Shown here: in pieces, positions 1-33,714 of the stretch | How the letters are laid out: the number at the start of each line of letters is the position of its first letter | Position numbering within the stretch: the stretch's first letter is position 1 | IMG/VR virus record: IMGVR_UViG_3300009788_000223 | Location: 1-33,714 of that record | DNA length: 33,714 bases | Source of the DNA: a virus | Strand: one strand, 5' to 3' | Position numbers and translations under genes: made by a program | Notes under the pieces: generated by a model | Told to the model about the DNA's origin: nothing | Database searches by the model: none | What the model saw: only the letters and a program-made list of their open reading frames with translations

Positions 1-1
1 A

Positions 2-838
2 GCATTCTCCGAAGCCTCAGTAAATGTAGTCTGGATTGATGGAGCTGGTACTGGCCTTCTACATCGAGGTACTATCAACGATCCCCTTGCTTCAACTGTA
101 TTTGGTCTATCCGATGTAGTAGACTTCCCATTTAAATCTTTTGGCTTCGGTAATGCTAATGATGAGAATTGTTGCCTAATTCAAACTAAAGGTGGCCGTC
201 TAGAAGGTCTAACTCGTCGTCAAGGTGTAGAAACTCGTATAATCCTAGATGATAAATTTGATAAATACATTGCAGCATCATCTAATGGTGTTGGTGAACG
301 TGTCTGGATGGTACAGTGGACTTCACACGTAGCAATATTCCTTTGTAGTCCTACCTATCAATCTGAAACTCCAGACCTCTTAGGCTCAATAAGTATAACT
401 CTAGACGCACCTAATGAAGATCCAGCAGTTCCTATTTGGCCCTTAGAAATTCAAGCTAACAACTACTTAGGCTCCCAAGCTAGTGCAGTAATGTCCTGGA
501 TTGAATATCAATCCGCTCATAACGACACCATAACCGATCAAGTAGATGATTTCACTCACTTCAACGGTCGAACTACTGATGTAATTATGCAAGCTGCTTT
601 ACCTGGACTTATATACCGAGGATTCTCTGTGGCTGAATCAGCATCTACTCCCGCTGTAGCATCTTTTACTATCCGTCATGGAGCGGATACAAATGAGAGA
701 ATTATAGAAGAAATCAATCTAGTAGCTAATGAATCTGGAGGACTTATCCGTAACGTAGCCTGTCCAATGGGTATATTCTTAGAAGCAGTATCTGGACAAA
801 TAGATATCACAGTCTTCTGGGCAAAGCAGGCATTATGA
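2..838 (+). CDS. Virion structural protein, 5'-truncated
   Basis: The frame is open from base 2 to the TGA at 836-838, giving 278 residues, so the real start lies outside the window. An internal ATG at 308 exists, but the 102 codons before it are open and read like protein, so it is probably not the start. The last 40 residues form a beta-rich end (…CPMGIFLEAVSG.IDITVFW) of a kind seen in phage tail and decoration proteins. No catalytic motif is visible. The next gene starts in the 4-bp ATGA overlap at 835, so this gene is translationally coupled to the C1q-like genes and probably contributes to the same virion structure. The family is not identified. Confidence 0.7.
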   Translation, partial: AFSEASVNVVWIDGAGTGLLHRGTINDPLASTVFGLSDVVDFPFKSFGFGNANDENCCLIQTKGGRLEGLTRRQGVETRIILDDKFDKYIAASSNGVGERVWMVQWTSHVAIFLCSPTYQSETPDLLGSISITLDAPNEDPAVPIWPLEIQANNYLGSQASAVMSWIEYQSAHNDTITDQVDDFTHFNGRTTDVIMQAALPGLIYRGFSVAESASTPAVASFTIRHGADTNERIIEEINLVANESGGLIRNVACPMGIFLEAVSGQIDITVFWAKQAL

Positions 839-1302
839 CAATGGTAGGGAGTCTGGGAGTTGGAGTCGCCCTTGCACCTGCTATAGGTTGTCGAATAACT
901 GATAGTGGTAATACTTCAATAACTAATAATTCAGCAACTATATTTGCTTTTGATACTGAACGTTTTGACACTGATACAATGCATGACCCATGTGATAATA
1001 CTAAGATAACCGTACCCTCTGATGGAATCTATGCTGTATACGCATGTATCTTCTGGGCTTTTAACAACAGCGGCTATCGACGTATGGGAATACGTGTAAA
1101 TGGTACTACTTTCATATCCTCCCGAGCAGTAGCTCAAACACTCCTAGGTAGTACAGGTAATCGTCTTTGTATGACTTCAATCTGGCTTGCTGATGCTTGT
1201 GATTATTTTGAACTTGAAGTATTTCAAAACTCCGGAGTAAGTCTTAATGTACTTAAATCAGCCGACTTCTCACCTGAATTTTCAGTAATAAAGGTCAACT
1301 AA
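835..1302 (+). CDS. C1q/TNF-like jelly-roll virion protein, copy 1
   Basis: This 155-residue protein consists of a single C1q-like beta-jelly-roll. Its order of motifs is typical of that fold: an FDTERFDTD stretch followed by MHDPC, then an 'ITVPSDGIYAVYA' strand, an R-x-x-x-I-R-V-N-G strand, an 'L.DACDYFEL.VFQNSG' strand, and a final hydrophobic strand. Such domains trimerise and are known from phage fibre tips and receptor-binding proteins. Here the domain stands alone, without a fibre shaft. The next two genes are clear paralogues (shared IGCR/IGCH near the N-terminus, MHDPC in the middle). It overlaps its neighbours by 4 bp and 1 bp. A role as adhesin or capsid/tail decoration is inferred. 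Confidence 0.72.
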   Translation: MTMVGSLGVGVALAPAIGCRITDSGNTSITNNSATIFAFDTERFDTDTMHDPCDNTKITVPSDGIYAVYACIFWAFNNSGYRRMGIRVNGTTFISSRAVAQTLLGSTGNRLCMTSIWLADACDYFELEVFQNSGVSLNVLKSADFSPEFSVIKVN

Positions 1303-1790
1303 TGCCACTATCACCAAGTTTTGGTGGATCAAATGCTGCATCAATAGCAGATTCAAACATAGGTTGCCGTGTAAGACATACATCAAATCAAGATATAACA
1401 GCCGACACTGACACAGTAATGGAATTTGATGCAGAAACCTTCGATAACGATTCCATGCATGACCCATGTGGACTAGATCAAAGAATAACCATTAATACTC
1501 CAGGTAAATATTTATTTTTCATAACTATCCTCTGGCAACAAGAAACTTCTGGGAGTCGAGAAGTACAATTCCGTCTAAATGGAGCCTGTGGAGATATAGT
1601 TGCAGCATCTAAAGAACAGTTTATAACTTCAGTTGGAAACAGACAGAATCTCTCAGTAGTCTGGGACTGCATATCGGGTGACTATATGGAAGTAATAGTT
1701 TATCAAGATTCAGCATGTTGTATTGATTTATTCGTTTCCCAGCAATCTGAATGGGCATCTAGATTTGCAGCAGCTTTAATAAGCCTATGA
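1302..1790 (+). CDS. C1q/TNF-like jelly-roll virion protein, copy 2
   Basis: This 162-residue paralogue of the flanking genes carries the same landmarks: IGCRV near the N-terminus, FDAETFDND then MHDPC, 'ITINTPGKYLFFITILW', 'VQFRLNG', 'WDCISGDYMEVIVYQDS'. It starts in the TAATG junction with copy 1 and ends in an ATGA overlap with copy 3, so the three are one translational unit. The C-terminal strand is more Cys- and Ala-rich (SACCIDLF) than in its sisters, and the receptor-facing loops differ most. Assignment rests on fold-pattern recognition, so the C1q/TNF class is inferred. Function as adhesin or decoration is a further inference. Confidence 0.7.
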   Translation: MPLSPSFGGSNAASIADSNIGCRVRHTSNQDITADTDTVMEFDAETFDNDSMHDPCGLDQRITINTPGKYLFFITILWQQETSGSREVQFRLNGACGDIVAASKEQFITSVGNRQNLSVVWDCISGDYMEVIVYQDSACCIDLFVSQQSEWASRFAAALISL

Positions 1791-2260
1791 TATCTAGAAG
1801 TTTTGGTTCAACCGGCCTTCGTGAAACTATTGGTTGTCATTTAACTGACGGTGGTTGTGGTCAAACAATTACAACTAGTACTGCAACTACTGTAACCTTT
1901 GATACTGAGCGATACGATACTGACTCAATGCATGATCCATGCTGTAATCCTGACCGCATTACAATAAACACAGCAGGTAAATACATCTTCCATGTTAATA
2001 TCTCATGGGGAAGTAATTCATCTCGGGAAAGATATGTAAGCATTAGACTTAATGGTGGAGTTTTTATAGTTTCAGAACTTGCTGAAGCTCCAGCCGGTGC
2101 AATTACTCCAAACTCAAATCAAAACATCTATACAGTCTGGGATTGCGCCGCTGATGATTATTTTGAGGTTCGTGTCTTCCAAACATCTGGTGGAAACTTG
2201 GACATCCTTAATGTAGATAAATACTCCCCTGAATTCTCAGCTATACTAATAGGAACTTAG
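1787..2260 (+). CDS. C1q/TNF-like jelly-roll virion protein, copy 3
   Basis: This 157-residue protein is the third tandem copy. Landmarks are IGCHL, an FDTERYDTD stretch then MHDPC, 'ITINTAGKYIFHVNISW', 'VSIRLNGGVFIVSE', 'VWDCAADDYFEVRVFQTSGG'. It starts in the 4-bp overlap with copy 2. After its stop an AGGAG site serves the next gene at 2269. It looks closer to copy 1 in the central DTER.DTD.MHDPC segment and closer to copy 2 in the ITINT.GKY strand, which fits successive duplication, possibly with gene conversion. It probably assembles as a homotrimer or heterotrimer with its sisters. Confidence 0.7.
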   Translation: MISRSFGSTGLRETIGCHLTDGGCGQTITTSTATTVTFDTERYDTDSMHDPCCNPDRITINTAGKYIFHVNISWGSNSSRERYVSIRLNGGVFIVSELAEAPAGAITPNSNQNIYTVWDCAADDYFEVRVFQTSGGNLDILNVDKYSPEFSAILIGT

Positions 2261-2268
2261 GAGTAACT

Positions 2269-4827
2269 ATGGGTACTGATAATCTTGTAACCATCCGAAC
2301 AGCTGTTCGTGCAGAACTCGCAGACGTATCCATTACAGGCACTCATGATGGCTGTGCTAGTGATGCTATCCTCACAGATTCAGCGGGTAACTTCATAGAA
2401 CGTGGTGTACAAATTGGTGATACCATAATCAACGACACTGATGGTTCTGTATCAACTATCGTGTCCTTCACTGCTACTACAATCACAGCTCCATTAGCTG
2501 GTGGAACTGAAGATGACTGGGATGTGGGGGATGTATATGTGATTCAGAAATTCACCACTGATATCATCGACCAGGCAGTATCAGAAGTAGTCTCAGATAT
2601 TTCTCGCCTTGCACCTAGAGAATTATTACATATTGAAGTTTTACATACTCGAACTGTAACTGCTGAAGTTGTAATAGCTAATTCTGATATCTGGGTAAAT
2701 CTTGCAAATAAACCTATTGAAACTCAAAGCACAGTCATAATTACTGACTCAGGTGCAACTGTTACCTATGTTGAATACACCGACTATATAATAGACTATA
2801 CTCAAGGTCGAATCCAAGTCCTCTCAACAGGCTCTATATGTGACTGTGATAGTCTACGCGCAACTTATGAAAAATCCCTCAAAGGAATCGATATATCCTC
2901 AATCACTGATCTAATCAGTATAGAGCGTGTAGAGTATTATCCAACTGGTGGTACTATGGTTCAAAACTTTGAATCGTGGTCCAGATGGGGGGATATACTT
3001 TGGTTAAATTCTAAGCAAGGTAATACTCAAACTAATCTTGCTGAAAACGATTACATATACATCTGGTATAAAGCCGAGCATACTAAACCAAGTGCCTCCA
3101 CTGCAGGTTCCCATCCAGCTTTTCTTGATGATGTAGTAGTAAAAGGAGCAGTTGCATACTCCCTATTCTCCAAACACCGAGAGCGTAACCTACAAGCACT
3201 CACCTATCACGCCTTATCAAGAAATGCTCTAGCTCAAGCTGATGCCGATCAAACTGATATTGATACATCTATAACTGCTGTTAATACTGCTTTAGATGCA
3301 ATGAATACAGCATTAGATTTAGTTAACACTCTAGCATCCACTCCCCTGGCTGATGCAGAACTTGCTCTTGACAGTAGTAAGGCTATAAATCTTCTACTAA
3401 ACTCCCTTGCTAACAGCCCTTATGCCGAAGCTGCATTAGCTCTTGATGTAATGAAGGTAACTCTAGATAAGGTTAATGATGTAAGTAAAGTTCCATTACT
3501 TGATGCTACAACTGCCGCTGCTGCGGCTAATACTGTATTGGATTTAATTGATCAACTAACAGTTGATGGTCCATTTTTTGACGCTGATACCGCCCTTGAT
3601 TCAGCTAAAGTAGCTCTTGCATTAACTGACGCTGCTGCTGATCCTTTATCTATTAGTATAACTGCATCAATCGATAACATGGAAACTATTCTTGCTCAGC
3701 TTGATATATTTGCTACTTGTCCACCTAATGTACTTGTAGATAATATTGAAACTACCCTTGATGCTGCTGCTGCTGAAACAGCAAAAGCATTTGCTATTCT
3801 GTCTAATGCAAATGTAACTGATATTGATGAACTAGTAAAAACAGCCATTAACCTAGCTAATAATATACTAAAAGCTTCTGGAGGAGTAGATCTTGCACTA
3901 GATAAAATTGAAGATCACCTAGAAACTGATACAATTGGAGTTGATGGTCAAGATTCAGCAGAAAATCAACTAGCCGCTGGTGACTCACTCATTAACGCTG
4001 TAAACACAGGTGCGGGAGTAGCTGAACTTTATGCTAAGTATGGAGAAGTACAAACTATAATTGCATCAGGGTTTAATACAGAAGCTAGACAGCGTATTGA
4101 TCAAAGCTTAGCTCTTCTTCAAGAAGCTAGTACAAGAATTGCTCAAAAACAAGTTAGCCTTTCAGAAGCTCAGGGTAATGTAAACACTGCTAACTCATAT
4201 AATAATGAGGCTGGACTTAGAATCCAATTCGTAGAAGCTCTTAGATCAGTAGGTGAAGCATATGGTCAAGCTGCTACTGAACGTAGAAATCAACTTCTCT
4301 CAATCCAATCAGCCGCAGCAGGATTTACTCAAGAAGCCGGTGGTAGGATTGCAATTGCTAGTAATATAACTAACGTAGCATTAGGATTTATCCAAGAATC
4401 CTCAGCTCGAATAGCTATTGCAGCTCAGCTCACACAAACTGCATCTGGATATGCTCAAGAATCCTCTAGCCATGTAGATATCGCTAATAGTATAATTCAG
4501 GTATCTAATGGATTTATCCAAGAATCAACTCAAAGAATCGCAATAGCCTCTCATATAGTCCAGGTAGGTATCGCCTACGGTCAAGAAGCAATTGCTCGGA
4601 CACAACTTATAGATCGTCAATTATCCCTAGGTAACTTATATATAAACCAATCTCGTGGATATTTAGAAACTGCTGATCGAGAAAATCAAAATGCTGACCG
4701 CTTCCTAACCGATGCAAGAGAACGTCACCGTGATTACTGGGATCATCTAACCAACCGAACTGAAATGGCAGCTAATCCCAGGGTGCAAACATCAAGTCGT
4801 CAGGCTACTCCACTCCAGAATCCTTAA
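2269..4827 (+). CDS. Connector-like N-terminus fused to long helical repeat shaft
   Basis: This 852-residue protein starts at an ATG preceded by AGGAG. Residues 1 to about 290 look like a phage head-tail connector or neck protein: an N-terminal helix (VTIRTAVRAEL), 'DIIDQAVSEVVSDISRLAPREL', a 'TDYIIDYTQGRIQVLS' strand pair, 'ISIERVEYYPTGG', and 'HPAFLDDVVVKGAVAYSLF'. Residues about 300-600 are Ala/Leu/Asp-rich helices with roughly 25-residue repeats, each beginning with proline (P359, P384, P409, P435, P459, P485). Residues 601-831 are eleven 21-residue (three-heptad) repeats, then a 21-residue polar tail. It is the last gene of the left module. A virion neck or fibre-shaft role is inferred; the shaft makes it much longer than ordinary connectors. 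Confidence 0.65.
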   Translation: MGTDNLVTIRTAVRAELADVSITGTHDGCASDAILTDSAGNFIERGVQIGDTIINDTDGSVSTIVSFTATTITAPLAGGTEDDWDVGDVYVIQKFTTDIIDQAVSEVVSDISRLAPRELLHIEVLHTRTVTAEVVIANSDIWVNLANKPIETQSTVIITDSGATVTYVEYTDYIIDYTQGRIQVLSTGSICDCDSLRATYEKSLKGIDISSITDLISIERVEYYPTGGTMVQNFESWSRWGDILWLNSKQGNTQTNLAENDYIYIWYKAEHTKPSASTAGSHPAFLDDVVVKGAVAYSLFSKHRERNLQALTYHALSRNALAQADADQTDIDTSITAVNTALDAMNTALDLVNTLASTPLADAELALDSSKAINLLLNSLANSPYAEAALALDVMKVTLDKVNDVSKVPLLDATTAAAAANTVLDLIDQLTVDGPFFDADTALDSAKVALALTDAAADPLSISITASIDNMETILAQLDIFATCPPNVLVDNIETTLDAAAAETAKAFAILSNANVTDIDELVKTAINLANNILKASGGVDLALDKIEDHLETDTIGVDGQDSAENQLAAGDSLINAVNTGAGVAELYAKYGEVQTIIASGFNTEARQRIDQSLALLQEASTRIAQKQVSLSEAQGNVNTANSYNNEAGLRIQFVEALRSVGEAYGQAATERRNQLLSIQSAAAGFTQEAGGRIAIASNITNVALGFIQESSARIAIAAQLTQTASGYAQESSSHVDIANSIIQVSNGFIQESTQRIAIASHIVQVGIAYGQEAIARTQLIDRQLSLGNLYINQSRGYLETADRENQNADRFLTDARERHRDYWDHLTNRTEMAANPRVQTSSRQATPLQNP
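3343..3800 (+). repeat. About 25-residue proline-led coding repeats
   Basis: Within the 852-residue protein, helices start with proline at residues 359, 384, 409, 435, 459 and 485. Each is followed by an Ala-rich, Asp/Leu-containing helix (for example PLADAELALDSSKA, PYAEAALALDVMKV, PFFDADTALDSAKV). Spacing is 24-26 residues. The register weakens after residue 510. Confidence 0.6.
4069..4761 (+). repeat. Eleven 21-residue (63-bp) heptad repeats
   Basis: Residues 601-831 of the 852-residue protein divide exactly into eleven units of 21 residues without any gap. The best conserved units read G-[FY]-x-Q-E-[SA]-x-x-R-I-A-I-A followed by a variable half (GFTQEAGGRIAIA, GFIQESSARIAIA, GFIQESTQRIAIA). 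A period of 21 equals three heptads, so a continuous parallel coiled coil or helical bundle is expected. Flanking units are diverged but keep length and the Q/E-A positions. Confidence 0.8.
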
Positions 4828-4889
4828 TCACAAAACATTAAATTTAGAATTATTAAACCACATATAATACCTATAAAAGCTCCAATCAT
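4824..4889 (-). CDS. Candidate 21-residue membrane microprotein
   Basis: An ATG at 4889 opens a 21-residue frame made almost entirely of hydrophobic residues (MIGAFIGIICGLIIL then a short end ending in Asp), enough for one membrane span. Its TAA overlaps, on the opposite strand, the TAA of the 852-residue gene. It lies just downstream of the interrupted zinc-finger gene at the end of the minus-strand operon. No good SD is seen within 12 bases of the ATG, so translation is uncertain. A second such frame exists at 13318-13392. Confidence 0.3.
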   Translation of the reverse strand: MIGAFIGIICGLIILNLMFCD

Positions 4890-4896
4890 ATCTAAT

Positions 4897-5235
4897 TTAT
4901 TCATTAGACTCCATAATCTTATAAACATACTTGGGCTGCTCTCTCTTCTGGGCAGCCTTTTTTCTTCTAGCTCGTGCAAGCTTAGAGTTATTACTTCGAG
5001 TGTGTAATTTATGCAAATCTTTCCAGTGCATTTTCTTATGTTTATCGGAGCAAAATTTTTGCCAAAATCTATTAGGGATAAACCTAGCCCTACAGTGAAA
5101 ATATAGTCAAGGTCGAGACTTCAATTCCTTATTAACTACACTTGGTCTACCTGGACCATCTCGGACTCTCACTTCTCCATCAAATACAAACGTGTACCAC
5201 TTCTTTCCTACCTTATATTCAATTACTTTATTCAT
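4897..5235 (-). pseudogene. Zinc-finger-like small protein interrupted by in-frame TGA
   Basis: Starting at ATG 5235, which overlaps the stop of the upstream gene, a 42-codon frame runs to a TGA at 5107-5109. The same frame then continues open for 69 more codons to a TAA at 4897-4899. The part after the stop looks like real protein: HCRARFIPNRFWQKFCSDKH, followed by a Lys/Arg-rich tail. This resembles small phage zinc fingers of the form C-x-Y-C-x3-F-I-P…Q-x-F-C-S-x-x-C/H. The TGA lies close to where the first zinc cysteine is expected, so one base change from TGT or TGC could explain it. The downstream half has no convincing start of its own. It may be a decayed gene, a readthrough gene (the context is TGA-CTA) or a sequence error. 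Confidence 0.5.
4933..4963 (+). terminator. Rho-independent terminator of the left structural module
   Basis: The arms at 4933-4940 (GGGCTGCT) and 4951-4958 (GGCAGCCT) pair with a short CT-rich loop and are followed by a run of six T. It lies 106 bp after the stop of the 852-residue gene, oriented to stop plus-strand transcription. It sits inside the Lys/Arg-rich 3' part of the convergent interrupted minus-strand gene. Confidence 0.75.
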
Positions 5236-5605
5236 AACACTCTACATCTAGGGTATCTATACCTATACAATGTAATTTTTTTACCAATAATTGTTTACAA
5301 ATTAATTTTTTAATTGATGCTAATATTTGATTTTTTTCATCATTAGTTATTCCTAATAAATTAACTGGAGATTTAGCATATTCTAGTACTGGAAATCTTA
5401 AGGGTTTTCTCCGGTAATATATATTACCATTTTTAATAATCTCACCATATAATCTAACTTGACATTTAAATATATATTTATTAATCTTTGGAGGTTCTGA
5501 AGTATAAAATTGATATGATCTACTATAGGAATAAATATATCCAGGTCTACTGTAATGATATACTGGAACATCTAAAATTACTCTACCTTGACGTTTTATT
5601 ACCAT
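5228..5605 (-). CDS. Hypothetical protein, 125 residues
   Basis: The start at 5605 is supported by an AAGGA site about 8 bases upstream. The product is basic and aromatic-rich: Tyr is frequent in the first half (PVYHYSRPGYIYSYSRSYQF), and the second half has a hydrophobic helix around 'QILASIKKLICKQLLVKKL'. No catalytic or metal motif is seen. It is very AT-rich. It lies near the promoter-distal end of the minus-strand operon, and its end overlaps the next gene by 8 bp. I do not recognise the family. Confidence 0.6.
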   Translation of the reverse strand: MVIKRQGRVILDVPVYHYSRPGYIYSYSRSYQFYTSEPPKINKYIFKCQVRLYGEIIKNGNIYYRRKPLRFPVLEYAKSPVNLLGITNDEKNQILASIKKLICKQLLVKKLHCIGIDTLDVECYE

Positions 5606-5613
5606 CTTTTCCT

Positions 5614-5710
5614 TTATAATCCTATACTTACTAACATATTAATAATATCATCAGCAGTAAGATTTTTCGTATTTAAACTATTACTGATAATTAGGTAGTG
5701 TGTTACTCAT
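5614..5710 (-). pseudogene. Small reading frame broken by a frameshift
   Basis: An ATG at 5710, overlapping the stop of the upstream 62-residue gene, starts a frame that ends after nine codons (MSNTLPNYQ). A shift of one base just there continues into an open frame reading …NSLNTKNLTADDIINMLVSIGL to a TAA at 5614-5616, immediately before the SD of the next gene. The second half has no start codon of its own and looks like a normal small helical protein. This may be a broken gene, a sequencing indel, or chance. Confidence 0.25.
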
Positions 5711-5891
5711 ACTTACATCGCTCACAGTAAGTAATACTTATTATAACCTCTGTTTCATTTTTAATTAATAAAACTCTTTCATGTAGTTGCAGTGGTTGAT
5801 CTAACGCAAGACTATTCTCAATCCTATGATAACCCATAACACGATTAATATAATTCAACTTATGCCCTAGGAGCCAACACCTTATCCCCAT
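5703..5891 (-). CDS. Small zinc-binding phage protein, DUF1660-like
   Basis: This 62-residue protein has the layout of small phage DUF1660-type proteins: C-x-x-L-G-H near the N-terminus (C5, H10) and C-x-x-C at the end (C56, C59), together a likely zinc site. The start ATG at 5891 directly follows the TAG of the previous gene, and the upstream GAGGGTAAG serves as SD. The 5' end shares the ATGGGGATA start sequence found at two other genes here (see repeats). Function is unknown. Confidence 0.6.
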   Translation of the reverse strand: MGIRCWLLGHKLNYINRVMGYHRIENSLALDQPLQLHERVLLIKNETEVIISITYCERCKYE

Positions 5892-5903
5892 CTACTTACC
5901 CTC
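5883..5903 (-). repeat. Start-site repeat, copy 3
   Basis: On the minus strand this reads as SD plus start codon plus first codons, GAGGGTAAGTAGATGGGGATA. It matches copies at 6234-6254 and 6667-6687; the consensus is GARGGTRA-N2-AGATGGGGATA. It lies across the start of the 62-residue gene. Confidence 0.7.
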
Positions 5904-6242
5904 AATAATTTTATACCAATAATCTAATCTCATATTTAATAGCTCAGTTGATACTTGTGATACTTCTATACTAAGACTACTGATAATATCAGAAAGAGCT
6001 GTATGAGCTAATTGTTTTCTATCCTTTATATGTGCTTGTTTTAGTAAGTAAATTTTTTTATTCAAAGAAGATTTAAATTCTATCTCTTGTTGGTATAATA
6101 TTTTACCTTGATTCTCCATAAATATATCAATTTTATTGTAGTTATATAATTTACCTGTCTTATAGCCTTTCCTATACCCTTTATCATATGCTTGAACTCT
6201 AGATAGACCTTTTATTAAATCTTTTTTAGTGACTATCCCCAT
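5892..6242 (-). CDS. Hypothetical helical protein, 116 residues
   Basis: The start is chosen at ATG 6242 (MGIVTKKDLIKGLSR…), just after the stop of the HNH gene and behind an AAGGTGAAG SD. An in-frame ATG at 6272 would overlap the HNH gene by 26 bp and has no good SD. The N-terminal part is basic (QAYDKGYRKGYKTGKLYN). The rest is predicted helical, with many Lys, Ile and Leu residues, possibly a coiled coil. No motif was recognised. It probably followed the polymerase gene directly before the HNH gene was inserted. Confidence 0.6.
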   Translation of the reverse strand: MGIVTKKDLIKGLSRVQAYDKGYRKGYKTGKLYNYNKIDIFMENQGKILYQQEIEFKSSLNKKIYLLKQAHIKDRKQLAHTALSDIISSLSIEVSQVSTELLNMRLDYWYKIIEGK

Positions 6243-6254
6243 CTCTTCACCTTC
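6234..6254 (-). repeat. Start-site repeat, copy 2
   Basis: This copy reads GAAGGTGAAGAGATGGGGATA on the minus strand and spans the start of the 116-residue gene, immediately after the HNH endonuclease gene. It is almost identical to copy 1 at the start of the HNH gene, so the two copies flank the HNH frame as direct repeats. Confidence 0.75.
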
Positions 6255-6675
6255 GATATCTATTATATTCACTTATTCTATGACATGCTCGACAATGTCG
6301 ATGATTTCTAAGGTCAATATATGTATTTTCAACGTTATATTCATGTCCATGTGGGCAGTGAGTCTTAGATCGATGAAAAGCATTAATCTTTGTTGCGGCA
6401 TTACCTCTAATAACATTTTCTCGGTTAGTAACTAATTCCATATGATTAGTGTTATAACAAGCACGAGTTCTGCATAGATGATCTACTTGTAAATCTACAG
6501 GAATTTCTCCATACATATATTCATAAGCAACTCTATGAGTACTTCTTGCTTTACCCATAGCCCAGACTCTACCATATCCATTTGGAGCAATATGAAAAGG
6601 CCAAATTAAACAATTATTATCTAATTTTTCTAATTGTAAAATTAAGAAATTAAGTTGTGTTTGCTTTATCCCCAT
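6247..6675 (-). CDS. Free-standing HNH homing endonuclease, copy 1
   Basis: This 142-residue HNH_3-type endonuclease carries the family order: 'CLIWPF…NGYGRV', 'STHRVAYEYMYGEIP', 'QVDHLCRTRACYNTNHMELVTNREN' (D65, H66, N75, H78 in the HNH core), then a zinc-finger tail 'CPHGHEY…CRACHR' (C107, C128, C131). The family nicks or cuts DNA in phage genomes and spreads by copying itself into cut sites. Its ATG overlaps the last codons of the DNA polymerase gene by 10 bp, so it uses that gene's 3' end for its own SD. A second, related HNH gene is at 11339-11728. All expected active-site residues are present. Confidence 0.9.
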   Translation of the reverse strand: MGIKQTQLNFLILQLEKLDNNCLIWPFHIAPNGYGRVWAMGKARSTHRVAYEYMYGEIPVDLQVDHLCRTRACYNTNHMELVTNRENVIRGNAATKINAFHRSKTHCPHGHEYNVENTYIDLRNHRHCRACHRISEYNRYRR

Positions 6676-8381
6676 CTCGTTACCTTCTTAACTTCAAGAG
6701 GCGCATAATATCCACTAAGCCAAGCCAATCTTCCAGTCACATCCCAAATATTATGTCCTTCCTTCTCACTCTTCTCCTTATTCCACTCCATACCCTCAAC
6801 CTCAACATCACCATCCAGTATCAACTCATCATGGATCTGCAGACGAGTAATATCAAGATACTTAAGCACTTCTTCATCTAACATTAACTCAGCAATATCC
6901 TCAAAAGCACTCCCCTGTATAGGATAGTTCCTCGCACACTTTCGAGCATGATCCTCTCCGCGATCAAAAGGCAGCGCAATCTTCCTCCCACCCATAGTCT
7001 CCACATACCCATCCCTAATTCCATCGATTTCCTGCTGCTTTAACCACTTACTCGCCTGTACATACCTTTCATCCCACTGATCCATGATCCTCTTAACCTT
7101 CCTCACATCATCAGTACCAATTAATTTAGCAGTACCTTCAGCACCTCCACCATACACTTTACTGAAATTCACATTCTTAGCAAACACTCTACTTATCCCT
7201 AAGCTCTCCTGAGTATCGCCATGAAAATCCTTTCCATTCAAGAACAACTCCTTCATCACCTCATCACCACTCAGTTCAGCAAGTATCCTCAACTCTACTT
7301 GACTCTTATCCATTTTCGTGAATACTCCACTGTCAGGAATAAACGCCGACCGAATAGTGTCATTAGACCCACTTTTACCCTCAGCATTCTTTGGAATATT
7401 CTGTAAGTTCCTGTCTGGCTGACCTTTACCCGCATTAGTACTATTAATCCTCCCAGTAGCTGCTTCCATCTTCAGCGTAGTATATGCTCTCTCACATCCA
7501 ATCAGTGGAGTAATATAAGTCCCCAGCATCTTATTACTCCGCCTAAACTCCAACACTGCATGAGCAACTGGATCTTTCAACGCTTGTAAATGATCACTAT
7601 CAGTAACTAATGCAGTTTTATTCTTAGTTGGGGGTAAGAAATTCCCCCTCTCAGCCAGTAACATCCCAACTTGCTTAGGACTTGCTGGATTAACTCCCCA
7701 TTGAGCAAAGATCTGTCTCCACCAGATCACTTTCTGATCATAATATACCCTAAGTTCTTCTAATCTTTCTTGATCCAACCTTATCCCTTGAGCACTTATC
7801 CTGCTCAACACTCCAATTAACCGTCTCATTTTCTCATAATAAGGCATGTGAATCTTATCAGTAAAGTACTCATACAATAGCCAAGTAGCTTGGGCATCTC
7901 GGCAACACTTCCGTGCGAGTACTTCAAAAGGGAGATCCAATACTTTACTTACCCCGTGCTCAGCAAACAACCCTTTCATTCTACTAGTCTGCCGGTCACC
8001 AAATTGCTCATATTGCACCCAAATACTCACATCCTCTAACACCGCACTTCTCTGCATATCTAACCTAGCCATCAATGCAGTATCATCCACTTCATTTACA
8101 TCAACCCCATACTTCCTCAGTACTCTAAGGTCAAATGGAGCATTGTGATATACCTTCCTTACATCCTTCCGCTTTAGTACCTTAATTAACTCTGGAAAAT
8201 CATCGTCATCAACGGTAATATAAAACGCATCGACTGCACTATAAGCTACACCAATTCCGATTAAGCTAATATCATCAATACTCACCGTCTCGGTATCTAC
8301 TCCCACTCTCTTCGGTGGATGAATCAAAAACTCTTTCCAGTCCTTCAATATCTCCTGGGAATTCCCCAAGTATACTCTCAT
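6666..8381 (-). CDS. Family A DNA polymerase with 3'-5' exonuclease
   Basis: This 571-residue polymerase lacks a 5' nuclease domain, as is usual in phages. Exonuclease motifs are D29-x-E31 (GVDTETVS), 'YHNAPFDL' (D84) and 'CCRDAQATWLLYEYF' (D162). Polymerase motif A is D358-KSQVELR, motif B is K402-N-V-N-F406-S-K-V-Y410-G, and motif C is H517-D518-E519. The position equivalent to E. coli Pol I F762 is Phe (F406), the residue class linked to faithful exclusion of dideoxynucleotides. Motif A has Lys where Tyr is common (DYSQ becomes DKSQ). All catalytic residues are intact. It should be the replicative polymerase of the phage, working with the helicase and recombination genes upstream in the operon. 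Confidence 0.95.
   Translation of the reverse strand: MRVYLGNSQEILKDWKEFLIHPPKRVGVDTETVSIDDISLIGIGVAYSAVDAFYITVDDDDFPELIKVLKRKDVRKVYHNAPFDLRVLRKYGVDVNEVDDTALMARLDMQRSAVLEDVSIWVQYEQFGDRQTSRMKGLFAEHGVSKVLDLPFEVLARKCCRDAQATWLLYEYFTDKIHMPYYEKMRRLIGVLSRISAQGIRLDQERLEELRVYYDQKVIWWRQIFAQWGVNPASPKQVGMLLAERGNFLPPTKNKTALVTDSDHLQALKDPVAHAVLEFRRSNKMLGTYITPLIGCERAYTTLKMEAATGRINSTNAGKGQPDRNLQNIPKNAEGKSGSNDTIRSAFIPDSGVFTKMDKSQVELRILAELSGDEVMKELFLNGKDFHGDTQESLGISRVFAKNVNFSKVYGGGAEGTAKLIGTDDVRKVKRIMDQWDERYVQASKWLKQQEIDGIRDGYVETMGGRKIALPFDRGEDHARKCARNYPIQGSAFEDIAELMLDEEVLKYLDITRLQIHDELILDGDVEVEGMEWNKEKSEKEGHNIWDVTGRLAWLSGYYAPLEVKKVTRWG
6667..6687 (-). repeat. Start-site repeat, copy 1
   Basis: This copy reads GAAGGTAACGAGATGGGGATA on the minus strand. 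It encodes the last residues of the polymerase in one frame and the SD plus start of the HNH gene in the other. See copies at 6234-6254 and 5883-5903. Confidence 0.75.
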
Positions 8382-8392
8382 AAGTTTACTTC

Positions 8393-8533
8393 CTAATCAT
8401 TAATTCTTTCTTTAATAAGTTTAATTAATAACATATTAATTACTTTAACAGGTCTAGGGATAAAAGAATCAGCATTTAAATTGATTAGGCGATCTATGAC
8501 TCTTTGTGATTCTAATTTAAATTCTTCAGTCAT
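8393..8533 (-). CDS. Hypothetical 46-residue helical protein
   Basis: This short frame starts in the ATGA overlap with the stop of the upstream zinc-ribbon gene and ends 12 bp before the polymerase start. The sequence (MTEEFKLESQRVIDRLINLN…KVINMLLIKLIKERIND) is helical and charged, with a hydrophobic stripe. No family was recognised. Tight packing and coupling to the upstream gene support that it is translated. Confidence 0.5.
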   Translation of the reverse strand: MTEEFKLESQRVIDRLINLNADSFIPRPVKVINMLLIKLIKERIND

Positions 8534-8721
8534 ATACTCTTTATGTCAGTAATTTCAGTATTACGATAAATATCTCCATTACGAACCTTAATATTAAAGT
8601 TACATTGCGGATTAATGCACATCCAAGCCTTGTACAATACACTCGCACCCTGTTGACCATAATCACTAAGTGGCACTAACTGACCCTCACCACACTGCAT
8701 ACATACTGGAAAATCAAACAT
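8530..8721 (-). CDS. Small zinc-ribbon protein, 63 residues
   Basis: Four cysteines in two knuckles (C7-x2-C10 and C35-x4-C40, 'CINPQCNF') indicate a zinc ribbon. A GGGAGG site lies upstream of the ATG at 8721. The protein is otherwise short and without catalytic residues. Such proteins usually bind nucleic acid or protein, but the role here is unknown. It is one of about twenty Cys-rich mini-proteins in this operon. Confidence 0.6.
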   Translation of the reverse strand: MFDFPVCMQCGEGQLVPLSDYGQQGASVLYKAWMCINPQCNFNIKVRNGDIYRNTEITDIKSI

Positions 8722-8764
8722 TACACCAACCTCCCATTCTTATTTACTAATATCTTAATCCAGG

Positions 8765-8905
8765 TCAACCATTCCTAACCATATACTCAAAGCTTTTTGG
8801 AATTAGCACTAGTATCCATCCAGTACCACCACACTTCTTACATTTCTCCCTCAACTTACAAGCACACTCTACCCAATAATCTTTAGCTATCAATCCACCT
8901 CTCAT
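8765..8905 (-). CDS. 46-residue Cys-rich protein, DnaJ-like zinc knuckle
   Basis: The frame runs from ATG 8905, inside the end of the upstream gene (23-bp overlap), to a TGA at 8765-8767. The core CACKLREKCKKCGGTGW has cysteines at 14, 16, 22 and 25; C-x-x-C-G-G-T-G is like one knuckle of the DnaJ zinc finger. A hydrophobic strand follows (ILVLIP). The Cys pattern is the main evidence that it is real. Confidence 0.5.
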   Translation of the reverse strand: MRGGLIAKDYWVECACKLREKCKKCGGTGWILVLIPKSFEYMVRNG

Positions 8906-9179
8906 TTATCATAGCTTGTTCTAATAAGTATGTATAACTCAAACTATCTATACTGTTATTTTTTAAGTATTCTAACCATTGCATAACTGTCCAATCATCA
9001 TTATCATATTTAACCGTCCCCCTCAGCATATTCATTGCCATCTTATGCGCGATTCTACTAACCATATCTAACTTCGGCTCCATTCGTTTTCTTTGCTCCA
9101 AAGTTAACTCATTTATACCTTCGTCAGTTAAATAAGCAAAAGCTCGGAACCACTCGGGCTTAATATCTCTAACTTCCAT
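8883..9179 (-). CDS. Hypothetical protein, 98 residues
   Basis: The start at 9179 follows a GGAGG site and lies in a TAATG overlap with the upstream mini-gene. The protein is predicted all-helical, with three or four amphipathic helices (for example 'RIAHKMAMNMLRGTVKY', 'DWTVMQWLEYLKNN'), and has no cysteines or catalytic motif. The family is not recognised. It sits between two tiny Cys-rich genes in the replication operon. Confidence 0.6.
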   Translation of the reverse strand: MEVRDIKPEWFRAFAYLTDEGINELTLEQRKRMEPKLDMVSRIAHKMAMNMLRGTVKYDNDDWTVMQWLEYLKNNSIDSLSYTYLLEQAMINERWIDS

Positions 9180-9337
9180 TAATCCTCCAATTCTATAAGT
9201 AATTTTTTAATTGCCTTAAGGTAATTATTTATTATTACTAAATCTCTACATCTTGAACTACAAGCATGTGAACTTCGTCCATAAACCTTATTTCCCTGTT
9301 TACATCTACTTCCTGGTATAAATTTATTACATTCCAT
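9179..9337 (-). CDS. 52-residue Cys-rich zinc-finger-like protein
   Basis: The frame lies between two TAATG junctions: its ATG at 9337 overlaps the stop of the ERCC4-like nuclease gene, and its own TAA overlaps the next start at 9179. The N-terminal half has C3, C12, C26 and C30 (CNKFIPGSRCKQG…HACSSRCRDL), resembling the F-I-P…C-S-x-x-C type of phage zinc finger. The second half is a basic amphipathic helix. Perfect coupling on both sides strongly supports translation. Confidence 0.6.
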   Translation of the reverse strand: MECNKFIPGSRCKQGNKVYGRSSHACSSRCRDLVIINNYLKAIKKLLIELED

Positions 9338-10083
9338 TATCCTCTCCCAATTGCTTCAAAGAAACTTCTAGTCCAGGTACCACCCATAAGACCAACTAGA
9401 TCACTATACTTAGCAGTGATTACATTATAGTAAGTCTCGAATTCGTCGATTAAGATCTTTGCTCCTTTCTCGCCAATGCCCCAATTCCTGCCTTCCTTGT
9501 GGCCTTTAATTCGGCAGAGATTGTCTATGTGCGGGTTTAGGTCATAGGGTGGAATATGAGGCGTCACGTAGCGTTGTAGCGTCGTGTGCTCTGTCTTATA
9601 GGATTGTTGGAAAGCCTTGACTATATGCCTAGCAGTCCCTAGCCATGTTGAAACCTCAGCCACATACACCCCACATTCATGCCACAACGACCATTTAAAC
9701 GCTTCCCATCTGTCCCATAGACTAGCCTGATTCTTATGTTCATACCCACGGCGAAACGTTGTCAGATTGTTGTCCACCCTATAAATCTGTACCCCACTAG
9801 CCAAAGGCACCGCTACCCCTTCAACCACCAAACCCAATTCATCACACTCCCTAAGATGCCTACCCAACTGCTCTTCAACAGCATTTAAATCACTCAATGC
9901 CTCACTAATCTGCTTCCTTTCATACATCCTCTCATTCCCCTGCATATCTATCCAGTAGTAATCAGCTTTACCCCAGGTATTCAATGGAACTACAGCAACT
10001 ACTTCCACTACAGTCCTAATCGACTCGATAATATGAATAGGCTCAAAGTGATCAATATACAACACTCCCTTCATCCCTTGCAT
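9337..10083 (-). CDS. ERCC4/XPF-type structure-specific nuclease with HhH
   Basis: This 248-residue protein combines an N-terminal ERCC4-type nuclease with a C-terminal helix-hairpin-helix. The nuclease signature is 'KADYYWIDMQGNERMYERKQ' with D41 and E55-R56-K57, the ERK metal-binding core, followed by 'LRECDELGLVVEG' as in XPF/Mus81 relatives. Residues about 189-220 (NLCRIKGH… then GIGEKGAKILIDEF) read as an HhH DNA-binding motif. Such enzymes cut branched DNA, so a role resolving replication or recombination forks is likely; the neighbours are Sak4-like and Cas4-like recombination genes. The start at 10083 overlaps the upstream gene by 13 bp, with AAGAG upstream. Confidence 0.8.
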   Translation of the reverse strand: MQGMKGVLYIDHFEPIHIIESIRTVVEVVAVVPLNTWGKADYYWIDMQGNERMYERKQISEALSDLNAVEEQLGRHLRECDELGLVVEGVAVPLASGVQIYRVDNNLTTFRRGYEHKNQASLWDRWEAFKWSLWHECGVYVAEVSTWLGTARHIVKAFQQSYKTEHTTLQRYVTPHIPPYDLNPHIDNLCRIKGHKEGRNWGIGEKGAKILIDEFETYYNVITAKYSDLVGLMGGTWTRSFFEAIGRG

Positions 10084-10301
10084 ATAGACTCTTTAAGCCC
10101 TTCAACATCTTCAATTTCAATTGGTAATAAATTCCAACTAAATATTTTTATGTCATCACCAGTACTATCTAAAGGTATTTGTGTTATTTTTGGGTCTTTT
10201 AGTCGAGCACTGAATTCATAGACAACTCCACACTTGGAACATATTTTTATTAATCTATGAGGAAATAAATATATATTATCCATTATTTGAAAATCATGCA
10301 T
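10071..10301 (-). CDS. MH(D/E)FQ-family Cys-rich protein, 76 residues
   Basis: It starts MHDFQ, has C21-x2-C24 followed by Gly (ICSKCGVVYEF), and ends …LKESICKG. It is a clear paralogue of the 57-residue protein encoded directly upstream (MHEFQ…ICKKCGFMY…LENVCKE). It is longer than its sister by a central insert. A GGAGGG SD precedes the ATG. The single CxxC plus a C-terminal Cys suggests metal binding or dimerisation. No family name is known to me. Confidence 0.6.
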   Translation of the reverse strand: MHDFQIMDNIYLFPHRLIKICSKCGVVYEFSARLKDPKITQIPLDSTGDDIKIFSWNLLPIEIEDVEGLKESICKG

Positions 10302-10313
10302 TAAATCCCTCCT

Positions 10314-10487
10314 TCATTCCTTGCATACGTTCTCTAAAGTATCTTCAATACAATCTTTATACCAATTACTAATTCCCATTGGATCATAATTTAATGTGTA
10401 CATAAATCCACATTTTTTACATATTCTGCGAATAATACTACCAGGCATCCAATCATATTTAGTTACAATTACTTGAAACTCGTGCAT
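10314..10487 (-). CDS. MH(D/E)FQ-family Cys-rich protein, 57 residues
   Basis: Its ATG at 10487 overlaps the TAA of the Sak4-like gene (TAATG) and it ends at a TGA at 10314-10316. Cysteines are at 23, 26, 46 and 55 (ICKKCGFMY … CKE). The next gene is its paralogue, so this is a tandem duplication whose 3' ends still share the DNA stretch ATGCAAGG-A/G-ATGAAGG. The paralogy itself supports that both are real genes. Confidence 0.6.
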   Translation of the reverse strand: MHEFQVIVTKYDWMPGSIIRRICKKCGFMYTLNYDPMGISNWYKDCIEDTLENVCKE

Positions 10488-11278
10488 TAAATTCTCCCCA
10501 ACAAATCCAACCTCTTAATCAACTGATCATATCCAGGATACTCCAGATCCATACCGACAAGATCAAATCCATAGGCACTCTTCTCCACTGTACACATAGG
10601 TACTATCCCACCTTCATCTTGCTTAATCCAACTCTTAAGCACCCAATCACTAAGGTTCTTAGTTTGCTTAAAACCATCCGGAATCTTCTTACCTGTAGTA
10701 TAACTCTTAGGATTTCCTTGCTCATCCAACACAGGTCTACCACTTGGATCTAACAATGGCATATACTCATCAGTCTCATGGTGAGTAATGATTAAATACG
10801 TCTTACTAGGCATAGGCATACTAAATAAACTCTCCATCCATCTATTAGGCAACCCATACTCCATTTGCTGAAGTTGCTTCCGTGCTGGTGAAGTCTTCTG
10901 AACTTCTTCCAAGCACGCATCCCTAGCCAATGCCCAGACCTTAGTACCAGTATCCCAAACAATTGTTTTAATCTCCGGATCTTCACAATCCCTTTGAAAC
11001 TGTTCAGTAAACTCCTTCCATGCCTTCAAATATCCAGTAACCGTATCATACCTGATAGTTAAACTCCTGTAAGGTAACTTAACTTCCCTAATAATTAAAT
11101 TCCCATTATCAACTACTTTCTTCCAACCCCAAGCACGATGCCCACCATATTCAAGATTATAAAAGGCAACCTTCGGCGGGAAAGTGATCGCAAATGAAGT
11201 CTTAGTAGTACCTTCCGCACCATAGTTAGTGATGATGGATGGGATCATCTCTAAAGCTTGTTCAATTACTTCTACCAT
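10487..11278 (-). CDS. Sak4-like RecA-fold ATPase with unusual Walker A
   Basis: This 263-residue protein matches phage AAA_24/Sak4-type ATPases, RecA-fold partners of single-strand annealing or recombination. The P-loop is G20-A-E-G-T-T-K26-T27; the usual Gly just before Lys is Thr. Walker B is 'IKTIVWDT' (D109). 'TYLIITHHETDEY' around 160-172 fits the motif after Walker B that senses nucleotide. A GGAG site lies upstream of ATG 11278. Neighbours on the operon are a Cas4-like nuclease, a candidate ssDNA-binding protein and the ERCC4 nuclease, the usual company of Sak4. ATP binding despite the missing Gly is likely but not proven by sequence. Confidence 0.8.
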   Translation of the reverse strand: MVEVIEQALEMIPSIITNYGAEGTTKTSFAITFPPKVAFYNLEYGGHRAWGWKKVVDNGNLIIREVKLPYRSLTIRYDTVTGYLKAWKEFTEQFQRDCEDPEIKTIVWDTGTKVWALARDACLEEVQKTSPARKQLQQMEYGLPNRWMESLFSMPMPSKTYLIITHHETDEYMPLLDPSGRPVLDEQGNPKSYTTGKKIPDGFKQTKNLSDWVLKSWIKQDEGGIVPMCTVEKSAYGFDLVGMDLEYPGYDQLIKRLDLLGRI

Positions 11279-11342
11279 TTTTACTCCTACCCCACTGCAT
11301 TCTTAACTGATGACATTTCCTACAAGATCTCCAACCTTTCAC
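11262..11342 (-). pseudogene. Vestigial HNH C-terminal zinc tail
   Basis: A 26-codon frame with GTG start (AGAGGT SD five bases upstream) reads VKGWRSCRKCHQLRMQWGRS then a short end. The CRKCH core mirrors the zinc tails of the two HNH genes (CRACHR and CRQCHR). Its DNA (TGTAGGAAATGTCAT) is close to the end of HNH copy 2 (TGTAGGCAGTGTCAT). It looks like the leftover 3' end of another HNH gene or a small duplication. Confidence 0.35.
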
Positions 11343-11728
11343 TTCTTACCTCTTTCCCTATGACACTGCCTACATACTCTCTTTCCCGAAGATATCCTGG
11401 TATTCTCCTCTGTATACTCATGACCCTTTGGACAATGGGTAATCAACTTAGCCCTTTCCCTAATTACATCACCCGCACTACTCCTCTTCATATTCTCTGA
11501 ATGAGTCACTGGTTCTAAATGACTAGGATTATAGCAATTTCTTGTCTTACATAAATGATCCAATTCCATTTCTTCAGGTATCGGACCATAAGCCATTATA
11601 TAAGTAATCCTATGAATCATCTTTCCAGCAGTTTGCCCATATCCGCTATTATTCACACTCCCTCTCCATAGCCAGCACTCTTTCCCTCTCTTTCTATGTA
11701 GTACCTGCTTCCCGAGTCTTTGCATCAT
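11339..11728 (-). CDS. Free-standing HNH homing endonuclease, copy 2
   Basis: This 129-residue protein is related to the HNH protein at 6247-6675. Its motifs are 'CWLWRG…NSGYG', 'IHRITYIMAYGPIPE', 'ELDHLCKTRNCYNPSHLEPVT' (D57, H58, N67, H70), and the zinc tail 'CPKGHEY…CRQCHR' (C99, C119, C122). It has ATGs at 11728 and 11725, inside the 3' end of the Cas4-like gene, overlapping it by about 34 bp. It is placed between recombination genes, as homing endonucleases often are. All core residues are present, so it may be active. Confidence 0.9.
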   Translation of the reverse strand: MMQRLGKQVLHRKRGKECWLWRGSVNNSGYGQTAGKMIHRITYIMAYGPIPEEMELDHLCKTRNCYNPSHLEPVTHSENMKRSSAGDVIRERAKLITHCPKGHEYTEENTRISSGKRVCRQCHRERGKK

Positions 11729-12407
11729 TGCCGTTTAACCAACCAATCAAGTTACACCGCTCAACATACTTACACATGGTCTGACCCTTATCTAATCCAC
11801 ACTCCCAAGTATGAATAGGTGGTGGAGCTACTCTATTATCTAATGCTCTCTGTAATATCTCATTATTAGAGAGCACATTACCCATGTTTTCAGTTAATTC
11901 TTCTATACTAAACCTAAGAGCAAATACCCTAAACACTGGTGGTACTTGAGTTAGATATAATATACCTACATGATAGTCTACATATTCACTCTCTTTATTC
12001 CATAGTCTATAAGCATATGCTTTAAACTGCTTCAACCATCCTTCAGGCCAACCCTTCTTAGGTACTCCCTCACTATCCGGCCACATTCGAGTAGTCTTTA
12101 AGTCCATCTCACCATCTCTGGTCTTAATGATATAATCTGGACTCATGATAATACCCATAATTTCCTTTGGCTCAACCTTCTCCCATTGACTATCCCTCAA
12201 ATACACCTCTTCAAAAGCAAACCCAGTACTAAAGTACATTAACTCTGCTTCACTAGGTTCCATCTTATCTGTCTTTTCCCAAAAACTTTTAGTCAAGCAA
12301 TGAATCAGATCACTAACATGGATCTCATCCTTCCTATTCTGTATATACTTCCTCTCCAACCGATCCCTAATCTCATGCTCAACTGACCTATCTCTAACCC
12401 ATTCCAT
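11694..12407 (-). CDS. Cas4/RecB-like PD-(D/E)XK nuclease with Fe-S cysteines
   Basis: This 237-residue nuclease (residue numbers count an optional GTG codon at 12410 as residue 1; ATG at 12407 in a TGATG overlap is the likelier start) belongs to the Cas4/AddB-like class. It has 'HVSDLIHC' with C38, the metal site D92 ('SPDYII') and 'GEMDLKTT' (D103, K105), and the 'QFKAYAYRL' motif (Q128, Y132). The C-terminal cysteines C204, C213 and C219, together with C38, match the four ligands of a 4Fe-4S cluster. Such enzymes resect DNA ends. In the operon it sits beside the Sak4-like ATPase. The HNH copy 2 gene begins within its last codons. Confidence 0.85.
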   Translation of the reverse strand: MEWVRDRSVEHEIRDRLERKYIQNRKDEIHVSDLIHCLTKSFWEKTDKMEPSEAELMYFSTGFAFEEVYLRDSQWEKVEPKEIMGIIMSPDYIIKTRDGEMDLKTTRMWPDSEGVPKKGWPEGWLKQFKAYAYRLWNKESEYVDYHVGILYLTQVPPVFRVFALRFSIEELTENMGNVLSNNEILQRALDNRVAPPPIHTWECGLDKGQTMCKYVERCNLIGWLNGNDAKTREAGTT

Positions 12408-12640
12408 CACTTAGCCTCCACGATATTATTTAACTCAGTCACTAACCGCTCACTTAACACTATCTCTTGATCAACATTTCTAATCTGCTGCTTACTCACT
12501 TCAGTAAAGGCTTCACAATCTTTACACCGAGCAAATGCTTTCTCAGATCGTGGATTAGCATGAATTATTACATCATGACCCATAGTATGCTCAGGATCAC
12601 AATCAACCAAACACTCAAAGATATATTTTGTAATACTCAT
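12407..12640 (-). CDS. Small Cys-rich protein, 77 residues
   Basis: Cysteine pairs C10-x3-C14 and C39-x2-C42 (ARCKDCEAF) suggest a zinc ribbon, followed by a C-terminal helix (QEIVLSERLVTELNNIVE). The ATG at 12640 has a GGAAGTGAG SD. Its stop TGA overlaps the start of the Cas4-like nuclease. Function is unknown. Position between the ssDNA-binding candidate and the nuclease suggests a replication accessory. Confidence 0.6.
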   Translation of the reverse strand: MSITKYIFECLVDCDPEHTMGHDVIIHANPRSEKAFARCKDCEAFTEVSKQQIRNVDQEIVLSERLVTELNNIVEAK

Positions 12641-12703
12641 AACTCACTTCCTCAAGATAACTGGATTTAGGCAGTTTACTGTCATACCCAGGACACCTTG
12701 CTG

Positions 12704-13312
12704 TTACTGAGTTATTACATACCTCTCATCAGCATCCACTTCAAGCTTCCCTTGCATTTTCAAACCCTCAATTAAACTCCCATCAAACATAGAGTTCTGC
12801 AAAGACTTTAAACTATCATCTTGCACAAAAGCTTGTGCTGCTTCTTTCTCAGTCTTACCATTAATCAATTCGAGAACCTTATCATTTAAATTTATCTTTT
12901 CACTTACATCTTCTATACCTTCAACACTTATTACCCTCCAAGTTAACCAAACTGCTTCTTTCTCATCAATTATACTATGTTCTTCAGTAGCTTCCATATA
13001 AATAGTTTTACCAATAAGATCCATCGTATCACCCCAACCCAGCTCTTGAGTACTTTTATTTAATTTAGCACATGGACTAGATGGATGCTTACTATGTTTC
13101 ATTGCAAAACTAGCTGTAGGAAATTCATATGGAACAATACTTTTAATTACATTGACGTGAGTGAATTCAAATGTAACTTTTGTAGCTGTAGTATTACCAT
13201 ATGAACTACCTTCAAACTTGATATCACTAAGATGTCCCGAGAACTCTCTTAATGGAGTACCAGAAACTTCAACTTGATCCCCACGCATACTAAAAGTATT
13301 ATTTTGCATCAT
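12704..13312 (-). CDS. Candidate ssDNA-binding protein (OB-fold-like)
   Basis: This 202-residue protein has a beta-rich N-terminal domain ('LSDIKFEGSSYGNTTATKVTFEF', 'HVNVIKSIVPYEFPTASFAMKHS') and an acidic, helical C-terminal part ('KVLELINGKTEKEAAQAFVQDD'). Proteins of this size and layout sit next to Sak4-type ATPases in many phages and are suspected ssDNA-binding proteins. I see no decisive motif. The SD AAGAGGT lies upstream of ATG 13312. Its place between helicase and Cas4-like nuclease genes fits. The function is inferred from context and fold impression only. Confidence 0.45.
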   Translation of the reverse strand: MMQNNTFSMRGDQVEVSGTPLREFSGHLSDIKFEGSSYGNTTATKVTFEFTHVNVIKSIVPYEFPTASFAMKHSKHPSSPCAKLNKSTQELGWGDTMDLIGKTIYMEATEEHSIIDEKEAVWLTWRVISVEGIEDVSEKINLNDKVLELINGKTEKEAAQAFVQDDSLKSLQNSMFDGSLIEGLKMQGKLEVDADERYVITQ

Positions 13313-13317
13313 TAAAA

Positions 13318-13392
13318 TTAAAACCTCTTCTTTTCAAATATATAGATCCCAGGTACTGTGAAAATAAGAAACCCTAGTAGTATATGCTCCAC
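13318..13392 (-). CDS. Candidate 24-residue membrane microprotein
   Basis: A GTG start at 13392, placed five bases after a GAGGT SD that overlaps the helicase stop, opens a 24-residue frame. It has one hydrophobic segment (HILLGFLIFTVPGIYIF) and a basic end (EKKRF), the pattern of a single-span membrane peptide with positive-inside tail. It fills exactly the gap between helicase and the candidate ssDNA-binding gene. The SD and filling of the gap favour translation. Confidence 0.4.
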   Translation of the reverse strand: MEHILLGFLIFTVPGIYIFEKKRF

Positions 13393-13395
13393 CGA

Positions 13396-14169
13396 TTACC
13401 TCACGATAAATCTTAAATTACTTTTATCTACTCTTAATTTTACATTTGGAACCACCTCACTACAATTCTTAAGTTTCTCCCAGGTGAGATCAAGATTTGG
13501 ATAACTTCCATCAACCATAGGACCATTAGGACTCACCCGTAGTATACTATCGGCCCAATACGAAAAAATAGCACTTCCTGTCATCTCATCAAAGCCCATA
13601 TCATCATCACCATAACTCTTTCTCGGATGATGGATAATAATAAATGCAATACCATATCTGGTTTGCATTAGGCTGAGAAAATCTAGAAACTGCTTAGCAC
13701 TTTGCTCATCCCGAGTACTTTTTAAACTCCGATACATGCAATCAATCACACATACTTGAGGTGTATGCTTCTTCAGTACATCTTCAAATGCACTTTGTCC
13801 CCTGAAGTCATCTAACTTTAAATCCTGTGCAGTAACATATAGCATATCACTACTGATATCACCTGGAGCTACGCCATTAATTAACCTCTTTCTAGAAATA
13901 TTCTGAACTCTATCCGCATACATTATCTCAACTTGCTCACTCTGAAATGTAAGTGTCTTAGCTTTGCTAGTATCATAGATCAACCACTTCTTACCTTGAG
14001 CAATTGCCATACAAAGATCAATAGCTAATGTACTTTTCCATGTACCGGCTTTCCCGTAGATAAAAAGGCTCCCACCATAAGCAAGTATTTGAGGCTTAAG
14101 ATAATATAAATTATCTGGTTTTCTAAGTGATAGTAAATCTATCAAAGTTCTCACTTCAAGCCCTGACAT
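13396..14169 (-). CDS. RepA/AAA_25-like replicative helicase ATPase
   Basis: This 257-residue RecA-fold ATPase has Walker A G39-K-A-G-T-W-K45-S46, Walker B 'QVCVIDCMYRS' (D143), and 'AFIIIHHPRKS' after it. It matches AAA_25/RepA-type hexameric ATPases used by phages as replicative helicase or helicase loader. Trp replaces Gly before the P-loop Lys; variants of this type (…SWKS, …SFKS) occur in the AAA_25 family. 'FDEMTGSAIFSYWADSILRV' near residue 200 fits the following strand. Its ATG immediately follows the TAG of the upstream gene. No primase domain is fused, and none was found elsewhere in the window. Confidence 0.8.
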   Translation of the reverse strand: MSGLEVRTLIDLLSLRKPDNLYYLKPQILAYGGSLFIYGKAGTWKSTLAIDLCMAIAQGKKWLIYDTSKAKTLTFQSEQVEIMYADRVQNISRKRLINGVAPGDISSDMLYVTAQDLKLDDFRGQSAFEDVLKKHTPQVCVIDCMYRSLKSTRDEQSAKQFLDFLSLMQTRYGIAFIIIHHPRKSYGDDDMGFDEMTGSAIFSYWADSILRVSPNGPMVDGSYPNLDLTWEKLKNCSEVVPNVKLRVDKSNLRFIVR

Positions 14170-14457
14170 CTACATAAATCCATTATTAGTTAGGTAGTCT
14201 ACTAAATCTTGGCTATTTACATATACAGATTCACGTACTCCATAATTTCTACCCATTACATCAATACACCATGTACCAGTTGAGAAAGATTCTTGTAATG
14301 CATGAATAAAAAATTTATCTATGTAATAACTAATTGGGGGATTAATTATAAGTCTATATTTTATTAAATCTTCTGAGTGAGAAGATTTTATAGTCTCATA
14401 ACTAATTTGATGCTCCCATATCTTACCTGATTTTGTATATGCTATTAATGTATCCAT
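14170..14457 (-). CDS. Hypothetical protein, 95 residues
   Basis: The start is set at ATG 14457, in a TAATG overlap with the upstream HTH gene. The open frame extends to 14496, but that would overlap the upstream gene by 40 bp. The protein has mixed alpha/beta character ('IKYRLIINPPISYYIDKFFIHALQESF', 'TWCIDVMGRNYGVRESVYVN') and ends in a short helix. No recognised domain. It sits between an HTH protein and the helicase, so an accessory replication role is possible. Confidence 0.55.
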   Translation of the reverse strand: MDTLIAYTKSGKIWEHQISYETIKSSHSEDLIKYRLIINPPISYYIDKFFIHALQESFSTGTWCIDVMGRNYGVRESVYVNSQDLVDYLTNNGFM

Positions 14458-14741
14458 TATGCCCTTACCCGACATATCCCAAACTGCTTCCGCCAAGTAT
14501 GAATAGCATACTGACTAATACTCTTTCCAGTCTCATCACTAATATACCTAGCCAATACCCGATTACTCATTGGCATCATCAATACTTCAGTGATCTTCTT
14601 ACCTAACTTTCCTTCTATAAACAGCATCTGAGGTGTTTTATCCTGGATATCATCTACTAGATCCTTACCTCTCCCTGCATCTACTTGCTTAACACCACGA
14701 TCCACCAGTGTCTGTCGTCTTAACTCTTGCTTATTAGTCAT
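14457..14741 (-). CDS. HTH-type DNA-binding protein, 94 residues
   Basis: The C-terminal half reads as a helix-turn-helix: 'RVLARYISDETGKSISQYAI' followed by 'HTWRKQFGI', where the second helix would contact DNA. The N-terminal half is basic, with a variable linker. It could regulate the early operon or act at a replication origin together with the helicase just downstream. The start ATG overlaps the end of the 59-residue gene. The family is not named. Confidence 0.55.
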   Translation of the reverse strand: MTNKQELRRQTLVDRGVKQVDAGRGKDLVDDIQDKTPQMLFIEGKLGKKITEVLMMPMSNRVLARYISDETGKSISQYAIHTWRKQFGICRVRA

Positions 14742-14913
14742 ACTGATCTTCTTTTATCCTAAATGCTCCTTTCTGATTTACCCAGCTATAACCCTCACTA
14801 ACTATATAGTTAGTAAACTTTTTTACCTCTCCACAGTTCTTACAAACGCCTTCACTATTCTTCTCTCCGTTGGCTGCTTCTATCACCCAATAATGAGTCT
14901 GACACATCTGCAT
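14734..14913 (-). CDS. 59-residue zinc-binding protein (C-x2-H, C-x2-C)
   Basis: The start is ATG 14913 (or ATG 14907) and the stop is TAA at 14734-14736. The layout MCQTHYWVIEAANG…EGVCKNCGEVKKFTNY (C4, H7, C24, C27) belongs to a type common in environmental phages, where a C-x-x-H-x-W-x-I strand pairs with a C-x-x-C-G knuckle. It overlaps both neighbours. The strong pattern makes it more certain than most frames of this length. Function is unknown. Confidence 0.65.
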   Translation of the reverse strand: MQMCQTHYWVIEAANGEKNSEGVCKNCGEVKKFTNYIVSEGYSWVNQKGAFRIKEDQYD

Positions 14914-15073
14914 CTCTTAACTCCTCTGGTATAACTAATATCCGATCTTTAATCACTAACCTATGTGGTTCTCTACCTATTATAGTCTCGATAAGTTCAG
15001 CCCTTTGACCTTCTTGTATATCTACTTCTATCTCTCGTGGACAACTAATACAGCTAGCAATTACTCTAGGCAC
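14855..15073 (-). CDS. MPxV…CxxC family small protein, 72 residues
   Basis: Translation starts at a GTG (15073) behind AAGGAG. The N-terminus (MPRVIASCISCPREIEVDI, C8 and C11) matches that of the next upstream gene (MPKVLARCNHCKLGIVVTI), so the two are paralogues. The last 20 residues overlap the 59-residue gene in another frame and look less protein-like, so its C-terminus may have been extended or trimmed by mutation. Likely metal-binding; role unknown. Confidence 0.55.
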   Translation of the reverse strand: MPRVIASCISCPREIEVDIQEGQRAELIETIIGREPHRLVIKDRILVIPEELRDADVSDSLLGDRSSQRREE

Positions 15074-15076
15074 TAT

Positions 15077-15391
15077 TCACTCCTTAGCACTAAAATCATA
15101 TACATAATCCGAATCAACTAGAGATATCTGACCTCCACACTCAACACAAATAGCATTATTTCCTATAGTGTTAATTTCATGGTCTGCAATCCAATAACTA
15201 AATCCATCAGTATGTTTCCAAATTTTATTTGTTGGGCCAAAGAAGTCATCCACCATTTCTAATACCGGACGATTTGTTACTACCAACTCATGTCCATCTT
15301 CACTTTTGATAATCTTAGCAAATTGCTTATCCTTAATAGTAACTACTATCCCTAACTTACAATGGTTACACCTAGCTAACACTTTCGGCAT
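15077..15391 (-). CDS. MPxV…CxxC family zinc protein, 104 residues
   Basis: The longer paralogue of the pair, with C8-x2-C11 near the N-terminus and C82-x2-C85 near the end (AICVECGGQISLV). These make two zinc knuckles around a beta-rich centre ('HELVVTNRPVLEMVDDFFG', 'GFSYWIADHEI'). The ATG at 15391 lies in a 20-bp overlap with the upstream 56-residue gene, and its 5' region includes GAGGTGGGAAG as SD. Function is unknown. Confidence 0.6.
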   Translation of the reverse strand: MPKVLARCNHCKLGIVVTIKDKQFAKIIKSEDGHELVVTNRPVLEMVDDFFGPTNKIWKHTDGFSYWIADHEINTIGNNAICVECGGQISLVDSDYVYDFSAKE

Positions 15392-15542
15392 TTGCTTCCC
15401 ACCTCTTCAAACAGTATAAGCACCAGTAAGCACTCAGTCCCCCAAGACAATCGGGACACACACCATCTTGTACCTTAATCCATATGTCCCACCGCATCAT
15501 CTGAGACTCAATACTTAACTTAATTTCTTCGGTCATGTCCAT
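15372..15542 (-). CDS. 56-residue zinc-ribbon protein
   Basis: The frame starts at ATG 15542 (or ATG 15536), inside the end of the upstream gene, and ends with TAG at 15372-15374. It has a helical N-terminus and then VCPDCLGGLSAYWCLYCLKRW with C29, C32, C41 and C44, a compact four-Cys ribbon. Overlaps on both sides indicate tight packing. No function can be assigned. Confidence 0.55.
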   Translation of the reverse strand: MDMTEEIKLSIESQMMRWDIWIKVQDGVCPDCLGGLSAYWCLYCLKRWEANAESVS

Positions 15543-15792
15543 GTTCTATCTCCTCTGGATATGTACTGACTATATTCTCTATAATTGATATTGTATTATC
15601 AAGCATAGCAAGTAGTTCTATCTTAGCCTTATCATCATCACTGAGTAAGTTAAAGTCAATACAAATCTTACACTCCCCTTCCTCCACAATACTAACTACA
15701 CTACCTACATTAATTCTCCCTGCTTCGATACCATGATGAAGGTCTTTAGCACATAATACACATAAACTGATATTCATTATCTGATCTGCCAT
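15520..15792 (-). CDS. Four-Cys small protein, 90 residues
   Basis: C11-x2-C14 ('LCVLCAKDLHH') and C41-x2-C44 ('ECKICID') form a zinc site in the first half. The second half is a helix ('DDDKAKIELLAMLDNTISIIENIV') that could dimerise. The product ends in a charged tail (EEIEHGHDRRN) that overlaps the next gene. Unknown function; part of the Cys-rich cluster. Confidence 0.6.
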   Translation of the reverse strand: MADQIMNISLCVLCAKDLHHGIEAGRINVGSVVSIVEEGECKICIDFNLLSDDDKAKIELLAMLDNTISIIENIVSTYPEEIEHGHDRRN

Positions 15793-15801
15793 AACATCCT
15801 C

Positions 15802-16014
15802 CTAATATCCTGCTAACTTTAATATTTCAGTGGGTTGTAGTAACTCAGACCCACAAGCTGCCATGAATTTCTCTACACTAAACCGTGGATTATGTAACTC
15901 AAACTCTTTACATAGTGCAAGCACAACTACATCAATAGTACTTGAACCTACTCCCTTTGCTTCCCGTACTAACTTAATCCGATATGCTATATGCTCGTAA
16001 TCCTTCTTAGTCAT
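15802..16014 (-). CDS. Conserved-type phage protein, 70 residues
   Basis: The sequence MTKKDYEHIAYRIKLV…DVVVLALCKEF…NPRFSVEKFMAACG resembles a short family seen in many actinobacterial and environmental phages, with an N-terminal K-K-x-Y helix and an N-P-R-F…F…A-C end. The start is ATG at 16014 with GAGGGAG upstream. The function of that family is unknown to me. Overlap with the preceding 45-residue gene is 8 bp. Confidence 0.65.
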   Translation of the reverse strand: MTKKDYEHIAYRIKLVREAKGVGSSTIDVVVLALCKEFELHNPRFSVEKFMAACGSELLQPTEILKLAGY

Positions 16015-16144
16015 TTCTCCCTCCTATTACTAGATGGATACCATTTACTGCTGGCTGAGCACACAATGTACAATTAAGTTGAGGAGCAAATATATTCTGT
16101 CGAAAGTAATGCTTCTCAACTACCTTAACTTGATTTAGATTCAT
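16007..16144 (-). CDS. 45-residue protein with single CxxC
   Basis: The ATG at 16144 lies just after the stop of the 104-residue gene, and the TAA at 16007-16009 overlaps the next start. The sequence includes NCTLCAQPAVNGIHLVIGG (C25, C28), half of a zinc ribbon, after a basic helix. SD support is weak. Metal binding would need a partner or dimer. Confidence 0.45.
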   Translation of the reverse strand: MNLNQVKVVEKHYFRQNIFAPQLNCTLCAQPAVNGIHLVIGGRND

Positions 16145-16148
16145 TGGG

Positions 16149-16463
16149 TTATTGATTATATCCTGCATAGTACCTCAATATTTCTTCGTGTCTAGTCTCT
16201 CTGAACTGCTTAAACCGACCAACATCAAATGCACTAATCCACTCATATACTTCCCGATTTGTTGGATAGCATACACCATGAACAAAAATCCTATTCATCT
16301 CTACATGTACATCAGTAAAGCCATTAGCCTTTAGAGTATTAGCAATAGCACATTCATCATTATCTCTTGGCACTCCCTTCATTAAAGTAGTAATATTAAG
16401 ATCAAAAGTTTCATTAAGATAATCAACTACATGCTTAGTCTTTGGCTTAGCTCGATAAATCAT
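16149..16463 (-). CDS. Hypothetical protein, 104 residues
   Basis: The start at 16463 overlaps the previous gene by 17 bp. The central 'VPRDNDECAIANTLKANGFTDV' is similar to a segment found in small uncharacterised phage proteins (a D-x-C-x-I-A-N turn before a G-x-x-D-V strand). The C-terminal half is helical ('REVYEWISAFDVGRFKQFRE'). No catalytic site is seen. Transcribed from the strong promoter at 17052-17080. Confidence 0.6.
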   Translation of the reverse strand: MIYRAKPKTKHVVDYLNETFDLNITTLMKGVPRDNDECAIANTLKANGFTDVHVEMNRIFVHGVCYPTNREVYEWISAFDVGRFKQFRETRHEEILRYYAGYNQ

Positions 16464-16794
16464 TACTTAACTCCGACTGAGTAGATACCCAATTCAGAAA
16501 CTCTAGTACCTCTTCGGGTGATTGCCAGCCTTTTACTGTATTATCATTATCTAATTCTACTAAACTGCCACTACGGGGCCATGCAGCTATTTCAGCAACA
16601 GTACTTTGTGTATCTCTGATCTCTCTTTGCTCATTAAAGCTAGCATAGTGATTATCGCAGTAATTACCAGCGCCCCATTGTATACTAGCAGTCCATCCGT
16701 TCTCAAAAGTAATATGAAATCCTCTAGCATCACAGATTTTAAACATCACTTCTCCTAATTGGTATAACTTAGACTCTCTTTCGCTTAAATCCAT
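16447..16794 (-). CDS. Hypothetical phage protein, 115 residues
   Basis: The start is placed at ATG 16794 (MDLSERESKL…). The frame is open to a GTG at 16833, but that segment belongs to the overlapping 50-residue zinc gene. The segment 'ITFENGWTASIQWGAGNYC' followed by 'STVAEIAAWPRSGS' is typical of a family of small uncharacterised phage proteins that looks like a beta-sandwich. No function can be assigned. It is the second gene after the promoter at 17052-17080. Confidence 0.6.
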   Translation of the reverse strand: MDLSERESKLYQLGEVMFKICDARGFHITFENGWTASIQWGAGNYCDNHYASFNEQREIRDTQSTVAEIAAWPRSGSLVELDNDNTVKGWQSPEEVLEFLNWVSTQSELSNDLSS

Positions 16795-16921
16795 ATGGAA
16801 ACACTCGATATTCCATCCACTGTGTACCACCACATCTACTACAACCCTTATCCTTAATGTCCGGTTGATCCTCTGGTGTCATACAGTACGGGTTATTGCA
16901 CTTGAATATACACTCAATCAT
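16769..16921 (-). CDS. 50-residue zinc-ribbon protein, first gene after the promoter
   Basis: ATG 16921 to TAA 16769-16771. Cysteines at 4, 8, 13, 27 and 30 (IECIFKCNNPYC … GCSRCGGTQW) form a likely zinc ribbon; the C-terminal end is basic (FKRKRV). It is the first gene downstream of the consensus promoter and operator at 17043-17080, with a leader of about 120 nt. Being first in an early transcript may make it abundant. Confidence 0.6.
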   Translation of the reverse strand: MIECIFKCNNPYCMTPEDQPDIKDKGCSRCGGTQWMEYRVFPYGFKRKRV

Positions 16922-17042
16922 AACTGCGTCTACTCCTATAAAAGTAATGTTTCCTGCTTAACTTGATAATTAGTCATTTGAAAACTCCCAATATCAGACA
17001 TTAAATCCCCGAGACACCTGTGCTCACTACTTAATTTACTTG

Positions 17043-17061
17043 GTGATATTAATTATATCAC
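17043..17061. promoter_or_regulatory. 19-bp inverted-repeat operator over a -10 box
   Basis: GTGATAT-TAATT-ATATCAC is a perfect 7-bp inverted repeat with a 5-bp spacer. It covers the -10 hexamer of the minus-strand promoter at 17052-17080. A dimeric repressor bound here would block RNA polymerase. The repressor is not identified; HTH proteins of the window are at 14457-14741 and 19703-19942. Confidence 0.65.
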
Positions 17062-17080
17062 ATGATAGGAAAGATGTCAA
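17052..17080 (-). promoter_or_regulatory. Consensus sigma70 promoter, extended -10
   Basis: On the minus strand TTGACA (17080-17075), a 17-bp spacer and TATAAT (17057-17052) match the consensus exactly, with TGA before the -10 (extended -10). It would start RNA near 17045 and transcribe the 16921 gene and the replication operon beyond. An inverted repeat covers the -10. Confidence 0.9.
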
Positions 17081-17086
17081 CCCCCG

Positions 17087-17145
17087 TAGGGTGACGCATA
17101 CGATAGGTAAAAATAAAGGGCAACGGATTTCAACCCGTCACCCTA
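17087..17145 (-). repeat. 10-bp inverted repeat linking terminator arm and promoter upstream region
   Basis: TAGGGTGACG at 17087-17096 is exactly complementary to CGTCACCCTA at 17136-17145. The second copy forms the 5' arm of the terminator (minus strand); the first lies 6 bp upstream of the -35 box. It could form an alternative RNA stem or be a pair of protein sites. Confidence 0.6.
17108..17143 (-). terminator. Strong rho-independent terminator after the 209-residue gene
   Basis: On the minus strand GGGTGACGG pairs over nine positions (two G-T wobbles) with CCGTTGCCC around an 8-base loop, then TTTATTTTTA follows. It lies 20 bp after the stop of the 17164-17793 gene and just before the next promoter, so it separates two transcription units. 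Confidence 0.88.
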
Positions 17146-17163
17146 GAGCACCAACTTAATTGC

Positions 17164-17793
17164 TTACACTTTTATATACTCATGTTCTTTCACAACTTTT
17201 TGCTTGAGTTGATTACTTTGATTGTTAGTCATTGATTTTGCTTCTACTTTTTGCGCATCAGTAGCAAACCTATCAAATGCTTGACCTAAACTTACTACCT
17301 CGCCGTTCGGAGCTCTCCAACCTTTAGTCCCGCCACCATTAGCAACCGATAGAGTACGCACAGTTCCACCAGTACCTACACTTACCACACCTTGATCAAA
17401 GGTCCAAGCACGTAAGGTACTAGGTTGTTCGGCATCATAAGCAGCATTAAGGATTTCGTCTTGTAATTCTTGGTCAGGTGTAATGCTAACTACTGGCGCA
17501 TGGCTGCCGTCAGCTTGTAACACATCAGTAACCTTGAGCTGACACCCGATAGTACTAGCTAATTCATGGAATGGTTTGAGTTTTAGAGTCATAGATACCA
17601 TAAATTCATTGCGGTCTGCTTTCTGGGATTCATAGGTAAGGGTAAGCTCTTGCTTTTTTAGGTATTTAAGATTATTAGCGAGGTTTAGCACCTTATCCAT
17701 ATCATTTGCTTGTAGTGCTTCACTCATTGCCTTGGTAGTCTCAGTGATATTAGTCTGGATTTCTTCCGTGGTTAGTTTAGTTTCCGTAGTCAT
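17164..17793 (-). CDS. Unknown 209-residue protein in its own transcription unit
   Basis: The N-terminal third is Thr/Glu/Lys-rich and helical (residues 1-65, possible coiled coil, 'DKVLNLANNLKYLKKQELTL'). The middle has a 'SMTLKLKPFHELASTIGCQL' segment. The C-terminal part (about 125-209) is beta-turn-rich with Gly ('VSVGTGGTVRTLSVANGGG', 'GWRAPNGEVVSLGQAF') and a basic helical end, suggestive of a small nucleic-acid-binding domain. I do not recognise the family. An AGGA site precedes ATG 17793. A structured leader upstream and a strong terminator downstream indicate independent, probably abundant expression, so a DNA-binding, regulatory or host-takeover role is plausible. Confidence 0.65.
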   Translation of the reverse strand: MTTETKLTTEEIQTNITETTKAMSEALQANDMDKVLNLANNLKYLKKQELTLTYESQKADRNEFMVSMTLKLKPFHELASTIGCQLKVTDVLQADGSHAPVVSITPDQELQDEILNAAYDAEQPSTLRAWTFDQGVVSVGTGGTVRTLSVANGGGTKGWRAPNGEVVSLGQAFDRFATDAQKVEAKSMTNNQSNQLKQKVVKEHEYIKV

Positions 17794-17833
17794 AAGGCAC
17801 GTCCTATTTTTATTTAGCTAATCTAGCCATTTC

Positions 17834-17865
17834 CTACTGCCAAGACTTTCAAGTGTTGACAGCAG
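17834..17865 (-). ncRNA. Stem-loop in the leader of the 209-residue gene
   Basis: Read on the minus strand, CTGCTGTCAA pairs over ten positions with TTGGCAGTAG around a 12-base loop. Two of these pairs are G-U, which would be mismatches on the plus strand, so the structure is specific to minus-strand RNA. No T-run follows, so it is not a terminator. It lies 41 nt before the start codon. Confidence 0.5.
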
Positions 17866-17876
17866 GTAAGGGTAGG

Positions 17877-18071
17877 TTAACTATGATAGATATCAGCTTC
17901 AATCAATCGGTATAGTCTTTGGTTAACTTCATAGTTGACACACTCTAGTCGGTTCATACTTTGAGCTACGTGTTCCTTGGTATAATTTGTTTGTTCCTTC
18001 ATCCAACGATTAAAATCTCGTCTTACCATCTTGCGATAATCTGTTTGTGCCCTTAGTAATTGGTCTATCAT
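17877..18071 (-). CDS. Hypothetical helical protein, 64 residues
   Basis: A fully helical, charged small protein (MIDQLLRAQTDYRKMVRRDF… HVAQSMNRLECVNYEVNQRL) with an AGGAG SD before ATG 18071. Helices of this composition often dimerise or bind nucleic acid, but no family is recognised. A hairpin-rich leader (18099-18119) precedes it. Confidence 0.6.
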   Translation of the reverse strand: MIDQLLRAQTDYRKMVRRDFNRWMKEQTNYTKEHVAQSMNRLECVNYEVNQRLYRLIEADIYHS

Positions 18072-18098
18072 GATTCTCCTATTAATTCATTCCATTGA

Positions 18099-18119
18099 TG
18101 GCTCGATATGCTCAAGCCA
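18099..18119 (-). ncRNA. Small hairpin before the 64-residue gene
   Basis: On the minus strand TGGCTTGA and TCGAGCCA pair over eight positions (one G-U) around a GCATA loop; the opposite strand has a mismatch. It lies in the 61-bp gap between the 74-residue and 64-residue genes. No T-run follows. An RNA processing or stabilising role is only a guess. Confidence 0.35.
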
Positions 18120-18132
18120 TATGTGGAAGGAA

Positions 18133-18357
18133 CTACCAGGTAGCAGGTGATGGATTCAAAGCTAGCCATTCGTTAACTGAATCTTCCCCACCAAAGAATC
18201 CTATAATTCTTGGATTACTACTGACAGGCCTACATATATAGGCAGAGATTAGACCGTCTATGTATATGTACCCTGCTTCAATCATCCGGTCAAGTTCAGA
18301 CCCTTGATATTCTTTACCTGGCATAGTGGTATTGAACTCCTCATGTGCATTCATCAT
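18133..18357 (-). CDS. Hypothetical protein, 74 residues
   Basis: It starts at ATG 18357, overlapping the stop of the upstream gene by 4 bp. The sequence has a helix ('SELDRMIEAGYIYIDGLI') and a short beta part ('ICRPVSSNPRIIGFFGGEDSV'). It ends in Pro/Trp (NPSPATW). No motif is recognised. Part of the unit read from the promoter at 18747-18775. Confidence 0.6.
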   Translation of the reverse strand: MMNAHEEFNTTMPGKEYQGSELDRMIEAGYIYIDGLISAYICRPVSSNPRIIGFFGGEDSVNEWLALNPSPATW

Positions 18358-18719
18358 ATGTTCCTAATAGAATCAAAGCTACGGATTTCAAACCTTTCAA
18401 TGGTAGCTAAATCCATCGAACAACGCGTACATACATCTAATTCAACAGTAGCACGCCCAATAATCTTGGCCCGTTTCTTATCAACTGTTTCAATTGCTAG
18501 ATGTGTAGCTTTAGGATAGGATCCGGTGTGATATAGGTTGCACTCCACTGCTTCACCTTCACTGCTTTGATCTACCCAATCCCACAGTTTATTCATTGAA
18601 TTAGCCCATGATCCATTGGCCTCTTTGTACAGGTTGGATAACGTTTGATATCCCTTACTATAATTGACTGACCCATGATGGCTTGATCGGCATAACTGGA
18701 TCGCTTCTTCCTTACTCAT
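18354..18719 (-). CDS. Hypothetical protein, 121 residues
   Basis: The start is placed at ATG 18719 (MSKEEAIQLCRSSHH…), which has GAGGGTGG just upstream; the in-frame GTG at 18731 would place that SD inside the gene. It has a helical N-terminal half and a beta-rich second half ('KATHLAIETVDKKRAKIIGRATVEL'), then C97-x2-C100. No catalytic motif. It is the first gene after the promoter at 18747-18775, with a leader of only about 20 nt. Confidence 0.6.
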   Translation of the reverse strand: MSKEEAIQLCRSSHHGSVNYSKGYQTLSNLYKEANGSWANSMNKLWDWVDQSSEGEAVECNLYHTGSYPKATHLAIETVDKKRAKIIGRATVELDVCTRCSMDLATIERFEIRSFDSIRNI

Positions 18720-18746
18720 TTCCACCCTCACTACTTTGATAGTTCT

Positions 18747-18775
18747 ATTCTCTCACGTCTGAGGGTTGTTGTCAA
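18747..18775 (-). promoter_or_regulatory. Sigma70-like promoter, extended -10
   Basis: TTGACA (18775-18770), a 17-bp spacer and GAGAAT (18752-18747) with TGA in front of the -10 lie on the minus strand, about 30 bp before the 121-residue gene. The -10 matches at 4 of 6 positions. The remaining 190 bp upstream (18776-18966) contain no gene that I can find and no clear terminator. Confidence 0.65.
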
Positions 18776-18966
18776 TAGCTACCAGGTAGCAATCTCAAGC
18801 TAATCATAGATCCGATTGATTATTACTCAATACTCATTACTATCTAATACCTAATCTTTATCAACTCACATACCCAGATACCTGTATACTTCACCCACTG
18901 GGGTCACCTTTATTATGTCATGATCATATGTATTTAGGCTCTCTCCGAAAAATTCCAAAATTTCAA

Positions 18967-19200
18967 TTATCCTTTGATTATATATCCAATTTTTCTAATT
19001 AGATCCATTTCTTTGGATAATTTACAAACCTCTTCACACTCTTCAATTGCCTCGCCATAATTTTGAGTTTCTACTAGAGTCACAATCTTATGCAGTGAAT
19101 ATTTAATTGTATCCCAACCATTTCCATAAGCCCAGATAGCTACTGGGTTATTAATACAAAGATCACATTTACATAATGGACTATCATGATTAGCTGACAT
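18967..19200 (-). CDS. Small Cys-rich protein, 77 residues
   Basis: An N-terminal cluster C10-x-C12-x2-C15 (LCKCDLCINNP) is followed by a helical body ('WDTIKYSLHKIVTLVETQNYGEAIEECEEVCKLSKEMDLIRKI') with two more cysteines. This arrangement resembles a small metal-binding head on a two-helix hairpin. The family is not recognised. It is the last gene before the 235-bp gene-free stretch carrying the next promoter. Confidence 0.6.
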   Translation of the reverse strand: MSANHDSPLCKCDLCINNPVAIWAYGNGWDTIKYSLHKIVTLVETQNYGEAIEECEEVCKLSKEMDLIRKIGYIIKG

Positions 19201-19222
19201 TATTTAATCACTCTCAAAATAT

Positions 19223-19423
19223 TCAAATTTTCAAATTTATTAACTCACCAGTAACATGTAATCTAGGTCTATCATCATTAGGGAGGACATAATATCCACG
19301 AAGTTGAAGATAAGAAAAAGTAAGGAACTCATGTACAGCACAATTTTCTTTCGTTTTAAATTCACACTCCTCCCAATTACACTGCCACCAATGATTAGCC
19401 GAGCAGTAATGGTTTTTACCCAT
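19223..19423 (-). CDS. Zinc-finger-like protein, 66 residues
   Basis: The start is placed at ATG 19423 because AGAGGT lies 8 bases upstream; the ATG 39 bases earlier lies inside the preceding gene. Cys and His residues (C7, C15, C20, C28, H31 in 'QCNWEECEFKTKENCAVH') form a likely zinc site. The rest is beta-like ('LRGYYVLPNDDRPRLHVTGEL'). Unknown function. Confidence 0.6.
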   Translation of the reverse strand: MGKNHYCSANHWWQCNWEECEFKTKENCAVHEFLTFSYLQLRGYYVLPNDDRPRLHVTGELINLKI

Positions 19424-19511
19424 CAAGATGTACCTCTTCAGTAGTACAATCAGCGGCCCCACAAATTTTAGGTTCTAAATCTAATTCAGTCATACTTTCC
19501 TTAATCGTCAT
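19416..19511 (-). CDS. Tiny Cys-containing protein, 25-31 residues
   Basis: The frame is open much further upstream, but that part overlaps the better-supported gene at 19501-19710. The likely start is ATG 19511 (overlap 11 bp) or ATG 19493, which has AAGGA at a good distance. The product (…MTELDLEPKICGAADCTTEE…) has C-x4-C. It is followed directly by the zinc-finger gene. Small size limits confidence. Confidence 0.4.
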   Translation of the reverse strand: MTIKESMTELDLEPKICGAADCTTEEVHLDG

Positions 19512-19710
19512 CTGGTAGACCAATATTTGGATATTTAGGTACATTACCCCAAATGTAAAGTTCCCACCGAAGCAATAAGCACTTTGTGTGTATTGGACCC
19601 CATTTTTTCCAAAACCATAAATCATCCTCATCATAAGCCTGACGAATCAGCAGTTGCTTACATACCCAACATGGGAGCATTAGACCATCAAGTGAGGTCT
19701 GGTCATTCAT
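19501..19710 (-). CDS. Treble-clef-like zinc protein, 69 residues
   Basis: ATG 19710 lies next to a TTG (19713) in the same frame and is preferred. C14-x2-C17 ('PCWVCKQLL') and H41-x2-C44 ('WGPIHTKCLLLR') form a treble-clef-like zinc site. The acidic tail ends GLPDDD. It overlaps the winged-helix gene by 8 bp. No function is known. Confidence 0.6.
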   Translation of the reverse strand: MNDQTSLDGLMLPCWVCKQLLIRQAYDEDDLWFWKKWGPIHTKCLLLRWELYIWGNVPKYPNIGLPDDD

Positions 19711-19942
19711 CAAGGCCCCAGATGTTCTTACCTAAAGTTCTAAATCTACTGTCCCGAGAGAGTTGAGAGCGTACTGAGTTCATAGGCACCATACCACCTG
19801 GGACCAACTGATGCAAAGCTACATCATCCATTATTTCATCTATATGTGCAGCCTTTCCAGGAAGGGAAGTGAGTAAGGCATGAATTACATTCATCATCCG
19901 GACGGTCTTAGCAGAGCGAGTTCTCATATTGATCCTTTGCAT
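19703..19942 (-). CDS. Winged-helix DNA-binding protein, 79 residues
   Basis: The sequence has the layout of a HARE-HTH or similar winged helix: helix 1 'KTVRMMNVIHALLTSL', helix 2 'HIDEIMDDVALHQLV', recognition helix 'NSVRSQLSRDSRFRT', and a wing ending 'LGKNIWGLDE'. Such 80-residue single-domain proteins regulate transcription. Its small size and place in the first third of the early operon make it a candidate repressor for the operator at 17043-17061, which is an inference. ATG 19942 has AAGG nearby only weakly; a second Met at residue 6 is possible. Confidence 0.65.
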   Translation of the reverse strand: MQRINMRTRSAKTVRMMNVIHALLTSLPGKAAHIDEIMDDVALHQLVPGGMVPMNSVRSQLSRDSRFRTLGKNIWGLDE

Positions 19943-20075
19943 CAGTAATTGTAATAACTAATTTATCTATGGTACTTTCTTTGGTTGAATATGTATATTT
20001 AGGGTACTTTTTAAACACTGCACAAATCTCTTCAACTATTTTAGATTCTTCAGATCCTGGTAATGGTATTAACAA
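19908..20075 (-). CDS. 55-residue protein with TTG start
   Basis: A GGAGGT site, itself within the end of the upstream gene, is placed four bases before a TTG at 20075. The frame then reads MLIPLPGSEESKIVEEICAV and on for 55 residues to a TAA at 19908-19910, overlapping the winged-helix gene by 35 bp. The product is an ordinary soluble alpha/beta fragment ('YTYSTKESTIDKLVITITDA'). No ATG is available in this frame. The SD and frame length support translation. Confidence 0.5.
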   Translation of the reverse strand: MLIPLPGSEESKIVEEICAVFKKYPKYTYSTKESTIDKLVITITDAKDQYENSLC

Positions 20076-20443
20076 AATACCTCCACAGGATATTCTTCAA
20101 ATCCCTTCATTAACATACTGTCAGCCTGCATGTCTGGGCCTACACTATCAGGAGAGACGGGATGTGAGAGACATACAGGGCATTTGGTTTCATCATGTGA
20201 GTTGCGCCTCACGTTAATCTCATGTATATCTCCCCAGCAGGTATACCCATACTTAATACATACTACTTGAAGTTCTCTCATGAACTCAAAGTGCTTAACA
20301 GCTTCGGGATCATCTTTGGATGGAGTGATTCGAGTACCTATAACATTCATGTGATACCCATCCTGACATTCTTTGCAATCCTTACCATAGTAGATCAAGA
20401 TCTGACACGGACATTCCTGGCAGGTACAGCGTAGGGTTGGCAT
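20069..20443 (-). CDS. Cys-rich protein, 124 residues, MPx…CxxC type
   Basis: The start is set at ATG 20443 because AGAGGAG lies six bases upstream; the in-frame ATG at 20497 lacks this. The N-terminus is MPTLRCTCQECPCQILIYYG with C6, C8, C11, C13, then C23-x2-C26 ('KDCKECQDGYH'), and later C88-x2-C91 ('TKCPVCLSH'). It looks like several zinc knuckles. The MP…C-x-x-C…I opening resembles the paralogues at 14855-15391. Function is unknown. Confidence 0.6.
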   Translation of the reverse strand: MPTLRCTCQECPCQILIYYGKDCKECQDGYHMNVIGTRITPSKDDPEAVKHFEFMRELQVVCIKYGYTCWGDIHEINVRRNSHDETKCPVCLSHPVSPDSVGPDMQADSMLMKGFEEYPVEVFC

Positions 20444-20498
20444 AATATACTCCTCTTTAATGTAATGGGCATCCCAATCTAATGACAATGAGTGCATC

Positions 20499-21023
20499 TC
20501 AGAGCTTCGATCCCTCTACACCAATTGCATCTTGATAATGTGAGTTGAGTTTATTACTCCCATAAGGAAATTCTGCCACTGAGGTCATTCGAGTAAGTAC
20601 AAGCTGACCTATAGGATATTCAGGTACAAGGGTGATTGCATTTGGACCTACATTGACTATCTCTAGAGTAAGCTTACCCCTAAACCCTGCATCAATAAAT
20701 CCAGCAGTAACATGGGTCATAAGTCCTAAACGACCTATACTGGACTTGCCTTCAAACTTCCCAGCAATGTTAAATGGAATTTTTAGTGTCTCCATAGTAT
20801 CTATGAGAATAAATTCTCCAGGATGGATGATCCAAGTATCACTATGGATGTAGGTCATCTTATCCACACCAAGTGTTAGAGGGCGGAGAGATTTATTGGG
20901 AATTAGAATATTATATCCAAGGCGAATATCAATACTGCACGGCTGAATCATACTAGGGTCATAGGGAGTGATTAGGTTCATATTTTCGCATAGGTCTCGA
21001 ATGTCTACATCTGCTAGTTGCAT
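20499..21023 (-). CDS. dCTP deaminase, probably bifunctional DCD/DUT type
   Basis: This 174-residue trimeric-type dUTPase-fold enzyme has 'KFEGKSSIGRLGLMTH' (K93, S94, S95, R98), 'TAGFIDAGFRGKLTLEI' with catalytic E121 in TLEI, and 'PIGQLVLTRM'. This order is that of dCTP deaminases. The TAGFID segment matches the bifunctional archaeal and mycobacterial enzymes that convert dCTP directly to dUMP, not the E. coli type (TAHRIDPGW). The reaction lowers dCTP or dUTP and feeds dTMP synthesis, consistent with an AT-rich phage. No thymidylate synthase is in the window. The start is in a TGATG junction with the upstream coiled-coil gene. Confidence 0.88.
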   Translation of the reverse strand: MQLADVDIRDLCENMNLITPYDPSMIQPCSIDIRLGYNILIPNKSLRPLTLGVDKMTYIHSDTWIIHPGEFILIDTMETLKIPFNIAGKFEGKSSIGRLGLMTHVTAGFIDAGFRGKLTLEIVNVGPNAITLVPEYPIGQLVLTRMTSVAEFPYGSNKLNSHYQDAIGVEGSKL

Positions 21024-21319
21024 CAGATATACGTCTCCAAAGAGTTTATAATTTGAGCTATTTCCTGAGCAAGTTCAGTCAGTTGATAATTGGCGTGATT
21101 GAATTGGCCTACGTATCCAATGAGATTAAACTCCTGATCTGGTGGCTTTACCTTATTATCTTCTGATCCTATAACTCGATAATGTAAACTTTGTAATCTA
21201 ACGTATAGCTCTTGAAATTGATCGGTAATTGCCTCAAGGTGCTTAAATTGGTCCTCAAGTTCTTTTATGGGTGTGACGTTATTTGTTGCAAGTTGTTCAT
21301 ATGATGGTTGCATACTCAT
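21023..21319 (-). CDS. Coiled-coil protein, 98 residues
   Basis: It starts at ATG 21319 behind AGAGGTTTAG and is highly helical. Residues 18-50 ('ELEDQFKHLEAITDQFQELY') and 72-97 ('HANYQLTELAQEIAQIINSL') look like two coiled-coil helices joined by a polar linker. No catalytic residues. The gene is first after the promoter at 21344-21372 and ends in a TGATG overlap with the dCTP deaminase. Family not recognised. Confidence 0.6.
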   Translation of the reverse strand: MSMQPSYEQLATNNVTPIKELEDQFKHLEAITDQFQELYVRLQSLHYRVIGSEDNKVKPPDQEFNLIGYVGQFNHANYQLTELAQEIAQIINSLETYI

Positions 21320-21325
21320 TTAAAC

Positions 21326-21351
21326 TAAACCTCTAGTCTATATATTATATA
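21326..21351 (-). promoter_or_regulatory. AT-rich promoter/leader motif, copy 1 (-)
   Basis: On the minus strand TATATAAT, seven bases, then CTAGAGGTTTA. The same arrangement is found on the plus strand at 21886-21910 and 22960-22985. Here AGAGGT doubles as SD for the coiled-coil gene. Confidence 0.6.
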
Positions 21352-21372
21352 TACAATCTGTGTCATTTTCAT
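21344..21372 (-). promoter_or_regulatory. Sigma70-like promoter before the coiled-coil gene
   Basis: ATGAAA (21372-21367), a 17-bp spacer, then TATAAT (21349-21344) on the minus strand. The -10 is perfect and the -35 matches at 4 of 6 positions. It lies in the 62-bp gap between the 140-residue and 98-residue genes and would refresh transcription of the dCTP deaminase and following genes. Confidence 0.6.
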
Positions 21373-21381
21373 CTTATATTC

Positions 21382-21804
21382 TTACCAATTACTACTATGC
21401 GGTACACCTCCATGTTGTTCATACTCTAATTTCAATCCATCTAATTCTTTATCTATACTGCGTGCATTCTCCCAGAGACCCATAGATATCATTTCCTTCT
21501 TTTTCTTCCTCAACAAAGATGCCTTTACTGATGTTGAGTGCCTAGCTTTTCTATCACAGTCATCAATTTCTAATGCTGGTCTCCCACCTCCTCGACTCTC
21601 CTGGTATATATATGGATGTGCATTAAACCAATCTTCAGCATTCTCTAACCAGCAAGTAAAGTGCTGATAGCCTTTGTATGTGTAGACTTGGCCGTTGACG
21701 TACTTTTTGCTTTGAGTACGGATTATTTGGGTTCCTTGGGGCATTGGATTTTGGCAGACATAACATATGGTTTCTCTTGAAGTATATGAGGTCCAAACTT
21801 CCAT
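21382..21804 (-). CDS. Zinc-binding protein, 140 residues
   Basis: The N-terminal domain has C14-x2-C17 ('TICYVCQNPMPQGTQI') and H48-x2-C51 ('YKGYQHFTCWLENA'), a C-x2-C…H-x2-C site in the style of PARP-type zinc fingers. The rest is basic and helical ('KASLLRKKKKEMISMGLW', 'SIDKELDGLKLEYEQ'), suggesting DNA or RNA contact. GGAG lies before ATG 21804. Second gene of the early operon. Function is unknown; damage recognition or nucleic-acid binding is a guess from the finger type. Confidence 0.6.
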   Translation of the reverse strand: MEVWTSYTSRETICYVCQNPMPQGTQIIRTQSKKYVNGQVYTYKGYQHFTCWLENAEDWFNAHPYIYQESRGGGRPALEIDDCDRKARHSTSVKASLLRKKKKEMISMGLWENARSIDKELDGLKLEYEQHGGVPHSSNW

Positions 21805-21885
21805 CAGGTAGCTCCAAAAATAAAAGAGTAAATAGAATAATAAGGATACTTAAAGATTATGTATGTTATATTATTAAGATACATA

Positions 21886-21910
21886 TATATAATGTTAGTC
21901 TAGAGGTTTA
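21886..21910 (+). promoter_or_regulatory. AT-rich promoter/leader motif, copy 2 (+)
   Basis: TATATAAT, six bases, then CTAGAGGTTTA on the plus strand. No gene follows closely; a transcript from here would run antisense through the 21900-22088 gene towards the TerS-like gene. The -35 region is poor. Confidence 0.45.
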
Positions 21911-22088
21911 TTACATGTTGTACATCATGAGCTACGCTACAACATAATATCAATATATGATTCCCTATCTTCTTTTCCATTAATGGATATTGTCCGTATG
22001 GTAACTCTTCATAATCGTAATGACAAGACTCACAACACTTACCAAATCCTAACCATCTTTTAACTACCTTACATTCATGTATTTTCAT
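21900..22088 (-). CDS. Cys-rich small protein, first gene of the early operon
   Basis: This 62-residue protein has C6, C18, C19, C22 and H23 ('FGKCCESCHYDYEE') plus C49-C50 ('ILILCCSVAHDV'). The CCESCH…D…E pattern is seen in small proteins of many phages near early promoters. AGAGGTAG lies before ATG 22088. The gene is transcribed first from the promoter at 22119-22147, so it is probably among the earliest products after infection. Possible zinc protein; role unknown. Confidence 0.65.
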   Translation of the reverse strand: MKIHECKVVKRWLGFGKCCESCHYDYEELPYGQYPLMEKKIGNHILILCCSVAHDVQHVINL

Positions 22089-22118
22089 ACTACCTCTTTA
22101 TGTCTTAAGGTTATTATC

Positions 22119-22147
22119 ATTATATCATATATTTCTATCGTTGTCAA
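22119..22147 (-). promoter_or_regulatory. Consensus early promoter, minus strand
   Basis: TTGACA (22147-22142), 17 bp, TATAAT (22124-22119) on the minus strand with TGA before the -10: a full consensus, extended -10 promoter. It would start the early operon near 22112, 24 bp before the 62-residue gene. Confidence 0.9.
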
Positions 22148-22155
22148 CCCTATTA

Positions 22156-22184
22156 TTGACATTACGACTGTTTTATGGTATGTT
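22156..22184 (+). promoter_or_regulatory. Divergent promoter, plus strand, for the packaging genes
   Basis: TTGACA (22156-22161), 17 bp, TATGTT (22179-22184) with TGG before the -10. The -35 is perfect and the -10 matches at 4 of 6. The -35 boxes of this and the opposite promoter are only 8 bp apart. The expected RNA start coincides with the ATG at 22191. Confidence 0.7.
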
Positions 22185-22190
22185 CAAGGT

Positions 22191-22766
22191 ATGGTTAATG
22201 ATAATCACGACCTCGAATTAGTTCAAACCCTACTCCCTGTGTTCTCTGATCGAGATGATTCAGCAAAACGTAGAGCAGAATACCTTCAGAACCGATATAT
22301 GGGTTTTTCCCGTACTGAATCAAGAAAACTTGTTGGTGTCAGTGATGCGACTGTAAGTATTTGGCGAAGAAACAAGGAATTCAAACAACTAGATGATATA
22401 GGTGTGGCGAGAGTTGCTGATGTTAAGAAAGAAATTGTTCAATTCAACTTCCTTAGAAATCTTCATCTCGTTATGACTAAGGATCAATATGTTCTTAAAA
22501 AAGCAAATGGTCTTCTTGAGGAGAAGTATGTTGATTTTGACGATGAAGGTAGAGCATTTGATGCAGTAGGTAGTCCGCCAATGGATAAGGACGATTGGGA
22601 CTACTTTCATCGTATGCGTCGAATGTATACCTTAGCGGAGTGGAATGTAATGGAGAAGTTACTTAAGGGTGAAGAGCCTAAAGAATTTAATATTAATCAA
22701 CTCATTTTAAACCAAGATAATCGGCAAGTTAACTATAGTGAGGGACATGCCGCGATTGAAGGGTAG
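22191..22766 (+). CDS. Probable terminase small subunit (TerS-like HTH protein)
   Basis: The start is taken at ATG 22191, giving 191 residues; the frame is open upstream but carries the promoter. Residues 28-61 ('RRAEYLQNRYMGFSRTESRK', 'VSDATVSIWRRN') form a helix-turn-helix, and the remainder is helical and acidic, like TerS proteins that bind packaging sites and form rings. It is the first plus-strand gene and lies about 0.8 kb before TerL, with three small genes between. A transcription regulator is the alternative. There is no SD at proper distance (AGG touches the ATG), and the promoter position predicts a leaderless mRNA. Confidence 0.65.
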   Translation: MVNDNHDLELVQTLLPVFSDRDDSAKRRAEYLQNRYMGFSRTESRKLVGVSDATVSIWRRNKEFKQLDDIGVARVADVKKEIVQFNFLRNLHLVMTKDQYVLKKANGLLEEKYVDFDDEGRAFDAVGSPPMDKDDWDYFHRMRRMYTLAEWNVMEKLLKGEEPKEFNINQLILNQDNRQVNYSEGHAAIEG

Positions 22767-22893
22767 TAATCCATTTCCAATGAGACGGACTGGTGGGAGT
22801 AAGCCCAGGACAGCAAGTTCTCGAAATGCCTCTAGGAATAACGGAAGAAAGGCTGGAGGTAGTAGAAAGGGTATGAAGTTTCCAAAACGGTAA
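22747..22893 (+). CDS. Highly basic 48-residue protein
   Basis: ATG 22747, preceded by GAGGG, lies in a 20-bp overlap with the end of the TerS-like gene. The product is Arg/Lys/Gly/Ser-rich throughout (MPRLKGSNPFPMRRTGGSKP … GRKAGGSRKGMKFPKR) with no acidic residue that I can see. It has no secondary structure signature and would be disordered alone. Binding to DNA, RNA or the acidic TerS tail is plausible. No family known. Confidence 0.55.
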   Translation: MPRLKGSNPFPMRRTGGSKPRTASSRNASRNNGRKAGGSRKGMKFPKR

Positions 22894-22959
22894 AGTTGTT
22901 AGGTTGGGAGTAAGAGGTAGGGTATGGTTGTAATGTTATATTATATGATACTACAGGAT

Positions 22960-22985
22960 TATATAATATATAGTATAGAGGTTTA
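22960..22985 (+). promoter_or_regulatory. AT-rich promoter/leader motif, copy 3 (+)
   Basis: TATATAAT, seven bases, then ATAGAGGTTTA, in the 110-bp gap before the 81-residue gene. The motif is conserved with the copy at 21326-21351 over TATATAATATATAG and TAGAGGTTTAGT. Here a separate AGGAG is the SD, so AGAGGTTTA is not conserved only for translation. Confidence 0.6.
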
Positions 22986-23003
22986 GTATAATAGGAGTAG
23001 ATA

Positions 23004-23249
23004 ATGATTAACATTAGTACTATTGAACGTAGTATTGAGGAAACTAAGGTCAGTATGCGGGTACCAATTGGTATTATGGTGTGTTATATGGCATTGGAAG
23101 AGGCGAGAGAAGTAACTAACGATATGGAACCTACACTATTTGGACTACGTATTTACTGTAATAATAATCTTAGTGATAATGAATATGCCATTATCTCTCA
23201 AAGTTTTGTCTACGGACCATGTGCGGATGTAAACTTCGGAGGAGAGTAA
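23004..23249 (+). CDS. Hypothetical protein, 81 residues
   Basis: ATG 23004 follows AGGAG at a good distance. The protein has a helical first half ('MINISTIERSIEETKVSMRV', 'IMVCYMALEEAREVTNDM') and a beta-like end ('FGLRIYCNN … SQSFVYGPCADVNFGG'). No motif is recognised. It lies between the TerS-like gene and TerL and is coupled to the next gene by a TAATG junction. Confidence 0.6.
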   Translation: MINISTIERSIEETKVSMRVPIGIMVCYMALEEAREVTNDMEPTLFGLRIYCNNNLSDNEYAIISQSFVYGPCADVNFGGE

Positions 23250-23569
23250 TGAGTGTAATTAATCCAACTCCCTCAGAACTTGCAACTAGTCATTTCATCC
23301 GTAAGTGCTTTATGAAAGGATGTTTGGAGATGGGTTGGTGGAGTCCAGTGATAGTGTTTAGTCCCGATGGAGTGAATGCTGCATATAGGTCATTTGATGT
23401 CTGGTTGATGTGTGATTGGCATAAAGAACAAATCGGGATTGACGATCTACTTATTGGGAGTACTACAGGTGGATTATCTGGTTGGGAGCAAGTGGTATCC
23501 TCATTTGTCCGAGCTGGAATTCCGCCTCCAGAGAGACAGTATACTAAACTTATCTGGCAACCAGCATAG
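23249..23569 (+). CDS. Zinc-binding phage protein, 106 residues
   Basis: The start is ATG 23249 in TAATG, with GGAGAG upstream; a frame opening at 23219 is unlikely. C20-x4-C25 ('RKCFMKGCLEMGWW') and C55-x2-H58 ('LMCDWHKEQIG') form a C4-like or C3H zinc site. The C-terminal half is hydrophobic and Gly/Pro-rich ('GSTTGGLSGWEQVVSSFV', 'AGIPPPERQ'). Unknown function; it precedes TerL by 9 bp and may belong to the packaging operon. Confidence 0.6.
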   Translation: MSVINPTPSELATSHFIRKCFMKGCLEMGWWSPVIVFSPDGVNAAYRSFDVWLMCDWHKEQIGIDDLLIGSTTGGLSGWEQVVSSFVRAGIPPPERQYTKLIWQPA

Positions 23570-23578
23570 TGAGTGATC

Positions 23579-25141
23579 ATGACATTATCACAAGTTGATC
23601 AAGATGCCTTAATTAGTATCATTCAAGATGATGAAAAGTGTATTACAACCTTATTTAAGGTAGTTCCCAAGGATAGTAGTTCGGGTATAGTGCCTTTTAT
23701 CCTTAGACCTCCTCAGCAAAAGCTTAGTGATGCGATTAAGAAATATAAACGAATTATAGTGCTAAAGCCTAGACAGGTAGGAAGTACAACTTTCTTTACT
23801 GCTGTACTCTTCCGACGTAGTATGTATATCCCATATACAGTAAGTGTAATTGTTGCACACGAAACTGCAATTACTGAGAGGTTACTTACTCGTACAGAAG
23901 TATTTTATGATAATTTACCTCCTCAACTTAAACCTACTTTACAGGGTGATAGTTCTAAATATAAGAAATTTATTACTGGTGGAACTATCTTCATAGGTAC
24001 AGCCCAAAGTCAAGTGTTTGGTAGAGGAGATACTGTACATAACTTACTAGCCAGTGAAGTGGCCTTCTGGAAGGATGAGCATATTGATCGTGTATTAAAA
24101 CCATCTATAGAAGGTGTACCGCTGACTGGTACTATTATTTTAGAATCTACACCTAACGGAGATGAAGGTTTCTTTTATGAAGAGATTGATAAAATATCAA
24201 AGGGTGAAAGTACTTGGCATTTAGTTATAATATACTGGTGGGAAGAGCCAGATTACTTTATTGAAGAAAATGATCCTCTTTGTGAGGGTAGAGATTATTT
24301 TCAAGATTTTAATTATAATCCTGAAGAACAGGCTTTGGCTAAGCAAAATAATCTAACCAAAGATCAAATTCGTTGGCGTAGGTTTAAAATAGACTCTCTT
24401 GGGGATATGTTCTATCAAGAGTATATCGAGAGCCTTGAGACGTGTTTTCTAACATCAGGTATGCCGTACTATGATGTAGGCTTAACTACTCCACTTAGTC
24501 GTAAGACCATGAAACCTAAGACTACTTGGGAAGGTGCACAGATCTGGGAAGAGCCTGAGCCATATGGTATGTACATCATGGGAGTTGATCCAGGTCAAGC
24601 TCGACAAACTGAGTCAGTAGCTTGTGTTACTCGCATTGATCAGGGTATGGTGATAGATGGTAGGTTTACACCTGTACCAAAGCAAGTAGCACTTCTTGGT
24701 GGGTTAATAGAACCTGATCATATGGGTAGACGTACTATGGAACTTGCCCATTACTACAACACTTGCATGATTATTCCAGAGGCTAATAGTCATGGGATTG
24801 CATATATAGATTCGATTAAAAATAAATATCCTAGAATCTATTTACGTCGTGATGTAGAGAATGGTAAAGTAAGTATGCGCTATGGGTGGATGACGACGAA
24901 ACGAACTAAAGAGTTTATGATGGATGAAATTAATCGACATCTTCGTGAATGTGAGATACCAGATACTGAAACCCTAAGACAGATCAGAGCTTTCCGTCAT
25001 GATCCTGATCACGAATACTTCACCAATTCATTTGATGATCGTCATGATGCTTGGGGTCTATCTCTAGTCGGTATGTCAAATGGTATACCTGGGAGAAGGG
25101 GAGCTAAGGGTAGTTCTGGATTTACTTCATGGGATCAATAG
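23579..25141 (+). CDS. Terminase large subunit
   Basis: This 520-residue packaging motor has an N-terminal ATPase with Walker A 'VLKPRQVGSTTFF' (K63, R65, G68, S69, T70), Walker B 'HNLLASEVAFWKDE' (E160 likely catalytic), and a coupling motif 'ILESTPNG'. The C-terminal nuclease has 'IMGVDPGQA', 'IPEANSHG' and 'FDDRHDAWGLSL', the acidic residues of the RNase H-like fold. It cuts concatemers and pumps DNA through the portal. ATG 23579 is used; an in-frame GTG lies 6 bases earlier. The portal gene follows by 7 bp. Confidence 0.95.
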   Translation: MTLSQVDQDALISIIQDDEKCITTLFKVVPKDSSSGIVPFILRPPQQKLSDAIKKYKRIIVLKPRQVGSTTFFTAVLFRRSMYIPYTVSVIVAHETAITERLLTRTEVFYDNLPPQLKPTLQGDSSKYKKFITGGTIFIGTAQSQVFGRGDTVHNLLASEVAFWKDEHIDRVLKPSIEGVPLTGTIILESTPNGDEGFFYEEIDKISKGESTWHLVIIYWWEEPDYFIEENDPLCEGRDYFQDFNYNPEEQALAKQNNLTKDQIRWRRFKIDSLGDMFYQEYIESLETCFLTSGMPYYDVGLTTPLSRKTMKPKTTWEGAQIWEEPEPYGMYIMGVDPGQARQTESVACVTRIDQGMVIDGRFTPVPKQVALLGGLIEPDHMGRRTMELAHYYNTCMIIPEANSHGIAYIDSIKNKYPRIYLRRDVENGKVSMRYGWMTTKRTKEFMMDEINRHLRECEIPDTETLRQIRAFRHDPDHEYFTNSFDDRHDAWGLSLVGMSNGIPGRRGAKGSSGFTSWDQ

Positions 25142-25148
25142 GAGTTAA

Positions 25149-26750
25149 ATGACTTTACAAAACATAACTGATATACCTAAGAGAGTGGATCAACTTCAAC
25201 GCCAATGGGCGGGTAGAAAGAAGAAATCAGAACACTGGTATAATCTAATCCGGTTGGTAAATAACTTAGCCCAGGATGGAATGGAGAGTGTGATTGGAAA
25301 CGATCCACGAACTTCATTCAACATGGCTAGTTGGCTACTTACACCTAAGACTTGGTCTTTTGCTGCTGATACTAGTGGATTAAGTGAGGTTGAGGTTCAA
25401 TCTGTAAGTGCTCTTGAGTCTATGGTTACTAGGCAAGTAAGTCAAAGTATTCGTAGGGGTAGGAATAATCTCTATGGCTCAGCTTTAAATTATGCTATCC
25501 GAATGTTTTTAGTTACAGGCTGGATTGCACTTGCATCAACTCCAGGACGTGAATGGAATATTCAAGCTTGGAACCCAATTACTGTCTATCCACACTATGA
25601 TGGTAATGGAAATATGGTAGAATTGGGTAGGAAGTATCAGCTATCTCGGGAGCAGTTTGTAATAAAAGCTCTTAGTGAAGGTTGGATTATACCAACTCAA
25701 TTAGGTGAAAAAGTCTGGGTAAGATCACTCTGGGTACAAACCTTCTTCGGAGCTTTCTTTGCCGTCTATGCAGATCAACAGGTAGTTAGACCTATGGGTG
25801 AAACTGGATTTGTTCATATCCCAGTATATTGCAACCCAGCAGGTGGATTACCAGATGATGGTAGCTTGGTAGATGAAAAATGGCGGGAAGAAGTTGGACA
25901 GAGTATTGTAGAATCTGCTATGGATTTACAGCATAACTATAATAAGATGCTCACATATATCCAGCAATTGCTTCGTGATAGTGCGAACCCTAAATGGATA
26001 GAGCGAGTCGATGGTGGCAGTGGATACTTGACTCCTGAGAATGTCACTAAGAGAGGGCAAGTATACTCTATTGGATTACAAGAAGAAATTTTTTCAGTAG
26101 GAGCGCAGCCTATACCAGTGGACCTCCGAACACATCAATTTGATCTTAGAAATCAAATAAGTAGAGCACAATTTAGTGATAGTAGTTTTGGTGAAGGTGG
26201 AGATATAGGAGTATTTGCTATGTCTCAAGCTACTGCAAGTACTAAACAAATTCTGGAACCTTTTCAAACTGGATTAACTATAGGAATGGGTGAACTTGCT
26301 ACAAAAAATACTCATGAACATATTCGTAGAAGTCAGCCTATTGGTACGCAAGAGCTACCTTTAAATCTTCCAAGTGATGTAAGCTTAGATTATAATTATG
26401 ATATTGAAATTCCAGGTGATTTCCTCCAACGGGCCAATGCTGCTAAGATTATTAACCCTGAGTTTAAACTAAGCGAAGAGACACTTATTCGATCAATGTT
26501 CCCAGAGGTAAGAGATCCATTTGAGGAAAAGGCTAGGGTTGATTCAGAGGACTCCATGCGCTCTGAGATGGCAATGGCTATTAAAGAGATTAGTGAATTT
26601 AGACGCCTTGCAGATCAAGCACATTTACTTAATAATGGTGAGGCTGAGAGATTATTAATACAAGCAGCAGATGCAAGGGAAGCTCAAATCTTAGGTAGTC
26701 CAAGTCCACAAGATCAAACATTTGATCAAATGGTACAGAGGTTAGGATAA
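25149..26750 (+). CDS. Portal protein
   Basis: This 533-residue protein starts at ATG 25149 behind AGGAG. It has the expected size and position (directly after TerL) and portal-like stretches: an N-terminal helical region 'RVDQLQRQWAGRKKKSEHWY', 'WNPITVYPHYDGNGNMVELG' in the middle, 'HIPVYCNPAGGLPDDGS', and 'MDLQHNYNKMLTYIQQLLRD', the long stem/crown helices. The C-terminal 90 residues are a helical, Glu/Gln/Ala-rich barrel-like tail. It forms the dodecameric DNA channel at one capsid vertex. The end overlaps the giant gene in TAATG. Confidence 0.85.
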   Translation: MTLQNITDIPKRVDQLQRQWAGRKKKSEHWYNLIRLVNNLAQDGMESVIGNDPRTSFNMASWLLTPKTWSFAADTSGLSEVEVQSVSALESMVTRQVSQSIRRGRNNLYGSALNYAIRMFLVTGWIALASTPGREWNIQAWNPITVYPHYDGNGNMVELGRKYQLSREQFVIKALSEGWIIPTQLGEKVWVRSLWVQTFFGAFFAVYADQQVVRPMGETGFVHIPVYCNPAGGLPDDGSLVDEKWREEVGQSIVESAMDLQHNYNKMLTYIQQLLRDSANPKWIERVDGGSGYLTPENVTKRGQVYSIGLQEEIFSVGAQPIPVDLRTHQFDLRNQISRAQFSDSSFGEGGDIGVFAMSQATASTKQILEPFQTGLTIGMGELATKNTHEHIRRSQPIGTQELPLNLPSDVSLDYNYDIEIPGDFLQRANAAKIINPEFKLSEETLIRSMFPEVRDPFEEKARVDSEDSMRSEMAMAIKEISEFRRLADQAHLLNNGEAERLLIQAADAREAQILGSPSPQDQTFDQMVQRLG

Positions 26751-29700
26751 TGACACAACCAACTCAGCCGACTCAACCTACTACTCGACCTCCTTCTCCT
26801 GTATTACCTGGTACAGTTGAGGCTTTTCAGACTCAAATTCAGCAAGAACTATCACAACAACAAGCTGAACTACTTGGTAGAGAGGAGAGTCTACAACAAC
26901 AACTTCAAGCAATACCTGAAGCAGAAAAACGAGTTGATATAGGTAGATTTTTTAAGCAATTTACTCCATCTCAAATAAAGCGTGAAGATGATGAATTTAA
27001 TTTATCCGATCTAGTTCCACGAACTTTCTTCTCCCTTACTCCTGAAGAAGAGGCTCAAGAAAAATTAAAGAATCAAATTAATCAGCAGATTGCTGAAATT
27101 AGTCAAGAGACTAGACAAATTAGTCTTAGAGCTGATTTTGCTGGAATTATTCCCGTAGCCGTCCAATCAAATCAAATTAATTCAATAGAAGAATTAGAAG
27201 AAATGTTTGGGCGTCATTTAAAAGATCCAGCTACTAGAAAAGTTGCTGTAGATGCTTTTAGAGTTACAAGGGCACAGAAACTTCGTAGAGAAAAGCCTCC
27301 ATTAACTGCTCAAGAATCATTAGAACAACTTGGTAGTACTCGAAGAAGTACAATCTTTGGTGTAGGTGGATTATCTAGTACAGCATTAGCTTCTTTACTC
27401 ATTGATCTTAGAGGAGCTAATTTAATTGATCCAATAGAAGATATTCGAGAAAGTCTTGCTTTAGCTGGAACTCCTTCATCTCTTGCCCAGGAGTTTATAG
27501 ATGAAGCTAATAATTTTGTACCTAATAAAGTCCTTGAAATGGACGCAGCAGAATTAAGGTATCTTGCGTGGCAAAATTCAGTTATGGCTGATATTGATAA
27601 GGGAGAATTTGATAAAGTACTTGAACAACATAGAAACGGAATAAAGCCTTGGGATAATCCAGGACTGTATTTAAGTATACCCTGGAACTTTTTAGAAAAA
27701 CATTACTATAAACCCCAAGGTGGATTGTTAACATCCTTACTTCAACAAGCTGGTGGTATAGGTGGACTTGTTGGTACTAATCAATTTATTGATCCAGAGG
27801 CAGCTGGTAATACCGCAGTAGATAAATTCTTTGGTATTGATAAGAAAAGTGCTGAGGAGTTTAATGATTTATTTGAAAAGCATAAAGCAGATGGATTAAA
27901 TGGGTATCAAGCATATGGTGCTGCATTTGATGCAACTGATACTAATGGATTTGCTAAATTTATAATTGAGATGCTTGGTGATCCTACTACTTATATTGGT
28001 TTTGGCTTGTATCCGCATATTTTTAGAGGTGTACCGCTACTTGGTCGTAGTGTAATGCTTATGGAAAAAGCGTGGATGAGAACTTGGGAGCTTCCATTTA
28101 TAGGTATACAGAAAGGTGCTGGATTAATTACACGAACTCCTGGAGCTATAGCTGCTAAGAACTCAATTGATAACCTTAAAATATTTAAAAAATATAATGA
28201 TATTGCAGAACCTCGTGGTGTACCTTATGAACAAATGAGTGTAAGTAGTATTAAAGAAAATATGCGTGTAGGGTTGAGTCACTTAAATGCTCATCCTGAT
28301 AGTAATAATGAAATGGCTAATGCATCAAGAATACTTTTAGATGTTCCTATATTGCATCCAAACCAAGCTAGAAAGTTAGCTGCTGATTTAGGTACTACAT
28401 TTGATCAACCAAATATATTCTCTGATGAAATAGATGTCTTTGATATACTGGCATCCGATACTGATGTAATTATGCATAGATTTAGGATGTTAGAAACACT
28501 TAATCAAAGTAATACAAAACAATTTGTTGATACAATACATTCGTTATATGAGGTTACTGATACTCCAAGAAGTAGGAAAATTATAGAAGATTTTATTAAG
28601 GATTCACGCGAAGATGCTAGAGTTGCATTTAATTCTGTACTTAATCAAAATAGTAGGAAAGAAATAACTACAGCATTTTTAAATCGTCGTAAGATAGTAA
28701 CAGAAGCTAATCAGCTTAATCCCATATCAAAATATCGTAGCCGTACTGCAATGGTTATGGGTAGTTTAATGACTAATAAAGCAAGTAGATTACCTCTTAG
28801 TCATATAGCTGGCGCTTTTATGTTAATGAATAAAGTGTCCTATGTAGGTAGTCGAATGTATCTAATGTCTACCTTTTACTCACCATTTAACCTATTAGAA
28901 ACAGTAGTAAAAAGTATGCTAATGAACATTAATCCAGGTCGAGATAAAGGGTCTAAAGCACTTCAAGGTGTATCAACTCAAATGGAACTTCCACTTCTAT
29001 TCTCTCAAGCAGATGCATTTGTAACTCAACTTGCTCCAATAGAAACTACTGGTCGTATGGTTAGTGCAAGAGCAGAAGGTAGTGCGAATAGATTTAAACG
29101 GATAATGAAAAGTGAAGCTAATATATTTGTAAAAGGTTTTCAGCTTACAGAAGAATTATTTACTAAAACTGGTGCCGGTGTTAACTTAGAGATGAATGCA
29201 AATATCCTTTATAAACTAGTTACTCGTTGGATGTTTGAAGGTGATGCAACTACTACTATAGCAAATCGAGTTATAAATAATGATTTAGTAGGTGAGTTTA
29301 GAAACCAACTCTTACGTAGTAATACAATGAAACCAGAGATAGTTGAACAGTTTACAGATGAAGCCTTACGTCGTGTTTTACAGGATGTTAATAGTTTATC
29401 TTCTCTTACAGATACCTTCACTTTAGGTCATATACATGCAGGTAAAGTACAGGAGATAGTTAGTAAATATCTTACTACTGTTGGTCCTGAGATGCAAAAT
29501 TATCTAACCGACCTTGCTATTGAAGGTAGGTTATTCCCAATGCTGCTTGATAATAGTCTAGATCAAATTATGAAAGAAAATATTATGCAACAGACTTTTG
29601 CTTCAAGTGCTGTAGCTTTAGAAAATATGCGAACTATGGTAAGTGATGTTATTAATATTTCGGCAGATGATATTAATACATTAGAATTTCAGATTCGTAC

Positions 29701-32485
29701 ATTAGAAGAACTTAATGACTATACAGGACACGCAGTCTCTCAGCAAATGAAAGCAGGTCAAGCATATACTCGTGACTTTACTAACTTAAGAAAAAAGAAT
29801 GATCAATGGGAACATATTTGGGATAATATTGTGTTTCCTCTTATGGAGGAAGGCCAAAAGAGTGCTAAAATAATAGTAGATAAACTTAAAAATGACTTGC
29901 GTACTAAAGGATATAATATTTCTGACTTAGTACGTAATCAATATGATGAATTAATTCAAACTAATCTTGATCGTATTGAATTAATTATAGCTGCTAGGGA
30001 AGATGTTCAAAGATTTACTGCACGTATGTTAAGAGAGAGGGATAATAAAGAAACAGGTATTATGGTTCAAATTAGTAGAGGTGGAGGAAAACCTAATATA
30101 GATCATCCAAGAATACGTGATTGGTGGGAGAGGTTTCATACTGGTCGATCACAAATTTGGGATGAATCAGAAGTTAAGATAGCTGATAATGCTGGTAAGA
30201 TGGCACAGCAAGCTGGTGATCTAGATGCAAGGTCTCTTCCAGGAGCTAGAGATGTGAGTAGTAGACCATTAATACTTGCTGATGTTTCATATTTATATCA
30301 ATCAACTCCTGATGGTATTACTAATGGATTATATCTTCCTCATCTTATGATGATGAGACCTAGAACTGATTTTATTGGTCGTGTACATGCTCAAGCTCAA
30401 CGTGTGTCAAGTCAAGCTCCAGGAGAAACTGCTGATAGTTTTGGTTATTCAGTGGAACGATTAGGTCAACTCTACGATGATCAAATTGGAAAAATGAAAG
30501 TGAGTAAAGCAGTTACTGAATATAGTAGTCCAAGACTTGCAGAATGGAATGGTGCACGAGAAGAATTACTTGCTTTAGGTCAAAGTAAAGATTTATTAAT
30601 TAGTGATGATTCTGTTGATGTAATTAAACAAGCTGCAAATGATTTATCAGAAAGAATTCGTAATGATGATATAGCTAAGGAAGTCTTTCAACCATCATGG
30701 GTAGATAAGCGTAAGCAATCTTATGATCGTGCAGTTCAGGAATATAACTTAAACTTCCCAGTATATGGAGAGGATAATGTAGTTAATGCAGGGTTGAAAT
30801 TTATCTTCCCATTCTGGACATATGAGGCCCATAGACTTAACTACTTACCTAAAACTATAGGACAGCATCCAGGACTATTCCATGCATGGGGTAATTATCA
30901 AAATGATACTGATCGTGGATACTTTAACCTTCCAGGAACATCACTTCAAGTAAATCCTCTACGTAATGGAGTAGGTATGGGAGGTATGTTTTCTGCCTTA
31001 AATCGAGATTTCCCAGAATTTCATGATCAGCTTCCTGCATTAGCAAATACTCTTGATCAATTAGGTAAATATGGATTTTATCCTAATGCCTTAATCTCCG
31101 CAGGGATGTCTAGTAAGTATGCAAATCGTGCTAATATTTGGGAAGTTGGGGAGATTATGCCTCCACCGATTGCAACAATAGCTGAGACTATTATAGCAAT
31201 TGATCCTGATAATGCTTTTGCTCGTGAAATTGATGAAATAATTATGCCTAGTGGATTTAAAGATTATAGAACTGCACTTCGTGTGGCTGAACAGCAAGAA
31301 GAAGGTGGTAATATAAGAGGGTTTGAACTTCTACATAAAAAACGTCTTGGTGAAACTTTTACTCCAGAAGAACAAGCTATTTGGGATAGAGGAAGACGTA
31401 AGTCAAGTATAGATTCATTATGGTTTGAGCAAGTTGGAGTATTTCGACTTCGGCCTCAAGAACTTACAGACTATAGAGAGGCAGTTAAACAAACTATTCT
31501 ACGTTATGTTCCTATTACAAGTGAGCAATATGATCAATCAAAGAAGCAGGGGTACTCTATAGGAGACTTCTACCCATTTCCACCTGAGCTAAAAGATGCT
31601 CTTAATGAACTTGAAGGGAGTAATCAATTTCGTGGACTTACTACTCACCTCCAAGAAAGTGCTGTAGGTCAGACTCTTCTAACCCAGCAATCATTCTGGC
31701 GTCAAGTAGAAGAGAGGCAAACTCTTCGACAAGACTTACGTCTAGAGAATGATATTAATTGGAAAAATCCAGGACCAAATCATATTAATCGTCGTCAGTG
31801 GGAGTTTAATAATAGTAAATTTAATACAGAAACCCAGAACTTTATTGAGGACTTAAAAGAATCAAATCGCTATAAAGATATACCAATTGATTTTGATGAT
31901 CGAGTAAAGTATGCTCAGGAGCATAATACTCGTGCTCCTATTCAAAATGGGTTAGAGGAAATTGTTGGATATTATTTTGGAAAGAATCCTGAAGATTTTA
32001 CTTTCTTTAACGATGAAATTGGTCAAGTAGTTACAGACTGGGATGGGTTTTTTAAATGGAGAGCTGGTATAGAAAATGCTGCGGGTCAAGAGTTTATTGA
32101 GCGTATACGTAAATGGGATACTCCATTACAAATCCACCGTAGAAATGATTATGAAAAATATATTCGACCTTATAAAAACCTCTGGCAAATTACTCTTGAA
32201 GAGTTTATTCCTGAAGAGCAGATATTAATTAGAAAATTCTACGCTACCACAGATGCAAATGTACGTGCTGAGATCCAGAAGGAGACTATTGGCTTAGAAG
32301 GTGATCTTCAACTTGTATCTCAATTTCAAACTACTCTCTCGGAACGTAGGAGGAGGTTACGTATAGTTGATCCAGAAATGGATGCAAGATTAGTCTTCTG
32401 GGGTGAAGGTCCGGTGAGTTTTATAAATGATACCTCAAAGCAAATCCATGATGAATTATCTATTCAATATGGTTTTCAGCCCTAA
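26750..32485 (+). CDS. Giant head-module protein, 1911 residues
   Basis: The N-terminal 20 residues are a Thr/Gln/Pro repeat (TQPTQPTQPTTRPPSPVLPG), then a Gln/Glu-rich coiled coil to about residue 60. Hydrophobic segments lie near residues 412-430 ('DPTTYIGFGLYPHIF'), 667-720 ('AMVMGSLMTNKAS', 'HIAGAFMLMNKVSYVG') and 1344-1370 ('NAGLKFIFPFWTYEAHRLNY'). The remaining regions are mostly helical and charged. No MuF, protease or peptidoglycan hydrolase motif is evident. At 1911 residues, located between portal and scaffold, it best fits an internal virion/ejection protein or polyvalent protein injected with DNA. The alternative, a tape measure, does not fit this position. It occupies 17% of the window. 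Confidence 0.6.
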   Translation: MTQPTQPTQPTTRPPSPVLPGTVEAFQTQIQQELSQQQAELLGREESLQQQLQAIPEAEKRVDIGRFFKQFTPSQIKREDDEFNLSDLVPRTFFSLTPEEEAQEKLKNQINQQIAEISQETRQISLRADFAGIIPVAVQSNQINSIEELEEMFGRHLKDPATRKVAVDAFRVTRAQKLRREKPPLTAQESLEQLGSTRRSTIFGVGGLSSTALASLLIDLRGANLIDPIEDIRESLALAGTPSSLAQEFIDEANNFVPNKVLEMDAAELRYLAWQNSVMADIDKGEFDKVLEQHRNGIKPWDNPGLYLSIPWNFLEKHYYKPQGGLLTSLLQQAGGIGGLVGTNQFIDPEAAGNTAVDKFFGIDKKSAEEFNDLFEKHKADGLNGYQAYGAAFDATDTNGFAKFIIEMLGDPTTYIGFGLYPHIFRGVPLLGRSVMLMEKAWMRTWELPFIGIQKGAGLITRTPGAIAAKNSIDNLKIFKKYNDIAEPRGVPYEQMSVSSIKENMRVGLSHLNAHPDSNNEMANASRILLDVPILHPNQARKLAADLGTTFDQPNIFSDEIDVFDILASDTDVIMHRFRMLETLNQSNTKQFVDTIHSLYEVTDTPRSRKIIEDFIKDSREDARVAFNSVLNQNSRKEITTAFLNRRKIVTEANQLNPISKYRSRTAMVMGSLMTNKASRLPLSHIAGAFMLMNKVSYVGSRMYLMSTFYSPFNLLETVVKSMLMNINPGRDKGSKALQGVSTQMELPLLFSQADAFVTQLAPIETTGRMVSARAEGSANRFKRIMKSEANIFVKGFQLTEELFTKTGAGVNLEMNANILYKLVTRWMFEGDATTTIANRVINNDLVGEFRNQLLRSNTMKPEIVEQFTDEALRRVLQDVNSLSSLTDTFTLGHIHAGKVQEIVSKYLTTVGPEMQNYLTDLAIEGRLFPMLLDNSLDQIMKENIMQQTFASSAVALENMRTMVSDVINISADDINTLEFQIRTLEELNDYTGHAVSQQMKAGQAYTRDFTNLRKKNDQWEHIWDNIVFPLMEEGQKSAKIIVDKLKNDLRTKGYNISDLVRNQYDELIQTNLDRIELIIAAREDVQRFTARMLRERDNKETGIMVQISRGGGKPNIDHPRIRDWWERFHTGRSQIWDESEVKIADNAGKMAQQAGDLDARSLPGARDVSSRPLILADVSYLYQSTPDGITNGLYLPHLMMMRPRTDFIGRVHAQAQRVSSQAPGETADSFGYSVERLGQLYDDQIGKMKVSKAVTEYSSPRLAEWNGAREELLALGQSKDLLISDDSVDVIKQAANDLSERIRNDDIAKEVFQPSWVDKRKQSYDRAVQEYNLNFPVYGEDNVVNAGLKFIFPFWTYEAHRLNYLPKTIGQHPGLFHAWGNYQNDTDRGYFNLPGTSLQVNPLRNGVGMGGMFSALNRDFPEFHDQLPALANTLDQLGKYGFYPNALISAGMSSKYANRANIWEVGEIMPPPIATIAETIIAIDPDNAFAREIDEIIMPSGFKDYRTALRVAEQQEEGGNIRGFELLHKKRLGETFTPEEQAIWDRGRRKSSIDSLWFEQVGVFRLRPQELTDYREAVKQTILRYVPITSEQYDQSKKQGYSIGDFYPFPPELKDALNELEGSNQFRGLTTHLQESAVGQTLLTQQSFWRQVEERQTLRQDLRLENDINWKNPGPNHINRRQWEFNNSKFNTETQNFIEDLKESNRYKDIPIDFDDRVKYAQEHNTRAPIQNGLEEIVGYYFGKNPEDFTFFNDEIGQVVTDWDGFFKWRAGIENAAGQEFIERIRKWDTPLQIHRRNDYEKYIRPYKNLWQITLEEFIPEEQILIRKFYATTDANVRAEIQKETIGLEGDLQLVSQFQTTLSERRRRLRIVDPEMDARLVFWGEGPVSFINDTSKQIHDELSIQYGFQP

Positions 32486-32487
32486 TA

Positions 32488-32516
32488 TTGACAATCTAAA
32501 TATATTCTGATAAGGT
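32488..32516 (+). promoter_or_regulatory. Weak candidate promoter before the scaffold gene
   Basis: TTGACA (32488-32493), 17 bp, TAAGGT (32511-32516) with TGA before the -10. The -35 is perfect but the -10 matches at only 3 of 6. The geometry to the start codon (35 bp from TTGACA to ATG) equals that at 22156/22191. Confidence 0.3.
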
Positions 32517-32522
32517 GATGTA

Positions 32523-33041
32523 ATGACTACCAATGATGGTGAACCTACAAGCCCTACCGACTCAGTTTCAACCGAAGTTACCAAATTAACAGAGCAAGTA
32601 GCTGATCTTACCAAATCTAATGAAGATTTGCGGGTAGCGAACACTCAATTTGCTAATCAAATGGGAGAACTGTCTGGTCAAGGGGATGTACTTAAAACGA
32701 TCCAATCAGAGTTAGAACAATCTAAGAATACTAACGCTACCCTGTTGAGTGAACTTGATCAGGCTAAGGCGAGTATTAAAACTTCCGAGGATACTATGAT
32801 TGCTCGGAGGCGAACTGATCTCATTACTAAATACAATCTACCGGAAGAACGTGTTAGTGGACTGGGTGACGAAGCACTTAAGGCTCTTGAGGAAACACTT
32901 CCTCATATGAAATCTGCGGTGCCTGATCCTATAACTAACAAGGGGTTGGATATTAACCCTACTCCGCCAGTTAGTACTAATAGTGAGAAAAATTCCTTAG
33001 ATCGAGCTAACGACTTAATTACTAAAATGAAATCTCGATAA
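32523..33041 (+). CDS. Scaffold-like coiled-coil protein
   Basis: This 172-residue protein is acidic and helical: residues 17-100 make a long coiled coil ('VTKLTEQVADLTKSNEDLRV', 'LEQSKNTNATLLSELDQAK'), followed by a short basic C-terminus ('DLITKMKSR'). Position directly before the major capsid gene, coiled-coil character and a disordered Pro/Asn stretch are typical of phage scaffolds. AAGGTGATG is the SD. It would guide capsid assembly and be removed later. The alternative is a general coiled-coil virion protein. Confidence 0.75.
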   Translation: MTTNDGEPTSPTDSVSTEVTKLTEQVADLTKSNEDLRVANTQFANQMGELSGQGDVLKTIQSELEQSKNTNATLLSELDQAKASIKTSEDTMIARRRTDLITKYNLPEERVSGLGDEALKALEETLPHMKSAVPDPITNKGLDINPTPPVSTNSEKNSLDRANDLITKMKSR

Positions 33042-33053
33042 TGGAGGCCAATC

Positions 33054-33714
33054 ATGGCTGATAGTGGTGGACATTGGTTAAATCTTGCCGAGGTACAGAG
33101 GTTAACTCAATCTGTACTTCTTCCTGGAGTAATGGATGAAGCTCCTAAGCGTGGTGGATTATTGGATTTCCTCCCAATTCGTCAGCAACCTGGACTGAGC
33201 TTAAAATGGAATCGATCCAATGCGCGTAGGTCTGCTACTCGTATTGCAATTGGTTCTCAGTTAACTTGGACTGATAATGTAACCTATACCCCAGTGGAAT
33301 CTGAGCTTAAAATCTTCTATGATCAGACTCCACTAAATAAATTCGTCCGTGATGTATATGATAACATTAATAACTACGAAGCTCAGCAAATGCTTGAACT
33401 ACGTACTGGTATTATTGAAACCATAGAAGATGCTCTAATATATGATGATGATGACTATAATAGTCTCCACATCGAAGGACTTCACCACTGGGCGGTAGAT
33501 CAGACCGGAACTGACGGAGATATTGATGAAGGCGAAGGTGCACTAAGCTTCATTAACCTTCGTGTTGGTCAAGACTTTATGAAGCATGGGATGGACTTCT
33601 ACCTCATGCCATTTGGACTTGTCCGATTCATTAGCCAGTTCTACCAGGAAGGTGGATCGGTCCTATCTGGAATCCAACATACTGGTAGTTTTGCTTGGCA
33701 GCCTACTGAAACGG
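33054..33714 (+). CDS. Major capsid protein, 3'-truncated
   Basis: The start ATG 33054 has GGAGG 8 bases upstream. The 220 visible residues have the order of HK97-fold capsid proteins: an N-terminal helical arm ('HWLNLAEVQRLTQSVLLPG'), 'PIRQQPGLSLKWNRSNARRS' (E-loop region), 'KFVRDVYDNINNYEAQQMLE' and 'GLHHWAVDQTG' in the P domain, then the long 'FINLRVGQDFMKHGMDFYLM' and 'FGLVRFISQFYQEGGS' segments. It shows no N-terminal signal or fused protease. The gene continues past the window end. Assignment as the major capsid protein is also supported by the scaffold-like gene before it. Confidence 0.82.
   Translation, partial: MADSGGHWLNLAEVQRLTQSVLLPGVMDEAPKRGGLLDFLPIRQQPGLSLKWNRSNARRSATRIAIGSQLTWTDNVTYTPVESELKIFYDQTPLNKFVRDVYDNINNYEAQQMLELRTGIIETIEDALIYDDDDYNSLHIEGLHHWAVDQTGTDGDIDEGEGALSFINLRVGQDFMKHGMDFYLMPFGLVRFISQFYQEGGSVLSGIQHTGSFAWQPTET

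Follow-up and report, generated by a model that had tools for sequence, protein, structure and literature searches.

Three tandem stand-alone C1q/TNF-like genes, putative receptor-binding knobs, in the variable spike slot of an uncultured phage lineage

Human C1QA, C1QB and C1QC are three tandem paralogous genes, and the globular domains of vertebrate C1q and C1QL (PF00386) share the jelly-roll topology of the viral proteins described here, with TM-scores of 0.7 to 0.8. The viral proteins, however, have no collagen stalk, and none of the three gave a match to the Pfam C1q family. In pelagiphages, C1q-domain genes found beside tail fibers are hypervariable and encode putative receptor-binding proteins (PMC3909814), and the TNF-like tip of the Bdellovibrio MAT fiber binds GlcNAc in a pocket between protomers (PMC10769870). 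Both share the fold with the present proteins, but in both the domain forms the C terminus of a longer fiber protein. The central spike knob of phage phi812 (9eul/9euf, a GP-PDE domain protein) is similar in structure and sequence profile, but is an internal domain of a spike protein of ~850 aa and has no gene of its own.

Tandem arrangements also occur. The cultured Pelagibacter (SAR11) phage HTVC115P from the ocean (MN698247, 35392-36980) carries three tandem stand-alone C1q-type genes, gp57, gp58 and gp59, which encode intact proteins of 179, 171 and 176 aa (profile E-values of 3e-29, 3e-21 and 4e-21) and come after gp60, a short protein resembling a fiber N terminus, in one structural gene cluster. 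A fourth C1q domain of this phage is the tip of a fused fiber, gp64, and HTVC106P has one stand-alone C1q gene (gp51) next to one fused gene (gp52). The annotation of gp57 to gp59 reads hypothetical protein only, and a search of the literature for tandem phage C1q genes returned nothing specific.

The window, by which we mean the whole 33,714-nucleotide stretch of viral DNA analyzed, harbors at its left end three C1q/TNF-like genes followed by the gene of an 852-aa protein (Table 1). A sequence-only reading had described three adjacent genes of 155 to 162 residues that overlap by 1 to 4 bp and share an IGC[RH] start, an MHDPC-type core and a matching order of strands, and this description holds throughout. 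All three ORFs are open, intact and contiguous on the plus strand, with overlaps of 4 bp between the cut upstream ORF and copy 1, 1 bp between copies 1 and 2 and 4 bp between copies 2 and 3. The starts read IGCR, IGCR and IGCH and the core motifs DTERFDTDTMHDPC, DAETFDNDSMHDPC and DTERYDTDSMHDPC in copies 1, 2 and 3, respectively. The cysteines of IGC and HDPC are specific to the lineage and common to the three copies, and the order of strands agrees between the AF2 model of copy 1 and a three-copy alignment with few gaps. Identity among the copies is 32 to 43%, and pairwise BLASTP E-values of 1e-24 to 1e-32 show that their similarity is not due to chance. The codon-position GC of the triplet (~0.48/0.47/0.24) is like that of the phage's own core genes, such as terminase and portal. 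Since a strong Shine-Dalgarno sequence was seen at the 852-aa gene only and not at the triplet, translational coupling of the three copies is plausible, and the three proteins would be co-translated from one late mRNA. A terminator-like hairpin beyond the 852-aa gene is the probable end of the late operon.

Table 1. Coordinates of features in the window and of slot proteins in related contigs
Feature	Coordinates	Strand	Evidence or remark
Cut upstream ORF, last 278 aa; candidate anchor/spike end	2..838	+	phmmer 3e-5 of last ~80 aa to L066:1390-1725
C1q/TNF-like copy 1, 155 aa	835..1302	+	phrog_13989 7e-14; AF2 pLDDT 92; ATGA junction, start codon overlapping preceding stop
C1q/TNF-like copy 2, 162 aa	1302..1790	+	phrog_13989 7.8e-11; TAATG junction
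C1q/TNF-like copy 3, 157 aa	1787..2260	+	phrog_13989 1.5e-11; BclA_C E 0.016, below cut-off; ATGA junction
852-aa adaptor-like virion protein, lineage-conserved	2269..4827	+	8 bp past copy 3 stop; ribosome-binding site aggag
Ig-like insert, residues 127-203 of the 852-aa protein	about 2647-2877		phrog_807 5e-9
Intrinsic-terminator-like hairpin with T run	4933..4958	+	Consensus match only; such sites rarer than in shuffles
HNH endonuclease-like ORF, 142 aa	6247-6675	-	Over start of family A DNA polymerase gene
1,911-aa protein	26750-32485		Between portal and scaffold-position genes
MCP gene	starts 33054		Runs off right end of window
Motif-bearing slot proteins with differing bodies	L135:397-3108, L137:6857-8815, L147:2843-4645, L044:9258-12515, L058:15803-19111, L034:6335-7042		

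The AF2 model of copy 1, built on a 52-sequence alignment, shows eleven strands. A Foldseek search of this model against the PDB gave the knob of phi812, a staphylococcal phage, as the best hit (9eul, E 2.6e-11), followed by dozens of C1q, C1QL, cerebellin, EDA and APRIL domains, with a probability of 1.00 for C1QL2/3, C1q, EDA, APRIL and the phi812 knob. Structure matches in BFVD were phage C1q-domain proteins and tail fibers, and the sequence profile also recovered 9eul/9euf (E 1e-4 to 1e-6) and C1q-related factor. The C1q/TNF jelly-roll proposed from sequence is supported as the predicted fold of copy 1 by these matches to solved domains, and copies 2 and 3 are assigned the fold by homology only. 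The PF18573 BclA_C family scored 15.5 bits with copy 3 against a curated cut-off of 38; at E ≤ 0.01, BclA_C was matched by 15 of the 52 related domains and C1q by three. All three copies match phrog_13989, within positions ~459-592 of 597, so that the match covers only the C-terminal C1q-like domain (~135 positions) of this virion structural profile. They also carry the signature (F/Y)D-x-D-x-(M)H-D ... G-x-Y and, as in stand-alone phage C1q-type knobs, each is a single domain of 150 to 200 aa in a structural/tail gene cluster. Only ~16-20 residues precede the first strand, the fewest extras among the C1q-type proteins compared, and no attachment sequence is evident in these short N termini.

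Separate C1q domains without a shaft had been regarded as unusual in the sequence-only reading, a view that the survey of related viral loci contradicts. About half of the C1q-type ORFs in these loci are stand-alone single domains of 150 to 200 aa, most of the others being C-terminal tips of proteins of 207 to 1,620 aa, and tandem stand-alone copies occur in L098 (three) and L080 (two) as well as in HTVC115P. A search for the triplet of the window itself among viral contigs, using copy 3 and the three-copy alignment as queries, found no relative with the same triplet, although near-identical records may escape such queries; the triplets of L098 and HTVC115P are parallels in unrelated phages. 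In a 54-row tree, the three copies and a siphophage domain (L073) form one clade (98/94), and copies 2 and 3 are sisters (99/83); the bootstrap had not settled, which makes both support values rough, and L073 is a long branch of uncertain placement. The tree places the three copies together, so the triplet likely arose by tandem duplication, most simply within the lineage itself.

Homologs of the window MCP (36-73% identity) belong to an uncultured lineage, in which the gene order is terminase, portal, a protein of ~1,700-2,200 aa, a protein in scaffold position, MCP and a ~280-aa protein, followed by several genes including a ~350-aa pair, a variable slot and an adaptor-like protein. Neither the portal nor the adaptor-like protein yielded a cultured relative, and cultured MCPs reached only 20-23% identity. 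Judging from several contigs of the lineage that measure 41 to 44 kb, an estimated ~8 kb is probably missing from the window, from the end of the MCP gene to the spike anchor. The IMG/VR contig L018:1-9790 is 100% identical to positions 23925-33714 of the window and stops at the same final base, in MCP codon 220. Such coinciding ends may be an artifact of assembling one sample, or else mark a repeat, an insertion or variation between strains within the MCP gene. With the MCP gene open at the right end, placement of the triplet directly after it, as a head decoration, was considered and rejected: on circularization the frames do not join (MCP would continue in frame 3, the left ORF uses frame 2), and relatives have many intervening genes. 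The 1,911-aa protein of the window, conserved across the lineage with homologs of ~1,700-2,200 aa, showed no significant Pfam or PHROG match and is possibly an ejected internal protein. Elsewhere in the window, a minus-strand ORF resembles HNH endonucleases (VDHLCRTRACYNTNHMELVT) by sequence only.

Across the lineage, the slot immediately 5' of the adaptor-like gene is hypervariable. It holds a 1,086-aa protein with NosD/beta-helix repeats in L044, a 1,103-aa protein with BNR repeats in L058 and a 341-aa C1q-tipped protein in L034 (= L157), with a 298-aa counterpart two genes upstream in L151; elsewhere it is filled by other large proteins or by a pair of small beta-proteins of 186 and 154 aa. 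Slot proteins with differing bodies share an N-terminal motif, S-x-RP-x-(D/N)-x-P-...-D(F/Y)-(E/D)-KR, which takes the form RHxSxRPxDxPIxTxPTGMDFEKR in L135, L137 and L147 and YSGxRPxxxPxxxxPxxxDxxKRR in L044, L058 and L034; in L034 it is carried not by the C1q-tipped protein but by a 236-aa protein encoded upstream of it. Such sharing would be expected of a common attachment site, and the motif is a likely virion attachment peptide of the lineage. In the window, the gene in question would be either the ORF truncated at position 2 or one lying farther upstream. The 278 aa that remain of the cut ORF matched no Pfam or PHROG family and gave no significant phage match.

We consider it reasonably probable that the triplet encodes separate trimeric receptor-binding knobs, stand-alone and tandem-duplicated, of a host-recognition module. 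Each copy would form a homotrimer, as is usual for the C1q/TNF fold, and an anchor protein, encoded upstream and cut off at the left edge of the window, would attach the knobs to the tail or spike. Their most divergent loops would contact the receptors, cell-surface glycans or others, and several diverged knobs could provide several specificities or multivalent binding. Pairwise identity falls to 11% in the EF, 13% in the GH and 24% in the CD loop versus 63% in the signature region (41-60), which fits diversified binding surfaces on one scaffold, as expected for such knobs, but loops evolve faster in most families. The Bdellovibrio TNF-like tip bound to GlcNAc is a precedent for ligand binding between protomers (PMC10769870). 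A role in host recognition is likely in view of the slot survey and of the pelagiphage C1q genes next to tail fibers (PMC3909814); the receptor binding proposed in the sequence-only reading would agree with the genomic position of the triplet and the divergence of its loops.

A location on the capsid is nevertheless possible, because the best PHROG match, phrog_13989, is a virion structural protein in the head and packaging category. The jelly-rolls would then serve as decoration or head fibers at (quasi-)three-fold sites of the head, stabilizing it or binding mucus or cells. The C-terminal ~80 aa of the cut upstream ORF resemble a 111-aa protein of L066 encoded directly 3' of the MCP gene, a domain that may be a widespread decoration-type domain, and one slot protein of L034 matches Phage_cement_2 weakly; both would agree with decoration. 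In the lineage, however, the slot lies several kilobases from the MCP gene and does not adjoin it, and the C1q-type relatives of siphophages (L066, L098 and L073) come behind tape-measure and distal tail genes. We therefore regard capsid decoration as unlikely.

The 852-aa protein had been read as a coiled coil and as the shaft that the knobs lack. Its gene indeed adjoins the triplet, but the protein is a coiled coil only in part: the first ~280 residues are mixed helix/beta and conserved in relatives, and the long helical part is C-terminal. Direct sequence search with the N-terminal part confirmed no relative; relatives were reached through MCP homologs and then by alignment of the adaptor. 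These homologs, of 380 to 806 aa and all shorter than the window version, occur throughout the uncultured lineage alongside every slot content, including beta-helix, BNR and other proteins as well as C1q knobs. Since they are present whatever the spike, the 852-aa protein counts as a core virion component rather than a dedicated shaft for the knobs. Its N-terminal part presumably follows the pattern of neck/connector adaptors, and its Ig-like insert is related to tail-tube proteins (NF052337, 44.5 bits, under the cut-off of 60), which suggests a ring-forming virion component rather than a trimeric fiber. We infer the adaptor role rather than assign it, as the AF2 model is poor (pLDDT 57) and comparison of structure and sequence with the PDB gave no significant match. 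The Ig-like insert is missing from the shorter homologs in L034, L044 and L058. Although the adjoining gene, the helical C-terminal part and a length beyond that of every other homolog seen would suit a shaft, the occurrence of homologs with any spike type and the adaptor-like N-terminal part make it very unlikely that the knobs are mounted on this protein.

Rather than form separate homotrimeric knobs, the reading we prefer, the three products might assemble 1:1:1 into a single composite knob, like vertebrate C1qA/B/C, and the presence of exactly three paralogs, start and stop codons that overlap in a manner fitting matched expression, and the triple tandem copies of L098 and HTVC115P would suit such a heterotrimer. 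However, most phage C1q-type knobs are homotrimers, other phages of the family have one or two stand-alone copies, so that a trio is not required, and no co-variation of interfaces is in evidence; we judge such a composite quite unlikely. It is more doubtful still that the shaftless knobs are interchangeable and combine into mixed trimers such as AAB or ABC on one shared anchor, giving combinatorial receptor specificity within one virion population. If true, phages would have an equivalent of the C1qA/B/C heterotrimer, and the triplets of HTVC115P and L098 would be convergent solutions. As the host of HTVC115P (Candidatus Pelagibacter sp. HTCC7211) is cultured, heterotrimerization and receptor binding are directly testable in that phage.

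Environmental phages often encode stand-alone C1q-type proteins, most of which are annotated as hypothetical in the records examined. Tandem expansion in three unrelated backgrounds (the window, HTVC115P and L098) suggests a general route to multiply binding heads without duplicating a whole fiber, and in the window the expansion sits in the slot where relatives keep their spikes. The tandem stand-alone genes of L098 and L080 share with the triplet a location in the tail region, but they belong to other lineages, have N termini of the TAAQMN or YPAATHN type and lie behind tape-measure-like and distal tail-like genes. HTVC115P gp57 to gp59, like the triplet, are three tandem intact stand-alone C1q-type proteins; they differ in sequence, in N-terminal extensions of ~33 residues and in the additional fused gp64, and the phage is unrelated. 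Judged by sequence and gene arrangement, the triplet is thus a good further example of a known arrangement, one that is also found in a cultured ocean phage, rather than a new system.
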